Made by a program: the position numbers and the translations under genes. Below are positions 1-64,000 of a DNA stretch of 64,000 nt, piece by piece. Numbering within the stretch: position 1 is the first letter of the stretch; every line of letters starts with the position of its first letter. Source of the DNA: Prevotella sp. (GTDB taxonomy: Bacteria; Bacteroidota; Bacteroidia; Bacteroidales; Bacteroidaceae); contig JAFZIY010000007.1 of the NCBI GenBank assembly GCA_017554105.1, positions 1 to 64,000 of the forward strand. The letters run 5' to 3'. Under the pieces are notes generated by a model, which was not told the DNA's origin, made no database searches, and saw only the letters and a program-made list of their open reading frames with translations.

Positions 1-1
1 A

Positions 2-418
2 CTAACCCCTGAAGCGAAAGATTATTATTGCACATACTACAATATGCTGCAAGACAAAAAGAGTTCTGCCGATGATTACATGCAGTATGTCTATAGTAAG
101 TTGCAGATTATCATCCTCCGCTGGTCTATCGTTACCCATCTATTATGGGAGAAGAGTTTTGAGTACTATAAAAAAGGCACTATCTCTGGAGATGAAATGC
201 TTCACTCAGTCCAGTGTATGCTATATTTTGAAAGTGCTGCTGAGAAGGTCTATCAAGAAATAAGCGGAGGAATGTATCAGGGTTACACCAAAGAGCAGAG
301 TTTGAAGATACTGTATAACTCCTATGATGGTGAGGTTAATCTTCAGAAATTGGCTGACGCACTTGGTTGTTCACGCCAATATGTGAGCAAGACAGTCAAT
401 AAGAAAGACCTAAGTTGA
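2..418 (+). CDS. C-terminal part of a DUF3987-like protein of a mobilizable element (5' end outside window)
   Basis: The frame is open from base 2, well before its first internal ATG at 44, so this is the 3' end of a longer gene cut by the window edge. The visible ~138 residues are largely helical and end in a helix-turn-helix-like stretch (LQKLADALGCSRQYVSK). The phrasing near the start (LTPEAKDYYCTYYN, then SKLQIIILRW) resembles the C-terminus of DUF3987 proteins, which accompany primase/helicase functions in Bacteroidota integrative elements and often lie just upstream of a MobV relaxase, as here. The family call is from memory and could be wrong; the partial status is certain from the reading frame. 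Confidence 0.5.
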   Translation, partial: LTPEAKDYYCTYYNMLQDKKSSADDYMQYVYSKLQIIILRWSIVTHLLWEKSFEYYKKGTISGDEMLHSVQCMLYFESAAEKVYQEISGGMYQGYTKEQSLKILYNSYDGEVNLQKLADALGCSRQYVSKTVNKKDLS

Positions 419-687
419 CAGGTTGCGCTAAAATTTAAAGTTATGCATTGGTTATCAGCAACATACACAACAAAAAGGCGCAACCTCGCAACCTTTGAGA
501 CGAATATGGCAGACAGAAGCCCTCCGCAGGAGTTCTCTGCCACTCTTTCTTAGAAGGGTGGTAGCCCACTAGCACCCTAAAGAGTGCACATGGGCTCAGG
601 GAAGCATTCCCTAAGAACCTTTCCACAAGGGCTTCGCCCCTTGACCCCATCTTTTGAAATATAAATCACTAAAGCAACAAAAACAAT
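419..687. other. Putative oriT region with clustered inverted repeats upstream of the relaxase
   Basis: This 269-bp noncoding stretch directly precedes the MobV gene, where oriT normally lies. It contains AGGTTGCGC (420-428) facing GCGCAACCT (478-486), a GCCCA/TGGGC hairpin (564-595), AGGGAA/TTCCCT (598-612) and CAAGGG/CCCTTG (626-643), the last followed by a TTGACCCC string. Dense hairpins next to a relaxase are the expected layout of an oriT. The nick site itself cannot be assigned from sequence alone. Confidence 0.5.
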
Positions 688-2025
688 ATGGCAAAAAAGA
701 CATGCATACATTTCGACCCTGTTAAGCCAGGGTGTGAGATTCACAATTGGCGCTTGAAGGAACTTGACTATGTCATCAAGGAACTTACGCCAAACAATGA
801 ACACTGGGTTGATCCTCGATACGAAGGAAAGACCTTATCAGATATTCGCAAAGAAATCGCAGAACGTTATCAGGCCACCGTCGGACAGAAGATGCAGGCA
901 AAAGCAGCTCCTATCCGTGAGGCAGCTGTCGTCATCAAACCTGATACGACGATGGCTGACCTGCAACTGTTGGCAAAGCAACTTGAAAAGGAGTTCGGCA
1001 TCAAGTGCATTCAGATTCATATCCATAGGGATGAAGGTTTCAACAAAACCAATCCTGACCCTTCGAAGTTGAATCTGCATGCTCATTTTGTGGCAGATTG
1101 GACACACGACGATGGCACTTCACTTCGTCTGGGGCGTCCAGATACCTCAAGAATGCAGACTATCGCGGCAGAATGTCTTAAGATGGAACGTGGCAGCAGT
1201 TCCAATGTAAAACACCTCAATGCCATACAGTACAAGGAGAAAAAGGCTCTTGAAAATATCTCTTCCCTTAGGTCACTTGTTCGCAAGTCTTTTCTCTCTA
1301 AGGATGCCAAGAATACATTCTACAAGAGAATCGACCAACTTATAGAGGATCTTAAGGCAGACCCACTGAACATTGAACTCCAGCAACAGGTTGAGCAACT
1401 GACAGAAAAAGTCATGCAACTTCAAGCGGATATAGAGCGAAGGAAGCAACTGCACGAACAGGGTCAGAAAGTCATTTCGGCTTTAAGGGATGAAAACAAG
1501 CTATTGCGCAACAACAATGAACAGAGTGCAGCCCTTAACGAGAAGGCCCATAAGGAGATTGACAGCCTACGTAAGGAGAATATGGATTTGAGACGCAAGG
1601 CATATCCAGAACGTTATGTTCTACCCTCCTTCATCGACGTAGAAGCCACCCATGCCTATAAGGACAAACAGGGGCAGTGCCATATCACGATGAAGTTTAC
1701 AGGTGGCTCCAAGGAATACAAGGAGAAAATGAGCAACGAGGACTTTGTGGCTTTCAAGAATGGTAGTCTGACAAAAGAAGAGGTTATCGCCAAGTATCAT
1801 AAGTCCCGCATTGAAGCCTATATCAACAGAGCATTTTCAAATTCCGACAAACGTTCTGCCACTTTATCCCTCATAGAAAAAACCATCTTCAGTTACATGA
1901 ATCTCTACTCCAGTTCTGCTTACGTTCCATCATCCAATGGTGACAATAAAAATCGCAAGAGAAGAAACTATGATGACATAGACAATATGAATGATGAAGA
2001 ACGAAAAGGAATGGCATATCGATGA
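688..2025 (+). CDS. MobV-family relaxase (Mob/Pre plasmid recombination family)
   Basis: Predicted relaxase that nicks oriT and stays attached to the transferred strand during mobilization by a helper conjugation system. The 445-residue protein has the MobV order: PIREAAVVI at about 75-83, a predicted metal/catalytic block HIHRDEG (111-117) followed by LNLHAHF (128-134), then a long charged coiled coil (about 210-300). The canonical motif reads HxDExTPHxH; here HIHRDEG and LNLHAHF are separated by a short insert, but the histidine arrangement is kept. The C-terminus is basic and low-complexity (NRKRRNYDD). It follows the DUF3987-like gene and hairpin region in the usual mobilizable-element order. 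Start ATG at 688 is the only good one near the motif-bearing N-terminus. Confidence 0.85.
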   Translation: MAKKTCIHFDPVKPGCEIHNWRLKELDYVIKELTPNNEHWVDPRYEGKTLSDIRKEIAERYQATVGQKMQAKAAPIREAAVVIKPDTTMADLQLLAKQLEKEFGIKCIQIHIHRDEGFNKTNPDPSKLNLHAHFVADWTHDDGTSLRLGRPDTSRMQTIAAECLKMERGSSSNVKHLNAIQYKEKKALENISSLRSLVRKSFLSKDAKNTFYKRIDQLIEDLKADPLNIELQQQVEQLTEKVMQLQADIERRKQLHEQGQKVISALRDENKLLRNNNEQSAALNEKAHKEIDSLRKENMDLRRKAYPERYVLPSFIDVEATHAYKDKQGQCHITMKFTGGSKEYKEKMSNEDFVAFKNGSLTKEEVIAKYHKSRIEAYINRAFSNSDKRSATLSLIEKTIFSYMNLYSSSAYVPSSNGDNKNRKRRNYDDIDNMNDEERKGMAYR

Positions 2026-2133
2026 TTACACAAAGCTCTCTCATTTAAGCAGCTATGATTAGAAAATAAAACGAAATTCGTCACTATTTTTTGTTTTTCG
2101 CAGGTTGAATGCTTCAATATCAATTATTTCTTG

Positions 2134-2141
2134 TATCTTTG
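2134..2141 (+). promoter_or_regulatory. Bacteroidota -7 element (TATCTTTG) ahead of the tRNA-like sequence
   Basis: TATCTTTG matches the TAnnTTTG -7 consensus of the Bacteroidota primary sigma factor. It ends six bases before the tRNA-like stem, so transcription would begin almost at its first base. No clear TTTG -33 element is present at the right distance; the closest match is a TTG near 2105. Confidence 0.5.
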
Positions 2142-2146
2142 CAGCC

Positions 2147-2202
2147 GCATCGTAGATTGGACTGGATTTACAACCCAAGGGGTTCGACTCCCCTCATGAT
2201 GC
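2147..2202 (+). other. tRNA-like relic lacking a D-arm
   Basis: GCATCGT (2147-2153) pairs with ATGATGC (2196-2202) as a 7-bp acceptor-like stem. Between them lies a perfect T-arm: AGGGG, loop TTCGACT, CCCCT. Only about 22 bases separate the acceptor strand from the T-arm, so the D-arm and a normal anticodon arm are missing (TTGG/CCAA could form one weak stem). At 56 nt it is too short for a working bacterial tRNA. It is preceded by a -7 promoter element and lies in the leader of the small gene at 2235. It may be a decayed tRNA, an attachment-site scar or a structured leader RNA. Confidence 0.5.
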
Positions 2203-2234
2203 AGGATTAAAGTTGAACATTAAAATGATAGTTT

Positions 2235-2522
2235 ATGAAAACAAAAGAAAAGTTTCCGTTGACTACATTTATCAAAAATGTTCAGTCAACCCTTAGAAAG
2301 GTTGGTGAGTTTGCACTCAATAATATTGAGTATGTTTTGGTAGTAACGGGCATCGCTGCAAAGATTTATGAAACTCTTATTGCAGATTTCGATATGCCAC
2401 TATCCTTTTACACAGACATGGCATTAGATATGCTTTTGGTGTGGGAATGGATGAAATACCAAATGGCAGACTGTAAAATCCTTAGGCGCAGGCTGGCAAC
2501 CTGCGCCTTAAATTATCAATGA
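2235..2522 (+). CDS. Small protein of unknown function with two hydrophobic segments
   Basis: A 95-residue open frame starting at ATG 2235, about 30 bp after the tRNA-like element and possibly on the same transcript. It has a basic N-terminus, a hydrophobic stretch around residues 32-47 (YVLVVTGIAAKIY) and another around 57-72, so it could be a small membrane or membrane-associated protein. The last codons run through a strong hairpin (2484-2508), which gives an arginine-rich tail (LRRRLATC) that may reflect DNA structure more than protein function. I do not recognise a family. It lies tail-to-tail with the minus-strand gene ending at 2525. Confidence 0.45.
   Translation: MKTKEKFPLTTFIKNVQSTLRKVGEFALNNIEYVLVVTGIAAKIYETLIADFDMPLSFYTDMALDMLLVWEWMKYQMADCKILRRRLATCALNYQ
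2484..2508. terminator. GC-rich hairpin between convergent genes
   Basis: AGGCGCAGG (2484-2492) and CCTGCGCCT (2500-2508) form a 9-bp stem with a 7-base loop, located at the meeting point of the convergent genes at 2235 and 2525. No T-run follows on the plus strand, so it may be a weak bidirectional terminator or a mobile palindrome. Confidence 0.4.
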
Positions 2523-2524
2523 GA

Positions 2525-3802
2525 CTATACTCCTTCTTCAAGCATTATTTTCAGTATTTGTGAAATGGTATTCTCATTGCTGATTTCACCACCTCTTCTT
2601 TTTGCCATCCCTGCAATAGCTTCGCTTTCACCACATACACGGAAATAATACCTCTGGCTTTCTTCCTGGTATTGGAAGTTTATTTTAAGTTCTTTATTTA
2701 TTGCATCTAACACTTTCTCTGATATTTTGCATCCACCTAATACTGGAATTGCATAAGTATCTTCATCCCATTCGTAATCATCTCTGCCTACTCTGTATTG
2801 TCCATCAATATAATGCCAACACTTCATATTCCGAAAAATGCAATACTGATTGTAGAGTTCAGATGATATTTTAGGCGTTATGTACTTGTTACTTTCCCAA
2901 GTAGGGGTCAACTTCTTCCAAGCCTGTCTACAGAAATCTTCATTGTAATTTAATACAATATTAGATAGAATATCCAATTCTACATGATTCCTATAATCAG
3001 GGTGTATAACATCTCCAAGTCCCAATTCTTCTTCAATATACTTCGGCAATGACATTACTAGCCCTGTATATTTTCTATTCTTCCCTTTAGTGACAAATTT
3101 TAAATCTTTAATGGATTTGGAAAACAACCAAAAAACATATGGATTATACATATATGGAGATTCCAAATCAATTGTAATACCATAGTTTGAACCATATGGA
3201 GAATGAAAAGTTTCCTTCCTTTCTAATTTACAATTGTAAACCATACTGAGAATAGAATTGTATGGATCAAAGTATTTATGATGAATGTCCCATTCCCAAT
3301 CCAGAGAACATTCTTTAAAAAAGTGGATATTGATCTCGGAGAAACTAATCCCAGACTCTATTTCTTTGTTTATTTTTTTTAGGATTGTACCTATAAAAGT
3401 TTTAATGCTGCCATCATGTTCATATATGTACTTGCCACCATCTTCTCCTCTTAAATGAAACTTATAACAATGTCCTTTACCTTCTTCTGCATTAGTATAT
3501 TCCCAATAATTAATTTCTTCTACAAAAACATTTCTTATTTTTATTTCATCTGGCTGCATTGCAAGGGTTTCAACATCAAAATACCCTATTTCAATTTTTA
3601 TTTCTTTAAAGTCCTTACCTTCTATTGATTGCGGAATAGGTGCACCCGCATACCTAAATCCAGTATAGGGGTCTCTCGTTGGAGCATCTCTATTTATACG
3701 AATATATGGAACTTTTGAACAATTAAGTTCAAGAGAATCTAATTGTGCCTTTTTGTTATTATCCTTAATAGGTATAACTTTGTATTGATTAACAATCAAC
3801 AT
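2525..3802 (-). CDS. Hypothetical protein, possible accessory/defence cargo
   Basis: A 425-residue, AT-rich gene with its start at 3802 (MLIVNQYKVIPI). No signal peptide or membrane segment is evident. It is rich in aromatic residues (HYKYFDPYNS, DDYEWDEDTYAI) and ends in a short helical stretch. I do not recognise any catalytic motif or family. It lies between the mobilization module and the EVE/HigBA genes, transcribed like the defence genes to its right but separated from the EVE-like gene by about 100 bp. The base composition is lower in G+C than the chromosomal genes after 16 kb, in keeping with transferred cargo. Confidence 0.5.
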   Translation of the reverse strand: MLIVNQYKVIPIKDNNKKAQLDSLELNCSKVPYIRINRDAPTRDPYTGFRYAGAPIPQSIEGKDFKEIKIEIGYFDVETLAMQPDEIKIRNVFVEEINYWEYTNAEEGKGHCYKFHLRGEDGGKYIYEHDGSIKTFIGTILKKINKEIESGISFSEINIHFFKECSLDWEWDIHHKYFDPYNSILSMVYNCKLERKETFHSPYGSNYGITIDLESPYMYNPYVFWLFSKSIKDLKFVTKGKNRKYTGLVMSLPKYIEEELGLGDVIHPDYRNHVELDILSNIVLNYNEDFCRQAWKKLTPTWESNKYITPKISSELYNQYCIFRNMKCWHYIDGQYRVGRDDYEWDEDTYAIPVLGGCKISEKVLDAINKELKINFQYQEESQRYYFRVCGESEAIAGMAKRRGGEISNENTISQILKIMLEEGV

Positions 3803-3899
3803 AATCTATTATGCATAAATGATGAAAAATGTATACTTCTCATGCCAAGCAGATTCTGATTGAACGCGAGTTAATAAAGGCAAGACAGTAGAGACAACC

Positions 3900-4286
3900 T
3901 CATTCAAAATGTGAAGAGAGCCATTCTGCTTGATCTATTGTCAGTCTCTTGTATTGAACATATCGACTTATACCATGCTCTTCCAATTCGTCACGATCAA
4001 GCCCATCACCATGATAAACAGGAGCGATATTTTTCAACTTGAAACAAGAGGTGTCATGCTTATATTTTCCACGCCAATATTTCATATCTGCTCGTACGCT
4101 ATCCGTTTCGACAACTTGAAGCTTATACATTACACGATTGTGTTCTTTGTCTGATATGAACAAGTACACAATGTCACCCACCTGCATCTTTTTGTTTGCT
4201 TTCTTCCAATAGGCAATCCCCAAGTCACGAATGCTTCCGATATGATCAATGAAGCTTTCAATCCCAATTAGAACATAGTTGTTCAT
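3900..4286 (-). CDS. EVE/PUA-like domain protein
   Basis: About 128 residues from the ATG at 4286. The segment KKMQVGDIVYLFIS followed by VMYKLQVVETDSVRADM looks like the core of EVE-type PUA-like domains, which bind modified bases and often accompany restriction or toxin systems. A longer frame starts at 4328, but the ATG at 4286 has a purine-rich ribosome-binding site (GGAGGG) and overlaps the stop of the upstream gene as ATGA, so I prefer it. A trailing aromatic region (YWRGKYKHD) fits the fold. Family assignment is by pattern only; an ASCH domain is the main alternative. Confidence 0.55.
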   Translation of the reverse strand: MNNYVLIGIESFIDHIGSIRDLGIAYWKKANKKMQVGDIVYLFISDKEHNRVMYKLQVVETDSVRADMKYWRGKYKHDTSCFKLKNIAPVYHGDGLDRDELEEHGISRYVQYKRLTIDQAEWLSSHFE

Positions 4287-4579
4287 TCTGTTCCCTCCTT
4301 TCCATATTTCTTTCGATATTTCAAACAATCATTATAACATGAATCTGTCAACATCTTGTGAATGTTTGGATTACCAAAATTCTGATTCATCAATAGAAGT
4401 TGAGCATCCTTCTTATAGATACTTGCATCAAGTTTCCATTCAACCGCATCAAATTCTGCTTCTATCTGTTTGCGTGCATCTGTCAATTCATCTTGCAACT
4501 TATTTATTCGCATGAAATCAACCACACAGACAATTGCAAGAAGAATTATAGCAATAATGTAAAATACATGTTTTGACAT
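4283..4579 (-). CDS. Small single-pass membrane protein with coiled coil
   Basis: 98 residues. An N-terminal membrane segment (about 5-21, FYIIAIILLAIVCVV) is followed by a charged helical region (about 26-55) that could form a coiled coil, then a short Cys-containing tail (DSCYNDCLKY). It overlaps the EVE-like gene by 4 bp (ATGA) and starts 46 bp after higA, so the order higB-higA-this-EVE may be one transcript. The protein probably sits in the inner membrane with its coiled coil on one side. The family is not recognised. Confidence 0.55.
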   Translation of the reverse strand: MSKHVFYIIAIILLAIVCVVDFMRINKLQDELTDARKQIEAEFDAVEWKLDASIYKKDAQLLLMNQNFGNPNIHKMLTDSCYNDCLKYRKKYGKEGTE

Positions 4580-4625
4580 TTTCTCTGGATTTTAATTATT
4601 TCTTTCCCTTTAGGTTTCCTATTGC

Positions 4626-4988
4626 TTAATATCCCAACATCGCTGCTGGCGTTATTCCTAAAGTAACACAAAGTAGACGGGCTATCTTCAGCGTAGGCTC
4701 TGCCCTACCTGAAACATAGTCGCTTATGCGTGAAGGACTGACCCCAATCTCTGAAGCCAATTGTTTCTGGCTCATCTTCTTCTCATCCAGAGAAAGTTGT
4801 ATCAGCTGGGCAACGGTAGGTTTGCCAATGGGATAGTGCTCCTTCTCATAGTCAATGACAACATCCGACATCATTGTCAACTCTACTGCATTTCGGTCAT
4901 TGGAAGGTGTGTTGTCATCAACTACTGGCAACAGTTCCTCGATCCGTGCTAATGCGAACTCATATTGTTCTTTGGTAATCTTTGCCAT
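4626..4988 (-). CDS. higA: HigA-type antitoxin with XRE helix-turn-helix
   Basis: 120 residues. The second half carries a classic XRE helix-turn-helix (KMSQKQLASEIGVSPSRISD, then YVSGRAEPTLKIARLL, residues about 72-108), and the N-terminal half resembles the extended N-terminus of HigA antitoxins. It would bind the upstream HigB toxin and repress the shared promoter. It lies 17 bp downstream of the higB gene, in the toxin-first order typical of higBA loci. The likely operator is around the promoter at 5314-5343. Confidence 0.85.
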   Translation of the reverse strand: MAKITKEQYEFALARIEELLPVVDDNTPSNDRNAVELTMMSDVVIDYEKEHYPIGKPTVAQLIQLSLDEKKMSQKQLASEIGVSPSRISDYVSGRAEPTLKIARLLCVTLGITPAAMLGY

Positions 4989-5005
4989 ATTTGTACCTCC
5001 TTATA

Positions 5006-5305
5006 TTATATCGTTGAAACGTCAATTTTATCGTATTCACTATGAGTTCCCACAAATCGGATGAATATATGTCCTATTGTGAACTTCACGACCACTACCA
5101 GACGATATTTATTGCCCCTGATGTCAAAGACATAATGTTGATTCCCAACGTAGTCTGTTGTGGGGAAGTCTGCCTTTATATCCGACAGATTCTTCCACTC
5201 TGCCTTTTCTGCGATGTCATACCATCGTTCAAGTGCAGCCTGAGCGTCTCCATGTCCTTCAGAACTATAGAACTCAACTAATCGTCTATGTGATACTATT
5301 CTCAT
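5006..5305 (-). CDS. higB: HigB-type mRNA interferase toxin
   Basis: 99 residues with the compact HigB/RelE-like pattern: N-terminal MRIVSHRRLVEFY, a central WKNLSDIKADFP block, and the beta-strand end YRLVVVVKFTIGHIFIRFVGTHSEYDK, where the conserved H-x-x-Y motif (THSEYDKID) is typical of the family. It is predicted to cut translated mRNAs on the ribosome. The start ATG (5303-5305) lies only a few bases after the predicted transcription start, so the transcript is nearly leaderless. The antitoxin gene follows directly. Confidence 0.88.
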   Translation of the reverse strand: MRIVSHRRLVEFYSSEGHGDAQAALERWYDIAEKAEWKNLSDIKADFPTTDYVGNQHYVFDIRGNKYRLVVVVKFTIGHIFIRFVGTHSEYDKIDVSTI

Positions 5306-5313
5306 ATTCGGTG

Positions 5314-5343
5314 CAAAATTACATAATTATTTTGAATTTCAAA
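5314..5343 (-). promoter_or_regulatory. higBA promoter
   Basis: On the minus strand TTTG (5340-5343) and TAATTTTG (5314-5321) are separated by 18 bp, close to the Bacteroidota consensus spacing. The -7 element ends less than 10 bp from the higB start codon. Autorepression by HigA here is expected from the family but not shown by a visible operator palindrome. Confidence 0.7.
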
Positions 5344-5392
5344 AGAAAATTGATAAAAATTACTGATTTTTAGAACTTTTCTTCTAGTTTTC

Positions 5393-5423
5393 TTTGTTAT
5401 CTCGTGATTTTTGGTTATCTTTG
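5393..5423 (+). promoter_or_regulatory. Strong orphan promoter pointing into a gene-free region
   Basis: TTTG (5393-5396), 19 bp, then TATCTTTG (5416-5423): a near-consensus Bacteroidota promoter on the plus strand, divergent from higBA. No open reading frame of note follows for 400 bp on this strand. A hairpin CTCTT/AAGAG lies shortly downstream (about 5453-5469). It may drive a small RNA, or be a relic of a lost gene. Confidence 0.55.
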
Positions 5424-5588
5424 CACCGCATAATGCAGAACAGATGATGATACTCTTCTGAGTGAAGAGCGAGTTAAGTGGAAGACCTGTCAATGAACTA
5501 AAGGGATAAGAACCACGAAATTCTATTTCCCAAAATTCATTTGTACGGTTTAAACTATAAAAAGCAGCATATCAACAAGATATAGATG

Positions 5589-5723
5589 CTGCGTGGGAAA
5601 GTGATTTTTTGCAAAGAAAAACATACTATCTGCAAATATAGCTCGTAAATCACATCATTTCAAGTATTTAAAATTTCATCCATTTTTGCAGATTTTTGAT
5701 TTTTAACTTCGATATTTGCAGAT
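5589..5723. repeat. Left copy of att-like motif cluster (CTGCGTGGGAAA plus TTTGCAGAT boxes)
   Basis: CTGCGTGGGAAA at 5589-5600 and three TTTGCAGAT boxes match the cluster at 15737-15925. Such iterated short boxes around a core look like tyrosine-recombinase arm and core sites at the ends of integrated elements. No integrase gene is present in the window, so the role is inferred. Confidence 0.45.
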
Positions 5724-5818
5724 CATCCTCTATTTTGTCCCCCAGTTGTCCCCCGAGATAATAGAAAATAGCCGAGGGACAAAAATATCTCATAGGTGGT
5801 GATTTACGTTTTCACATG

Positions 5819-7348
5819 TTATTTTGGAAGATATACATTCCAACTTATACAATGTAAAGCGCCACCTTCTTTTGCAATTTCTGCCATTTCTATTTGACGG
5901 ATACAGCAATCGGGGAATGCTTCTTGAATGTATTGTTGAGCTATTGCATCTTCTTCAATGTTGAATTTAGGCATTATGATGTTTTTGCCAACTTGAAGAA
6001 AGTTGATATATGCCCAGTTGAGATCATAACAAGGTTTATCAACGTTGCCCTTGAAACGCATTTCTGTAACTTCAAAGCCGTAACTATCAAGAATCCGACG
6101 GATGGATGCTGCTTCTTCAGGATAGCAATCGCCATGATTACCCATCAGTATTCGATTATCGCCACACCATTTGATGAATCCATCCGAATGTCCATACACA
6201 TCATCTTCATGCGGAGTCCAAGGAATAATGATAACAGGATGCCCAATTTCAGATTCCAGCAAAACCTTGAAATCTGTATCTCCTTTCTCACGTCCATTTT
6301 CCATAAATACTTTATCAGTCATCACAATATATGGACCGCATGGTACCATATTACCACCATCTATGATGAGGTCAGTCGAACGACAACTAATCCCCATACC
6401 TCGTAACACTTTGGTAGCATCAGTAATTGTCTCAATATCTTTTTTATTATTGCTCCTCACAAGATAATCAGGATAATAGCGATATTTCAAGAACTCATTT
6501 TCTCCCAATTGAATCGGCATATAATCGCGATCCCAATAATCATTTGTCGATTTCAGTTCTTTGGGCTCAATTCCCATTTCATTAAGCACATCCTTCAGAC
6601 GCTTATAAAACTCTGGATGTCCTTCTTTATTGTCTTTTAACCAAGGAGAGAAATACACGAGGTTTGTATCTTTATCGTGCATTAATGTATCACAACGCAC
6701 ATATCTATAACGTCTATCCACAAATCTCGAAAAATTACTATATAGACATTTCCTTTCAGAAACTTCATGATATTCTTCAAGAATATAATCAACCTTACCC
6801 TCTACTGTTTGTTTGGATGTAAGTAGATTGATACGAGGTTCACGAATATAGCCCACCATACCATTATCATGCTCCAAAAGAACAGGAAATTCATTGTCGA
6901 CACCAGTAGCATCATAGCACCTAAACAATTCAGCACAAGCCCATGGTCCATTTAGAACTTCACAACCATCTTCACTTATTAGTTGACGAATGAGGATGCC
7001 ACCAAAATATGCACTATCATCGAGAACATACTTTTCAACACTCTTTCCTTTACTGTTAGCTCTAGACTCACGCTTAATATTACTGGCAAAATTTAAATCA
7101 ATCCCTCCAAAGTCATTTACGTACCAGCATAAAGATTTTGATGCTCGTGGATGAGTGATGATATCACGATGATTCTTGTTGTAGAAGTAAAATTCAATCT
7201 CCTTAAAAAGATACTTCTTCTCACCCTTTTGGATAGCAAAACTTTCAAACAGCATCTTTGCTATTTGTTCAAAACGCTCTTCGATGTTAGATGTATTCAT
7301 GTTGGCATCAAGAGTCATCCATTTACGTAGTTGTTCTGTATTGTTCAT
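5819..7348 (-). CDS. Fusion of an unrecognised N-terminal domain to an agmatine-deiminase/PAD-like domain
   Basis: 509 residues, last gene of the defence cluster, 44 bp after the KAP gene. The C-terminal half (about 225-509) has the guanidino-modifying-enzyme signature of agmatine deiminases and bacterial PADs: DYWDRDYMP (270-278), IDGGNM (329-334), GHSDG (386-390) and GGALHC ending in the nucleophile-position Cys500. All predicted catalytic positions are kept, so it is probably an active hydrolase or transferase on a guanidino group. The N-terminal ~200 residues (FGGIDLNFAS, YFGGILIRQL, GPWACAELF) form a separate domain I cannot name; a distant glycosylase-like fold is a guess. Free agmatine deiminases are about 350 residues, so this is a true fusion. 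The substrate is unknown. Confidence 0.7.
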   Translation of the reverse strand: MNNTEQLRKWMTLDANMNTSNIEERFEQIAKMLFESFAIQKGEKKYLFKEIEFYFYNKNHRDIITHPRASKSLCWYVNDFGGIDLNFASNIKRESRANSKGKSVEKYVLDDSAYFGGILIRQLISEDGCEVLNGPWACAELFRCYDATGVDNEFPVLLEHDNGMVGYIREPRINLLTSKQTVEGKVDYILEEYHEVSERKCLYSNFSRFVDRRYRYVRCDTLMHDKDTNLVYFSPWLKDNKEGHPEFYKRLKDVLNEMGIEPKELKSTNDYWDRDYMPIQLGENEFLKYRYYPDYLVRSNNKKDIETITDATKVLRGMGISCRSTDLIIDGGNMVPCGPYIVMTDKVFMENGREKGDTDFKVLLESEIGHPVIIIPWTPHEDDVYGHSDGFIKWCGDNRILMGNHGDCYPEEAASIRRILDSYGFEVTEMRFKGNVDKPCYDLNWAYINFLQVGKNIIMPKFNIEEDAIAQQYIQEAFPDCCIRQIEMAEIAKEGGALHCISWNVYLPK

Positions 7349-7392
7349 TTACCAAATTGTATCATAATACTACCTTAATCTAATTGAAGACT

Positions 7393-10110
7393 CTATTCAT
7401 AATCACTCAAAATCTTCAGCTTCTTTTCTATCGTTCTCTTTAAACGACCATTTAATGATATATATAGATTAATATCGTCTAACTCATTTTTGTTGTTTAT
7501 CAATAATTGTTTGTATTTTGCTTTTTCTTCATCTGAAGCAGAGTCTATTATTTCAGGAATTTGTGAAACCTTATCTTCAATATGCTTCATTATTTCAAGT
7601 TTACGGACTTCTTCAACAAGATTGTTATCTATTTTTTCTTGAACAGGTCCTTGATTCTCATAAGAAATTGGCTCAAATTCATTGGCTTTATACAATTGCC
7701 AGAAATTCCACACCAAATCAGACTTCTCAATCCTATTGTCTTTACATTCACTCAAGAAATTCTCAAATACGGGTTCATTTCCAAATATCTGGCGCCAGAA
7801 TGGCTCACATGCCACAGAATTCCATTCTGGATCTGACGAAACCATTCCTAGACGAACAAATGTTTTTATGTAATAATGTGGATTTTCCTCCACTCTTTTT
7901 CTGTAGGCATCAATACATCCTTTATCTAAATACAATTTTCTTGATGTTTCTTCCATATTATCAACACATCGATACAACCAATTAAGAATATCATCTTCAG
8001 TAGCAGAAGTTTTTTTCGTTGTTTGAATAAACTTTTCTTTAATAAAAGGCCATATATCATCGTCTTTTATAAGCTCTTCATTCTCTTGTAGCTTCAATGT
8101 CTTATATTCATAATGAATATTTGTAATCAACGTTAATTTCACATCTCCATTTTTTACAATATCAAGTAAACGATTCTTATAAGCATCAAGATTTAAATCA
8201 TACTTTTTATCATACCCTTTCAATTTCTCATTAGAAATAATCCTTAGGAATAACCAATATGCTCGCGAATTAGGCAGTTTACATGCTAAATATGCTACCA
8301 TTTCAGCATATCGCCAAAAAGTCTTATTAGAAAAATAGTCCATGTTACGACTATCCAGATAATCTATGAAATCTCTTGAATTATCATCACTATCAACCCA
8401 TTTGTCTATTGTGCTTGTCACATCATCCCATTCACACCAAAATAGAGCCTGCATATCCCTAATACGCAATGAAGAATAGATCTGGTTTACAAAGTAGTTA
8501 TCAAAACTTTGTATATCACAAATATGTTTATAAGTATTTCTAACAGCATTATTATCTTTCGGGAATAGTAGTTTCAAAATGGGAAGTATTTTTGTATTAT
8601 CATCTATTTCATCATTTAAATACCATATATTCATACTACTATAAAGTAAAGATTTCCTCCCAATATACTCCTTTTTATACAAAGATCTATATAGTTCAGG
8701 ATACCGATATTTTATTAACTTAACTAATAAAAATTCATCTATTATAACATCTCCTTTCACCTGCTTAAAATCAAGCACGAACTGATTAATAAAACGTTTC
8801 GCATCTCTGAGAGTTGGTATGTACTCTTCAAATAATGAACTTCTATTCGTTATAGTTTGCTGAATATCCTTTTTCTCACTTTCGTTTGCATGTAAAAACT
8901 TGCATAATTTATCTTCGATGTATCTTGATATGTAAGAATATGGACGAGAAGGTATAGAAAATTCTAAATTGAAGAATTTGTCAACGAAACAAGCATTTTC
9001 CGTCATAAAAGATTCACCTAATGATTTATTTACTTGTTCTTTATCATAAGCAGTTAAAAACACCATGTTTGTGAATGCAGCATTACTATCTATCAATTTT
9101 AGCACTTCAAGAATCTCATCCTTAGATAATCTATCAAAGTCATCTATTAGAACCAAAACTTTTTTGTTAAGAGAAGCAAATGAGCGCTTGATAGAATCTT
9201 TCAGACTATCTTTATTCCAAATGTGATAGAAATTAAGAGTTTTTTCAACCAAGTCTCGATTATCAATTAACTGAAGTGAGGCCATATAATCCTTCAAGGT
9301 ATTATTGCATCTTGAATCGTATTTAGATAACACACACGCAATAGATGTTAAAAAATCCTCTTGGATAGTTTTAAATGATTTACTATCTCGAGGGATAAAA
9401 TGCACAACCTCAAATTCTCTTTCGCTGATGTGTTCTAATATTAGATTTAGAAAAGAAGTCTTTCCTGTTCCCCATGGAGCCGTAATAGCCAAACTCCAAG
9501 TTTTCTTTCTATCAAGATCTTTTATCTTTTCAGCTAGTTTTACAGCTTCATCTTCAAGATCGAAAATATCTTCTTCCTTACACTCTATCGGCCAATCATT
9601 TAATATAGAATCCTTTGAGTTAGCAGTTTTTCCTTCTTTATTATTGCATAATTTATATAACATCCTGAATTTGTTCACTATTGCAGCGACAGCATGTGCG
9701 ATACAAAAAACGATTATAACATCTACATATGAAATAGACCATATCCAATTAATATAGTCATAATCTCCACTTAATCGACAATAAACCAAAACTGCAGACA
9801 CAAAGAATAATATCAATACTATTCTTTTATCATACTGATAACGCATTTTAACCCTTCTTATGATATCATATATAGCAACAATACACAATATAAAAGTGAG
9901 CAATCCAAGCCAAATATTTGATATAAAATAGCCAAGAATTGGCATAATATTATCATCATACCAAGCCATAAATTGAGTTTTATAAGTAACTAAAGCATAA
10001 GAAATCGCCAAACATAGGAGTAGATAACTAATCAAAGCATGTTCGTTAGCCCACACTAAAGTTTTTGACAGCTTTTCTTTATTTATAAAACGACTAATTC
10101 TATTCATCAT
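7393..10110 (-). CDS. Membrane-anchored KAP-family P-loop NTPase
   Basis: 905 residues. Four predicted membrane helices (about 26-43, 56-82, 96-111, 126-145) precede a cytoplasmic KAP NTPase domain with Walker A APWGTGKTS (211-219) and Walker B VLVLIDDFDR (318-327). The long C-terminal region is helical and has no motif I know. KAP NTPases with membrane inserts recur in phage-defence loci, where they are thought to act as signalling or effector platforms. The ATG at 10110 overlaps the abiEii stop by 11 bp; a second ATG at 10107 gives the tighter ATGAATAG overlap. Strongly AT-rich. Confidence 0.85.
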   Translation of the reverse strand: MMNRISRFINKEKLSKTLVWANEHALISYLLLCLAISYALVTYKTQFMAWYDDNIMPILGYFISNIWLGLLTFILCIVAIYDIIRRVKMRYQYDKRIVLILFFVSAVLVYCRLSGDYDYINWIWSISYVDVIIVFCIAHAVAAIVNKFRMLYKLCNNKEGKTANSKDSILNDWPIECKEEDIFDLEDEAVKLAEKIKDLDRKKTWSLAITAPWGTGKTSFLNLILEHISEREFEVVHFIPRDSKSFKTIQEDFLTSIACVLSKYDSRCNNTLKDYMASLQLIDNRDLVEKTLNFYHIWNKDSLKDSIKRSFASLNKKVLVLIDDFDRLSKDEILEVLKLIDSNAAFTNMVFLTAYDKEQVNKSLGESFMTENACFVDKFFNLEFSIPSRPYSYISRYIEDKLCKFLHANESEKKDIQQTITNRSSLFEEYIPTLRDAKRFINQFVLDFKQVKGDVIIDEFLLVKLIKYRYPELYRSLYKKEYIGRKSLLYSSMNIWYLNDEIDDNTKILPILKLLFPKDNNAVRNTYKHICDIQSFDNYFVNQIYSSLRIRDMQALFWCEWDDVTSTIDKWVDSDDNSRDFIDYLDSRNMDYFSNKTFWRYAEMVAYLACKLPNSRAYWLFLRIISNEKLKGYDKKYDLNLDAYKNRLLDIVKNGDVKLTLITNIHYEYKTLKLQENEELIKDDDIWPFIKEKFIQTTKKTSATEDDILNWLYRCVDNMEETSRKLYLDKGCIDAYRKRVEENPHYYIKTFVRLGMVSSDPEWNSVACEPFWRQIFGNEPVFENFLSECKDNRIEKSDLVWNFWQLYKANEFEPISYENQGPVQEKIDNNLVEEVRKLEIMKHIEDKVSQIPEIIDSASDEEKAKYKQLLINNKNELDDINLYISLNGRLKRTIEKKLKILSDYE

Positions 10111-11041
10111 ATACCGTTTTGTTTTCAGAATTAATAAACAAGTTGTATAACTTCTTCGCTTCCTCTTGCAACTTCTGCGGATTCTGCTTGGCGAGCTTCT
10201 TTAAATTAAGCAACTTCCATTGTACTGATGGATATTCTTTGAAGTATTCAAATTCGTATCCATCCCACTCTGGCTGACCTGATTCGAAACTAATCAGGAA
10301 CTTCTTATCCGCTTCTGTCATCAAAGATTTGACTTCAGAAATGAGTTTGGCACGAGTCGCTTCAAACTCTTCGTATGAAAAAGGAATATCAGTCATACCA
10401 GAGAACTGGTTTTCCATTGCTTCTCGCTGGTCAATTAGGCGTGGAGCAAATGACTCATGAATCGGTCTGTCGCTACCAAGTAAGCAGAAGACAAGTCCCT
10501 CGCGGGAATCGCCCAAAGGAATATCCATATACTTTACATCAAACAGATCACGAGGATGTTGGCGTGAAAGTGCTGCTGCAATTTTGCCACCATACAATTG
10601 AGTTAGGGGCACGACATTTGCCTCACAAAAGAGAGAAAACTCTTCCTGAGCCTTCTCGCTCAATGGTAAAGATTGAACAGCACCGCCCACGATACCTCTC
10701 TTGGTTTGATTGACCTCTATCTTCACCTGCTTGCCTCGATACTCGCACAACAGCTTGCAGGTATTGAAATTGGGTACAACATGCATTCCTTTGAAAGCTT
10801 TCTTTGCCTTATCTGCAATGGTTTTTAGATGCAAATTGATGTCATCCAAACTTGTCTGACGGTCAGCCAACGGGATATAGGTCAAATCAATATCTACAGA
10901 ATAACGTGGCAAATCTTTCAAGAAAAGATTGATGGCAGTACCTCCATGTATTGCAAACACATGCTCTTCCATCACTATCGGAATAAGACGTAGTAGCAGT
11001 TCTACTTTCTGAGCGTAAACACTTGATCTTATATCATTCAT
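10100..11041 (-). CDS. AbiEii-type nucleotidyltransferase toxin
   Basis: About 313 residues. HGGTAINLF (about 32-40) and RYSVDIDLTY (about 46-55) form the nucleotidyltransferase core of the AbiEii/AbiGii family, toxins that modify tRNA ends or act through nucleotide transfer and cause abortive infection. Later motifs (YGGKIAAALSRQHPRDLFD) fit the family. A frame reaches back to a TTG at 11050, but the ATG at 11041 overlaps the TGA of a leftover abiEi 3' end (ATGAATGA), so translation was once coupled to that antitoxin gene. The present partner abiEi lies 3.6 kb upstream, beyond two DUF262 genes. Confidence 0.85.
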   Translation of the reverse strand: MNDIRSSVYAQKVELLLRLIPIVMEEHVFAIHGGTAINLFLKDLPRYSVDIDLTYIPLADRQTSLDDINLHLKTIADKAKKAFKGMHVVPNFNTCKLLCEYRGKQVKIEVNQTKRGIVGGAVQSLPLSEKAQEEFSLFCEANVVPLTQLYGGKIAAALSRQHPRDLFDVKYMDIPLGDSREGLVFCLLGSDRPIHESFAPRLIDQREAMENQFSGMTDIPFSYEEFEATRAKLISEVKSLMTEADKKFLISFESGQPEWDGYEFEYFKEYPSVQWKLLNLKKLAKQNPQKLQEEAKKLYNLFINSENKTVYDE

Positions 11042-11099
11042 ATTCTGCAAGTTCTTTGAATAATAAACCTTTTATACACTTCTTGTTACCGAGATTAAT
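11034..11099 (-). pseudogene. 3' remnant of an abiEi gene directly upstream of abiEii
   Basis: In one frame these 66 bases read INLGNKKC, then KGLLFKELAEYE and a stop. The intact AbiEi upstream contains INLGTSRF and ends in SKELAEYE. The shared INLG start and KELAEYE end show that the leftover is the C-terminal coding tail of an AbiEi, with an internal deletion. Its stop overlaps the abiEii start, the natural abiEi-abiEii junction. It also overlaps the stop of the DUF262 gene by three bases. Confidence 0.7.
11036..11057. repeat. 22-bp direct repeat, copy at the abiEii start
   Basis: The strand read in the gene direction includes GCAGAATATGAAT and 9 more upstream bases. It matches 14640-14661 at 21 of 22 positions. 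In both copies it spans the end of abiEi coding sequence and the ATG of the next gene. Confidence 0.75.
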
Positions 11100-13131
11100 A
11101 GTTCATAATAATCTCGAGCATTTTCTCTTGATGTTGAACCATATCTTCGACATTCCATTCTAAACCAAATAGACGCTTAATATTTTTGTTCTTAATTCCT
11201 GCATCGTAATTATCCTGACATATCTGTAGCATAATTCGGAACTTTAAAGAAGCTACACTCACTGGGTTTGACTTTGTATCAAGATAGCGATTCTTTTTAT
11301 CAATTGGATTCCAATTCGAACCAGAACTATTTGCATCAGACCCTATCATGGCAAAATTGCCAAAGCAATTTATATCTTGCGTACTAATTGGCATATCATC
11401 ACCAGCCTTGGCTTGTGGATAATAATGTTCCAAACTTTTTCTAGTTCGTGAGAAATAGAAGTTATTGAAAACATCTAACTCAAAGTCACTACAACCCAAT
11501 GCTTTGAAAAAGTCTATTCTATTACGAGAGTCCTTCTTTGCTTTGTTTCCACGAAGTTCCTCTGCATATTTCTTCCAAATTTTATAATCCGTATAGTTAA
11601 ATACGTAAAGAGGTATATTGCATGAACCAATAGAATAAATACTATCAAAATCTCGCTCAACATCTTCTAATTCAACGTTTAGTTCACTTCCATTAAGAAT
11701 AGTATCATCAAAACTATTAGGTTTGGGCTGATTCATATCATTGAGTTTGCTCGCATCAAGATACACATCGAAGAAATATTTATCTGCCAGTTTTCTTAAG
11801 AACTCCACATAGTTATCAAGGTCACAATCCTCGAACAAATGGTATAAACAATAGAACAGATAGTTCTTTCTTTGTTTGGGTGTGAAAGCGACTTCAAACA
11901 TGGAAAGTAATTGGATTACTTCGTTTTGTTGTGCTTTTCTATCCTCATACAAATCCTTTAGATAAGCAGCCTTATTACCTTTCTTATAATAATATTGCAA
12001 CTTCCAGGGATTCTCTAAGACTCTGTCTTCTCCATTTGCATGATGAATCACATAATTATCAAGAAAATATTTAGCCAAGAGGAGATTGTATGCAAAGTCC
12101 TTAACGAACTCTGGGGTAAGATTTACCTTCTCGAACTCCTTAATGAGTTCTTTATCGTCAAGCGTAAAACTCAAAGGATCGAAATCATCTTCATTCCACG
12201 ACCTTGTAATTTTCAAGACAATCAATAGAAAATTCGGAAAGTCTATTATCGGTTGGAAATGATCGTTATTGTCAAATTCTCCATATTTATCTATCATTCT
12301 TATAGGTGAATATAAAAGTTCTGAAATAGTTTTCATACCTAATGACGAAGATGAGCCTACATTAGAACTAGGGAACTCATCGAAAGACTCTATAACAAAA
12401 TCTTCCATAGTTTTACCAAAGACATTTATATCAGGAAGTTTCTGTTGAATATAGAAACCCATGTCGCTACAAGCCTCCCATATACGACTAAACTTCTGCA
12501 TCGCGTCGTCATCACCTGTTAATTGATTGCTGAGTTTAGCTTTTATTATCTCATGCTTTTCTAACTGCTCACCACGAGAGTTCATAACCTCAAAATAGTG
12601 ATTTAAATCCACATCTTTCGGCACACGATAGTGAATGATATGTACCTTGTTCAAGAAAAAATCCTGGAATGCTTCCATGTCAGCCTTCTTTTCGCCAACA
12701 ATGTCTTTGAGTGCTTCCTTTGCATAATTGAATCCGTCAACAATACCCTGATCTTTTTCTTCACTAAACTTAGGCATTTTCTCTATTGTCGTAGCAGAAA
12801 TCTTTCTTGCAGAATAAGTAAGATGGTTTCCAATCGTTTCAATACCCAAAGCCTTCAAGATAATGTAAATTGTTGTCAGACGCTGTTGACCATCAATAAC
12901 TTCATAGATATTCTCGTCACGTTTGTATGTGACAAGAGTACCGATATAGTAAACTGACTTCGTCATCGAATCATATACATCATTTATCAAAGCACGTATT
13001 TCTTCACGTTCCCAAGCATAATTACGCTGATAGATAGGTATTTTGTATAAGATAGATGTCCCTCTGTTCGAGAAATAGATGTCGTTAATCGAACATTCTT
13101 CAAGAATAGTTTTCAAATCTTTCATAGCCAT
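11095..13131 (-). CDS. DUF262 protein with DUF1524 (HNH-like) C-terminus
   Basis: 678 residues. The N-terminal DUF262 domain has IPIYQRNYAW (31-40), YIGTLV (about 62-67) and VIDGQQRLTT (78-87), the ParB-like nucleotide-binding/hydrolysis signature shared with GmrS and BREX/Type IV proteins. FEVMNSRGEQL follows. Near the C-terminus LEHYYPQ, then NCFGNFAMIG and NSSGSNWNPIDKK, match DUF1524, the His-Me finger nuclease domain of GmrD. This is therefore a single-chain GmrSD-like protein, likely an NTP-dependent nuclease against modified DNA. It starts 2 bp after the preceding DUF262 gene, so the two are translated together. Confidence 0.85.
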   Translation of the reverse strand: MAMKDLKTILEECSINDIYFSNRGTSILYKIPIYQRNYAWEREEIRALINDVYDSMTKSVYYIGTLVTYKRDENIYEVIDGQQRLTTIYIILKALGIETIGNHLTYSARKISATTIEKMPKFSEEKDQGIVDGFNYAKEALKDIVGEKKADMEAFQDFFLNKVHIIHYRVPKDVDLNHYFEVMNSRGEQLEKHEIIKAKLSNQLTGDDDAMQKFSRIWEACSDMGFYIQQKLPDINVFGKTMEDFVIESFDEFPSSNVGSSSSLGMKTISELLYSPIRMIDKYGEFDNNDHFQPIIDFPNFLLIVLKITRSWNEDDFDPLSFTLDDKELIKEFEKVNLTPEFVKDFAYNLLLAKYFLDNYVIHHANGEDRVLENPWKLQYYYKKGNKAAYLKDLYEDRKAQQNEVIQLLSMFEVAFTPKQRKNYLFYCLYHLFEDCDLDNYVEFLRKLADKYFFDVYLDASKLNDMNQPKPNSFDDTILNGSELNVELEDVERDFDSIYSIGSCNIPLYVFNYTDYKIWKKYAEELRGNKAKKDSRNRIDFFKALGCSDFELDVFNNFYFSRTRKSLEHYYPQAKAGDDMPISTQDINCFGNFAMIGSDANSSGSNWNPIDKKNRYLDTKSNPVSVASLKFRIMLQICQDNYDAGIKNKNIKRLFGLEWNVEDMVQHQEKMLEIIMNY

Positions 13132-13133
13132 TA

Positions 13134-14645
13134 TTATTTATAGAAACCATTTAATTGGAAGAAATACAGATAGTTTTTATACACACCATCTTTTTCATCC
13201 TTAAGATTCTTCAATATTTCACCATTGCCACTATACTCACAGCATTCCTGCGCCCAACCATCTTTAATGTCCTCATTAGAAAGCGGATTAAGTTTATCTG
13301 CCAAAGCACTTAGTAAAGAGGCTGGCGTATCTTGTTTAGCAATCAGCTTATACATATTGAATGTATTAATTTTATCACTCCACCCCATAATATAATTCTG
13401 TGCAGAAAGCCAGCCGAGGTTAGTGTATTGCGCTCTCAATGAATAAGCCCATATAAACGCATATATAACAAATTGTTCAAATAGTTCCATATCTTCTTTC
13501 GTCGGATATGTTTCTGGACAAAATCTATCAACATAAAGTAGAACAGAGGTATCAAACATCAGACGTGCTATGCCATTACCTATACCTTTTTTGAAATATC
13601 GATCCAGAGTTTTAACTATAATATTATCGTTGATATAGAACCCCTCATACTTATTGTTGTTCTGTATATCCTTGAGTATATTATAGTAGTGTTTTGTATA
13701 TTCAAAGAATGGCTTGCCTGCAATTATTGGTGTGTTCAGCTGGAACGCATTTACATTTCGAGTTCCCGAAACAAAAGGCATAGCAGAAGAGTTAACCATG
13801 TCAGCATAGCAATAGGCACTCTTATAGAATTGGGCATAAGGTGTCCTTGCAGAACGTGTAATACCTTTGAACATCTGGATATTATGCTCATTTAAGACAT
13901 TGGCTTTGTTGCCACTTACCCACTCTTTAATACGATATAGATAATTACCAAAGAAATCGGCTAAACCACTTTGTGAGACCTGTTCCCAATCCTTTACCAT
14001 CTTTTCTGTTTCTTCATCACTAATGTCATTCATTTCACGAAGATGGTACGCTTTCAGTAAATCATGAGGGTAAAGAGCCTTACCTCGAGCATTTTGAGAA
14101 TCAAAGAATTGGAACGCTTCTGATACATCGGAGGTTATCACAACTATCAACTCACACCTATTCTCAATGTACTCCTTAAGACGTTCCATTTCTCGTTGAT
14201 GTTCTATAGCTGACTCGCTTTCCTCAGATTTTAATCCAACCCTTCGGTAAAGTGCATTATAATTGTTTGCAATGTTATGGTTATTGTGTTCATTATCATA
14301 TATCTTCTGTTGCAAGAACTCTATACCTTTTTCTCCTAATGCTGTTAGAAGAAGTGAGAAAGTTATTGTTCGTTGCTGACCATCAACAATATCATATAGG
14401 TTCTTACCCTTTGCTTTATGAAGGATAAGTGTGCCGACTCTGTATCTTTCTTTGTTGCTATTCTTTGCATCAATAATATCATCAAGCAATTGAATGGCAT
14501 TACGAGCAGTCCATTTGTATGGACGTTGATAAATAGGCACACACAATTTTACGCCTTTGATTGGCTCCCCGTTATCCGTTATAGTTATGGTTTGACGAAG
14601 GAGTAAATCACCTATAGTAGTTATTGATAACGTCAAATTATTCAT
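13134..14645 (-). CDS. DUF262 protein without a nuclease domain
   Basis: 503 residues. DUF262 motifs are clear: VPIYQRPYKW (36-45), VGTLIL (70-75), IVDGQQRTIT (86-95) and FDSQNARGKAL. The C-terminal third shows no H-x-x-P or other DUF1524 signature, unlike its downstream neighbour, so it is more like GmrS alone and may act as a partner or sensor. The ATG at 14645 overlaps the abiEi stop (ATGAATAA), placing it exactly where abiEii would start in an ordinary abiE pair. Confidence 0.8.
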   Translation of the reverse strand: MNNLTLSITTIGDLLLRQTITITDNGEPIKGVKLCVPIYQRPYKWTARNAIQLLDDIIDAKNSNKERYRVGTLILHKAKGKNLYDIVDGQQRTITFSLLLTALGEKGIEFLQQKIYDNEHNNHNIANNYNALYRRVGLKSEESESAIEHQREMERLKEYIENRCELIVVITSDVSEAFQFFDSQNARGKALYPHDLLKAYHLREMNDISDEETEKMVKDWEQVSQSGLADFFGNYLYRIKEWVSGNKANVLNEHNIQMFKGITRSARTPYAQFYKSAYCYADMVNSSAMPFVSGTRNVNAFQLNTPIIAGKPFFEYTKHYYNILKDIQNNNKYEGFYINDNIIVKTLDRYFKKGIGNGIARLMFDTSVLLYVDRFCPETYPTKEDMELFEQFVIYAFIWAYSLRAQYTNLGWLSAQNYIMGWSDKINTFNMYKLIAKQDTPASLLSALADKLNPLSNEDIKDGWAQECCEYSGNGEILKNLKDEKDGVYKNYLYFFQLNGFYK

Positions 14646-15399
14646 ATTCTGCTAGTTCTTTAGATATTGTCATATTATACTTATTGATGTACTTTCCTGT
14701 TAGAGTAATCATAAACCTAGATGTGCCAAGATTAATATTCTCCAGTTTCAAAGCCTTATACCAGGCGTGGCCAGCCTTTTCTGCCATATATAAGAACAGT
14801 CGTTTCACTTTCTGTGACGTGCAAGCCTCCAGTAATGTCTGAACCAATTTGGGACGCAATGTTGTCAAACCTTCCATGATATAATAGATATCGAGCAAAG
14901 AAGAAGAGGCATCTGGCAAGTTCAGACACTCCAATATGGCACGCTCTGGAGATGACACTAGCAAATCATGCTGATTGATAGTCATAGTTTCTACACCCAA
15001 CAGTTCATCACCCAAGAAAGAGGTAGTCATGTATTTTATCGTCATATCCCACTCCTCTTTTAGTAACCACAAAGGTAACTTATTGCTTTTGTCTGTAAAC
15101 AAATAAGCCTTAGGCTTCCCCATTGACAGGTAATGGGAGTATCCTCGAAGTTCCAATGCCGTATATGCACCTACATTGCAACTCTTGATAAGTTGCGTGT
15201 TGTATGACGATATAGCAGCAAATAGACTTGGTTCTGTTCCATGTATCTTATAAACCCCCTTCGATATACGGTCAAGCCATCCGCTTTTCATATAAGCATA
15301 CTGACCACGAGCATCCAATCCCTGACTTGAAAGCCACGAACCGAACAAGACCGATTCATTGGGCGCCGTCTCTAATATCTGCTGTATTTTTGTAGCCAT
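14638..15399 (-). CDS. AbiEi-type antitoxin/transcriptional repressor
   Basis: 253 residues. N-terminal winged-helix-like segment with GWLDRISKGVYKI (about 41-53), followed by AYTALELRGYSHYL and SSPERAILECL, features of AbiEi antitoxins that repress their own operon and neutralize the AbiEii nucleotidyltransferase. First gene of the six-gene cluster, preceded by a consensus promoter at 15437-15468. The gene ends in KELAEYE, overlapping the DUF262 start. Because two genes separate it from abiEii, whether it still neutralizes that toxin is open. Confidence 0.8.
   Translation of the reverse strand: MATKIQQILETAPNESVLFGSWLSSQGLDARGQYAYMKSGWLDRISKGVYKIHGTEPSLFAAISSYNTQLIKSCNVGAYTALELRGYSHYLSMGKPKAYLFTDKSNKLPLWLLKEEWDMTIKYMTTSFLGDELLGVETMTINQHDLLVSSPERAILECLNLPDASSSLLDIYYIMEGLTTLRPKLVQTLLEACTSQKVKRLFLYMAEKAGHAWYKALKLENINLGTSRFMITLTGKYINKYNMTISKELAEYE
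14640..14661. repeat. 22-bp direct repeat, copy at the abiEi/DUF262 junction
   Basis: Partner of 11036-11057 with one mismatch (GCTAGTT instead of GCAAGTT on the plus strand). The two copies bracket the DUF262 pair, 3.6 kb apart. Confidence 0.75.
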
Positions 15400-15436
15400 C
15401 TTCGTTTATTTTATGAATACCAGCCTAAATTTGTTG

Positions 15437-15468
15437 CAAAAATAGCTTTTTTATTTTGTTCAACCAAA
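15437..15468 (-). promoter_or_regulatory. Promoter of the abiEi-DUF262-abiEii-KAP cluster
   Basis: On the minus strand TTTG (15465-15468), 20 bp, TATTTTTG (15437-15444); transcription would start about 30 bp before the abiEi ATG. It is the only near-consensus promoter seen upstream of the six genes, which are otherwise tightly packed or overlapping. Confidence 0.7.
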
Positions 15469-15624
15469 AATTTTCCTCAAATAATGGCTATTTTTATAGA
15501 AATTTATTCTCAAATTCATATTTTTATCGAATTTAAGAGTAAAAAACGTGCAAAAACTATAAACAGAGATACAATTGCCATCAAAAGAAAAAGAGGTCGA
15601 TAGCCAGGATCAATTTCTGAGCTT

Positions 15625-15670
15625 GGTTTAGTTTAATCCCATATTAAATATCTATAACCTAAACTAAACC
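15625..15670. repeat. Perfect 11-bp inverted repeat with 24-bp spacer
   Basis: GGTTTAGTTTA (15625-15635) and TAAACTAAACC (15660-15670). No T-run follows, so it looks more like a protein-binding or recombinase site than a terminator. Confidence 0.55.
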
Positions 15671-15736
15671 TTAATGCAAGAATGTGCAAAAATCTTCGTT
15701 AAAAAGTGTAAACGTGCAAAGAACTGGAAAATCGAT

Positions 15737-15925
15737 TTTGCAGATGTTTGCATTTTCTTTTTTTGACGGCAGTCATATTTGCAGATTTTTGCCTATTTTA
15801 CGTCCCCCCACCGTCCCTCGGAGTCACTTTAGATACCCTAAAACAAAGGCGTTTGTGCTGATTATCAGCCACTTATATTTGCAGATAGTAGCTTCTGCAT
15901 CGGAAAGTAGATTCTGCGTGGGAAA
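15737..15925. repeat. Right copy of att-like motif cluster
   Basis: TTTGCAGAT at 15737-15745, 15778-15786 and 15878-15886 and CTGCGTGGGAAA at 15914-15925, matching the cluster at 5589-5723. A 17-bp stretch around 15875-15891 (ATATTTGCAGATAGTA) recurs in inverse orientation near 5623-5639. Confidence 0.45.
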
Positions 15926-15970
15926 ATAGTTTATATGGCAATACTTTAGGGTGTTGTTTATACATAAATA

Positions 15971-16024
15971 TAAAAGTAAAAGCGTCAGTACCAATAATAA
16001 ATGGTGCGGACGCTTTTACTTTTA
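15971..16024 (-). terminator. Terminator of the beta-helix protein gene
   Basis: AAAAGTAAAAGCGTC (from 15972) pairs with GACGCTTTTACTTTT (16009-16023), a long stem with a 22-base loop, just after the stop at 16042 on the minus strand. Confidence 0.65.
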
Positions 16025-16041
16025 CTCTTATAGATAGGAAC

Positions 16042-18033
16042 TTAGAAACCACCTGGGCCCCACCCACCGCTATAGTTGCTAAGCGTTACTGATGAACCAC
16101 CGCTGACCGTACCGCCAATGTTACCCATGCCTCCAAAATACTCTGTGCCGCCGTTTACGGTGACGCCAGTTTTCAGAGCAGGCGTAGACGAGGTGTAGAC
16201 AACGAGTTGCTGACTACCGCCGCCGGGACCACCACCAGGACCACCACCGCCAGGGCCGCCTCCAGAAGACGACTTGGTGGGTGTCTGGAAGGCTAATGCG
16301 AGATTGCTGCCGTTATAAAGAGCATACCAACTATTGCCCGTCCACGACGATGTATACTTGCATGTTCCGCCAGATATGCTAGCACCCGACTCCAGTCCGC
16401 CAATGGCTATTATCGTGCCGCCTGTTATATAAAGTTTCTTCTGCTCCTCGCTATTAGCATCGATGGCCACCTCCGGTGTGTTCGCGCCGATGGCATATAC
16501 CACGCCACCATTGATATAGCAGTTGCCGTTGGCATCAATACCGTCGTTGTTGGAGGAACGGGCATAGACATATCCGCTGCTGATGGTCAGATTCTGAGCC
16601 GCATTGATACCATCGTCGTAACTATTGACGATAATGTGACCACCCGTGATATTCAGGTAGCTCTTGCTCTCTATTCCCTCGCCGTTGCGTCCGCTTGTGG
16701 TAACGCTCACGGTACCGCCACTGATAACCAATCCTCCCGAGTAGGTATAGTTGGAACCAATCTGCGTTTTCACGCCCGCCTTGATGCCCTTTGGCGAAGA
16801 ATAGTAGTTGCTGTTCACGTTGTCGGTATTGCCAGTGTAGTTGGTATTCTCCGTCGTACCATTATTATAATATAGTCCGCCACTTGTCACTACGGTAACG
16901 GTACCGTCACTGATGGTCATCACACCGTCGCACTTCATGCCTTTACCACCAGAACCTGTGGAAGTCAGATTAAGAGTACCGCCGCTGATATTCATATTTC
17001 CGTCACAACTCAGTCCGCAAGCCGCCTTCGTTTCCAGGTCTTCACTGTCCCACATGCCTTTGCCTGTAGTCTTCACGGTGATGTCGCCACCCGAGATATT
17101 CATGTCACCGTCACCTTTGATACCCTTGGCGGCTATAGCGGTACAGGTGATATTGATGACACCTCCGCTGATGTAGATGTTACCACTATCCTCATCCTCA
17201 TGGTCGGTGGTCTCACCGGTAGAGCTGTCGCCATCTATTTCGCATGAGATGCCGTCGTCACCCGTTCCGCTGATATTTATAGTACCACTCTCCATGAGGA
17301 AGTACTCATTGCACGAGATGCCATCACCTACTGCACCAAGCACGTTGATGACGGCATTCTTCAGCGTAATATACTCACCCGCTTTGATTCCGTGCTTCAC
17401 GTTGCCAGTAACGTTGAGCGTACCTTTTTGGGCAAACTCAGCATGGCCCTTCACATAAAGACACCCCTTCTGCGAACCACCGGCAGCATCTGTCAGTGTG
17501 TTGACAGTACCCGTTACCACCTTTACCTTGATACGCTTGCTATTCTGTACATGTACGGCAGCACCGCTAAATACGGGTGTAGCATTTGTAAGCGTCAGTC
17601 CGTTCAGTTCTATGGTAGACTTGTACGAGCCCGAAGTGTAGAACTCTCCATCGGTGGAAGAACCGCTGAGGTTATAGGTAATCTCCTCAGCCACATCGCC
17701 ACTCTGCTCTATTGAGACGTGTGCTCCGCTGACGGTTGGAGTGACATACTGTGCGATGTTACCTGCTACGGTCACTTTCGCTGACGTGCCTTCATAGACC
17801 ACACCGATGGTTCCATCGGTCACCTCCGTATCGTCTATCGTCATGTTACTGATGTCGTTCAACGTAAAAACCTTGTTCAGTATGGTCAGAGTCGTACCGT
17901 CCTGATAGATCATATCACCACACTGTGAGGCAGGGAACTGATATGTCACGCTGCCCACCTGCACATTAAGCGTCTGTGCCCCAGCTACAATCGTCAGCAC
18001 GAGGGCGGCAATTATCGTTGTCAATTTCTTCAT
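16042..18033 (-). CDS. Secreted carbohydrate-binding beta-helix protein (Cthe_2159/DUF4353-like)
   Basis: 663 residues with an N-terminal signal peptide (MKKLTTIIAALVLTIVAGAQ). The body is a chain of short parallel beta-helix repeats such as GTINISGTGDDGISC and GDITVKTTGKGM, the pattern of the Cthe_2159-type carbohydrate-binding domain. A glycine/proline-rich linker (GGGPGGGGPGGGPGGG, about residues 598-616) precedes a final beta-rich segment. It probably binds plant or microbial polysaccharide at or outside the outer membrane. The start overlaps the stop of the preceding small secreted-protein gene by 4 bp, so the two form an operon. Confidence 0.75.
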   Translation of the reverse strand: MKKLTTIIAALVLTIVAGAQTLNVQVGSVTYQFPASQCGDMIYQDGTTLTILNKVFTLNDISNMTIDDTEVTDGTIGVVYEGTSAKVTVAGNIAQYVTPTVSGAHVSIEQSGDVAEEITYNLSGSSTDGEFYTSGSYKSTIELNGLTLTNATPVFSGAAVHVQNSKRIKVKVVTGTVNTLTDAAGGSQKGCLYVKGHAEFAQKGTLNVTGNVKHGIKAGEYITLKNAVINVLGAVGDGISCNEYFLMESGTINISGTGDDGISCEIDGDSSTGETTDHEDEDSGNIYISGGVINITCTAIAAKGIKGDGDMNISGGDITVKTTGKGMWDSEDLETKAACGLSCDGNMNISGGTLNLTSTGSGGKGMKCDGVMTISDGTVTVVTSGGLYYNNGTTENTNYTGNTDNVNSNYYSSPKGIKAGVKTQIGSNYTYSGGLVISGGTVSVTTSGRNGEGIESKSYLNITGGHIIVNSYDDGINAAQNLTISSGYVYARSSNNDGIDANGNCYINGGVVYAIGANTPEVAIDANSEEQKKLYITGGTIIAIGGLESGASISGGTCKYTSSWTGNSWYALYNGSNLALAFQTPTKSSSGGGPGGGGPGGGPGGGSQQLVVYTSSTPALKTGVTVNGGTEYFGGMGNIGGTVSGGSSVTLSNYSGGWGPGGF

Positions 18034-18398
18034 TTCCTTACGACTTTATAAGTTCCACTATTACTCTTTACAATATACACACCCTTCTGCATCTGTTCTT
18101 TAGTCACCTTCCGACCATTAAGGTCGTATATGTCCGTAAATTCATCCAATTCTACACCTGTAATAGATTGTATATCTGTTGTCTCATCATCAGCAGAAAA
18201 GTACATCTTATTCAAATTAGACAACGTGAAGCTATGGCTTCCAGCTGTCAGTGTAGTCCCTGAAATCGATAGCGTCAACGACGAGACACTCACAGAGGTT
18301 TTCGAGCCATCAGTTAACTCGAACGTCAGATAGGCATAGTCGGCGGCATGTACGGCCAACGTTCCCATCAACATCATAAATAGAAACAATTTCTTCAT
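18030..18398 (-). CDS. Small secreted protein with a C-terminal sorting-like tail
   Basis: 122 residues. Signal peptide (MKKLFLFMMLMGTLAVHA), a short beta-rich domain, and a C-terminal part (IYDLNGRKV then GVYIVKSNSGTYKVVRK) that matches the type A sorting domain of Bacteroidota type IX secretion cargo. The middle segment (SISGTTLTAGSHSFTLSNLNKMYFS) parallels the N-terminus of the neighbouring beta-helix protein, which has ...TLTILNKVFTLNDISNMTI, so the pair may be related by domain sharing. First gene of a two-gene operon; a -7 element TACCTTTG lies at 18431-18438. Confidence 0.65.
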   Translation of the reverse strand: MKKLFLFMMLMGTLAVHAADYAYLTFELTDGSKTSVSVSSLTLSISGTTLTAGSHSFTLSNLNKMYFSADDETTDIQSITGVELDEFTDIYDLNGRKVTKEQMQKGVYIVKSNSGTYKVVRK

Positions 18399-18634
18399 AA
18401 GTGTTATCTTTAGTAGTTAGTTTACCGAGGCAAAGGTATGTTGTTTTTCCCATACTTCGTTTGACCAAAAAGAGGAAATATTTGACAATTTGTCGGATAT
18501 AGGGTGATAATTGAAAGAAAAAGCTTATCTTTGCGATTAAAAATGGTAAAGATATTCACACAAAGCCATTTAAGTACTTCTAACGTCTCTCACACAAACC
18601 CATCTATGCGTCCTAACATTTAACAAAAAGAGAA

Positions 18635-19495
18635 ATGAACACAGAAGTAGACCTGCATCATCCGTACATCCAACAGTTGGATGCCATTGAAGAAAAGGAT
18701 GTGGTGGTAATCGATAATGTTACTGCCCTGCCTTCGTATGTCGAGGCAGTCATTTCGCCCCATATGCTAATTGTTGCTTGCCATCGGGGATACGTCATCA
18801 CCAAGGAAATGCCAGACGACACTTTCATGGCTCACGATGTTGCAATTCTGCCACCAGACCAGATTGTGATGGCGCAGAAAGCCTCAGATGACTATCTGGC
18901 AACGATAGTGTACATATCACGCAATTTCAGCGCCCAACTGTCACAGAAGGATATCTTTCCTCGCTATCAGACACGTTTTCGTCGCAAGCCTGCAACCCAC
19001 CTTACCGATGAGCAGTTCGCCAGTGTACTCGATGCCATTAGTCTAATACGCACCATTTCAAAATCACAAAGTGCCTATCGCAAGGAGATGCTTGGAAATC
19101 TAGTATGTATCCTGCTTAACTTGGTTGGTGAGTACCATGTGGCCAACTACCCCGACCAAGCTATGCCATCTGGTCACGAGCTTATCTTTAACCGTTTCTG
19201 CGAGGCCCTTGTCAAACATCATTGCGAGTCGCACGAAATGGCTTTCTATGCGCGCATCTGCTGCCTCTCACCAAAGCACTTCTCCGAGGTCATCAAACTC
19301 GAGTCGGGCCTTAGTGCGAATGAGTGGATATCAACCTACATCACAATACGGGCCAAAGACATGCTGAACTCACACAAGGAATACACCATCCAGCAAATAA
19401 GCCAGAAACTTGGTTTCAGCGAGCAGTCCGCTTTCGCTCGCTTCTTCAAGAAGCATACGGGCATGACTCCATTGGAATACAGGAAACGAGGATGA
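18635..19495 (+). CDS. AraC-family transcriptional regulator
   Basis: 286 residues. The C-terminal ~100 residues are a double helix-turn-helix AraC domain: ARICCLSPKHFSEVIK, then YTIQQISQKLGFSEQSAFARFFKKHTGMTPLEYRK, the second being the conserved signature. The N-terminal part is a cupin-like sensor region. It is divergent from the secreted-protein operon, which it may regulate. A TATCTTTG -7 element lies at 18526-18533, giving a leader of about 100 bases. Confidence 0.88.
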   Translation: MNTEVDLHHPYIQQLDAIEEKDVVVIDNVTALPSYVEAVISPHMLIVACHRGYVITKEMPDDTFMAHDVAILPPDQIVMAQKASDDYLATIVYISRNFSAQLSQKDIFPRYQTRFRRKPATHLTDEQFASVLDAISLIRTISKSQSAYRKEMLGNLVCILLNLVGEYHVANYPDQAMPSGHELIFNRFCEALVKHHCESHEMAFYARICCLSPKHFSEVIKLESGLSANEWISTYITIRAKDMLNSHKEYTIQQISQKLGFSEQSAFARFFKKHTGMTPLEYRKRG

Positions 19496-19587
19496 GCAGA
19501 AAACTGATATCCACGATTTGCGACATTCCGAGCAAAGGAAGGAAAATGCAGATAAAAGGAATATAATGAAAAAAATATCTTTGAAAA

Positions 19588-19619
19588 TTTGCAAGTATAA
19601 AAAAATAACACTACCTTTG
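19588..19619 (+). promoter_or_regulatory. Promoter of tRNA-Ser/tRNA-Glu
   Basis: TTTG (19588-19591), 20 bp, TACCTTTG (19612-19619), about 45 bp before the first tRNA. Confidence 0.75.
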
Positions 19620-19667
19620 CACTCGCAATTGAGAAATCAGTTGCTCGGCAAATCTAAACGAACCCGA

Positions 19668-19754
19668 GGAAGGATGGGTGAGTGGCTGAAACCAGCAGTT
19701 TGCTAAACTGCCGTACGGGTTCCCGTACCGGGGGTTCGAATCCCCCTCCTTCCG
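19668..19754 (+). tRNA. tRNA-Ser(GCT)
   Basis: Acceptor GGAAGGA pairs with TCCTTCC, discriminator G. Anticodon loop TTGCTAA gives GCT (serine AGC/AGU). A long variable arm (GTACGGGTTCCCGTAC) confirms a class II tRNA. CCA is not encoded. Confidence 0.95.
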
Positions 19755-19775
19755 CTGGGGGATTTGACCGAAGAT

Positions 19776-19847
19776 GGTGGATTCATCTAATGGTTAGGAT
19801 ACAAGATTCTCAATCTTGGCATAGGGGTTCGATTCCCCTATCCACTA
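19776..19847 (+). tRNA. tRNA-Glu(CTC)
   Basis: Acceptor GGTGGAT/ATCCACT, anticodon stem CAAGA/TCTTG with loop TTCTCAA (anticodon CTC, codon GAG), T-arm AGGGGTTCGATTCCCCT. 72 nt, 21 bp after tRNA-Ser, same transcript. Confidence 0.9.
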
Positions 19848-19868
19848 CAAAAAGCATTAAAGTAACGA

Positions 19869-19894
19869 AGAGAGTCATATGGCTCTCTTTTTTT
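19869..19894 (+). terminator. Terminator of the tRNA-Ser/Glu transcript
   Basis: AGAGAG (19869-19874) and CTCTCT (19883-19888) form a stem followed by a run of T's. Confidence 0.8.
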
Positions 19895-19965
19895 GTGCCC
19901 AGTTGTGCACCCTACCCTAATGAAGGAATGGGAGTTGTTAGAAATAATTGGGGATGGACAAAAAG

Positions 19966-19998
19966 TAAGCCGTCAATCCATATTGAATTAACGGCTTA
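19966..19998 (-). terminator. Terminator of tRNA-Pro
   Basis: TAAGCCGT (19966-19973) and ACGGCTTA (19991-19998); on the minus strand the stem is followed by a T-rich tract (CTTTTTG), directly downstream of tRNA-Pro. Confidence 0.65.
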
Positions 19999-20014
19999 TA
20001 TCAATTTTTGAAGG

Positions 20015-20087
20015 TCGAGGTGACAGGACTCGAACCTGCGACAGCCTGGTCCCAAACCAGGAACGCTACCAACTGCGCTACACCTCG
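20015..20087 (-). tRNA. tRNA-Pro(TGG)
   Basis: Minus strand: acceptor CGAGGTG/CACCTCG, anticodon stem CCTGG/CCAGG with loop TTTGGGA (anticodon TGG), T-arm with GGTTCGAGTCC. Discriminator A, no encoded CCA. Confidence 0.95.
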
Positions 20088-20104
20088 TTTCAGTTTTGCG
20101 GGTG

Positions 20105-20136
20105 CAAAGTTAATCATTATTTTTGTTATGACCAAA
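20105..20136 (-). promoter_or_regulatory. Promoter of tRNA-Pro
   Basis: TTTG (20133-20136), 20 bp, TAACTTTG (20105-20112), ending about 18 bp from the tRNA 5' end. Confidence 0.75.
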
Positions 20137-20247
20137 TTTTAACTGGAATATTTTGGCAAACTTTTCTTGAAATATGTTTTAATCAAAAAAGAAAGGGCTA
20201 CATCTTAATGCAGCCCTTCGATAATATCGTTGTTTAACGAAAACGTT

Positions 20248-21435
20248 CTACTTGATGATGCCTTGCTCCACGAAGATCTTCTTCAAGGCTTTCACGCCAC
20301 GCTCAACCTGGTCTTCCGTATGTGTAGCCATAAGTGCAAAACGAACAAGAGTGTCCTGAGGTGCGCAGGCTGGCGGAATAACAGGATTGATGAACACGCC
20401 GTTGTCATATGCCAGTTTCGTTACGAGGAATGTCTTGTCGACGTCACGAACATAAAGAGGTATGATTGGACTCTCTGTCTCTCCTATCTCGAAACCCTCT
20501 TCACGGAAACGACGCAGGGCATACTTTGTAACCTGCCACAGCTTCTCTATTCTCTCCGGCTCCTTACGTATAATGTGGAGAGCCTCCATAGCGGCAGCTG
20601 TAGCTGCTGGTGTGTTACTTGCGCTGAAGATATATGTGCGACAAGTGTGACGCAGGAAGTTTATCGTGTCAGAGTCGGCAGCCACGAAACCTCCGATGCT
20701 TGCGAGACTCTTCGAGAATGTACCCATTATGATGTCAACGTCGTCGGTAAGACCGAAATGGTCGCACACTCCTCTACCCTCCTTGCCGAAGACACCCAGA
20801 CCGTGTGCCTCATCAACATAGATGCTGGCATCATACTTCTTCTTCAGCTTTACTATCTCGGGCAGGTTGGCAAGATCGCCTTCCATAGAGAATACACCGT
20901 CCACCACAATCATCTTGATAGACTCCGGCTTACACTTCTGGAGTTGCTTCTCAAGGTCTTCCATATCGTTATGCTTGTATTTCAAGCATGTAGCGAAAGA
21001 CAGTCTTCTTCCGTCAACGATGGATGCGTGGTTGCGGTCGTCGCAGATGATGTAGTCCTCACGTCCGCAGATGTTGGCAAGTACTCCTGAGTTAACCGAG
21101 AAACCGGTAGAGAAAACAAGTGCCTCGTCTTTGTGCTCAAATTCAGCCAGTTCTTTCTCCAACTGTACGTGCAAGTCGAGTGTTCCGTTCAGGAATCGGC
21201 TACCTGCGCAACCAGTGCCATACTTGTCGATGGCTGCTTTTGCTGCAGCCTCAACACGTGGGTCGCCAGTAAGTCCTGTATATGCATTGCTTCCGAACAT
21301 CAACACATGCTGACCACCCATTATCACTTCTGTTCCCTGTTTTCCAACAATTTCCCTGAAGTATGGATAAACTCCCGCGTTGATGAATTTCTGCGGTTCA
21401 CGGTATTTCTTATACCTTTCTTGTAATAGTCCCAT
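20248..21435 (-). CDS. spt: Serine palmitoyltransferase (PLP-dependent alpha-oxoamine synthase)
   Basis: 395 residues. Catalyses condensation of serine with a fatty acyl-CoA to 3-ketodihydrosphingosine, the first step of Bacteroidota sphingolipid synthesis. The PLP lysine is K242 in GTFSKSLAS; the cofactor-binding DEAHG is at 208-212; HASIVDG and GSRFLNGT are also present. Other family members (KBL, BioF) are similar; the SPT call rests on overall resemblance to Bacteroides enzymes and on the adjacent lipid-kinase gene. It is transcribed away from that gene, with a TAACTTTG -7 element at 21483-21490 on the minus strand. Confidence 0.8.
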   Translation of the reverse strand: MGLLQERYKKYREPQKFINAGVYPYFREIVGKQGTEVIMGGQHVLMFGSNAYTGLTGDPRVEAAAKAAIDKYGTGCAGSRFLNGTLDLHVQLEKELAEFEHKDEALVFSTGFSVNSGVLANICGREDYIICDDRNHASIVDGRRLSFATCLKYKHNDMEDLEKQLQKCKPESIKMIVVDGVFSMEGDLANLPEIVKLKKKYDASIYVDEAHGLGVFGKEGRGVCDHFGLTDDVDIIMGTFSKSLASIGGFVAADSDTINFLRHTCRTYIFSASNTPAATAAAMEALHIIRKEPERIEKLWQVTKYALRRFREEGFEIGETESPIIPLYVRDVDKTFLVTKLAYDNGVFINPVIPPACAPQDTLVRFALMATHTEDQVERGVKALKKIFVEQGIIK

Positions 21436-21603
21436 TACGTAAAATTAAGAGTAGATTTCCTACTTGTTTTTAATTCAGGCTGCAAAGTTACAAAAATATT
21501 TTTTCATTTGTTCATTTTTTCGAAGAAAAGTGCATTTTAATTAAATTTATAATAAGTTTAGCGTGTTATTACATCGATTTGTGGTATTTTTGCAAACAGA
21601 AAT

Positions 21604-22623
21604 ATGAAGAAGACCATCACATTCATCCTGAACCCCATCTCGGGCACGACGAGCAAGGCGGGTGTGCCAGAGCTTATAGGTCGCACGATAGACAAAGAAC
21701 TTTTCGACTACGACATTGTCTATACCGAGCGTGCAGGCCATGCAACCGAGATTGCCGCCGAGGCTGCCGAAAAGGGTGTCGATATTGTTGTTGCCGTTGG
21801 TGGAGACGGTACGGTGAATGAGGTTGGTCGCGCACTTATCCACACTTCCACAGCCCTTGCCATCATGCCATGCGGCTCAGGAAACGGACTTGCCCGCCAC
21901 CTGATGCTTCCCATGAATCTCAAGCGTTCGCTTGAGACAATCAACAAATGCGTTATCCACGACCTCGACTATGGAGTAATCAACGACATTCCGTTCTTCT
22001 GCACTTGCGGAATGGGCTTCGATGCCTTTGTGAGCATGAAGTTTGCCGAAGCAGGCAAGCGCGGTCCCATAACCTATGTCGAGAATGTGCTTCGTGAAGG
22101 ATTGCGTTATAAGCCCGAGACATACGTCATATCCGACGAGACGGGCACCAAGATACGCAAGGCTTTCCTCATCTCATGCGCCAACGCTTCACAATATGGC
22201 AACAATGCGTATATTGCGCCTCACGCGTCAATGGCCGACGGTCTGCTCGACATCATCATTATGGAGCCCTTCGAGATGATTGACGCTCCACAGATAAGCA
22301 TGGACCTCTTCTCGAAAACCATAGAGAACAACAGCAAAATCAAGATGCTGAAGTCGAGCCGTGTACTTGTCAAGAGAGAGAACGAAGGCTACATCCACTA
22401 TGACGGCGACCCCATCATGGCTGGCAAGGAGATAGAGATTCACGTCGAGCATAAGGGCATCAAGATGGTTGTCAATCCTGATGCCGACAAGTCGAAGCGC
22501 AAGCCTACGGCAGTGGTCAACGCCATCAGCGAGGCCTTCAACAATCTCCGTGACGACATCGAGAGCAACCGCCGCTCCATTCTTGCCCTCAACAAGAAAA
22601 TTCTGCGAAGGCTTAACAAATAA
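21604..22623 (+). CDS. Diacylglycerol/sphingoid-base kinase-like lipid kinase
   Basis: 339 residues of the DAGK catalytic family. Nucleotide-binding GGDGT is at 66-70 with the second motif GSGNGLAR at 91-98; NPISG (10-14) opens the domain. The C-terminus has an additional ~45-residue basic helical tail. Cellular partner could be diacylglycerol or a sphingoid base; placement next to serine palmitoyltransferase supports a role in sphingolipid metabolism but does not prove it. The -7 element TATTTTTG lies at 21585-21592, very close to the start, implying a short leader. Confidence 0.8.
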   Translation: MKKTITFILNPISGTTSKAGVPELIGRTIDKELFDYDIVYTERAGHATEIAAEAAEKGVDIVVAVGGDGTVNEVGRALIHTSTALAIMPCGSGNGLARHLMLPMNLKRSLETINKCVIHDLDYGVINDIPFFCTCGMGFDAFVSMKFAEAGKRGPITYVENVLREGLRYKPETYVISDETGTKIRKAFLISCANASQYGNNAYIAPHASMADGLLDIIIMEPFEMIDAPQISMDLFSKTIENNSKIKMLKSSRVLVKRENEGYIHYDGDPIMAGKEIEIHVEHKGIKMVVNPDADKSKRKPTAVVNAISEAFNNLRDDIESNRRSILALNKKILRRLNK

Positions 22624-22732
22624 CCACTAATACCATACTGTCTTTTGTGTGAAAGACGGCACTTTTTTGCATTTCCGAAGAAAATAATTTGCGGAAAACA
22701 CCTTAATTAAAAATATTTTAATTATATTTGCA

Positions 22733-22740
22733 AGCGTATT
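22733..22740 (+). promoter_or_regulatory. -7 element of the first dcuB gene
   Basis: TATATTTG, followed by an AT-rich leader of about 65 bases to the dcuB start at 22805. No TTTG at -33. Confidence 0.45.
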
Positions 22741-22804
22741 AACCAAAATCCAAACGAATCTAATAATCTAACAACATAATCTATATTAACTAAATCAAAC
22801 ATCT

Positions 22805-24253
22805 ATGGAAGTTACCTTAATGATTGTGGAGTTGCTTGTCGTCTTGCTTGCGCTCTACGTGGGCTCCCGATTTGGAAGTCTGGCTCTTGGAGCCATCTCC
22901 GGCATCGGTCTTGCCCTCCTCGTCTTTGGTTTCGGCCTGAAGCCCGGTACGCCTCCCACTGATGTCATCTACATCATCATCGCAGCAGTAACCTGTGCCG
23001 GAGTGATGCAGGCGTCAGGAGGAATGGACTGGCTTATCCAGATTGCCGAGAAACTACTACGTAAAAATCCCGGACGAATCACCATCCTCGCTCCACTTTG
23101 CACCTTCTTCCTGACGGTGCTGGTAGGAACGGGGCATGTTGTCTATACCCTGATGCCTATCATCTGCGACATATCGCTCAAGAAAGGCATCCGACCAGAG
23201 CGCCCGTGCGGAGTCGCATCGATAGCAAGCCAAGTGGGTATCACCTGCTCTCCTATTGCTGCTGCCGTCGTGGCATTCGTGACAATATCCAACAGCAACG
23301 GTTTCGACATCTCCATCCCGCAGGTGCTGATGGTCAGCATCCCAGCATGTCTCTGCGGACTCATGGCTGCCGCAGCCGCTTCATATAAAAGAGGAAAAGA
23401 CCTCGACAAGGATCCAGAATTCCAGAAGAAACTTCAGGACCCTGTTCAGCGCGAGTATATATATGGTGGTGGCGCTACGACTCTCGACAAGGAGATTCCA
23501 CAGAGCGCGAAGAATGCCGTGTTCGTATTCATTGGCGCACTCGTCATCATCGTCGCCTTTGCGTGCTTCCAGGACATCCTGCCATCATACACCACTATAA
23601 AGGCTGTCAAGGACGCTCCTGACTTCACCTTCGCCGACGGAACCGTAGCCACTGCTGCCGCCCTTGCCAAGGCCAAGGTACTCATTCCAGGAGTGACGGA
23701 GGTAAGCACGGTAAGCCTCAAGATGAATATCGTGATACAGATAGTGATGATTACCGCCGCCGCGATAATGATTCTCTTCTGCAAGGCATCGCCGGCAAAG
23801 GCCGTTCACGGCGCCGTATGGCAGTCGGGAATGGTTGCCGTAGTAGCCATTTTCGGTATCGCTTGGCTTGCCGATACGTTCTTCTCAAACTATACCGACC
23901 AGATGCAGGCTATGATGAAAGACATCGTCTCGGCCTATCCTTGGAGTATCGCCCTGGTATTCTTCCTTGTCTCGGTACTCATCAACTCACAGGGAGCGGT
24001 GGTTGTCTCGATGCTACCACTCGCCTACTCCCTCGGCATTGAGGGCGCTGTGCTCCTGGGAGTACTCCCAAGCGTCTATGGATATTTCTTCATACCTAAC
24101 TACCCGTCGGATATTGCAACTGTCAACTTCGACCGCTCAGGCACCACGGTAATAGGCAAGTATCTTCTCAACCACTCGTTCATGATGCCGGGCTTGATAT
24201 GCGTTTCCGTTTCCACGCTCGTTGCCTACGGACTATCAATGCTATTCTTCTAA
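22805..24253 (+). CDS. dcuB: Anaerobic C4-dicarboxylate transporter, DcuB-type (copy 1)
   Basis: 482 residues with about 11-12 membrane helices. The blocks KPGTPPTDVIYIIIAAVTCAG, GTGHVVYTLMPII, KGIRPERP, RGKDLDKDPEFQK and REYIYGG closely follow E. coli DcuB rather than DcuA. It exchanges fumarate for succinate across the inner membrane, as expected in an anaerobe excreting succinate. A central loop (about 258-300) is longer than in E. coli. A second copy follows after a 36-bp gap. Confidence 0.88.
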   Translation: MEVTLMIVELLVVLLALYVGSRFGSLALGAISGIGLALLVFGFGLKPGTPPTDVIYIIIAAVTCAGVMQASGGMDWLIQIAEKLLRKNPGRITILAPLCTFFLTVLVGTGHVVYTLMPIICDISLKKGIRPERPCGVASIASQVGITCSPIAAAVVAFVTISNSNGFDISIPQVLMVSIPACLCGLMAAAAASYKRGKDLDKDPEFQKKLQDPVQREYIYGGGATTLDKEIPQSAKNAVFVFIGALVIIVAFACFQDILPSYTTIKAVKDAPDFTFADGTVATAAALAKAKVLIPGVTEVSTVSLKMNIVIQIVMITAAAIMILFCKASPAKAVHGAVWQSGMVAVVAIFGIAWLADTFFSNYTDQMQAMMKDIVSAYPWSIALVFFLVSVLINSQGAVVVSMLPLAYSLGIEGAVLLGVLPSVYGYFFIPNYPSDIATVNFDRSGTTVIGKYLLNHSFMMPGLICVSVSTLVAYGLSMLFF

Positions 24254-24289
24254 AAGAACCGATGTATAACCATTTAAAGAATTACGACT

Positions 24290-25732
24290 ATGTTGACTAC
24301 AATAATTGAATTACTCGTTGTCTTGCTGGCTCTATACCTCGGTTCCCGTTATGGAAATCTGGCACTTGGAGCCATCGCAGGCTTTGGACTCGCAATCCTG
24401 GTCTTCGACCACGGACTGAAACCAGGCACGCCGCCTACAGACATCATCTACATCATCGTGGCTGCTGTCACCTGCGCCGGAATACTACAGGCCTCCGGCG
24501 GTATGGACTGGCTTATACAGATTGCGGAGAAGATAATCCGCAAGCATCCCCAGCACATCACGTTCATCGCACCTCTCTGCACCTTCTTCCTTACCGTCTT
24601 GGTTGGAACAGGACACGTGATGTACACTCTTATGCCTATAGTTACCGACGTGGCAATTGACAAGGGTATCCGCCCCGAGCGTCCCTGTGCCATAGCATCG
24701 GTGGCCTCGATGATAGCAATCGTCTGCTCACCAATCTCTGCCGCCGTTGTGGCATTCTCGGCCATCTCTGCACTCAATGGCTTCCATATCAGCATTCCGC
24801 AGATAATAGCCGTGACCCTGCCCTCATGCCTTATTGGAGTGATGGTTGCTGCCGCATGGAGTTACCGCCGCGGTTTGGACCTTGACAAGGACCCAGAGTT
24901 CCAGGAGAGAATCAAGGACCCAGAGCAGCGCGAGTACATCTATGGCACCACATCGACCATTCTCGACAAGAAGATTGACGCGAAGGCAAAACGTGCCGTT
25001 TACATCTTCCTCGCAGCATTAGCGATTATCATCATCTGTGCCTTCCTGCAGCAGATACTCCCCTCATATCCCACGATACAGGCCGTGGAGGGCGCTAAGG
25101 ACGTTCTGCTACCGACAGGAAAGACGGTATCTCCTGAGAGTCTTGCGAGCGCAGGCATCGTGATGGCTGGCGTGACTGAGAAGGTACCTGTAACCATCAA
25201 GATGTATCTTGTCATCCAGATAGTACTCATCTCTGCCGCAGCCCTGATGATTATCTTCTGCGGTGCGAAGCCGAAGAATGCCGTTGCCGGCAACGTATGG
25301 CAGTCGGGAATGGTGGCAGTCGTTGCCATCTATGGTATCGCATGGCTCGCCAACACCTTCTTCGGAGCACACATGGATACAATAAAGGATATGCTTGGCA
25401 CAATGGTAGCAGAACACAAGTGGACGATAGCACTGATGTTCTTCATCTTCTCTGTGCTCATCAACTCACAGGGAGCCGTCATCGTGTCGCTCCTGCCCGT
25501 GGCCTATGCCCTCGGCATACCAGGATGGGTGCTGCTTGGCGTGCTGCCATGCGTCTATGGATATTTCTTCATCCCCAACTATCCTACCGACATCGCCACA
25601 GTAAACATTGACCGTACCGGAACCACGAAGATTGGAAAGTTCGTATTCAACCACTCATTCATGATTCCCGGACTCATTAGTGTTGCCGTAAGCACAATCA
25701 TCTGCTACGCCTTGTCGAGCATTTTCTTCTGA
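24290..25732 (+). CDS. dcuB: Anaerobic C4-dicarboxylate transporter, DcuB-type (copy 2)
   Basis: 480 residues, the same family and architecture as the preceding gene with strong identity along the whole length (ELLVVLLALYLGSRYGNLALG, GTGHVMYTLMPIVTDVAIDKGIRPERP at 104-130). A tandem duplication is the simplest origin. Differences concentrate in the central loop and some helices, so the two copies may differ in substrate or regulation. It shares the transcript of copy 1 and is followed by the hairpin at 25755-25792. Confidence 0.88.
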   Translation: MLTTIIELLVVLLALYLGSRYGNLALGAIAGFGLAILVFDHGLKPGTPPTDIIYIIVAAVTCAGILQASGGMDWLIQIAEKIIRKHPQHITFIAPLCTFFLTVLVGTGHVMYTLMPIVTDVAIDKGIRPERPCAIASVASMIAIVCSPISAAVVAFSAISALNGFHISIPQIIAVTLPSCLIGVMVAAAWSYRRGLDLDKDPEFQERIKDPEQREYIYGTTSTILDKKIDAKAKRAVYIFLAALAIIIICAFLQQILPSYPTIQAVEGAKDVLLPTGKTVSPESLASAGIVMAGVTEKVPVTIKMYLVIQIVLISAAALMIIFCGAKPKNAVAGNVWQSGMVAVVAIYGIAWLANTFFGAHMDTIKDMLGTMVAEHKWTIALMFFIFSVLINSQGAVIVSLLPVAYALGIPGWVLLGVLPCVYGYFFIPNYPTDIATVNIDRTGTTKIGKFVFNHSFMIPGLISVAVSTIICYALSSIFF

Positions 25733-25754
25733 TTAGACCGTAGCATCATCACAT

Positions 25755-25792
25755 GGAATAAGAGTCAAGAGGCTTTTCTTGGCTCTTATTCC
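25755..25792 (+). terminator. Terminator of the dcuB pair
   Basis: GGAATAAGAG...CAAGA pairs with TCTTG...CTCTTATTCC with one mismatch and a 6-base loop; a modest T-rich tail follows. Confidence 0.65.
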
Positions 25793-26041
25793 TTTATATA
25801 TATGATTCTTGCAGCATATTGACAAAAAGGCACATAGATATCGGATAATGATACATTATTAATGTCTAATAGATGATTTAAATTACTAAATTATACTTTT
25901 TTCTAATTTTTTCTTGCAAAATGTTTGCGAATTAATTGTTTTTGTATACCTTTGCAACCGAATTTAAATTTTTGATTGATTTTAGTAAGAAAAATAAAGA
26001 GAAAATATTATTAAACCATTTAATTTTTAAAAAGTATTATT
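25793..26041. other. AT-rich leader region of gdhA
   Basis: Contains the gdhA promoter; the rest of this region is AT-rich with no coding potential. The transcript leader between promoter and start is about 80 bases. Confidence 0.5.
25924..25954 (+). promoter_or_regulatory. gdhA promoter
   Basis: TTTG (25924-25927), 19 bp, TACCTTTG (25947-25954), a close consensus match. Confidence 0.8.
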
Positions 26042-27379
26042 ATGAATGCAGCACAAGTTGTAGAAAGTCTCAAGCAGAGATTTCCAAACGAGCCAGAGTA
26101 CATCCAGGCCGTAAGTCAGGTACTCCCAACAATCGAGGAAGAGTACAACAAGCACCCAGAGTTTGAGAAAGCAAACCTCATCGAGCGCCTGTGTATTCCA
26201 GATCGCCTTGTAGAGTTCCGCGTTACCTGGACTGACGACAAGGGTAACATCCAGACAAACATGGGATATCGCATCCAGCACAACAATGCCATTGGCCCAT
26301 ACAAGGGAGGTATCCGCTTCCACAAGTCGGTTAACCTTGGTATCCTCAAGTTCCTGGCTTTCGAGCAGACATTTAAGAACTCGCTGACCACTCTCCCAAT
26401 GGGTGGTGCAAAGGGCGGTTCCGACTTCTCTCCTCGTGGAAAGAGCGACGCAGAGGTAATGCGTTTCTGCCAGGCTTTCATGAACGAGTTGTATCGCCAT
26501 ATTGGTCCAGACGAGGATGTTCCTGCTGGTGACATCGGTGTAGGTGGCCGCGAGGTAGGTTACATGTTCGGACAGTACAAGAAACTCACACACCAGTTCC
26601 AGGGCGTGCTCACAGGTAAGGGCATCCAGTTCGGCGGCTCACTCATCCGTCCTGAGGCTACTGGTTATGGTACAGTATATTTCCTCAACTCAATGCTCGA
26701 GACCCGTGGCATAGAGCTTGCAGGCAAGAAAGTGCTCATCTCTGGTGCAGGTAACGTGGCACAGTATGCTGCCGAGAAGTGTCTGCAACTGGGCGCTATC
26801 CCAATGACAATGTCTGACTCTGACGGTTACATCTACGACCCAGAGGGCATCGACCGCGCTAAGCTCGACTACATCATGGAGCTGAAGAACGTTGAGCGTG
26901 GACGTATCAAGGAATATGTAGAGGAATATCCTAGCGCCAAGTATGTTGCCGGCGAGCGTCCTTGGCACGAGAAGGGCGACATCGCTCTGCCTTGCGCTAC
27001 CCAGAACGAGATCAACGCTGAGCAGGCTCAGGCACTTGTTGACAATGGTGTCATCGCAGTTGCCGAGGGTGCTAACATGCCTACCCTGCCAGACGCTATC
27101 AAGATATTCCAGGACGCTAAGATACTCTACTCTCCTGGTAAGGCTTCTAACGCAGGTGGTGTGTCTGTATCTGGTCTTGAGATGTCACAGAACTCAGAGC
27201 GTCTGAGCTGGACAGCCGAGGAGGTTGACAACTATCTGAAGCGCATCATGAACGACATTCACGAGAACTGCGTGAAGTACGGTACTGAGGCTGATGGTTA
27301 CATCAACTACGTTAAGGGTGCAAACGTTGCCGGCTTCATCAAGGTTGCCAAGGCTATGATGGCACAGGGCATCGTATAA
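26042..27379 (+). CDS. gdhA: NADP-specific glutamate dehydrogenase
   Basis: 445 residues, the standard length of hexameric bacterial GDH. It interconverts 2-oxoglutarate plus ammonia and glutamate. The catalytic region includes GPYKGGIRFHKSV (about 82-94) and LPMGGAKGGSDF (about 119-130); the nucleotide-binding fold starts near GYGTVYF, with SGAGNVAQYAAEK. Codon bias looks high (strong expression). Stand-alone gene with its own promoter and a strong terminator. Confidence 0.96.
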   Translation: MNAAQVVESLKQRFPNEPEYIQAVSQVLPTIEEEYNKHPEFEKANLIERLCIPDRLVEFRVTWTDDKGNIQTNMGYRIQHNNAIGPYKGGIRFHKSVNLGILKFLAFEQTFKNSLTTLPMGGAKGGSDFSPRGKSDAEVMRFCQAFMNELYRHIGPDEDVPAGDIGVGGREVGYMFGQYKKLTHQFQGVLTGKGIQFGGSLIRPEATGYGTVYFLNSMLETRGIELAGKKVLISGAGNVAQYAAEKCLQLGAIPMTMSDSDGYIYDPEGIDRAKLDYIMELKNVERGRIKEYVEEYPSAKYVAGERPWHEKGDIALPCATQNEINAEQAQALVDNGVIAVAEGANMPTLPDAIKIFQDAKILYSPGKASNAGGVSVSGLEMSQNSERLSWTAEEVDNYLKRIMNDIHENCVKYGTEADGYINYVKGANVAGFIKVAKAMMAQGIV

Positions 27380-27404
27380 GAAATTCTCTAATACATAATC
27401 GTTT

Positions 27405-27442
27405 AAGCATCGCTGGCATATTCCCGTCAGCGATGCTTTTTT
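27405..27442 (+). terminator. gdhA terminator
   Basis: AAGCATCGCTG (27405-27415) and CAGCGATGCTT (27428-27438) form an 11-bp stem followed by TTTT. Confidence 0.9.
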
Positions 27443-27932
27443 ATGCCACTAGCGAAACGGAGCATAAACTATACGAATTCATAATAGGACAACGGATTTA
27501 TATCGTTGGAATTTGGAAAAATAGCAGTTCGGATTGTTTGAAGAATAAAAACTGTTCTAATGATTCATGATAAATTTCCTGATATTCATTTGGAGTCTCA
27601 GTTTTTTTTCATATCTTTGCCCTCAGTTCGGGTCGAATTCCGAATAACATCTATACATAAACTTTTAAAACTGAAAATGCCTATGGGCTGAGAGAAATAT
27701 AAAAAGGACATATAGGATTTGAACATCCACTTTTGATTCTTGTCATTCGTAATTCGCCAAAATTCAAAAAACTGCAAGAACTGAAGTAGATAGTTCACGC
27801 CTTCATGGCGTGGGCATTTACTCGTTTAAGCAGTTGGGCGTTTGGCGATGCCTCGAATGACGTAGACGATGTAAATTGTCCACGTTTTTTTGTGCATATT
27901 AAAGAAACTATAATACCGAAAAACTAACAATT
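27443..27932. other. Gene-free region with a long leader for the lipoprotein gene
   Basis: 490 bp. Contains a consensus promoter (27589-27619), a CACGCC/GGCGTG hairpin (27795-27811) and no convincing open frame; a 66-codon minus-strand frame (27598-27798) overlaps the promoter and is rejected. Confidence 0.5.
27589..27619 (+). promoter_or_regulatory. Promoter giving a ~310-base leader or an sRNA
   Basis: TTTG (27589-27592), 19 bp, TATCTTTG (27612-27619). The next gene starts at 27933, so the leader is unusually long. Confidence 0.6.
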
Positions 27933-29408
27933 ATGAAGATAAAAAAAGTTTTGAGTATATCAATACTCGTAGTAATGGCAACCATAATAATCGCTTGTAG
28001 TGGAGACGATGGTAATGGTAGCAGTAATAGTGGCAATATAAAGGCCCAGCTAATAGGTGTATGGAAAACTTCTATCTCTGATATGAGGTTTATAAAGTTA
28101 GAAGCAAATGGTAATTTGCTATATTCAGGAAGTTCTAAAGAACTCAAAGAAATGATTAAATACGCATCAACAAACTCAACCAATGCGTTTTGGAGCTATA
28201 ATGGTTCAGAACAGATTATTTCTATGTATGGTTCTCGTACATATATTTGCAAAGTGAATATGTCAGATGATGGTAAAAGTTGGGCTGGATATGATACAAG
28301 CAATAGTTCAAAGACATATACTTTTATAAAAGTAAATAATCTTGATGATTATGATGACGAAACGTCATACCCAGACTATCAAGCAAGTACAATAGCCTAT
28401 TTTGTATATCAGTACCCGGTACGTACACTCATACTTGGCAATGACATCTATGACAACGACCTCGACAATGCTCACAAGTGTCGCATATGGGCTACAATGG
28501 GTGGTGTCTATCACGGACGTGACGCAGTAGTAAACATAGTTGTCGACGAATCTTTATGCAATAACCTCTATTTTACGGATGAAGGTGGTAATGTTACAGT
28601 TCCTGTTCTTCCCATGCCAAGAACATATTATAGTCTTTCATCTAATTCCATTCCTTATAATGGTGACAGTCGTGGTTATGTGGAAGTGCAGTTCACGGAC
28701 AATTTCTTCAACGATCCAAAGGCCATAGAGAACAACTATGTAATTCCTTTGTTGATGACGAATGTAACAGGTATTGACTATATTCTAACGGGCACACCTC
28801 ATAGAGTAACCTCTCCTGTTCGCACAAATGCTGACGATTGGGAAGTCCTTCCAAAGGACTATGTTCTTTACTGCGTGAAGTATAAAAATCCTTGGGATGC
28901 AAAATATATCCGCCGCGGTGTTGACAATGTGACAGAGAATGGTTCTACCACACAGATTGTCCGCAAGGACTTCTCACTTGTCAACTCTGACGTTGAGCAT
29001 TACACGGAAAATCCAGTGAACGCAAACGATGAGGTATGCGGTATTACTACCAAGAACATGACACAGAATATCTTCCCTGTATCGTTCAAGACCTCTGGTG
29101 CTTCTATTTCTTGTAACCTCATCCTTACATTCAGCGGTAATACATGTACCATTTCCACTGACGACGAGAATGTGACTGTAACTGGTACTGGCGAATTCAT
29201 TGTCAATGGAACTGAGCTCCCACAGTACAAGGACTATCAATGGGGTAGCAACAATGGACAGCCTGTTAAGCGTGACATTCTCCGTCTGGACTACAATGTG
29301 AACTTCGCGAACAAGAATATTCAGATATCAACCAACGATACACTTGTTGTTCAGACTCGTGAGTCAAACAAGAAAGAATTTTTCTCACCCAAATACGTGA
29401 TACATTAA
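27933..29408 (+). CDS. Surface lipoprotein with DUF1735 and DUF5627-like domains
   Basis: 491 residues. Signal peptide with lipobox IIACS (Cys22), followed by acidic SGDDGNG, the export signal for surface lipoproteins in Bacteroidota. Residues about 35-125 resemble a lipocalin-like fold (LIGVWKTSISDMRF). DUF1735 follows (VRTLILGNDIYDNDLDN, ATMGGVYHGRDAVVNIVVDES) and the C-terminal half looks like DUF5627. Such proteins accompany glycan-utilization loci, but no SusC/SusD neighbours are present. The first ~150 codons are AT-rich and later ones are richer in G+C, suggesting a composite gene. Confidence 0.65.
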   Translation: MKIKKVLSISILVVMATIIIACSGDDGNGSSNSGNIKAQLIGVWKTSISDMRFIKLEANGNLLYSGSSKELKEMIKYASTNSTNAFWSYNGSEQIISMYGSRTYICKVNMSDDGKSWAGYDTSNSSKTYTFIKVNNLDDYDDETSYPDYQASTIAYFVYQYPVRTLILGNDIYDNDLDNAHKCRIWATMGGVYHGRDAVVNIVVDESLCNNLYFTDEGGNVTVPVLPMPRTYYSLSSNSIPYNGDSRGYVEVQFTDNFFNDPKAIENNYVIPLLMTNVTGIDYILTGTPHRVTSPVRTNADDWEVLPKDYVLYCVKYKNPWDAKYIRRGVDNVTENGSTTQIVRKDFSLVNSDVEHYTENPVNANDEVCGITTKNMTQNIFPVSFKTSGASISCNLILTFSGNTCTISTDDENVTVTGTGEFIVNGTELPQYKDYQWGSNNGQPVKRDILRLDYNVNFANKNIQISTNDTLVVQTRESNKKEFFSPKYVIH

Positions 29409-29513
29409 TTTCTTAGACTTACAATAGGACATTGATAGACGAGTTGTTCTCTGAATAATATGGTCATTTTATGGTGAATATAATCTCTATAGGATAGCGT
29501 TATATATTACCTG

Positions 29514-29558
29514 ATGCAGCAGAAGCTTCTACATCGGAATTTCTGCTGCATTCTTTTT
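29514..29558 (+). terminator. Terminator of the lipoprotein gene
   Basis: ATGCAGCAGAA (from 29514) pairs with TTCTGCTGCAT (29541-29551), followed by TTTTTA. Confidence 0.75.
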
Positions 29559-29607
29559 ATTACGATAGTCAAAGCTACACCTCGTATAGGAATGAGCAAG
29601 TATTAAG

Positions 29608-29780
29608 AACGTCTCAACGTCTCAGCGTCTCAATTAAAAAAAAGGTACTTTCCACATACCAACCTCCTGTTATAATACTTATAACTTATTGATTATCAAT
29701 AATATATATAATATATATAATAAAGAGAAGAGTTGGGGGTACCTTAAAAAACAACTGAGACGCTGAGACGCTGAGACGCT
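29608..29780. repeat. Imperfect ~40-bp inverted repeats built from GAGACGCT units
   Basis: Left arm 29608-29648 contains three CGTCTCA units then an A-run and GGTAC. Right arm 29739-29780 contains GGTACC, an A-run and three TGAGACGC units. The arms are reverse complements with a few mismatches, about 90 bp apart; the core is very AT-rich with alternating AT tracts. Confidence 0.7.
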
Positions 29781-30242
29781 TTGAAACTTAGCAATAACAA
29801 AAAAACATCCTAAAATGTTACATACCAATGAGTTACGATATTTACATAAGCACTATGCCTATATCTCAGTCCTAAAATAGTCACAAAATCATGCTTTTTT
29901 CTCCTCTAAAAGGCCCTAAAAAACATGCTTGAGACGCTTGTTTCGATAAATAAATCGTTCATTTAACTATAGTTAAATTCATGCATTTTGACTAAAAACT
30001 ACGAATTATGTGCTCAAATAACCAGTCTCGTAACAAAAAAAGTGAGTAACAAGAGCCATTAAACTCCCATCAAATATAAAAAAGCCATCGTCTGGAAGCA
30101 CTTCTGACAGCGTTTGAAGCCATTCCTTACCTACTCTCCTTTCCCTTCTGGAGGTGTCAGGAGATAGACCTGGCACACAAGTTTCATTTGCTTCCCTTCT
30201 TTTGAAAGGGGATGATTATTAGTCAAATTTATTCTGTTATTT

Positions 30243-30274
30243 TTTGTCCGTTTAGAAAAAATCGTTTAACTTTG
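30243..30274 (+). promoter_or_regulatory. rnpB promoter
   Basis: TTTG (30243-30246), 20 bp, TAACTTTG (30267-30274); RNA start fits base 30280. Confidence 0.8.
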
Positions 30275-30279
30275 CAGAC

Positions 30280-30680
30280 GAAAGTAGCGTTCCGGCTCTG
30301 TCGCTTGTACTATATATAATAAGGTATAAGAGGAAAGTCCGGGCAGCACAGGGTGCTCCACTTCCGAAAATAGAAGCTGTTGGCGACAGCAGGTCTGAGC
30401 AGAAGAAAACAACCGCCTGTCTTTGTAGTGTATATACGAGTCTTGGCAAGGGTGAGAAGGCGTGTGTAAGAGACCACCAGGCAACGGGCGACCGTCTGCG
30501 CTGTGCTCACTGGAGGCTGCAAGTTCATGTAAACCATCGTCTGAGGGTTGCCCGCCCGACTAACTCCGATGGAGGGTAGAACGCTTGAGATGCAGGGTGA
30601 CTTGCATTCTAGATAAATGACAGGCGTCGATGGCACTCGTGCCGTCGAAACAGAACCCGGCTTATAGGAACACTGCTTTC
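30280..30680 (+). ncRNA. rnpB: RNase P RNA, bacterial class A
   Basis: The two conserved hallmark strings are present: GAGGAAAGTCCGGGC near the 5' end and ACAGAACCCGGCTTATAG at the 3' end, which pair as the P4 core. The termini form the P1 helix: GAAAGTAGCGTTCC (30280-30293) with GGAACACTGCTTTC (30667-30680), with one mismatch. It is the catalytic subunit that removes tRNA 5' leaders. Frames overlapping it (such as 30310-30702 minus) are spurious. Confidence 0.95.
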
Positions 30681-30716
30681 TCTTTAGATTGCTATTAAAC
30701 ACTATAAACAGAGGAA

Positions 30717-31124
30717 ATGGAATTACCTGATTTCATGTCTTACTCCGACAAGTTCTCCAGCGGAGACTTCGTCGACAAGATTCAGCGCATAGCAAAAAGG
30801 GCAGGCAGCAAACTCGTATATGGCTCCCTGCTGCTATACTATACCATGCAGAGTGACAAGGTGTCTCGCAAGGACAAGGCTATCATTATAGGCGCCCTGG
30901 GCTACCTAATCAGTCCGCTCGACGTGATGCCCGACGCAATACCCATCGTGGGACTGGCTGACGACATGGCCGTGCTGGTCTATGTGCTGAAGAAGGTGTG
31001 GTCGCTCGTCTCTGACGAGGCGCGCCAGAAGGCAAAGGACAAGATGAGCCTCTGGTTTGACGATGACGAGATGGAAGATGTCGACGACATCATCAACGAC
31101 AAGGAGCAATACTCTGAAGGATAA
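30717..31124 (+). CDS. DUF1232 (YkvA-type) small membrane protein
   Basis: 135 residues. The central block KDKAIIIGALGYLISPLDVMPDAIP (with the SPLDVMPDAIP signature) is diagnostic for DUF1232 and forms membrane-associated helices; an acidic tail (WFDDDEMEDVDD) follows. Function is unknown. It lies just after rnpB and may share its transcript. Confidence 0.88.
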   Translation: MELPDFMSYSDKFSSGDFVDKIQRIAKRAGSKLVYGSLLLYYTMQSDKVSRKDKAIIIGALGYLISPLDVMPDAIPIVGLADDMAVLVYVLKKVWSLVSDEARQKAKDKMSLWFDDDEMEDVDDIINDKEQYSEG

Positions 31125-31141
31125 AAAGCATTAAGCTTTGA

Positions 31142-31208
31142 ACATAAAAAAAACTTTGAACTTTAACTGTGCATTTTTTGCAAATAAAGTTCAAAGTTTT
31201 TTTATGTT
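31142..31208. terminator. Bidirectional terminator between DUF1232 and the porin gene
   Basis: ACATAAAAAAAACTTTGAAC... faces its reverse complement GTTCAAAGTTTTTTTATGT across a 19-base loop; A- and T-runs on both sides serve both converging genes. Confidence 0.85.
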
Positions 31209-31223
31209 TAGTGTTCAAAGAAC

Positions 31224-32882
31224 TTAGAATCTGTAGCCCAGTGTGAGCAGAATCTGATGACGCTTGTTGCTAACCTCTGTAGCATCGGGAACGTTGTTGT
31301 AGCTCATAGTCAAAGGATTACCCATATCATCCTTTAAAACGCTGTGTTCAAATGTCTTTGAGCTGGGATACGACTCGAAAGGATAGAAGTCGCCGTTCTG
31401 CGCGCTATACTGATAAGCGAGGTCGATGTTGAACTTGTCAATCTGATAGCCCACGCCAAAAGTAATGCGGTTGGTTGACTTCCAGTTGGTATAGTCGGTT
31501 GCTGAAGCATAGTAAGAACCTGGCGACCAAACCGTACCATCCTTGTAGCCGTTGTCGCTGTAGATTGGCGATACGTAGTTGTAACCAACACGGATGGCCA
31601 ACTCTGGCATAGGCTTGTACTCAGCACCCAGTTTGATGGTGCTCACGCCCTTCAGCGAGTGTGAGGTGTTGTCGTTCATCTCCTTGTCAGAAGAACTCGT
31701 CTCGTAGTATGAGTCGTACCACCAATCGTAACCCTCACCGTCGATAATGCGGTTGTCAAGAGCGCTGTAGTCAGCAAACTCGTAAGAAGCACCAAGGGCA
31801 AGATAGTTGCCAACAGTATGACCAAGCGACAGACCAAACTTCCAAGGAGTGTTGAACTTGAAGTCGTAAACCTCTGAAGACTGAAACTTATCCCATGCGC
31901 CATAATAACCACCATCAGGTCTAGGAGGAGTATTGTTATTAAGGGTTGTCACGTTCTCGGTCTTCAAATCATAGAACGTAGGCGATGAAACAGAAAGACC
32001 GATACGGAACGGAGAACTCTCTATAGGTCGGAAGATTACACCAGCCTTAATGTCGAATCCCGAACCCGTGATGTTGCGCTCGTCACCTATCAGGATATTG
32101 CCGCCGATGTTGAGAGTCTCTGAATACTCACCGTAGCTCTTATAGTGTACATCATAGAACCCGAATGTAAGACCAAGATATACGCGATCGTGGATGTTGC
32201 CGCTGATGTTGAAGTCGTACTCGCCGATGTATCCCTTGCTGGCACGGTCCATATTGAATGCCGAAGCATCGTAGGCATTGAAGTCGAGAACGGTCTGTCC
32301 TCCCTCCTCCACCTCCTGAGTCAGCAACGCATTATAATATAGGTAGTCAACCTGGCTGAATGTCGAGGCGTCGTTGCCGTGAGAATCGTAGCCGTTGATA
32401 CCCCTGTCTATGCTGCCCATAGGATAGAAAACCTCATCAGCCTGCTTCAGGAACGACAACTTGTTCTGCGAAGCGCCCCTGAGACTGTTGGAAGCCTTCA
32501 GGATATAGTTGAAGTCGCGACTCTTGTGATAGTTGAATCCCACGTTGATATAGGACCTTCCAGAGGAAGCATTATACACAAAGCCCACCTGGTCGAAACT
32601 CATGTGCGAAGTGCTGCCATAGTCGAACTTCTTTGCATCCTGCTGCGACACGAGTCCGCCAGAAATCGCTACTGAGGAGCGGCGGAACAAACCGATGCCG
32701 GCAGGGTTTGACGAGATTGTTGACAAGTCGGCACCAAGAGCGTCCATTGCGCCACCCATACCCACGTAGCGGGCAGTACCGTTAAGGTCTTGTGTGGCAA
32801 TGTTAGCATTCTCATATGTCTCCTGGGCCATTGCCGGCAGAGACAACACAAGTGCCAATGACACATAAAAAATTTTCTTCAT
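31224..32882 (-). CDS. OmpP1/FadL-family outer-membrane transporter
   Basis: 552 residues with a signal peptide (MKKIFYVSLALVLSLPAMAQ). The N-terminus after cleavage (NLNGTARYVGMGGAMDALGADLSTISSNPAG pattern, from about residue 33) is the conserved plug start of FadL/OmpP1 barrels, and the protein ends in aromatic LTLGYRF as outer-membrane barrels do. It likely moves hydrophobic compounds across the outer membrane. Transcribed after the Gly/Tyr-rich gene with a 50-bp gap. Confidence 0.82.
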   Translation of the reverse strand: MKKIFYVSLALVLSLPAMAQETYENANIATQDLNGTARYVGMGGAMDALGADLSTISSNPAGIGLFRRSSVAISGGLVSQQDAKKFDYGSTSHMSFDQVGFVYNASSGRSYINVGFNYHKSRDFNYILKASNSLRGASQNKLSFLKQADEVFYPMGSIDRGINGYDSHGNDASTFSQVDYLYYNALLTQEVEEGGQTVLDFNAYDASAFNMDRASKGYIGEYDFNISGNIHDRVYLGLTFGFYDVHYKSYGEYSETLNIGGNILIGDERNITGSGFDIKAGVIFRPIESSPFRIGLSVSSPTFYDLKTENVTTLNNNTPPRPDGGYYGAWDKFQSSEVYDFKFNTPWKFGLSLGHTVGNYLALGASYEFADYSALDNRIIDGEGYDWWYDSYYETSSSDKEMNDNTSHSLKGVSTIKLGAEYKPMPELAIRVGYNYVSPIYSDNGYKDGTVWSPGSYYASATDYTNWKSTNRITFGVGYQIDKFNIDLAYQYSAQNGDFYPFESYPSSKTFEHSVLKDDMGNPLTMSYNNVPDATEVSNKRHQILLTLGYRF

Positions 32883-32932
32883 AACTATTTGGTTTTAATT
32901 GTTCATTACATGATAACAAACTGTCCAGGCGA

Positions 32933-34036
32933 TTACCTGCGGCCTCCGAAGTGACCGCCACCGCCGCCACCGCTGCGGCTTCCGCCACCGAAGGAACCTC
33001 CTCCACTGCTACGGCTTCCGCCACCGCCGCCACTACTGTATGAGCCGCTACGTGAGCCGCTGGTGCTATAGGATGAGGATGACTGAGAAGCAGAACGATG
33101 CGAGCTGGATGAGCTGCTGTTGGAGTTATAGCTGCGATTGCCGGAACTGCTGCTTGAACTGCTGCTACGGTTGCCGAACGAACCACCACCGCCACCTCCG
33201 CTGCGGCTGCTGCCACCATAGGTTGATGAGCCTCCATAGGTTGATGACGAACGTGAGCCGGATGTGTCAACGTTACCATATCTGCGAGTGCCACTGGCAC
33301 CAGAAGAAGTACCTCTGTTTGTCCTAAGACCTGTACCGTAGCCACGATGTCCACCACCATGAGAACCTGTTCCGCGACCGGCTATGCCGCCTCTCGCGTT
33401 ATTGCCATGATAGTTGCCGCCATAGTCGCGATGATAAGAGCCATACCAGCCACCATAGCCACCATAGCCGTACCAACCTCCATAGCCATACCAGCCACCA
33501 TAATAATATGGACGATAATACCAGCTGTTGTAAGGATAGAAATAGTACCAGTCGTACCAGAATGGGTCGTAAATGCCATACCAGCCGGGGTACCATAAGT
33601 TAGAGTACAAGAAATGGCGATAAGGGCTATATCCATAGAAGCCGTAGTAGCTGTACCATGGGTCGTACCAATAGAAATCGTCGAAACGACTCATCCTGCG
33701 GCTGTATGCATAGTCATCCTCCTCGTCGAAATCAGGAGCGTTGAAGACCTGAGTACTGTCCTCAGCACTGGAATGGAACTCAATGATATCATTACCCAGA
33801 GAGTCGGTTCCTATAACCTCATAAGTGCTCTTCATGGGACGCCTGTTGTACTCATCGACGTCCCTCGACGAACCATAATAAGTAGGAGCATCCTGACTCT
33901 GAGAAACAGATTGTTGAGTAGTTACCTTCTCGGCACTCTTCTTCGGGGTGAAGTAGAGGTCGTCGTCCTGTGCCTGCATTACAACTGGAAACATGCCTGC
34001 AAAGACTGTCAATAATATCAACTTCTTCATTTCCAT
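32933..34036 (-). CDS. Exported low-complexity Tyr/Trp/Gly/Ser-rich protein
   Basis: 367 residues; signal peptide (MKKLILLTVFAGMFPVVMQA; the ATG at 34030 is as good a start as 34036). An acidic linker is followed by an aromatic block (about 110-190: WYDPWYSYYGFYGY, YYGGWYGYGGWYG), then Gly-rich and Ser-rich stretches ending in GGGGHFGGRR. The composition suggests a disordered or amyloid-like surface protein. It sits 5' of the FadL-type porin in the same operon. No enzymatic motif is visible. Frames in the opposite strand here are composition artefacts. Confidence 0.65.
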   Translation of the reverse strand: MEMKKLILLTVFAGMFPVVMQAQDDDLYFTPKKSAEKVTTQQSVSQSQDAPTYYGSSRDVDEYNRRPMKSTYEVIGTDSLGNDIIEFHSSAEDSTQVFNAPDFDEEDDYAYSRRMSRFDDFYWYDPWYSYYGFYGYSPYRHFLYSNLWYPGWYGIYDPFWYDWYYFYPYNSWYYRPYYYGGWYGYGGWYGYGGYGGWYGSYHRDYGGNYHGNNARGGIAGRGTGSHGGGHRGYGTGLRTNRGTSSGASGTRRYGNVDTSGSRSSSTYGGSSTYGGSSRSGGGGGGSFGNRSSSSSSSSGNRSYNSNSSSSSSHRSASQSSSSYSTSGSRSGSYSSGGGGGSRSSGGGSFGGGSRSGGGGGGHFGGRR

Positions 34037-34207
34037 TTTGTTTATATTAATCGTTAAAAACTATGTTTACACTATATTTCAAGTGCAAAAATAATTTGAT
34101 TTTATTTGCAAATATACGGAAAAACCCTAAACGATGATAGGTTTTTCCCTATTTTTTGTAAATTTGCACACGAAATTTAACGTTTCACTACCTAAAAATT
34201 GTTTACT

Positions 34208-35098
34208 ATGAAATATATTGAGGTTGATTTCACGTTCTCGAATGGAGACAACAAGGGTATTGGCGAGGAGGCTCTGCTCGCAACGGCCCGTGACATTACC
34301 GCATCTATTGCCGGAGAGATAGGCTTTGAGAGCTTCATTGAGACAGATGAGGGCATGAAGGGATACATTCTTGAGGAAATGTTCCATAAGAGCACTCTCG
34401 ATGAATGCCTGAAAGATTTCCCGCTCGAAGGCATCAGCGTCGGCTATACCTATAAGAATGCCGAGTATCGCAACTGGAACGAGAAATGGGAAAGCGAAGG
34501 CTTCGAGCCTATCTATATCGACGACCTCTGCGTAATACACGACACCACGCACCTTCCCGACGGCAACAACAAAGCCCTGGATATCGTCATCGATGCGAGA
34601 CTGGCATTCGGCACAGGCAATCACGAGACGACAAGGATGATCGTGGAGACAATGTTCGAGACGGAAATAAAGGGCAAGCGGATGCTCGACTGCGGCTGCG
34701 GTACAGGTATCCTGTCGATAGTTGCGGCAAAGCAGGGCGCGGCACATGTGACCAGCTACGACATCGACGAGTGGAGCGTAAGCAACACTGAGCACAACGC
34801 GGAGCTGAACGGTGTCAGGAGTTCCATTGAGGTGCTTTATGGCGATGCCAATGTCCTTACACACGTCTCAGGTGTCTTTGACGTGATAATAGCAAATATC
34901 AACCGCAACATACTGATTAACGACATGCCGTATTTCAAGGAAGTGCTGGCATCTGACGGCACACTAATACTCAGCGGATTCTACGAGGAAGACGTGCCTC
35001 TGCTCGTCGAGAAGGCAAGTTCGTTAGGACTGCTCTACGAAAAGAAGAAATGTGAGAACAACTGGGCAATGATAGTGTTGAGGGCACAGTCTTACTAA
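34208..35098 (+). CDS. prmA: Ribosomal protein L11 methyltransferase
   Basis: About 296 residues from the ATG at 34208 (a frame to a TTG at 34199 exists). Rossmann SAM-binding motif LDCGCGTGILS (about 160-170), GTGNHETT upstream and a C-terminal IANINRNIL (the NPPY-equivalent, here ANIN) identify PrmA, which trimethylates ribosomal protein L11. A TAAATTTG -7 element is at 34159-34166. It converges with the lysozyme gene, the two stops overlapping by 4 bp. Confidence 0.92.
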   Translation: MKYIEVDFTFSNGDNKGIGEEALLATARDITASIAGEIGFESFIETDEGMKGYILEEMFHKSTLDECLKDFPLEGISVGYTYKNAEYRNWNEKWESEGFEPIYIDDLCVIHDTTHLPDGNNKALDIVIDARLAFGTGNHETTRMIVETMFETEIKGKRMLDCGCGTGILSIVAAKQGAAHVTSYDIDEWSVSNTEHNAELNGVRSSIEVLYGDANVLTHVSGVFDVIIANINRNILINDMPYFKEVLASDGTLILSGFYEEDVPLLVEKASSLGLLYEKKKCENNWAMIVLRAQSY

Positions 35099-35898
35099 TC
35101 TATCGTAAGTTTCATGAGGTCGTAGTAGCTTCCGTTATATATATCCAAATCCACATTGCCCGTTATACCCGGCAACTTGCCTGCGTCGGTATGCTGCCAG
35201 AACTTCCACGGGCCTTTATACTCCACCTTGTCAACATAATAATGGGCTATCCAATAGGGATAGTCGTCGAAGACCGGGGCGTCAAGATACTCGGTCTTGA
35301 ACTTGTAGTAAGTGTATATGATGGGCTTTACATGGTAGCGGTCCTCCACGATATGCAGCCATGTGAGCACGTCCCTCTGGAAATCCTCCACAGAGACATT
35401 GGCGGGCTTGTGCTCCACATCAAGCACGGGAGGCAGGTCGCCCTCCAGCAACTTCACGTTCTTGAGGAAGAACTGCGCCTGCTCTCTTGGAGTCGATTTG
35501 TTGCTCCAGAAATGATATACGCCCCGTATAAAGCCATGTTCGCGTGCATTATAGAAATTGGATACAAATGTCTTGTCGACGCGTGAGGAACCTTCCGTAG
35601 CCTTCATTATGACGAATCGTACGGGATGGCCCTGTATCGTAGCCTCCTGAAGGTCCTTCCAGTTTATCTTGCCTTGATAGTGACTGATGTCTATTCCATG
35701 TATCTCGTAGCCTTCTGGATAGTCGGCGTCGCCATATATGGCTCTCCACCTGAAACTATAGGGACTGATAAAGAAATAATAGAAGGCTGCGATGTATGCA
35801 ATGACAATAACAAAACCACCAAACCACCATGTCCATGAAGGCAGCCTGCTGAAGAATGACTTCTTCCTACTTCTGTGGTGGTGTCGTTTGGCAGTCAT
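35095..35898 (-). CDS. Membrane-anchored GH25 lysozyme
   Basis: About 267 residues from ATG 35898; a frame to 35934 adds 12 residues. A basic N-terminus and one membrane helix (about 18-45, WWFGGFVIVIAYIAAFYYF) are followed by the GH25 muramidase domain: GIDISHYQGKINW, FVIMKATEGSS, GVYHFW, PPVLDVEHK (catalytic D-x-E) and WKFWQHTDAGKLPGI. It cleaves the MurNAc-GlcNAc bonds of peptidoglycan, probably held at the inner membrane facing the periplasm. The 4-bp tail overlap with prmA is notable. Confidence 0.9.
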   Translation of the reverse strand: MTAKRHHHRSRKKSFFSRLPSWTWWFGGFVIVIAYIAAFYYFFISPYSFRWRAIYGDADYPEGYEIHGIDISHYQGKINWKDLQEATIQGHPVRFVIMKATEGSSRVDKTFVSNFYNAREHGFIRGVYHFWSNKSTPREQAQFFLKNVKLLEGDLPPVLDVEHKPANVSVEDFQRDVLTWLHIVEDRYHVKPIIYTYYKFKTEYLDAPVFDDYPYWIAHYYVDKVEYKGPWKFWQHTDAGKLPGITGNVDLDIYNGSYYDLMKLTID

Positions 35899-36039
35899 GA
35901 TATAAGTTTTGAAAAGCTTATGATTGGGAACCATAAAGCATAGGAATCATTAACGAAAAGGATATCTTTCATATCACGAAAGGACATCTTTCGCAACCTA
36001 AGCGATATGCTTCCCAATCACGAGCGATTTGGAATGATT

Positions 36040-37680
36040 TTACATCTTGCCCTGCTCGAGAGCGAGAGTCATGGTAGGCTGGTCGCAAACCTCTGACGGT
36101 CCCCAGTACTGGATAGGACCAGGATAGGTGAAGCATGTCTCCCTTGCCCACTCTTCGCGCTGTGCCTCGAAGGTCTTGAATGGTGCTCCGTCAAGGTCAA
36201 CAAGAGCCTTGCGGATAACCGGCTTCATCTGTCCGTTACGACGCTCCATGTTCATCATCATAGTGATGGGCACACCACCGGCAATCCACTCGTCTGCAGG
36301 AGCGGTGGTATTCTTCACGATGGCCATGTAGCCTGTCTTGCCTGCTGCGATGAGCTGTGCTGCGCTGGTACCGAGTGCATAGCAATAATCTGCATCGAAG
36401 TTAGAAGGAGCAGCACAACGGCCCTCATAGCCGAAGAAGTGATGCTGTGTACCGAACTTACCGACATACTTGCCAGCCTTCTTCATCTTCTCAAGTTTCT
36501 GGGCTACCATCGTAGAGAGCAACTTCTCTGTCTCGATGAGTGATACCTGAACATTTCCGTGTGGGTCACGGTCGAGAGCCAACTGACGAGCCACACCGAC
36601 AGGCAGGCTGTTGAAGACTCTCAGATTCTCCTCGGTAAGGTGGCTCTTGGCGAAGTCAACCTGCTCGTCACGACTAATCTCCTTAGCCTCTGGCAAAGCG
36701 AGAACATCGTTGAGCTGAGCGATGAGTTTCTTGATTGCAGGGATGAACTCAATGACACCCTCAGGAATGATAACAGTACCAAAGTTGTTGCCATCGGCAG
36801 CACGCTGAGCAACTGCGTTGGCAATGTAATCTACGATATCGTCGAGACTCATACCCTTAGCCTCTACCTCCTCTGAAACGAGGCAGATGTTAGGCTGAGT
36901 CTGCAGTGCACACTCAAGGGCGATGTGAGAAGCCGAGCGACCCATCACCTTGATAAAGTGCCAGTATTTGCGTGCTGAGTTACAGTCGCGCTCGATGTTT
37001 CCGATAAGCTCAGAATAAGTCTTGCATGCTGTGTCGAAACCGAAAGAAGTCTCTATCTGCTCGTTCTTCAGGTCACCATCGATAGTCTTCGGACAACCGA
37101 TTACCTGTACGCCGTAGTTCTTGGCAGCATAGTACTCTGCCAACACGCATGCGTTGGTGTTGGAGTCGTCGCCACCGATAATCACAATGGCCTGGATGTC
37201 GAGCTTGCGGATAATCTCGATACCCTTCTCGAACTGCTCTTCCTTCTCAAGCTTTGTACGACCTGATCCAATCATGTCGAAACCACCAGTGTTGCGATAC
37301 TCATCGACAATCTCCTTTGTCAGTTCCATATAGTTGTGGTCAACCAGACCGCCAGGACCGAGGATGAAACCATAGAGACGGTTCTCGGGATTCAGTTTCT
37401 TGATCTGGTCAAAGAGACCTGTGATAACGTTATGGCCGCCAGGAGCCTGACCACCAGAAAGGATGATACCGACATTCATCTTCTTCGTATTTGCCTCGTC
37501 GGCAGGAACGAACTCTACGAGCGGCATTCCATAAGTATTAGGGAATAGCGCCTTGATTTCCTCCTGATTGTCAACACTTTCGGTAAGAGCACCTTCTTTT
37601 ACCTTTACAAAGCCCTTGAGACCTTTTGGAAGTTTGGGCTGATAAGCAGCACGCGCCTGCTGCAATGCACTTTTTTTCAT
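36040..37680 (-). CDS. pfp: PPi-dependent phosphofructokinase
   Basis: 546 residues. It phosphorylates fructose-6-phosphate with pyrophosphate, replacing ATP-PFK in glycolysis. GIILSGGQAPGGHN (about 71-84), IIGGDDSNTNA (about 167-177), PKTIDGDL (about 199-206) and MGRSASH (about 246-252) are the active-site blocks; GGDD with Asp in the second position marks PPi specificity. The long form matches plant-type/Bacteroidota enzymes. A -7 element (TATTTTTG) lies at 37746-37753 on the minus strand. Confidence 0.93.
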   Translation of the reverse strand: MKKSALQQARAAYQPKLPKGLKGFVKVKEGALTESVDNQEEIKALFPNTYGMPLVEFVPADEANTKKMNVGIILSGGQAPGGHNVITGLFDQIKKLNPENRLYGFILGPGGLVDHNYMELTKEIVDEYRNTGGFDMIGSGRTKLEKEEQFEKGIEIIRKLDIQAIVIIGGDDSNTNACVLAEYYAAKNYGVQVIGCPKTIDGDLKNEQIETSFGFDTACKTYSELIGNIERDCNSARKYWHFIKVMGRSASHIALECALQTQPNICLVSEEVEAKGMSLDDIVDYIANAVAQRAADGNNFGTVIIPEGVIEFIPAIKKLIAQLNDVLALPEAKEISRDEQVDFAKSHLTEENLRVFNSLPVGVARQLALDRDPHGNVQVSLIETEKLLSTMVAQKLEKMKKAGKYVGKFGTQHHFFGYEGRCAAPSNFDADYCYALGTSAAQLIAAGKTGYMAIVKNTTAPADEWIAGGVPITMMMNMERRNGQMKPVIRKALVDLDGAPFKTFEAQREEWARETCFTYPGPIQYWGPSEVCDQPTMTLALEQGKM

Positions 37681-37910
37681 TTTGTTGTGAATTAACCTTT
37701 TAATTATTTATTGAATTTCCTTGTTTCATATTCGAAATTTGAATGCAAAAATAGTGATTTTTCACGACACAGAGAAAGAAAAAGCATTGAAAAAACCATT
37801 TTTAAGATTTTTTTTACCGCCAAAATGCTTGTCGTATTCAAAAAATAACTATATTTGCAATACTCATATTACAATCAATCAAAAAAAACATAGAAAGGAG
37901 TTCGTTTTTT

Positions 37911-38180
37911 ATGACAAACAAGAGGAACCTGAAAAAGACAATAAACAATATCTGCGACGACCTTTTCGCAGAGTGTATAGCGGCATCGTTGTATAACAAC
38001 AAAAAAGATAGCGACATCGACCCTATACTGACATCAATTATTCAAATAAACAGCGACTTCATCAGGCGCATCTCCCATCCAGAGCCAGGCATGGCACAGA
38101 AGGATTATTACAAGAGACTGATATCCGACTTCGAAAAAAGCGCCAACGAGATAGTCGACCAAATCTGCAACTTAGGATAA
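37911..38180 (+). CDS. Small conserved hypothetical protein, first gene of an operon
   Basis: 89 residues, helical, charged, no signal or membrane segment (KRNLKKTINNICDDLFAEC at its start). A TATATTTG -7 element lies at 37850-37857. It precedes an acyltransferase gene by 6 bp. I do not recognise a family; similar short proteins in Bacteroidota neighbourhoods are uncharacterised. Confidence 0.6.
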   Translation: MTNKRNLKKTINNICDDLFAECIAASLYNNKKDSDIDPILTSIIQINSDFIRRISHPEPGMAQKDYYKRLISDFEKSANEIVDQICNLG

Positions 38181-38186
38181 CAGGAC

Positions 38187-38741
38187 ATGCTCAAAAAGAT
38201 TTGTAGCTGGCTATTATACAAACAAATGGGGTGGAAAAAGGAAATAACCGAAGACCACCCCGATAAGTATATTGTATGCCTTGCACCACATACCAGCAAC
38301 TGGGATTTCATCATCGGACAGCTATATATGAGGGCCGAAGGAATGAGGACCAACTTCATGATGAAAAAGGAATGGTTTGTGGGACCTCTTGGTGTGCTCT
38401 TCCGTAAGATGGGAGGAGTACCGGTATGGCGCGACCAGAAGACAAGCCTCACCGACAACCTTGCCCAGACGGCAAAGGAAGCCAAGACCTTCAGCCTTTG
38501 CATAACACCAGAGGGAACACGTTCGAAGAACCCTGACTGGAAGAAAGGATTCTATTTCATTGCTATGAAGGCTGGAATACCCATTCTGCTCTATGGCGTT
38601 GACTATCAGAAGAAACTGATTCAATGCACCAAGACCATTGTGCCCGATGGTGACCTGGAGAGCCAGATGCGAGAAATAAAGGTTTATTACAAGGACTTCA
38701 AGGGTAAGAAGCCTGAACTATTCACTATAGGAGAACTATGA
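38187..38741 (+). CDS. PlsC-like 1-acylglycerol-3-phosphate acyltransferase family protein
   Basis: 184 residues. H-x4-D motif HTSNWD (about 32-37) and the glycerol-phosphate-binding PEGTRS (about 110-115) place it in the lysophospholipid acyltransferase family. It is short and without an obvious membrane helix, so it is peripheral. Its stop overlaps the next gene's start by 4 bp (ATGA), showing co-translation with an envelope lipoprotein. Confidence 0.85.
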   Translation: MLKKICSWLLYKQMGWKKEITEDHPDKYIVCLAPHTSNWDFIIGQLYMRAEGMRTNFMMKKEWFVGPLGVLFRKMGGVPVWRDQKTSLTDNLAQTAKEAKTFSLCITPEGTRSKNPDWKKGFYFIAMKAGIPILLYGVDYQKKLIQCTKTIVPDGDLESQMREIKVYYKDFKGKKPELFTIGEL

Positions 38742-41422
38742 TTAAGAAGAAATATCTTATTATGCTCACTGCCGTAGCGATGCTTGCAGGATGCAAATCG
38801 CACAGGAATATTGTACAGACTAATCCGACAGTGACCATCAATACCAACATACCATCAGAGACAGAGACACCAATAGGCGCGACGAAGCGAGAGGTGACAC
38901 AAAAACACAGCAACTGGGGAGTGGAATATGTTGGAGAGCCCTGGGTGAAGAACGTGTCGAAACCTATTGAGATAAGCAACGGTCTTTATAACAGACATCT
39001 CTCTGTGACGCCAAGTCACGGAAGATACTACGACCGCGGAAAGGGAAGATGGAAATGGCAGAGACCTGAACTCTTCTGCACCACCGAGGACCTCTTCACG
39101 CAGACCATCGTAATACCCTATCTCATCCCTATGCTTGAGAATGCCGGCGCTACCGTTTTCAGTTCAAGAGAACGCGACTGGCAGCGCAACGAGGTGATAA
39201 TAGACAATGACGACCGTACAAGCCAATACTACAAGGAGACCAACAACCACCGCTCATGGGAAGATGCCGGAGTGGCAGGATTCGCACAGCGCAGCGGCAC
39301 ATATATGAATGGTGAGAATCCTTTCGTCGACGGCTCTGTAAGAATGGCACGCACGGCAAACCAAAAGAACAAGAGCTATGTCACATACATGCCCAACATA
39401 CCAAAAGAGGGCAAGTATGCCGTATATGTAAGCTACGCTTCACTTAACAACAGTGTTGATGATGCTGAGTATATTGTATTTCACAAAGGCGTAAAGACAG
39501 TATTTCACGTCAACCAGAAGATGGGTGGCGGCACTTGGGTATATCTTGGAACATTTGCTTTCGACTCAGGATGCTCACAGGACAACTGTCTCGTTGTGAC
39601 CAATGTCAGTGACAAGAACGGTGTGGTAACAACCGATGCCGTACGTTTTGGAGGAGGAATGGGCAAGATACAGAGGGCAGGAAAGACAAGTGGACTGCCC
39701 AGATGCCTCGAAGGATCACGCTACAACGCACAATGGTCAGGAGCACCGCAGAGCGTATATAACGCCAAGGAAGGACAGGACGACTATACCGACGACATAA
39801 ATACCCGTTCGCGAATGACCAACTGGGTGGCTGGCGGTTCATGCTATGTCCCCAACATGCAAGGCCTGAAGGTGCCTCTCGAACTGTCGCTTGCCGTACA
39901 TAGCGATGCCGGCTACCATAACGACTATTCTTCTGTCTATGGCACTTTGTCCATATGCACTACTGATTTCCACGATGGCTTGCTCAACAGCGGTATTTCA
40001 CGTAATTACTCGAAAGACTTTGCCACTTCCCTACTCTACGACTCACAACGCGACCTCAGCTATGCATTCGGCTCATGGACAGCCCGTAAGCTTTACGACC
40101 GCAACTACTCCGAGAGTCGTCTGCCGGAAGTGCCGTCGGCAATCATAGAGACTCTGTCGCACCAGAGTTTCCCTGATATGGTATACGGACAAGATCCCAA
40201 CTTCCGCTTTACCTTTGCTCGTTCTATATACAAGACTATATTGAAGTTCGTTTCCAATATGCACAACACCTCATACGTCGTGCAACCTCTGGCACCTACC
40301 GACTTCAGCATACGTTTTGTGGGAACAAACAAGGTGAAACTCAGTTGGCAGCCAGTAAACGACCCTCAGGAGTCGTCGGCAAAGCCAACGTCGTATATGC
40401 TCTACACCTCTGTCTCAGGCGGCGACTTTGACAACGGACAGCCCGTGAGAGGCAACTCCTGCCAGATGGAACTTCAACCCGACATACTTTACAACTTCCG
40501 CGTGACGGCAGTAAACAAGGGCGGCGAGAGTTTCCCCACAGAGCAGTTGTCGGCAGCATACCATGAGGGAGCATCGCGTACCGTGATGGTTGTTAACGGA
40601 TTCCACAGACTATCGTCACCCGCCATCTATGAGACATCAAGTGAGCAGGGCTTCGACCTGAACGAGGATGCTGGTGTCACCTACGGTCCAACGGCAGGAT
40701 GGTGCGGAGCACAGACAGCATTCAGCAAGAGCACCATAGGTGTTATAAGTTCTACGGGATTAGGATTCAGCGGCAACGAACTGCAGGGTAAGTTCATTGC
40801 AGGCAACGATTTCAACTACGCTACGACACATGCCGATGCTATATTGTCTACAGGCAAGTATAACGTTGTAAGTTGTTCGAGTACCGCAGTTGAGAACGGA
40901 AGCGTCAACCTCGAGGACTACTACTGTATCGACCTCATTCTGGGACTGGAAAAGAACGACGGGCATTCGCTCATTAAATATAAGTCGTTCAGCCAGAAGA
41001 TGCAACGACTACTGAAAAACTACACTCGGAGCGGTGGACGTCTGCTCGTCAGCGGTTCATATGTCGGGTCAGACATGCAGTCAGACAGCGAGCGCGAATT
41101 CCTCAGTGACGTGCTGAAGGTGGCAAACTATGGTGAGACACCATCACGTTTCTATACAAATATCGACGGCATGGGTACAACGTTCGACATCTACCGCACC
41201 CTTAACGAGGAGCACTATGCCGCCACTTCACCAGATGTACTCCACCCTGTGGGCTCTGCCTTCTGTGCACTTCTCTATGGTGATGGACGTGGTGCCAGCG
41301 TGGCATACGACGGTCGCGACTATAAGTCGTTCGTAATGGGATTCCCCTTCGAGTGCATCACGTCATACAGCAAGCGCCATGCGGTAATGAGAGGAATACT
41401 GTCGTTCCTCATGAAAGACTGA
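38738..41422 (+). CDS. Lipoprotein with golvesin-like, amidase-like and FnIII domains (xanthan lyase-like)
   Basis: 894 residues. Signal peptide with lipobox LAGC (Cys19). The order is an N-terminal region with conserved VTPSHGRYYD; a golvesin/CBM-like domain (SYVTYMPNIPKEGKYAVYVSY); an N-acetylmuramoyl-amidase-like section (LAVHSDAG, ETLSHQSFPDM with catalytic-type His/Glu); and a fibronectin type III domain (KLSWQPVNDP); the C-terminal part is unassigned. Homologues are annotated 'xanthan lyase' without proof. The amidase-like motifs suggest cell-wall or glycan cleavage at the outer membrane. Confidence 0.65.
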   Translation: MIKKKYLIMLTAVAMLAGCKSHRNIVQTNPTVTINTNIPSETETPIGATKREVTQKHSNWGVEYVGEPWVKNVSKPIEISNGLYNRHLSVTPSHGRYYDRGKGRWKWQRPELFCTTEDLFTQTIVIPYLIPMLENAGATVFSSRERDWQRNEVIIDNDDRTSQYYKETNNHRSWEDAGVAGFAQRSGTYMNGENPFVDGSVRMARTANQKNKSYVTYMPNIPKEGKYAVYVSYASLNNSVDDAEYIVFHKGVKTVFHVNQKMGGGTWVYLGTFAFDSGCSQDNCLVVTNVSDKNGVVTTDAVRFGGGMGKIQRAGKTSGLPRCLEGSRYNAQWSGAPQSVYNAKEGQDDYTDDINTRSRMTNWVAGGSCYVPNMQGLKVPLELSLAVHSDAGYHNDYSSVYGTLSICTTDFHDGLLNSGISRNYSKDFATSLLYDSQRDLSYAFGSWTARKLYDRNYSESRLPEVPSAIIETLSHQSFPDMVYGQDPNFRFTFARSIYKTILKFVSNMHNTSYVVQPLAPTDFSIRFVGTNKVKLSWQPVNDPQESSAKPTSYMLYTSVSGGDFDNGQPVRGNSCQMELQPDILYNFRVTAVNKGGESFPTEQLSAAYHEGASRTVMVVNGFHRLSSPAIYETSSEQGFDLNEDAGVTYGPTAGWCGAQTAFSKSTIGVISSTGLGFSGNELQGKFIAGNDFNYATTHADAILSTGKYNVVSCSSTAVENGSVNLEDYYCIDLILGLEKNDGHSLIKYKSFSQKMQRLLKNYTRSGGRLLVSGSYVGSDMQSDSEREFLSDVLKVANYGETPSRFYTNIDGMGTTFDIYRTLNEEHYAATSPDVLHPVGSAFCALLYGDGRGASVAYDGRDYKSFVMGFPFECITSYSKRHAVMRGILSFLMKD

Positions 41423-41466
41423 ACGAGCCTAATTCATACAGAGCAAACATTAAAACAACGACGATA

Positions 41467-41772
41467 ATGAAAATACAAGCAAACGCTTCTGGAACAAGAA
41501 GCATAGAGGTAAGTGAGGAGCATTTGCAGACTATTGAGCGCTACTCTCTGCTGAAGAACCTCGTCGATAGCAACGGCATCGTTGACGAGGCAGTGCTCGA
41601 CAAGCTGAAACTCAACGTGCGTTCTATTCTTGAATCGCAACCATCAGCCGACAAGAGCTTGCTGGACCTGTGTCTCGATGTCATATACAACCCTAACATG
41701 AAGGCGCTGGGACTACACAACCTCGTGCTGCTCTACATCGAATACACGCAGAAAGAAGAAAGCGAGCAATAG
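41467..41772 (+). CDS. Small hypothetical protein between lipoprotein and ygiQ
   Basis: 101 residues from ATG 41467. A longer frame opens at 41353 but overlaps the preceding gene by 70 bp in another frame, so the internal ATG is preferred. The protein is helical, without signal peptide, and contains KSLLDLCLDVIYNPNMKAL. It lies 5 bp before ygiQ, probably the same transcript. No known family. Confidence 0.6.
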   Translation: MKIQANASGTRSIEVSEEHLQTIERYSLLKNLVDSNGIVDEAVLDKLKLNVRSILESQPSADKSLLDLCLDVIYNPNMKALGLHNLVLLYIEYTQKEESEQ

Positions 41773-41777
41773 AACGA

Positions 41778-43697
41778 ATGGCGCAACTCACCGATTTCCT
41801 TCCTACTACCAAGAAAGAAATGCAACTCCTGGGGTGGGAAGTTGCCGACGTAATACTGTTCTCTGGCGATGCCTATGTCGACCATCCCTCGTTCGGGGCA
41901 GCTGTCATAGGGCGCGTGCTACAGAGCAAGGGGTATCGTGTGGCTATCGTACCACAACCCGACTGGCACGGTGACTTCCGCGACTTCAAGAAACTGGGGC
42001 GACCCCGACTCTTCTTTGGCATTTCGCCAGGATGTATGGACTCTATGGTGAACAAGTATACTGCCAATAGAAGACTGCGTTCTGAGGATGCTTACAGTCC
42101 TGACGGACGGCACGACTGCCGACCAGAATATCCCACCATCGTTTACACAAAGATTCTGAAAAGCCTGTTTCCTGATGTTCCTGTTATTCTTGGAGGCATC
42201 GAGGCTTCGATGAGACGACTCACCCATTACGACTACTGGCAAGACAGACTCCGCCCATGCATATTGTGCGACAGCGGAGGCGACCTGCTGAGTTACGGCA
42301 TGGGCGAGAAGACTATTGTGCGTATTGCCGAGAGACTTGATGCCGGCATGAGTATTGATGATATGTACGACCTGCCTCAGACGGTTTTCCTAACGACAAA
42401 AGAGAATATTCCAGGAGGCATCGGCGACAACGACATAGTGCTTCATTCCCACGAGGAGTGCCTGCAAAACAAGAAGGCAGAGGCAGAGAACTACCGCCAT
42501 ATAGAAGAGGAGTCGAACAAGATGCACGCCCAACGGCTTATACAAAAGGTGGGGAACAAGTATGCCGTAGTGAATCCTCCCTATCCACCTATGACCACAG
42601 AGGAACTGGATGCCTCTTTCGACCTTCCCTACACCCGTCTGCCGCATCCCAAGTACAAGGATAAGCGAATACCAGCCTACGAGATGATAAAGCATTCCGT
42701 GAACCTTCATCGCGGATGTTTCGGAGGCTGCGCCTTCTGCACCATATCTGCACATCAGGGTAAGTTCGTCGTGTGCCGCTCCAAGAAGAGCATCATGAAC
42801 GAAGTGAAGGAAGTAGTTAAGTTGCCTGACTTCAAGGGATATCTCTCCGACCTCGGCGGACCATCTGCCAATATGTACGGCATGCATGGCAAGAACATAA
42901 ATGCCTGCGAGAAGTGCAAGCGACCATCGTGCATACATCCTGCCATCTGTCCTAACCTCAACACCGACCACTCACGCCTGCTCGACATCTATCATGCCGT
43001 AGACGCCCTGCCTGAAGTCAAGAAGAGTTTCATCGGCAGTGGAGTGCGCTACGACCTTCTGCTGCATGTGTCGAAAGACGAGAAGAGCAACGAGGCCGCG
43101 CGACAATATACCCGCGAACTTATCTGCAAACATGTCAGCGGCCGTCTAAAGGTGGCTCCAGAGCATACCTGCGATGAGGTGCTGCGACTGATGCGCAAGC
43201 CAAGTTTCAAGTTGTTCGAGCAGTTCAAGCGCGTATTCGACAAGATAAACCGTGAGGAAAACATGAGACAGCAACTGATACCTTATTTCATCAGTTCGCA
43301 TCCAGGATGCCGCGAGGAACACATGGCGGAACTTGCTGTACTGACAAAGCGAATGGACTTTCATCTCGAGCAAGTGCAGGACTTCACTCCGACGCCAATG
43401 ACCATCGCGACAGAGACTTGGTACACAGGATACGACCCCTACACATTGGAGCCCGTTTTCAGCGCCAAGACCCAGCGCGAGAAACTTGCTCAGCGTCAGT
43501 TCTTCTTCTGGTACAAACCCGAAGAGAGAAGAGCCATAGAACAGGAACTGAGACGTATCGGACGACAAGACCTCATCAGGCAACTGTATCCTCAGCCTGC
43601 AGGCAACTACCAGCCAAGAGAAAGGAAACGTCAAGAAAGGGACGAGAGAAATCGTGGCAACCGCAGGAACCGGGACGGCAGGCAACGGAGACGATAG
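41778..43697 (+). CDS. ygiQ: YgiQ-family radical SAM protein
   Basis: 639 residues. A UPF0313 N-terminal domain leads into the radical SAM cluster-binding motif HRGCFGGCAFCT (CxxxCxxC, about residues 313-324), then the usual TIM-barrel and a highly basic C-terminus (RERKRQERDERNRGNRRNRDGR). The function of the family is not established. It closes the operon that starts at 37911. Confidence 0.9.
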   Translation: MAQLTDFLPTTKKEMQLLGWEVADVILFSGDAYVDHPSFGAAVIGRVLQSKGYRVAIVPQPDWHGDFRDFKKLGRPRLFFGISPGCMDSMVNKYTANRRLRSEDAYSPDGRHDCRPEYPTIVYTKILKSLFPDVPVILGGIEASMRRLTHYDYWQDRLRPCILCDSGGDLLSYGMGEKTIVRIAERLDAGMSIDDMYDLPQTVFLTTKENIPGGIGDNDIVLHSHEECLQNKKAEAENYRHIEEESNKMHAQRLIQKVGNKYAVVNPPYPPMTTEELDASFDLPYTRLPHPKYKDKRIPAYEMIKHSVNLHRGCFGGCAFCTISAHQGKFVVCRSKKSIMNEVKEVVKLPDFKGYLSDLGGPSANMYGMHGKNINACEKCKRPSCIHPAICPNLNTDHSRLLDIYHAVDALPEVKKSFIGSGVRYDLLLHVSKDEKSNEAARQYTRELICKHVSGRLKVAPEHTCDEVLRLMRKPSFKLFEQFKRVFDKINREENMRQQLIPYFISSHPGCREEHMAELAVLTKRMDFHLEQVQDFTPTPMTIATETWYTGYDPYTLEPVFSAKTQREKLAQRQFFFWYKPEERRAIEQELRRIGRQDLIRQLYPQPAGNYQPRERKRQERDERNRGNRRNRDGRQRRR

Positions 43698-43728
43698 ATA
43701 TCAATATCTTATATTATATTGGATTTTG

Positions 43729-44784
43729 TCAACGTACCACTATCGTCTTGAACCAGTCACTTAAGACACCAGCATACTGATTCTGGGAATCGCTAACCAG
43801 CACAATAACCTGAGAACCATCGTCGAGACGCGGACCAAGACACATTCCCTCGTAGTTGGCAAATGAATAGTTGAGCAGCGAAAGACTTGTACGCCACTTG
43901 CAAACAAGATGCTTATGCACAAATGGGGAATTGTCATTCAGAGGTTCGCTGACAGGAACCTGAGCCTCTTTTCTTATGTCAACAGCATAGATTTTCATTA
44001 TCGAGAACGCTCCAAGATAATCTGAAGGGATATGCACCTCACGCTCCAGCACGAGCAGCCTGTCCTTTCCGAGAGCAGTAATCGCGCTGACACCTTTTAG
44101 GAAAGTCTTTAATTCTACTTTCTTCTCTGCCACATCCATCTTGTAGGCATACTGTCGCATATTACCATTGAGATCGGTACTTATAAGTCGCAACCGCTGC
44201 TCCACCCCATTGTCGACCGTTGCCATCTCACCATCTCCTTCGAGAGGACATTCGGTAGTTGTCCAGAACACGTTACTCTCGACGTCATAGGCCAGCGACT
44301 CCAGTCCTCTGTTGGCATGTGTCTTCCCCCTTAGGTCGCCGAAGTTGAGCCGTCTTCCAGTTTCCGATAATACGCCATCATTTCCCAGTTTATCGATAGC
44401 AAACTCCTTCACCTCATTGTCTTCCTCGCCGACAATGAAAAAAGACTTCGACTCTGCGCGAAGCACTATGTCCTCATAGTCACGGTTTTTCTCACCCGTA
44501 GGTAAAGAATAAACACGGTTTGCATTTCTAATGTCACCCGTCTTAGAGTCAATATCCATTCTCACGAATACCACCTCGCCGCTCTTCCCTTTGTCGCTTA
44601 CAAGCGCATAAAGGTCGCCGTCCAAGTTTACTATACCACTATAGTTGCCCGCAGGTATCGCCGTTCCGAAGTCATGAGCACCATTCTCACGCACCAGCAC
44701 CACACTGTCCTTATCCTCAGCCATTACCGTCAAAGTGACCAGCGCCAGCATCAGCGTGCATATTATTTTGCTTGTTATTTTCAT
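43729..44784 (-). CDS. Periplasmic esterase-like/phytase-like beta-propeller protein
   Basis: About 351 residues from ATG 44784; signal peptide MKITSKIICTLMLALVTLTV. The body has the pattern of the PF13449-type 'esterase-like activity of phytase' domain (NYSGIVNLDGDLYALVSDKG, RDYEDIVLR, FANYEGMCLGPRL, the Asp/Glu-Gly clusters around metal). Substrate unknown. The promoter at 44815-44847 overlaps the extended frame's upstream start (44817), which supports the later ATG. Confidence 0.75.
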   Translation of the reverse strand: MKITSKIICTLMLALVTLTVMAEDKDSVVLVRENGAHDFGTAIPAGNYSGIVNLDGDLYALVSDKGKSGEVVFVRMDIDSKTGDIRNANRVYSLPTGEKNRDYEDIVLRAESKSFFIVGEEDNEVKEFAIDKLGNDGVLSETGRRLNFGDLRGKTHANRGLESLAYDVESNVFWTTTECPLEGDGEMATVDNGVEQRLRLISTDLNGNMRQYAYKMDVAEKKVELKTFLKGVSAITALGKDRLLVLEREVHIPSDYLGAFSIMKIYAVDIRKEAQVPVSEPLNDNSPFVHKHLVCKWRTSLSLLNYSFANYEGMCLGPRLDDGSQVIVLVSDSQNQYAGVLSDWFKTIVVR

Positions 44785-44814
44785 TTCGTAACAATATATG
44801 TAGTTTTTCGGGTG

Positions 44815-44847
44815 CAAAGATACGAAAACTAACTGCTATAATGCAAA
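44815..44847 (-). promoter_or_regulatory. Promoter of the phytase-like gene
   Basis: TTTG (44844-44847), 21 bp, TATCTTTG (44815-44822) on the minus strand. Confidence 0.7.
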
Positions 44848-44991
44848 AGCATTTGGAAGAAAATCACTTTTTTCTTGTCACAGGAATAGCATCTGACATC
44901 TTCAGAAACGGCAAGTGAGACGGTCAGGAGACACTTCTTGTCATACGACAAAATTTCAGTCAAAAAGCGTAAAAAATGTTATGGCATGATG

Positions 44992-45019
44992 TTTGTATCG
45001 TATTAATTGTGTAATTTTG
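44992..45019 (+). promoter_or_regulatory. Promoter of clpC
   Basis: TTTG (44992-44995), 16 bp, TAATTTTG (45012-45019); spacing is short by 3-4 bp compared with the best promoters here. Confidence 0.55.
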
Positions 45020-45052
45020 TACCGATAAATAATATAGAAAGGAAAAAAGATT

Positions 45053-47548
45053 ATGGCCAACAGAAGCCAAATGTCACCCAAAGTGTCCGAAATACTCGCC
45101 TTCAGCAAGGAGGAGGCAATGAGACTGGCGAGCAGAGCGGTGGGTCCTGAGCATATGATGCTCGGCATCCTCAGGGGGAAGAACAGCCCCGTGAAGGATT
45201 TCCTCACCATCATGGACATTGACATGGATAACATGAAAGAGTCGCTCGAGGAGAAGATTCACCAAGACGACTACGAGAAAGTGCTGGCATCGTCAGACCT
45301 TTACCTCAACGAGCAGGCAAGCAACATACTGAAACTTGCTGTGCTCGAGGCACGCGTGCAGCACATGCAGATTGTAGATGAGCAGCACCTGCTGCTGGCA
45401 ATGCTTCACGACCAAACAGGAAACGGCGTGAAGAGCATACTGGAGGATAACAATATGACCTACAAAGACGCTTTGGCATACTTCCAAAAGAAGGAGAGCC
45501 AGACAAAAGACGGTATCGACTTCCCCGAGGAAGACGAGGAAGAGGGCGTTGTACCAACCGGCTCTAACGACGAGAAGCATACGGCAAGTCAGACACAGAC
45601 GAAGAAGACAGGGGGCAAGACTCCTGTCATCGACGCCTTTGCAACCGACCTCACGCAAGCAGCACGAGACGGAAAACTCGACCCTGTTGTTGGACGCTCG
45701 AAGGAAATGCAGCGCGTGGTAGAGATACTATGTAGAAGGAAAAAGAACAACCCCATTCTCATCGGAGAACCTGGAGTTGGAAAGAGCGCTATCGTGGAAG
45801 GACTGGCGCAGATGATAGCCAAGCGACAGACATCACCCGTGCTGTTCGGAAAACGACTCGTCAACCTCGATATGACTGGAATGGTGGCAGGAACAAAGTA
45901 CAGAGGACAGTTCGAAGAGCGCATCAAGGCTCTCTTGAAAGAACTGGAGCAAAACCCTGATATCATTGTATTTATAGACGAGATACACACCCTCATAGGT
46001 GCTGGTGGTGCAGCAGGCGCAATGGATGCGGCAAACATCATGAAGCCAGCATTGGCAAGAGGCACCATACAATGCATCGGAGCGACTACTCTTGACGAGT
46101 ATCGCAACTCTATAGAGAAAGACGGAGCCTTGGAACGCAGGTTCCAGAAAGTGCTCGTAGAGCCTACAACGGCCGAGGAAACTCTCGAAATACTGCACAA
46201 CATCAAAGAGCGCTACGAGGAGCACCACAACGTGACATATACCGACGAGGCGCTGACAGCGTGTGTCAAACTGACAGAACGCTACATCACAGACCGTGCC
46301 TTCCCTGATAAGGCTATCGACGCGATGGACGAGGTGGGCTCAAGAGTACACCTGCAGCATGCCGAAGTGCCTGAGGTTATCGTCAAACTGCAGAAGCAGA
46401 TTGAGGAGATGAACGAGAAGAAGCACACGGCTGTGAAGAGGCAGAACTTCGAAATGGCCATCAGTTGTCGCGACGAGCAGACCAGGCTGGAGCAGGAACT
46501 GGAACGACAGAATCGTCTCTGGACAGAGGGAAGCAAGGAAAGCCGCGAGACCGTTACGGAGGAAGCCGTTGCTGATGTGGTATCTATGACATCAGGAGTG
46601 CCCGTACAACGTATGGCTGAGTCGGAAGGCTCACGACTGAGCCGCATGGCCGACGAACTGAAGGCAAGCGTGGTGGCACAGGACAAGGCGATAGAGAAGA
46701 TGGTAAAGGCCATACAGCGCAACCGCGTGGGACTGAAAGAGCCCAACCACCCCATCGGAGCATTCATGTTCCTTGGTCCTACAGGAGTGGGAAAGACATA
46801 CCTCGCAAAGAAACTCGCTGAGCAGATGTTCGGCTCGGAAGATGCGCTGATACGTATCGACATGAGCGAATACTCCGAGAGTTTCAACACTTCACGCCTC
46901 GTGGGAGCACCTCCGGGATACGTAGGTTATGAGGAAGGCGGACAACTGACTGAGAAAGTACGCCGTAAGCCATACTCCATCGTGCTACTCGACGAGATTG
47001 AGAAGGCACACGGCAACGTCTTCAACATGATGCTTCAGGTGCTTGACGAGGGAAGACTGACCGACGGTAACGGACGACTCATCGACTTCCGCAACACAGT
47101 TATCATAATGACCAGCAATGCTGGAACAAGACAACTGAAAGAGTTCGGCAGGGGTGTGGGATTCAATGCCGGAGGCACAGGACTGGCTATGGACGAGAAG
47201 GACAAGGAATATGCTCGCAGCATCATCCAGAAGAGCCTGTCGAAGCAGTTCTCTCCTGAGTTCCTCAACCGTCTCGACGAGATAATCACCTTCGACCAAC
47301 TCGACCTCAACGCGATAAAGAAGATTATTGACATCGAACTGCGCGGACTCTACAAGCGAGTGGAAGACCTCGGATACCATCTCGAGATCTCAGACGCCAA
47401 GAAAGAGGAGGTGGCAGAAAAGGGATACGACGTGCAATATGGAGCACGCCCCCTGAAAAGGGCTATCCAGAACCACATCGAGGACGTGGTATGCGAGAAG
47501 ATTCTTTCAGGCGAACTGAAGCAGGGCGACACGATAAAGATTGAATAA
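45053..47548 (+). CDS. clpC: Clp protease ATP-binding subunit ClpC
   Basis: 831 residues. The N-terminal Clp repeat (about 1-150), first AAA+ module with GEPGVGKSAI, a UVR-type middle domain (VKRQNFEMAISCRDEQTRLEQEL), then a second AAA+ module with GPTGVGKTYL. This layout marks ClpC (short middle domain) rather than ClpB. It unfolds proteins for ClpP and with adaptors removes misfolded or regulatory proteins. It is followed after 6 bp by the symporter gene. Confidence 0.9.
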   Translation: MANRSQMSPKVSEILAFSKEEAMRLASRAVGPEHMMLGILRGKNSPVKDFLTIMDIDMDNMKESLEEKIHQDDYEKVLASSDLYLNEQASNILKLAVLEARVQHMQIVDEQHLLLAMLHDQTGNGVKSILEDNNMTYKDALAYFQKKESQTKDGIDFPEEDEEEGVVPTGSNDEKHTASQTQTKKTGGKTPVIDAFATDLTQAARDGKLDPVVGRSKEMQRVVEILCRRKKNNPILIGEPGVGKSAIVEGLAQMIAKRQTSPVLFGKRLVNLDMTGMVAGTKYRGQFEERIKALLKELEQNPDIIVFIDEIHTLIGAGGAAGAMDAANIMKPALARGTIQCIGATTLDEYRNSIEKDGALERRFQKVLVEPTTAEETLEILHNIKERYEEHHNVTYTDEALTACVKLTERYITDRAFPDKAIDAMDEVGSRVHLQHAEVPEVIVKLQKQIEEMNEKKHTAVKRQNFEMAISCRDEQTRLEQELERQNRLWTEGSKESRETVTEEAVADVVSMTSGVPVQRMAESEGSRLSRMADELKASVVAQDKAIEKMVKAIQRNRVGLKEPNHPIGAFMFLGPTGVGKTYLAKKLAEQMFGSEDALIRIDMSEYSESFNTSRLVGAPPGYVGYEEGGQLTEKVRRKPYSIVLLDEIEKAHGNVFNMMLQVLDEGRLTDGNGRLIDFRNTVIIMTSNAGTRQLKEFGRGVGFNAGGTGLAMDEKDKEYARSIIQKSLSKQFSPEFLNRLDEIITFDQLDLNAIKKIIDIELRGLYKRVEDLGYHLEISDAKKEEVAEKGYDVQYGARPLKRAIQNHIEDVVCEKILSGELKQGDTIKIE

Positions 47549-47554
47549 CAGCAG

Positions 47555-48931
47555 ATGAGTTATATCAATGACTTCTTCTCTCAACTAAGCGGATTATTAT
47601 GGGGATGGCCCATGATAATCCTCTTGCTTGGTACGCATATCTTCCTCACCATAAGGCTGAAATTCCCACAGAGGCATATTATGAAGGCCGTGAAACTAAG
47701 CCTGAAACCTGACAAAGGCTCGAAAGGTGACGTTTCGCAGTTCGGCGCACTTGCCACAGCACTTGCAGCAACCATAGGCACAGGCAACATCGTGGGAGTG
47801 GCTACGGCTGTGGCCTTAGGAGGACCAGGGGCTGTGATGTGGTGCTGGCTTACAGGACTCTTCGGAATATCCACGAAATATGCCGAGGGACTGTTGGCCG
47901 TGAAATATCGTGAGCGAACACCAGAGGGAAGAATGCTAGGCGGTCCTATGTATGCTTTGGAAAAGGGCATGCATTGCAAATGGCTGGCCGTACTCTTCGC
48001 ACTATTCACCGCCGTTGCCGCCTTCGGAATAGGCAACACCGTGCAAGCCAACGCAATAGCGACCTTGACTCAAGAGACCTACAACATCTCGCCAGTCATC
48101 GTGGGCATAGTCCTGGCGGCGCTCATCGCAGCAGTGATCCTCGGTGGCATTAAGAGCATCGCCAAAGTATGCATAGCACTCGTGCCTTTCATGGCTGTAC
48201 TCTACATAATAGGCTGCATCGTGATTCTCGTCATCAATGGCGAATATGTGTGGCCAGCCATCAAACTGATTGCGTCGTCGGCATTCACCAGTCAGGCCGC
48301 CGGCGGTGGTTTTGCAGGAAGCACCATAATGCTTGCGGCACGCTATGGTATTGCCCGAGGACTGTTCTCCAACGAGAGCGGAATGGGAAGCGCACCTATT
48401 GTAGCGTCTGCAGCACAAACACGCAACCCTGTCAGACAGGCACTCGTGTCATCGTCCGGCACATTCTGGGATACTGTGGTGATTTGCGCCCTGACAGGAA
48501 TAGTGATCGTCAGCAGCGTCATAGCCTACCCGGACATCAGTCACGAGAATGGAGCGACGCTCACGAAGATGGCATTCTCTAAGATACCATACATCGGAGC
48601 ACCCTTGCTCACGTTCGGACTATTGACCTTCGCATTTAGCACCATACTCGGATGGGAACTCTATGGAGAACGCGCCGTAGAATACCTGAAAGGAAGGAAA
48701 TGGACAAGATACTATCGCATACTCTATATTGCAGCAGTCTTCATCGGCAGCGTGATGAACCTTACCGTAGTGTGGAACATTGCCGACTGCATGAACGCAC
48801 TGATGGCTGTGCCCAATCTTATATCTCTGCTTTTCCTTAGCGGAGTGCTTGTGTCTGAGACGCGCAAGTATCTTTGGGAAAAGCAACTTGACCAAGATAT
48901 GGAGAATGACGAAATGACAGGAATGGTATAA
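47555..48931 (+). CDS. Alanine/glycine:cation symporter (AGCS family)
   Basis: 458 residues, about 10 membrane helices. Conserved blocks GALATALAATIGTGNIVGVATAVALGG and FSNESGMGSAPIVAS define the family, which imports alanine or glycine with sodium or protons. Six bp after clpC, so probably co-transcribed, though a functional link is unclear. Confidence 0.92.
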   Translation: MSYINDFFSQLSGLLWGWPMIILLLGTHIFLTIRLKFPQRHIMKAVKLSLKPDKGSKGDVSQFGALATALAATIGTGNIVGVATAVALGGPGAVMWCWLTGLFGISTKYAEGLLAVKYRERTPEGRMLGGPMYALEKGMHCKWLAVLFALFTAVAAFGIGNTVQANAIATLTQETYNISPVIVGIVLAALIAAVILGGIKSIAKVCIALVPFMAVLYIIGCIVILVINGEYVWPAIKLIASSAFTSQAAGGGFAGSTIMLAARYGIARGLFSNESGMGSAPIVASAAQTRNPVRQALVSSSGTFWDTVVICALTGIVIVSSVIAYPDISHENGATLTKMAFSKIPYIGAPLLTFGLLTFAFSTILGWELYGERAVEYLKGRKWTRYYRILYIAAVFIGSVMNLTVVWNIADCMNALMAVPNLISLLFLSGVLVSETRKYLWEKQLDQDMENDEMTGMV

Positions 48932-48987
48932 ATATTAAAAATATTTAAATTTATCAATCCCGAAGTACAACCAAAGGATTTTTTTCT

Positions 48988-48995
48988 TAATTTTG
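48988..48995 (+). promoter_or_regulatory. -7 element of rpoD
   Basis: TAATTTTG, about 70 bp before the rpoD start. The -33 element is not obvious. Confidence 0.4.
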
Positions 48996-49066
48996 CAACG
49001 TTTTAGCGCTTTGAAGCAGATATTTATTTGATTGTCAACAAGTTACATATTTTTAAGGGATAAAAG

Positions 49067-49939
49067 ATGAGACAACTGAAGATTCAGAAAAGTATTACTA
49101 ACCGTTCTAGCGAGGCACTCGACAAGTATCTCGTTGAGATTGGACGTGCACCACTTATTTCCATTGACGAGGAAATAGAACTTGCACAGAAAATCAAAAA
49201 GGGCGGTCGCGAAGGCGAAAGAGCAAAGGACAAACTGGTTACTGCCAATTTGCGCTTTGTCGTTTCTGTCGCTAAGCAATACCAACACCAGGGACTGACA
49301 CTAACTGACCTTATCGACGAGGGTAACATCGGCCTTATCAAGGCTGCACAGAAATTTGACGAGACACGTGGATTCAAGTTCATCTCCTATGCCGTATGGT
49401 GGATCAGGCAGAGCATCCTGCAAGCAATTGCAGAACAAAGCCGCATCGTAAGGCTACCTCTGAATCAGGTGGGTTCGCTGAGCAAAATCAACCACGAGAT
49501 TAACAGGTTCGAACAGCAAAACCAGCGCCATCCTTCAGTAAACGAACTCGCTGACAAGACAAACATCGACGAGGAGAAAATAGCACAAAGCCTTGCTGCT
49601 GACGGTCATCACGTGAGCATCGACGCACCGTTCCAGGATGGTGAGGACAATTGTATGCTCGATGTTATGGCAAGTGGCGACGACAGCCGTACCGACCGTA
49701 ATGTAGACCACGAGTCAATGGCTCAGGAACTTGACACCGTACTTAATAAGGTGCTGAAAGAGAGGGAGATTACCATCATTCGCGAGTGCTTCGGCATTGG
49801 ACGTCCAGAGAAAGGTCTCGAGGAGATTGGCGACCAACTGGGGCTCACCCGTGAGCGCGTGCGCCAGATTCGCGAGAAAAGCATCGCAAAACTTCGCGAC
49901 AGCGGCAATGCAAAAATACTTATGAAGTATCTGGGTTAA
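49067..49939 (+). CDS. rpoD: Primary sigma factor of Bacteroidota type
   Basis: 290 residues, the short sigma-A of this phylum without region 1.1. Region 2 includes NLRFVVSVAKQYQHQGLTLTDLI and GFKFISYAVWWIRQSI; region 3 RLPLNQV; region 4 ends with GLTRERVRQIREKSIAKLR. It directs RNA polymerase to the TTTG/TAnnTTTG promoters seen throughout this window. The gene is followed by a strong terminator. Confidence 0.95.
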   Translation: MRQLKIQKSITNRSSEALDKYLVEIGRAPLISIDEEIELAQKIKKGGREGERAKDKLVTANLRFVVSVAKQYQHQGLTLTDLIDEGNIGLIKAAQKFDETRGFKFISYAVWWIRQSILQAIAEQSRIVRLPLNQVGSLSKINHEINRFEQQNQRHPSVNELADKTNIDEEKIAQSLAADGHHVSIDAPFQDGEDNCMLDVMASGDDSRTDRNVDHESMAQELDTVLNKVLKEREITIIRECFGIGRPEKGLEEIGDQLGLTRERVRQIREKSIAKLRDSGNAKILMKYLG

Positions 49940-49964
49940 AAGGGAATTATTCCCGAAAACAAAT

Positions 49965-50000
49965 AAAAGGCTGCAACTCTTTCTAAGTGCAGCCTTTTTT
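49965..50000 (+). terminator. rpoD terminator
   Basis: AAAAGGCTGCA (49965-49975) and TGCAGCCTTTTTT (49988-50000), an 8-11-bp stem with T-run. Confidence 0.9.
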
Positions 50001-50009
50001 CGTTGTCTA

Positions 50010-50062
50010 TATTTTCCTAACGGGGAATTCTGAAAAGGGCTTTTGTTGACTTGTTGACTTTT
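50010..50062. repeat. Left arm of a ~50-bp inverted repeat bounding the Fic islet
   Basis: Reads TTTTCCTAACGGGGAATTC, then GAAAAGGGCTTTTGTTGACT and a second TTGTTGACT. It matches the reverse complement of 51684-51740 with a few mismatches. The tail has two GTTGACTT units; the right arm has three. Confidence 0.8.
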
Positions 50063-50501
50063 CCATAGAAAAAAAGCATCTTCACACTTGTATTCCTCAA
50101 GTGCAAAAATACAAAAAAAAACCACTCTTAAGAAAAGAATGGGAAGAAAATTTTCAATAAAAAAATCACAGTAAGCAGTAAGCTGTAAGCAGTAAACTCC
50201 TCGCTCGGCTATGCCGCTTTCTTGCGCTCCGTTCTTGCTTTGGCAAGCGAACAAGTTCGAGCGGGTGCTCAGGCGCTTCGCGGAGGTCTTGCAAAGAACA
50301 TTTGCCCTTTTCTCTACCACTGAATTATAGTAGGGAACGAGTTGACTACGGAATCGCACCATACAACCAAACAAAAACCCCTCAACTTCCACAATAAAAA
50401 ACCACTCAACTTCCACAATAAATAAGGAAAAAATGCTTGGTTCTCAAGAAAAACCATTATCTTTGCAGCTGAAGGATGGACTCTTTTAGTGATCCTCTTG
50501 A
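50063..50501. other. Noncoding part of the Fic islet
   Basis: About 440 bp without a gene. It has imperfect CAGTAAGC repeats (about 50170-50200), a tandem pair CTCAACTTCCACAATAAA (50383-50424) and a TATCTTTG -7 element (50458-50465), which could drive the fic gene. Confidence 0.5.
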
Positions 50502-50630
50502 TGTGGGAATAGAATTACTCGCCTCGACTCTCTCAAATCCAAGGTTGACAGTCTCCAAGAGAACTTCGACAAGATTTCTCAGGAGTGCGAAGCATTGAAA
50601 CAAGCAATATTACGACAAGTCTTTGAATAA
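50502..50630 (+). pseudogene. 3' remnant of hsdS (type I restriction specificity subunit)
   Basis: In frame with the stop at 50628-50630 these 43 codons read LDSLKSKVDSLQENFDKI and then CEALKQAILRQVFE. This is the C-terminal coiled-coil segment found at the end of HsdS proteins in Bacteroidota. The stop overlaps the ATG of the fic gene (TAATG). The rest of hsdS is absent. Confidence 0.65.
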
Positions 50631-51496
50631 TGAACAAAAAGTCGATACGATTCTACAAAGACCACGAGGTCAGGGCTGTGTGGGATGAAGAAAAGTCCAC
50701 ATGGTGGTTTTCTATTGTGGATATCGTTGGGGCCATTACCGATAGTCCCAATCCTCGAAAGTACTGGAGTGTGCTGAAGTCCCGACTTAAAAAGGCAGGG
50801 AATGAGTTGACTACACGTTGTAGTCAACTGAAAATGACAGCTGCTGACGGTAAACGTTATGCCACAGACTGCTTTTCACAAGATGATATCATCCAGTTAG
50901 TGAGAGTCATTCCGAGCAAAAAGACAGAAGACTTCCTCGACTGGTTTGTCTATAGCGACAACACCATCGACGGCCAGAGCAAGAAGAAAGCTTATACACT
51001 CATGGAGAGTGGGCTGCTTGACACGCTGAAGCCAGGCACCGTGAAGTGTCTGCAACAGATTCATGCTTTTCTCTTCGGTGGCCTTTACGACTTTGCAGGA
51101 AAGATACGCACGAAGACCATTTGGAAGGATGGCACGCTGTTTTGCCGAGCAGAATATCTAATGAAGAATTTGGCTATCATCGAGGCTATGCCAGAGACGA
51201 CTTTTGATGAGATAGCAAATAAATACGTAGAGATGAACGTGGCACATCCCTTTATGGAAGGAAATGGCCGCTCAACACGCATTTGGTTGGACCAGATTTT
51301 CAAGAAACGCTTAGGATTATGTGTGGATTGGAGCAAGATAGACAAAAAGAAATACTTGGCAGCCATGCAACAGAGCACAACGGATGCTACTGCCATTAAA
51401 GCGTTGCTGAAGCAGGCTCTGACAGACCGCATCGATGACCGCGAAATCTTTATGAAGGGTATCGACTATTCTTACTATTACGAACAAAACGATTAA
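50630..51496 (+). CDS. BRO-N domain fused to a Fic domain
   Basis: 288 residues. The N-terminal ~110 residues are a BRO-N/prophage antirepressor-like domain (WWFSIVDIVGAITDSPNPRKYW, FSQDDIIQLVRVIPS). The C-terminal half is a Fic domain with the catalytic motif HPFMEGNGRSTR (about 204-215, HPFxxGNGR), preceded by GGLYDFAGKIRT. Fic proteins transfer AMP or related groups to target proteins. In Bacteroidota such genes often sit between hsdS and hsdR of type I restriction operons; here remnants of both genes flank it on the islet. Intact and probably expressed. Confidence 0.85.
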   Translation: MNKKSIRFYKDHEVRAVWDEEKSTWWFSIVDIVGAITDSPNPRKYWSVLKSRLKKAGNELTTRCSQLKMTAADGKRYATDCFSQDDIIQLVRVIPSKKTEDFLDWFVYSDNTIDGQSKKKAYTLMESGLLDTLKPGTVKCLQQIHAFLFGGLYDFAGKIRTKTIWKDGTLFCRAEYLMKNLAIIEAMPETTFDEIANKYVEMNVAHPFMEGNGRSTRIWLDQIFKKRLGLCVDWSKIDKKKYLAAMQQSTTDATAIKALLKQALTDRIDDREIFMKGIDYSYYYEQND

Positions 51497-51574
51497 GCGA
51501 GTGCAGAGTGGTGCTCGCATCAGCTATGCCGAGCGTGAGGTTTGTCGAATGATAATTCAACAGGAGGATTGATT

Positions 51575-51670
51575 GTGAACGAAGCGCAGACACGATTTAA
51601 CAAGATAGACCCTAAACTAAGGGATGCTGGCTGGGAATATATCTTATCGCATTACAAACCAAACCTATGA
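51575..51670 (+). pseudogene. 5' remnant of hsdR (type I restriction endonuclease subunit)
   Basis: GTG start at 51575 preceded by AGGAGG (51562-51567). Residues 2-20 read NEAQTRFNKIDPKLRDAGW, the typical N-terminus of HsdR in this phylum, followed by about 11 residues and a stop at 51668. The gene is cut just before the right inverted-repeat arm. Confidence 0.65.
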
Positions 51671-51683
51671 AGAGGTCGACGAA

Positions 51684-51740
51684 AGTCAACAAGTCAACAA
51701 GTCAACAAAAGCCCTTTTCGGAATTCCCCGTTAGGGAAAT
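51684..51740. repeat. Right arm of the ~50-bp inverted repeat
   Basis: Reverse complement of 50010-50062 with GTTGACTT present three times instead of two. It ends 6 bp from the stop of the minus-strand DUF1846 gene. Confidence 0.8.
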
Positions 51741-51745
51741 AGCGA

Positions 51746-53209
51746 TTATTTCTTAACTGGGTCGCAGGTCAGGCCACATCCTAACTTCTTGAAAATCTTG
51801 CGGTCAACCTCGCTGAGCATCACTGTGGCATGCACCTGACAACCATCGAGAAGAGGCAAAGTGTCGAGGGCCTTACGGCAGTTCTCGTCAGTCTGGCTGA
51901 GAACGGCAAGAGCGACAAGTACCTCATCAGTATGAAGTCGAGGGTTGTTACCATGAAGCATTGAGGTTTTCATGCGCTGTATGGGAACAATCATTTCCTG
52001 AGGAATCAGTTTCAGGTCATGATCTATGCCGGCAAGATACTTTGTGGCATTCAGCAACAATGCTGCACTAGGACCAAGCAACTGTGTGGTCTCGGCAGTA
52101 ATCAGCGTGCCGTCGGCAAGTTCAATAGCAGCACAAGGAGTGCCCGAACGCAACTTGCGCTCGTATGCAGCAACAGTACAGGGACGATAGGCTGTGGTGA
52201 GTTTCATCTGCTTCATCAGCAACACCAGTTTGTTCACTTCCTGGTCGTTGTTCCTACCGTCGGTCATATTGCTCAGGGCCGTGTAATAACGGCGGATAAT
52301 CTCTTGTTTCGAAGCCTCACAACATACCTCGTCGTCGCTGATACATGAGCCAATCATATTGACACCCATATCGGTAGGCGACTTATACGGGCTCTCGCCG
52401 AAGATTCCCTCAAAGATGGCATTAAGCACAGGGAATATCTCGATGTCGCGGTTGTAGTTCACTGTGGTCTTGCCATACGCCTCAAGATGGAAATGGTCGA
52501 TCATGTTGACATCGTTAAGGTCGGCTGTGGCAGCCTCATAAGCCACATTTATAGGATGCTTCAATGGGATGTTCCATATTGGGAATGTCTCGAACTTGGC
52601 ATATCCGGCCTTCACGCCACGACGTTTCTCATTATATAGTTGCGAGAGGCATACCGCCATCTTACCACTACCCGGACCGGGCGCCGTGACAACAACCAGA
52701 GGACGGGTGGTTTCCACGAAATCGTTCTTGCCGAATCCCTCGTCAGAATCGATGAGTTCGACATTCGTGGGATAGCCTTCAATGAGATAATGGTAATATA
52801 CTTTCACTCCTCCTATTCGCTCAAGTCTTTCACGGAAGGAGATGGCACTGGCCTGACCGTTGAAGTGGGTAATGACAACGCTGCTGACATAGAATCCGCG
52901 CTCGGTGAAGACCTCTTTCAGGCGCAGCACATCCTTGTCGTAGGTGATGCCAAGGTCACCGCGCACCTTGTTGCGCTCGATGTCCTCTGCACTTATGACA
53001 ATGACTATTTCCGCATCGTCCCTAAGTTGCATCAGCATTCGCAACTTACTGTCAGGATGGAATCCAGGCAGCACACGGGAGGCATGATAGTCATCGTAGA
53101 GCTTTCCGCCAAACTCCATGTATAGTTTGTCACCAAACTGCGCAATACGTTTCTTGATATGCTCCGACTGAATACGGAGATATTTCTCATTGTCAAAACC
53201 AATCTTCAT
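51746..53209 (-). CDS. DUF1846 protein
   Basis: 487 residues, soluble. Matches the DUF1846 family by its start (MKIGFDNEKYLRIQSEHI) and by VVVTAPGPGSGKMAVCLSQLYNEK near the middle, a Walker-A-like phosphate-binding loop. The family is widespread in anaerobes; function unknown. Its stop lies right next to the Fic islet, and it is oriented toward rpoD. Confidence 0.85.
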   Translation of the reverse strand: MKIGFDNEKYLRIQSEHIKKRIAQFGDKLYMEFGGKLYDDYHASRVLPGFHPDSKLRMLMQLRDDAEIVIVISAEDIERNKVRGDLGITYDKDVLRLKEVFTERGFYVSSVVITHFNGQASAISFRERLERIGGVKVYYHYLIEGYPTNVELIDSDEGFGKNDFVETTRPLVVVTAPGPGSGKMAVCLSQLYNEKRRGVKAGYAKFETFPIWNIPLKHPINVAYEAATADLNDVNMIDHFHLEAYGKTTVNYNRDIEIFPVLNAIFEGIFGESPYKSPTDMGVNMIGSCISDDEVCCEASKQEIIRRYYTALSNMTDGRNNDQEVNKLVLLMKQMKLTTAYRPCTVAAYERKLRSGTPCAAIELADGTLITAETTQLLGPSAALLLNATKYLAGIDHDLKLIPQEMIVPIQRMKTSMLHGNNPRLHTDEVLVALAVLSQTDENCRKALDTLPLLDGCQVHATVMLSEVDRKIFKKLGCGLTCDPVKK

Positions 53210-53369
53210 AATAATACTTAAACGGTTATCTTTGTTACCTTTTTAATGACTTAGTTCAGATTTCGAGCGCAAAAGTAATAAATTATCGTGAAAAAAGATA
53301 ATGAAACGAAAGAAAATCACAAATAAAAATGATGCCTCAGTCCACTACCCTTTCCGTATGTTGCCACAT

Positions 53370-53843
53370 CTACTCTTGTTCCTCCACGTCGCACGACTCG
53401 AATCCCATTGCCCTTGCTCGTTCGCCATTCATGCAGAAATAAGTGGCACGTCCCTCGCAACACACCTCGCCCTGAGAGTTCTTCAGGACAATATCTATAA
53501 AGACGATGTTGCGCTTCTGTTCGGCAATGTGACCTCGTATCTCCAGTTGTGGGTCTATGGTTGACACAGCCTTGCGAAAATGGATGTCGAGATGTGTGGT
53601 CATGCCACTGGTCTGCAATTTACGGAACACCACCCATCCTGCCGTCTCGTCGATGAGGGTTGACAGTATTCCACCATGCATGGTATTTATCCATCCCTGA
53701 TAATGCTGACTGGGCTTCCAGTAACTTACTATATCATCACCATCTTCCATGAAGGTCATATGCACTCCGATGGGATTATCAGGACAACAACCGAAGCAGT
53801 CGTAACCTTGACGGCGCGTCCACGGGTTAATAATCTTTTTCAT
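53370..53843 (-). CDS. PaaI-like hotdog-fold thioesterase
   Basis: 157 residues. The hotdog motif TMHGGILSTLIDETAGW (about 53-69) carries the catalytic-type HGG and Asp/Glu. It probably hydrolyses acyl-CoA thioesters. CFGCCPDNPIG near the N-terminus is typical of one PaaI subfamily. It lies 27 bp after trmN6 on the same strand, likely an operon. Confidence 0.85.
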   Translation of the reverse strand: MKKIINPWTRRQGYDCFGCCPDNPIGVHMTFMEDGDDIVSYWKPSQHYQGWINTMHGGILSTLIDETAGWVVFRKLQTSGMTTHLDIHFRKAVSTIDPQLEIRGHIAEQKRNIVFIDIVLKNSQGEVCCEGRATYFCMNGERARAMGFESCDVEEQE

Positions 53844-53870
53844 TAATTATATGTTATAATTATTTGATTG

Positions 53871-54569
53871 TTAATATTTTAACAGGAAGTCACGAGTCAG
53901 GTTCCGATACCATTCCAAGGGCTCGGAAGGACCATTCTGTATCACTCCCTCCTCTTCGATGATTGGCGACGGGTTGGACGAGAATGTAAGCAGCATACGC
54001 CTCGGCTGTTTCTTCGGCGTAGTGCGCACAAGACACCTGCGAACCAGGAACAGGCCCGCGATGGCTGCATAAGTGTCTATCTGGGAAGAGGCGTCAACGG
54101 GAACGACTATCGAGAACCGTCCGTCATCAGACAACAGACGACTTGCATTCTGGAACAACTCATCAAACGGCAGCGCCACAGAATGACGCGCAAGAGTACG
54201 TTTGGCATCAGGAGAAAGCAGCGAATGAGTGAAGTATGGAGGATTGCAGACGATTGAATCGTACCGTTTCTCCACAGAATAGTCCTGAATCGAGACGCAA
54301 CGCACAGACACCCTGTCGGCAAAGGGTGAATGAAGCACATTCTCTTCTGCCTGAGATGCTGCATCAGCATCAATGTCTATAGCGTCGACAAAGGCCGCAG
54401 GAAAGCGCTGGGCCATCATGAGTGATATGAGACCAGTGCCTGTGCCGATATCCAGGATATGCTTGCCACCATCGGCCCAGGCACCAAGCAGAAGACCATC
54501 GGTACCTACCTTCATAGCAGTATGCTCCTGCTTTATGTCGAACTGTTTCAGGGAAAAATCGTTGCTCAC
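53871..54569 (-). CDS. trmN6: tRNA1(Val) (adenine37-N6)-methyltransferase
   Basis: 232 residues. SAM-binding LDIGTGTGLISLM (about 38-50) and the N6-adenine methyltransferase NPPYF (about 112-116) define the family; the start MSNDFSLKQF, with the FxFKQF-like pattern, fits TrmN6/YfiC. The target adenine is next to the anticodon of tRNA-Val. First gene of a pair with the thioesterase, divergent from lon. Confidence 0.87.
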   Translation of the reverse strand: MSNDFSLKQFDIKQEHTAMKVGTDGLLLGAWADGGKHILDIGTGTGLISLMMAQRFPAAFVDAIDIDADAASQAEENVLHSPFADRVSVRCVSIQDYSVEKRYDSIVCNPPYFTHSLLSPDAKRTLARHSVALPFDELFQNASRLLSDDGRFSIVVPVDASSQIDTYAAIAGLFLVRRCLVRTTPKKQPRRMLLTFSSNPSPIIEEEGVIQNGPSEPLEWYRNLTRDFLLKY

Positions 54570-54626
54570 GTGCGCAAAGGTACTAAATTATTATAACATA
54601 AGGTTATGAATTAGGAATAAATTTAG

Positions 54627-54634
54627 TAACTTTG
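54627..54634 (+). promoter_or_regulatory. -7 element of lon
   Basis: TAACTTTG ending 21 bp before the lon ATG at 54656. It overlaps an upstream non-ATG start candidate (54632), which excludes that start. Confidence 0.6.
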
Positions 54635-54655
54635 CACCCGATTTACATATTTATA

Positions 54656-57115
54656 ATGGAAATGAGTGACAGACAAAATAATCAGTTCTCAATGATTGCC
54701 GACTACGAAGGCGACGTTAAACATCTTTTTACAGCACCAAATGACGGAGAGTATCCTTTGCTTACCACAAGGAACCTCATCCTTTTCCCAGGAGTGGTTA
54801 CTCCTATTCTTATCGGAAGAAAAAAGAGCAGAGCGTTGGTGGAGAAAATAAGAAAATCGCCAGATGCCATGATGGCTATTGTGTGCCAACGCGACCAGGA
54901 CATCGAGGAGCCTACCCAGAAAGACCTTTTCAAGTATGGAGTGATGGCCAAGATCATCCGTGTTCTCGAACTTCCCGGACAAGACGACAAGATAACCGTG
55001 ATAGTACAGAGTCTCGGAAGGATTACTCTCAAGAAAATAGTTAAGACCTCACCATTCTATACTGCCGAGATAGAAGCCGCGCCTGAAGTGTTAACGTCGG
55101 GCAAGGACCCTGAGTTCAAGGCTGCTATGGAAGACTTGAGACATGCCTCAACGGAATACATAAAGAAGAACGAGGACATCCCTGACGAGGCTCAGTTTGC
55201 GGTTACAAACATCAGCAACGACGTTATTGCTGCCAACTTCATGTGTTCGAGCCTCCCGCTCCAACTGCAGGAGAAGATGATGCTGCTCGAGAAAGACTCC
55301 ACTAAGGAGAGAGTCTTCGAACTGTTGAAGATTCTGTACCGTGCGACACAGTTGGAACAGTTGAAACAGGACATCAGGCTCAAGACACGAGAGGACATCG
55401 ACGAGCAGCAAAGAGAGTATTTCCTGCAGCAGCAGATAAAGAACATACGAGAGGAACTGGGCAACCACGAAGGGTCGCCTGAGAGGAAGGACCTCATTGA
55501 ACAGGCATCCAGGAAAAACTGGAACGAGGATGTGGAGAAGGTGTTCTTCAAGGAACTCGACAAACTGGACATGCTCAACCAGCAGAGTCCCGAGTACTCC
55601 ATGCAGATGACCTATCTGCAGACTATGGTGGGACTGCCCTGGGGAAGTTATTCACACGACGACCTCGACCTCAACCGCGCACAGAAGATTCTCGACCGCG
55701 ACCACTACGGCCTCGAGAAGGTGAAGGAACGCATACTCGAGTATATGGCGGTTCTCAGTCTTCGTGGCGACCTTAAGTCGCCTATACTCTGCCTCTACGG
55801 TCCTCCAGGAGTTGGAAAGACCTCATTGGGCAAGAGCATAGCGACGGCTATGAAGCGCAAGTATGTCAGGATGAGTCTCGGAGGACTTCATGACGAGTCG
55901 GAGATTCGCGGACACAGGCGTACATATATTGGTGCTATGCCTGGAAGAATCATCAAGAACATACAGAAAGCAGGTTCTTCAAATCCTGTCTTCATACTCG
56001 ATGAGATAGACAAGGTGACACAGAACACCATCAACGGCGACCCCTCGTCGGCATTGCTTGAGGTGCTCGACCCTGAACAGAACAATGCTTTCCACGACAA
56101 CTACCTCGATGTTGACTACGACCTCTCGAAAGTGCTGTTCATAGCAACCGCCAACGACCTGAACACCATTCCCCGCCCGTTGCTCGACAGAATGGAGGTG
56201 ATAGAAGTAAGCGGCTACACAACGGAGGAGAAGATAGAGATTGCCAAAAGACATCTCATCCCCAAAGAGAAAGTGAACACAGGTCTTGAGAAGGAGAAAC
56301 AACTCGCCTTCAACAAAGCCGCGATAGAGAAGATTACGGAACAATACACCCGGGAGAGCGGAGTACGCCAACTGGAGAAGCAGATAAACAAGGCTCTCCG
56401 TAAGATGGCTCTCATGAAAGCGAAGGAAGGCAGTCTCCCATTCCTCAAGGTGAAGGCCGATGAGATTGAGGGTCTGCTTGGCAAACCGCCATTCTATCGC
56501 GACATCTATCAGGGAAACAACTATGCTGGTGTGGTGACAGGCCTGGCCTGGACAAGCGTGGGTGGTGAGATTCTCTTCATCGAGACAAGTCTGAGCAAGG
56601 GCAAAGGCTCAAAACTCACCCTTACCGGTAACCTCGGAGACGTCATGAAGGAGAGTGCGATACTCGCATTGGAGTATGTCAAGGCACATTCTGACGACCT
56701 GAACATCGACTACAGGATTTTCGACAACTGGAACATACATATCCACGTGCCCGAGGGTGCGACACCTAAGGACGGACCAAGTGCCGGCATAACGATTGCC
56801 ACAAGTATTGCCTCAGCGCTCACACAGCGCAAAGTACGCAAGAGTACGGCAATGACAGGAGAGATAACCCTGCGAGGCAAGGTACTTCCCGTTGGCGGAA
56901 TAAAGGAGAAGATTCTTGCAGCCAAGCGTGCAGGCATTTCCGACATTATCCTGTGCAAGGACAATAAGAAGGACATTGACGAGATACCGGAACAGTATCT
57001 CAAAGGTGTGCAGTTCCATTTCGTCGAGAATGTGAGAGACGTATGGGACTTTGCCCTTACGGATGAGATTGTTGAGCACCCCGTTTACTTTGAAATAGAG
57101 GAAGAGAAGAAATGA
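54656..57115 (+). CDS. lon: ATP-dependent protease Lon
   Basis: About 819 residues from ATG 54656. N-terminal substrate-binding domain ([18 protein letters not shown]), AAA+ module with GPPGVGKT (about 382-389), and the C-terminal Ser-Lys protease domain: DGPSAGI (Ser about 708) and the catalytic Lys in VGGIKEK (about 751). Degrades misfolded and regulatory proteins in the cytoplasm. The stop overlaps the tgt start (ATGA), so the two are co-translated. Confidence 0.95.
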
Positions 57116-58239
57116 CTTTCGAGTTGCAACATACTGACAACGCAAGTGATGCCCGCGCAGGACTGATAACTACAGATCACGGAAAGATAGAGACTCCTAT
57201 CTTCATGCCTGTAGGAACGGTTGGAAGTGTGAAGGGCGTTCATTTCAATGAGTTGCGTCAGCAGGTAGGAGCGCAGATAATACTTGGCAACACCTATCAT
57301 CTGTATCTTCGCCCGGGACTCGACATTCTGCATAAAGCAGGAGGACTGCACGAGTTCATTTCCTGGGACAGGCCTATGCTTACTGACAGCGGCGGCTTCC
57401 AGGTGTTCTCGCTGGCCGGTATCAGGAAACTCACCGAGGAGGGTTGTATGTTCACTTCCCACATCGACGGCTCGCGTCATTTCTTCACTCCTGAGAATGT
57501 AATGGATACCGAGCGCACCATAGGAGCAGACATAATAATGGCTCTCGACGAGTGTCCTCCGGGACAGAGCGACTATGAGTATGCCCGCAAAAGCCTGTCC
57601 CTGACGCAGAGATGGCTCGACCGTTGCATCAAAAGGTTCAACGAGACGGAGCCACAGTACGGATATAGACAAAGCCTGTTCCCCATCGTACAGGGCTGCA
57701 CCTACAAGGACCTGCGTTCAGAAGCGGCAAAACATGTGGCCGACAAGGGTGCTGACGGCAACGCCATCGGCGGTCTGGCTGTGGGAGAACCGACTGAGGT
57801 GATGTATGAGATGATTGAGGTGGTGAACGAAATACTTCCCAAGGACAAGCCAAGATACCTCATGGGTGTGGGTACTCCACAAAACATCCTTGAGGCTATC
57901 GAGCGCGGTGTCGACATGTTCGACTGTGTGATGCCCACGAGAAATGGCAGAAACGCCATGCTCTTCACATATCAGGGCACGATGAACATGAAGAACAAGA
58001 AGTGGGAGGACGACTTCTCGCCCATCGATCCTGACGGTTGCGAAATCGACCGCATACATACCAAGGCCTATCTCCACCACCTCTTCAAGGCTCAGGAGTT
58101 GCTGGCAATGCAGATAGCAAGCATACATAACCTTGCGTTCTACCTTCGTCTGGTGGGCGATGCACGCAAGCATATCATAGCAGGCGACTTCACCCAATGG
58201 AAGAAAGGTGTGATAGAGCAACTTGGAAAGAGAGTATAA
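57112..58239 (+). CDS. tgt: Queuine tRNA-ribosyltransferase
   Basis: 375 residues. Exchanges guanine-34 for preQ1/queuine in GUN-anticodon tRNAs. Active-site DSGGFQVFSL (about 93-102) and ALDECPPG are conserved. The CxCxxC zinc knuckle seen in E. coli Tgt is not there: the corresponding stretch (DPDGCEIDRIHTKAYLHHL) keeps one Cys. I believe this is common in the phylum, but did not verify. 4-bp overlap with lon. Confidence 0.92.
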   Translation: MTFELQHTDNASDARAGLITTDHGKIETPIFMPVGTVGSVKGVHFNELRQQVGAQIILGNTYHLYLRPGLDILHKAGGLHEFISWDRPMLTDSGGFQVFSLAGIRKLTEEGCMFTSHIDGSRHFFTPENVMDTERTIGADIIMALDECPPGQSDYEYARKSLSLTQRWLDRCIKRFNETEPQYGYRQSLFPIVQGCTYKDLRSEAAKHVADKGADGNAIGGLAVGEPTEVMYEMIEVVNEILPKDKPRYLMGVGTPQNILEAIERGVDMFDCVMPTRNGRNAMLFTYQGTMNMKNKKWEDDFSPIDPDGCEIDRIHTKAYLHHLFKAQELLAMQIASIHNLAFYLRLVGDARKHIIAGDFTQWKKGVIEQLGKRV

Positions 58240-58277
58240 GAGTGACAGGAAAATAAAATTCATCAGAGAAAAGAATA

Positions 58278-59507
58278 GTGGAATACTACAACATAAAGCG
58301 CTGGAGAAAGCCATTAAAGGCGATAAGGGCGATAAAAAGAACATTTGCACCCGTCACGAAGGCAATGGGATGGGTGGCAAAACATATGGGTTGGCTGAAA
58401 TACCTCAACCCTAAGCGCTACCTGAAGATTCTCGACTGGTACATCATAAAGAAGTTCATAGGTACCTACTTCTACTCCATCGCCCTTATCATCTCTATCT
58501 CCATCGTCATCGACGTAAACGAGAACCTTGCGAAGTTCACACAGTATCACGCGCCGCTAAAGGCTATCGTGTTCGATTACTACATGAACTTCGTGCCTTA
58601 CTTTGCCAATCTTTTCTCTCCGTTGTTTGTCTTCATAGCCGTAATATTCTTCACATCAAAGTTGGCAGGCAATAGTGAGATTATCTCCATGCTGGCTGCC
58701 GGAGTGAGCAAAAGACGACTGATAAAGCCATACATGCTGTCCGCAGCCCTTATCTCAGCACTCACCTTCTATCTCGGCTCTTATGTGATACCTAAAGGAA
58801 CCATAGTAAGGCAGAACTTCGAGACGCTCTACAAGAACAAGAAGAAGAACACTGCTGCCGAGAATGTGCAGATGCAGGTGGGAAAAGGTGTCATCGCCTA
58901 TATCCAGTTCTATGACAACAACCGCAAGAGAGGCTACGGCTTCTGTCTGGACAAGTTCGAGAACAAGAAACTGGTGAGCCATATGACAGCCACAGAGATA
59001 CAATATGACACCATTGCCGAGTCGAAGTATCATTGGAAAGCGACAAACTGGCGAATACGAGACATGCGAGGCATGAGGGAGAAAATCACAAACGGTATGG
59101 TATGCGACACCATCGTGATGATGGAACCCACCGACCTCGTGTTCTCAAAAGGACAGCAGGAGACGTTCACGAGTCCTCAGTTGCGGGAGTATATAAGCAA
59201 ACAGATAGACAGAGGTTCGGGCAATGTGGTGCAATATGAGGTGGAGTACCATAAGCGAATAGCATCATCATTCGCGTCGTTCATCCTAACCACCATCGGA
59301 CTATCGTTGTCATCAAGGAAAAGGAAGGGAGGAATGGGAATGTATCTCGGAATAGGACTGGCTCTGAGCTTCACGTATATAATGCTACAGACGGTATCTG
59401 CCACGTTCGCCATACAGGCAAACACTCCCGCGATGCTTGCCGCTTGGATTCCGAACATTATATTCTCGGTAATCGCGTGGTTCTGCTATCGTAACGCGCC
59501 TAATTGA
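58278..59507 (+). CDS. LptF/LptG-family permease of the LPS export system
   Basis: 409 residues from a GTG at 58278; ATG starts at 58365 and 58389 would shorten the basic N-terminus and are plausible. YjgP/YjgQ pattern: WYIIKKFIGTYFYSIALI, a helix bundle, a periplasmic beta-domain (about 190-300) and C-terminal helices with FASFILTTIGLSLSSRKRKGG. Inner-membrane partner of LptB that extracts LPS. Located 38 bp after tgt. Confidence 0.85.
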   Translation: MEYYNIKRWRKPLKAIRAIKRTFAPVTKAMGWVAKHMGWLKYLNPKRYLKILDWYIIKKFIGTYFYSIALIISISIVIDVNENLAKFTQYHAPLKAIVFDYYMNFVPYFANLFSPLFVFIAVIFFTSKLAGNSEIISMLAAGVSKRRLIKPYMLSAALISALTFYLGSYVIPKGTIVRQNFETLYKNKKKNTAAENVQMQVGKGVIAYIQFYDNNRKRGYGFCLDKFENKKLVSHMTATEIQYDTIAESKYHWKATNWRIRDMRGMREKITNGMVCDTIVMMEPTDLVFSKGQQETFTSPQLREYISKQIDRGSGNVVQYEVEYHKRIASSFASFILTTIGLSLSSRKRKGGMGMYLGIGLALSFTYIMLQTVSATFAIQANTPAMLAAWIPNIIFSVIAWFCYRNAPN

Positions 59508-59560
59508 TGCCTCACGGCGGGAACCATTATAATGATAAATGGAAAAGTAATCTGTGAAAT

Positions 59561-60871
<1,311 letters not shown>

Positions 60872-60907
60872 TTTGGCGAAAAACGTAATAAATTGAAACT
60901 ATTTTAG

Positions 60908-60915
60908 TAACTTTG
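60908..60915 (+). promoter_or_regulatory. -7 element of purU
   Basis: TAACTTTG, 28 bp before the start codon. The only TTG upstream (60893-60895) is too close to be a normal -33 element. Confidence 0.45.
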
Positions 60916-60943
60916 CCGCTCAATAAGATTACAAGAAAGAAAT

Positions 60944-61807
60944 ATGAAACCTACAGCAATACTATTATTGCATTGTCCTGACAAGCCCGGTATTATATCG
61001 GAGTTGACCCGCTTCATCACCGACAACAAGGGCAATATCGTATATCTCGACCAGTATGTTGACCGTGTTGACAGCATGTTCTTCATGCGAATAGAGTGGG
61101 AACTCGACAATTTCCTCATTCCAAGAGACAAGATCAAGGAGTATATCTCCACGCTTTACGCGCAACGATATAAGATGACCTTCAACCTCTACTTTAACGA
61201 CGTGAAGCCAAGAATGGCAATCTTCGTAAGCAAGATGAGTCACTGCCTATACGACCTTCTCGCCCGTTACAAGGCGGGAGAATGGGAGGTGGAGATACCT
61301 TGCATCGTGAGCAATCACGAAGACCTGCGCTATATAGCAGAGCAGTTTGATATCCCCTACCACGTATGGAGCATTAATAAAGACCACTCCAACAAGGCTG
61401 AGGTTGAGAAGGCAGAGATGGAACTTCTTGAAAAGGAGAATGTGACGTTCATAGTACTTGCCCGCTACATGCAGATTATAAGCGATGACATGATAGCAAG
61501 CTATCCTCATCACATCATAAACATACACCACTCATTCCTCCCTGCATTCATAGGCGCAAAGCCCTACCATCAGGCATACGAACGTGGAGTGAAGATTATT
61601 GGCGCGACGAGCCACTATGTAACCGCCGACCTCGATGCAGGACCTATAATTGAGCAGGATGTGGTACGCATAACCCATAAGGACACGCCCGACTCCCTCG
61701 TGCTTAAAGGCCGCGACCTGGAGAAGATTGTGCTGAGCCGTGCCGTAACCAAGCACATACAGAGGAAGATTCTGACATATAAGAACAAAACGATAATCTT
61801 CAGTTAA
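60944..61807 (+). CDS. purU: Formyltetrahydrofolate deformylase
   Basis: 287 residues. N-terminal ACT domain (ILLLHCPDKPGIISELTRFI) and C-terminal formyl-hydrolase domain with the FHHSFLP-type signature (IHHSFLPAFIGAKPYHQA) and YVTADLDAGPII. It releases formate from 10-formyl-THF, balancing one-carbon pools for purine synthesis. hisH starts 29 bp later. Confidence 0.93.
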   Translation: MKPTAILLLHCPDKPGIISELTRFITDNKGNIVYLDQYVDRVDSMFFMRIEWELDNFLIPRDKIKEYISTLYAQRYKMTFNLYFNDVKPRMAIFVSKMSHCLYDLLARYKAGEWEVEIPCIVSNHEDLRYIAEQFDIPYHVWSINKDHSNKAEVEKAEMELLEKENVTFIVLARYMQIISDDMIASYPHHIINIHHSFLPAFIGAKPYHQAYERGVKIIGATSHYVTADLDAGPIIEQDVVRITHKDTPDSLVLKGRDLEKIVLSRAVTKHIQRKILTYKNKTIIFS

Positions 61808-61836
61808 CAAGTTTTCTGTTGACGAGTCGATAAGTT

Positions 61837-62427
61837 ATGGAAGTTGCTATTGTAAAATATAATGCAGGTAATGTCTATTCGGTGGTAAACGCGATGAAAC
61901 GTCTCGGATGCTCACCAGTACTGACAGACGATGCTGAGACGCTGAAGAGAGCCGACAAGGTGATATTCCCGGGACAGGGAGAGGCACGCGGAGCGATGGA
62001 GTATCTTCGCGAGAGGAACCTCGACCAGTTGATAAGGGAACTCCAACAGCCCGTCCTCGGCATCTGCATCGGACAACAGCTGCTTTGCAAGCATAGCGAG
62101 GAAGGCGACACCGATTGCATCGGAGTGTTCGACGTTGACGTGAGGCGTTTCCGCCCTACAAGACACGAGGACAAGGTGCCGGCAATGGGATGGAACGCCC
62201 TTACTGATGTTTCCTCGCCTCTCTATAAGGGAATTAGCGACGGTGAGTATGTCTATTTCGTGCATAGTTTCTACGTTCCCGTGTGCGACTGGACAATAGC
62301 GAAGGCCGACTACACACTTCCCTACTCTGCCTCGTTACACAAGGACAACTTCTACACATGTCAGTTCCACCCTGAAAAAAGTGGTTCGGTGGGTGAGAAG
62401 ATACTGAGCAACTTCTTAAGCATATAA
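61837..62427 (+). CDS. hisH: Imidazole glycerol phosphate synthase, glutaminase subunit
   Basis: 196 residues, class I glutaminase. Nucleophile Cys in GICIGQQLL (about 76-84) and the His-Glu pair CQFHPEKSG near the C-terminus complete the triad. It supplies ammonia to HisF, here encoded as the second half of the next gene. Confidence 0.95.
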   Translation: MEVAIVKYNAGNVYSVVNAMKRLGCSPVLTDDAETLKRADKVIFPGQGEARGAMEYLRERNLDQLIRELQQPVLGICIGQQLLCKHSEEGDTDCIGVFDVDVRRFRPTRHEDKVPAMGWNALTDVSSPLYKGISDGEYVYFVHSFYVPVCDWTIAKADYTLPYSASLHKDNFYTCQFHPEKSGSVGEKILSNFLSI

Positions 62428-62491
62428 GTGAGGATGCAAAGGGCATCTTTCGGAGTGCGAAAGCATACCTTTATAATATAAAAGGACATAG

Positions 62492-63988
62492 ATGATAGAA
62501 CTCATACCGGCAATAGATATAATCAACGGCAAGTGCGTAAGGCTCAGAAAGGGCGACTACGAGCAGAAGACCGTATATGGTGACTCGCCCGCCCTTATGG
62601 CACAACGTTTCGAGAAGTTGGGATTCAAGCGCCTGCATGTGGTTGACCTCGACGGAGCGAAATCGAAGCATGTGGTGAACATAGATGTCCTGCGCGAGAT
62701 AACATCAACGACAAGCCTCAAGGTTGACTTCGGAGGCGGCATAAAGACCGACGACGACATAGAGAAAGCGTTCGAGGCAGGGGCAGAGATGGTTACAGTA
62801 GGCTCGATAGCCGTTACCTCTCCCGCCCTCTTCTACAAGTGGCTCGACAAGTATGGGGCAGAAAGGATGATTCTCGGTGCCGACGTAAGGAACGGCAAGA
62901 TAAGCATCAACGGATGGAAAGACGACTCAACAGAGGCATTGCTTCCGTTCCTCAGGAAATATATCGATGCCGGAGTGAAGAACGTTCTGTGTACGGAGAT
63001 ATCGAAAGACGGCATGCTTGAGGGGCCTGCCGTTGAACTATACAAGGACGTGATGCGTGAGTATCCCCAGCTTCACCTTATAGCAAGCGGAGGAGTATCG
63101 TGCATCGAGGACATCAGAAGACTCGAGAACGAGGGAATACCTGCCGTAGTTTTCGGCAAGGCCATTTATGAAGGAAAGATTGACCTCAAAGAGTTGGTCA
63201 CAGACCCCCAGCCCCCTAACTTAAGGGGTTCAGGTTTAGCAAAGAGAATAGTGCCCTGTCTCGACGTAAAGGACGGACAGACGGTTAAGGGAACCAACTT
63301 CGTGAACCTCAGGCACGCCGGCGACCCCGTTGAACTGGGAATGGCGTATAGTAAGGCAGGTGCCGATGAACTGGTGTTTCTTGACATCACAGCAAGCCAC
63401 GAGGGAAGAAAGACATTCACCGAGATGGTGACGCGAGTGGCAGAAAACATAAACATACCATTCACCGTAGGCGGAGGAATAAACTCCATCGAGGATGTTG
63501 AGCGACTGCTTTATGCCGGAGCCGACAAGGTAAGTGTGAATTCCGCAGCACTGAGAAGGCCTGAACTCATCGACGAGATTGCCAGAAGGTTCGGCTCTCA
63601 GGTATGTGTGTGCGCCATAGATGCCCGCTTTGAGAACGGCAAGTGGACCTGTTTCCTGAATGGAGGAAGAATACCTACCGACAAGGAACTCATGAGTTGG
63701 GCAAAGGAGGCAGAGGAGCGAGGCGCTGGCGAGATACTCTTCACAAGTATGAACCACGACGGAGTGAAGACAGGATACGCCAACGAAGCCCTTGCAGAGT
63801 TGGCAGAGACTCTCAGAATACCCGTCATCGCAAGTGGCGGAGCAGGTACGATGGAGCATTTCCGCGATGCCTTCACAATAGGAAAAGCCGATGCCGCACT
63901 TGCCGCAAGCGTCTTCCACTTCGGCGAGATAAAGATTCCTGAACTGAAAGAGTATCTTATCGGCGAGGGAATAAACGTGAGACGATAA
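62492..63988 (+). CDS. hisAF: HisA-HisF fusion: ProFAR isomerase plus IGP synthase cyclase
   Basis: 498 residues in one frame. Residues 1-236 are a complete HisA ([18 protein letters not shown], catalytic Asp8 region; ...[14 protein letters not shown]). Residues 249-498 are a complete HisF from its second codon ([14 protein letters not shown] to IGEGINVRR). The linker (237-248, [12 protein letters not shown]) lies where the hisF ATG would be; the codon before L249 is GGT. The linker DNA has a CCCCT/AGGGG palindrome (63213-63228) of a sort common as intergenic repeats. Both enzymes catalyse successive steps of histidine synthesis, and HisF pairs with HisH. Confidence 0.92.
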
Positions 63989-64000
63989 ACTGACTATTAA

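Follow-up and report, generated by a model that had tools for sequence, protein, structure and literature searches.

A predicted two-gene restriction module separates antitoxin from toxin in an AbiE operon of Prevotella

The window analysed here is a 64,000-nt stretch of Prevotella sp. DNA (GenBank assembly GCA_017554105.1, contig JAFZIY010000007.1, positions 1 to 64,000). On its minus strand it carries, in this order, abiEi, two DUF262 genes (DUF262a and DUF262b), abiEii and a KAP ATPase gene (Table 1). Coordinates and domain matches agreed on the order abiEi-DUF262-DUF262-abiEii that had been proposed in the initial annotation. Judged from its sequence, the DUF262 pair is a predicted anti-phage restriction module that splits an AbiE operon, with the antitoxin gene on one side and the toxin gene on the other. 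The KAP NTPase gene, missed in the initial annotation, shares 11 nt with the 3′ end of abiEii. The gene found after abiEii differs strongly from locus to locus and in some cases belongs to defence.

Table 1. Positions of the genes, repeats and candidate control elements in the window
Feature	Position	Strand	Basis or remark
Inverted repeat AAATTC-N11-GAATTT, candidate AbiEi operator	15512..15534	.	Exact in 11/24 upstream regions
Candidate Bacteroidota-type operon promoter, TTTGG (15468-15464) + TATTTTTG (15444-15437)	15437..15468	-	Sequence
abiEi, complete antitoxin/wHTH repressor gene, 253 aa	14638..15399	-	Pfam AbiEi_3 2.3e-47, AbiEi_3_N 2.8e-21; PADLOC AbiEi 2.3e-76
Left copy of 22-bp repeat (abiEi 3′ end + DUF262a ATG)	14640..14661	-	Repeat comparison
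DUF262a, 503 aa, GmrSD_N + DUF7834	13134..14645	-	Pfam; motifs QR, DGQQR, FxxxN
DUF262b, 678 aa, GmrSD_N + C-terminal GmrSD_C/DUF1524-like (His-Me) nuclease region, H569 + N601	11095..13131	-	
Junction segment DUF262b/abiEii	11042..11094	-	abiEi 3′ end copied in the final 20-30 nt
Right copy of 22-bp repeat (abiEi end spanning abiEii ATG)	11036..11057	-	Repeat comparison
abiEii, nucleotidyltransferase toxin, 313 aa, motifs I-IV recognisable	10100..11041	-	Pfam, PADLOC
KAP-family NTPase, 905 aa	7393..10110	-	PADLOC: PifA-like; second, downstream cargo position

AbiEi falls within the wHTH antitoxin/repressor family, with both AbiEi_3 and AbiEi_3_N above their cut-offs. The excerpted text of PMC3985639 gives the DUF1814 motifs of AbiEii as I/II (hGGx15DhD), III and IV (+DxxD). 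The AbiEii of the window contains GGT and DID separated by 15 residues (I/II), KIAAALSR (III), which is without the aromatic residue of the published motif, and RDLFD (IV). An AbiEi_3-family repressor/antitoxin and a DUF1814 nucleotidyltransferase with motifs I-IV are thus common to the window and to the AbiE type IV toxin-antitoxin systems described there. AbiE genes are normally bicistronic with a short overlap according to the same excerpts, whereas in the window this adjacency is interrupted and the two genes lie 3.6 kb apart. No solved structure matched AbiEii by sequence at an E value of 1.

The candidate operon promoter was assigned by what we take to be the Bacteroidota consensus. TAnnTTTG was present in 20 of 24 upstream regions and missing in loci L063, L065, L081 and L085; in L063 and L065 the length of the motif is off by one base. 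The inverted repeat was exact in the window, L065 and L100, among others, and absent in L063. The promoter variation in L063 and L065, together with the absence of the inverted repeat from L063, weakens the case for a conserved AbiEi operator.

Both DUF262 proteins contain QR, DGQQR and FxxxN. A second DUF262 gene adjoins the first in the window, as it does in each of the 18 fetched loci in which both genes were matched. A domain search found no nuclease domain in DUF262a. In DUF262b, the GmrSD_C match (2.1e-4, 21.6 bits) was slightly under the curated cut-off of 23, an H..N..N nuclease motif was recognised by pattern (H569, N592/N601), and a sequence search of solved structures returned one weak match (9jfl_B, 1.1e-8). 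The architecture of the pair is the one known from the literature on TgvAB, a type IV restriction system of two genes. TgvAB and GrwAB of Vibrio cholerae are presented, in the passages seen of their descriptions, as two-gene GmrSD-like type IV restriction systems (PMC11411939, PMC12137116), with adjacent genes that share an N-terminal DUF262 with the same three motifs, one of them with a C-terminal DUF1524. DUF262a has the architecture described there for TgvA and DUF262b that described for TgvB, and H569/N601 can be set, by description only, beside the TgvB residues H571/N602 that were mutated in that work. The same passages report TgvAB homologues from Bacteroides fragilis (PMC11411939, PMC12137116) and TgvAB embedded in another defence operon, a type I R-M system (PMC11411939). 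Unlike TgvAB, to which the likeness is one of published description, the pair in the window has an AbiE toxin-antitoxin pair of Bacteroidales as its host operon, and its first protein ends in DUF7834. In having a second DUF262 gene it also differs from the single-chain GmrSD/BrxU enzymes, in which one fused DUF262-DUF1524 protein acts alone.

A search for the DUF262 pair elsewhere, as the initial annotation had proposed, found it free-standing at 14 other fetched places; at L143 it occurs where this abiEii is lacking and abiEi is not complete. For 12 of the 14 free-standing pairs the neighbouring genes were inspected by eye, and one pair (L116) followed a DUF6088 gene whose AbiEi_4 match was weak and below the cut-off. 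We claim no preference of the pair for AbiEi-like regulators from this one case.

The 22-bp repeat with one mismatch reported at the two ends of the DUF262 pair proved to be real. Its copies differ at exactly one position and can be extended to 30 nt at 87%; no other such direct pair was found in 9500-16500, and none of 100 Markov-resampled sequences contained any. At the left joint, abiEi and DUF262a overlap by 8 nt, and the joint lies at an identical ATGAAT in all four readable occupied loci. At the right joint of the window, the DUF262b stop lies 53 nt ahead of the abiEii ATG with no overlap. Translational coupling at both joints, as originally proposed, therefore holds on the left and not on the right in the window; in L100 and L093, a 24-codon, overlap-linked mini-ORF at the right joint suggests it indirectly.

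A second abiEi-like tail, running from INLG to KELAEYE, had also been described ahead of abiEii. In L100 and L093 the terminal 70 bp or so of abiEi, encoding ...KYINKYNMT(I/V)SKELAEYE, are unmistakably repeated at this position, whereas the recognisable tail in the window comprises the last 20-30 bp only. The INLG part was no better than chance: with the 39 nt upstream of the repeat core, 127-333 of 1000 shuffles aligned equally well locally to four abiEi tails and the L100/L093 remnants, and 284-592 of 2000 did so end to end with three references. An origin of the rest of the junction segment as abiEi tail is unproven. Among the fetched loci, an exact 30-nt piece of this segment was found only in the window's own loci, in L086 and in its duplicates L142 and L154; L063 and L065 have it with one change each. 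In all six abiE-slot copies DUF262b ends with TTATGAAC, directly followed by the junction; L143 and the free copies L144-L146 read ATGAAT at that position.

Empty sites were common. Among 55 related abiEii loci, abiEi and abiEii adjoin in 46, the same DUF262 pair or its end lies between them in 5, and 4 were unreadable. The occupied loci are mostly from metagenome assemblies. The 46 adjoining loci include relatives at 58-63% and both Chitinophagales relatives (48-50% identity). Since the most distant relatives are empty, the DUF262 insertion is the derived state. Relatives with the same gene order and no repeat or remnant, or a pair anciently fixed between abiEi and abiEii, would argue against the insertion proposed in the initial annotation; the occupied relatives show the repeated abiEi end, and the distant readable relatives are empty.

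Comparison of occupied loci revealed sharp mosaic boundaries. Between the window and L065, mismatches amounted to 7.7% in abiEi, 0.5% in DUF262a, 0.3% in DUF262b and 12.1% in abiEii; the corresponding values for L063 were 7.8%, 4.8%, 0.5% and 12.8%, with 57 of the 72 DUF262a mismatches in the first 384 nt. With L086, DUF262b differed by 0.7% (602 nt) and abiEii by 12.5%. DNA identity to L063 or L065 was thus 99.5-99.7% in DUF262b, against 92% in abiEi and 87-88% in abiEii. On the abiEii tree the six occupied rows required six changes, a number as low in 500 of 500 shuffles, i.e. they do not cluster, and L086 paired with an empty row (support 100/99). The DUF262b tree joined all embedded copies (76/91), and the DUF262a tree placed L100 with free-standing relatives at weak support (82/81). 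A DUF262b far more alike than its flanks, with occupied abiEii genes scattered among empty ones, indicates that the cassette moves between strains via homologous recombination in the flanking genes. The earlier proposal that abiEi-linked DUF262 genes entered an existing abiEi-abiEii pair by homology is well supported by the empty sites, the L100/L093 remnants and these boundaries.

The suggestion that losing the cassette could expose the toxin was not borne out, because a complete abiEi lies upstream of and outside the cassette. If the two tail copies recombined, the expected outcome would be the empty arrangement. The toxin is not always kept, since abiEii is interrupted in two of six occupied loci (L086 and L093). 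This is not confined to occupied loci, since some empty or unplaced ones likewise have an interrupted or partial abiEii (e.g. L005, L012/L120, L092 and L113); with so few cases, we draw no conclusion on a link between toxin decay and occupation.

As a whole, we favour, with a probability of roughly 0.8, an explanation in which a free-standing module of TgvAB architecture was captured in an AbiE operon, spread by recombination in its flanks and is now part of one AbiEi-repressed transcript. The two-gene module would have been captured between abiEi and abiEii of a type IV operon, with the left joint formed at the common start sequence ATGAAT. On the right, DUF262b would have been joined to the resident abiEi some 70 bp short of its end, leaving the tail copy ahead of abiEii. 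Homology-facilitated illegitimate recombination is known from work on natural transformation; a homologous crossover in abiEi combined with a non-homologous joint would produce just such a partial duplicated tail, a mechanism that we infer here from the joints only. Homologous exchange in the flanking genes would then have carried the arrangement from one member of the Bacteroidales to another, and in the lineage of the window the right-hand remnant would have been eroded or replaced down to 20-30 bp. A single transcript from the abiEi promoter would place the restriction genes, the toxin and the downstream KAP gene together under AbiEi repression. The DUF262 pair would restrict phage DNA with modified bases, and AbiEi/AbiEii would serve as a second-line toxin-antitoxin system and possibly as an addiction anchor. 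Of this account, the sequences show the insertion and its derived state, the duplicated abiEi end and the mosaic exchange, whereas capture in a single event, restriction by the pair, control of the cargo by AbiEi and addiction are inferences.

The strongest competitor, to which we give somewhat less than an even chance, holds that the arrangement arose passively in a crowded defence hotspot next to mnmE and that abiE is tied to its cargo neither by regulation nor by addiction. At 12 of 29 loci mnmE is a near neighbour, and at 11 of these it lies downstream on the other strand. The pair's occurrence without abiE at 14 fetched places, its setting at L143, the interrupted abiEii genes and the loosely kept control elements of L063 also fit this account. 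A passive hotspot accords less well with a cassette placed exactly at the abiEi/abiEii overlap with 8 nt of overlap kept, with the mini-ORF kept in L100/L093, or with a next gene that overlaps the abiEii end or starts at most 55 nt away in 18 of 30 loci.

At least two independent captures of the same DUF262 pair in the same slot, with separate right joints of window type and L100/L093 type, seem rather unlikely. The segment upstream of the 22-bp core in the window is not statistically abiEi tail, which leaves room for two such joints; the right-hand segments differ in length and sequence, that of the window is not significantly alignable to the L100/L093 remnant, and the DUF262a of L100 groups weakly with free-standing copies. 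Against this stand the DUF262b end shared by all six abiE-slot copies and not by L143 and L144-L146, the identical left joint, and the DUF262b tree that joins the embedded copies.

A transposon-like insertion, in which the DUF262 pair would be a mobile element that duplicates its target, is very improbable. Direct repeats do flank the insert, but their length is neither fixed nor short (about 22-30 bp in the window, about 70 bp in L100/L093), the cassette has no transposase or integrase gene, no inverted pair joins its ends among the 25 listed of 42 found, and free-standing copies have 5′ and 3′ ends of their own and unrelated surroundings. Neither a phage nor a plasmid carrier of the cassette was found: no DUF262a relative was detected in 50,697 phage records (E 1e-5), no DUF262b relative in viral contigs apart from one unconfirmed candidate stretch, with a single-protein query that finds close relatives only, and 990 plasmid records held distant DUF262 relatives of DUF262b, all below 60% identity. 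An ancestral split order is scarcely credible, for although deletion between the repeats could yield an empty-looking site, empty sites extend to relatives at 48-50% identity, the greater likeness of DUF262b than of its flanks fits a recent gain, and no deep-branching abiE clade with diverged DUF262 pairs throughout was seen among the 55 loci.

The arrangement in the window resembles other embedded defence systems, in which the genes of one system enclose a second defence module; the portions seen of two reports describe candidates found through "guilt by embedding" (HEC/PDC; PMC12988326) and DarTG2 within a type I R-M system (PMC12255303). In the window, the outer system is the toxin-antitoxin pair and the inner one the restriction module, the reverse of the DarTG2 case as given in those portions (PMC12255303), and traces of the joining event are readable. 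In the listed titles, abstract openings and full-text passages, we found no description of restriction genes between abiEi and abiEii and no literature joining AbiEii with DUF262.

Nesting of defence genes inside other defence operons is itself known (type I R-M and Hma loci are examples), but the route of entry is seldom visible. Here there are empty and occupied sites to compare, together with a duplicated gene tail and sharp mosaic boundaries, so the entry of a restriction module into a toxin-antitoxin pair and its spread can be traced base by base. Tentatively, and on less than even odds, the abiE operon of Bacteroidales might be a docking platform for immunity genes, with the antitoxin/toxin junction and the 3′ end as two slots in which recombination within the conserved abiE genes exchanges restriction and abortive-infection genes. 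AbiEi would then repress all of the cargo, and AbiEii would put a cost on losing the unit as a whole. Should AbiEi control the cargo, abiE would act as a regulator and carrier of other immunity genes, beyond stand-alone abortive infection.

In the window, two DUF262 genes with the architecture published for TgvAB (type IV restriction), here called the cassette, lie between abiEi and abiEii, and a gene for a KAP-family NTPase follows. abiEi overlaps DUF262a by 8 nt, a gap of 2 nt separates DUF262a from DUF262b, and the KAP gene shares 11 nt with abiEii. NCBIfam named none of the five proteins. Both DUF262 proteins contain QR, DGQQR and FxxxN motifs; in DUF262b, H569 and N592/N601 fit a DUF1524-like pattern. 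The 22-bp repeat with one mismatch reported in the initial annotation was confirmed as the sole such direct pair in the 9500-16500 region, and was absent from all 100 Markov-resampled sequences. Downstream of the operon, a relative of the Porphyromonas-type peptidyl-arginine deiminase (5819-7348) was detected; such a relative follows abiE in 7 of 29 loci, the window among them, and is in pieces in several. Near the contig end, also downstream, a 445-aa protein (688-2025) without a Pfam match presumably resembles a Mob/Pre relaxase.

Genes of the abiE operon in the window, and genes located after abiEii there and at relative loci (L numbers)
Feature	Locus	Position	Strand	Match
abiEi	window	15399-14638	minus	AbiEi (Pfam, PADLOC)
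DUF262a	window	14645-13134	minus	Pfam GmrSD_N and DUF7834
DUF262b	window	13131-11095	minus	Pfam GmrSD_N; GmrSD_C at 21.6 bits (cut-off 23)
Junction segment	window	53 nt between DUF262b and abiEii	minus	
abiEii	window	11041-10100	minus	AbiEii (Pfam, PADLOC)
KAP-family NTPase gene	window	10110-7393	minus	KAP/PifA-like (Pfam/PADLOC)
KAP	window; L093 (two pieces)	directly after abiEii		
REase-ARP protein	L061; relatives in L065, L075, L109	directly after abiEii		
DUF3800 protein	L063; relative in L068	directly after abiEii		
TmtA	L086	directly after abiEii		PADLOC 1.2e-220
AAA/STAND protein	L085	directly after abiEii		weak Avs2 match
Two-gene DUF262 set	L073; relatives L076, L078, L079	~190-215 nt after abiEii		
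DUF6155	L080	directly after abiEii		
mnmE	L062, L063, L065, L067, L072, L075, L077, L083, L086, L093, L100	downstream of abiE	opposite	

A scan of genome contigs for AbiEii, onto which the window's proteins were then mapped, yielded 55 loci. abiEi adjoined abiEii at 46 of these: at 45 the two genes overlap by an estimated 2-20 nt, and at L107 they are separated by ~55 nt. The DUF262 pair or its end occupied this position at five (L063, L065, L100 and the partial loci L086 and L093), and the upstream side of abiEii was unreadable at four (L062, L083, L092, L114). At the 25 empty joints inspected among the 46, the abiEi stop codon overlapped the abiEii ATG, mostly as ATGAATGA. Since the relatives at 58-63% were empty, as were two loci from Chitinophagales (48-50%), the comparison indicates that the adjoining pair is older than the split order.

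The left joint was at the same place in the window, L063, L065 and L100, where the abiEi end ...GAATATGAAT runs directly into DUF262a; DUF262a also starts with ATGAAT at the free-standing L116, L145 and L146. At the right joint of L100 and L093, ~70 bp of unmistakable abiEi tail precedes abiEii. There, an open frame of 24 codons built from the abiEi end has an ATG overlapped by the DUF262b stop and a stop that overlaps the abiEii ATG. The window, L063, L065 and L086 share a different, shorter right segment, of which the last 20-30 nt alone are recognisable. The idea of a left-over abiEi end ahead of abiEii, proposed in the initial annotation, is right, but its INLG reading in the window is unproven, because the first 39-42 nt of the segment aligned to the abiEi tails tried or the L100/L093 remnant no better than shuffles. 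All six slot copies of DUF262b end in TTATGAAC, unlike those of L143 and the free copies L144-L146, which favours a single original capture of the pair into the slot. Two captures may instead have taken place. In the DUF262b tree, a branch sets the embedded copies apart from the rest (76/91), which is not so in the DUF262a tree (2 changes, weak support).

Sliding and per-gene mismatch counts between the window and the occupied loci revealed sharp mosaic boundaries. Against L065, mismatches were 58/754 in abiEi, 7/1512 in DUF262a, 7/2037 in DUF262b, 1/53 in the junction and 110/912 in abiEii; against L063, they were 59/754, 72/1506, 10/2037, 1/53 and 117/912, respectively. Of the 72 in L063 DUF262a, the first 384 nt contained 57; another 11 formed one run at 13935-13925, which may be an alignment artefact, and 4 were elsewhere. 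L086, where DUF262b is represented only by its end, gave 4/602 in DUF262b, 0/53 in the junction and 113/906 in abiEii. The near-identical tract starts inside abiEi (L065) or DUF262a (L063) and ends within about the first 125 nt of abiEii. L100 differed from the window by 10-15% in each of the four genes. A tree was built from 24 abiEii genes trimmed of their 5' 150 nt (6 occupied rows, and 18 empty rows selected from the 46). Occupied rows were scattered among empty ones, requiring 6 changes, and 500 of 500 shuffles did as well, on a tree with many unresolved forks. Together, the mosaic boundaries and this scatter indicate that different abiEii lineages have received the cassette by exchange through the flanking genes.

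At L086:3-1758, DUF262b matched from codon 479 only, abiEii was in two frames, and a neighbouring ORF weakly matched a DDE transposase (21.7 bits against a cut-off of 23). At L118 and L119 (G164:C1, ~2.68 Mb and ~2.59 Mb), an abiEii is in two parts, which are on different strands and ~92 kb from each other. The larger part is inside a 1052-aa open frame, and the split probably reflects a rearrangement or inversion.

Close DUF262b relatives were found in 6 of 399 family genomes (E <= 1e-80) and 14 of 398 genus genomes (E <= 1e-60), the window's own counted in both. The pair was free-standing at 14 places with flanks read (L115, L116, L128, L129, L144-L153), at L116 behind a DUF6088 gene. At L143, approximately 115 nt from the very end of abiEi precede the pair and are joined to the shortened abiEii of another AbiE-type system (AbiEi_1/AbiEii-type, cut short; L143:3812-6169). 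A gene that we take to be nrdG-like follows, and the pair lacks an abiEii of its own type at that place. This arrangement suggests that the pair can move out of the slot together with part of abiEi and outlast the slot. L145 and L146 have a 425-aa ORF upstream of DUF262a, presumably similar to the DUF1016/YhcG nuclease family, and an integrase-like ORF before it. At L149, the free pair lies 28 nt from a probable mnmE (named by eye).

The gene directly after abiEii varied strongly among the 30 loci compared and was defence-like in several; families were named for part of these loci only, and several genes in the annotated part had no family match. In 18 of 30, the next gene overlapped the end of abiEii or started no more than 55 nt from it; in the others it was farther off or on the opposite strand. 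mnmE, named from the L075 copy, was nearby in 12 of 29 loci, and in 11 its 3' end faced abiE; in the window's own genome it lies at a contig end (G000:C1:2-1345), 3' end outward. These data point to a defence hotspot beside mnmE, of which abiE would be a stable part.

In two reports (PMC11411939, PMC12137116), TgvAB and GrwAB are described as two-gene DUF262 systems acting against phages with modified DNA; protection requires both proteins and the His-Me nuclease, and TgvAB is located within a type I R-M cluster. The window pair is similar in having two DUF262 proteins, one with a DUF1524-like nuclease pattern, and by analogy would sense modified phage DNA and then cut it. Streptococcus AbiEi is described as a repressor of its own promoter, and AbiEii as a GTP-binding bacteriostatic toxin, in PMC3985639. 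Upstream of abiEi, a TAnnTTTG block was present in 20 of 24 regions (missing in L063, L065, L081 and L085) and an inverted repeat in 11 of 24 (L063 being among those without it). The restriction genes, toxin and KAP would thus be carried together in one operon, likely under toxin-antitoxin control. The initial annotation proposed that cassette loss could expose the toxin; however, because abiEi is present in full outside the cassette, precise loss would keep the antitoxin and restore abiEi-abiEii. The insertion may instead change the AbiEi:AbiEii ratio, because abiEii no longer overlaps abiEi and sits 3.6 kb further along the message.

Among the titles and abstract openings listed, in a search whose scope excluded preprints and most subscription journals, none described a restriction module within an AbiE operon. 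As a whole, the sequence comparisons indicate that the embedding of this predicted restriction module in the AbiE operon is a derived, horizontally spreading state. Nested defence systems are a known theme, to which this one adds a variant whose history is unusually readable.
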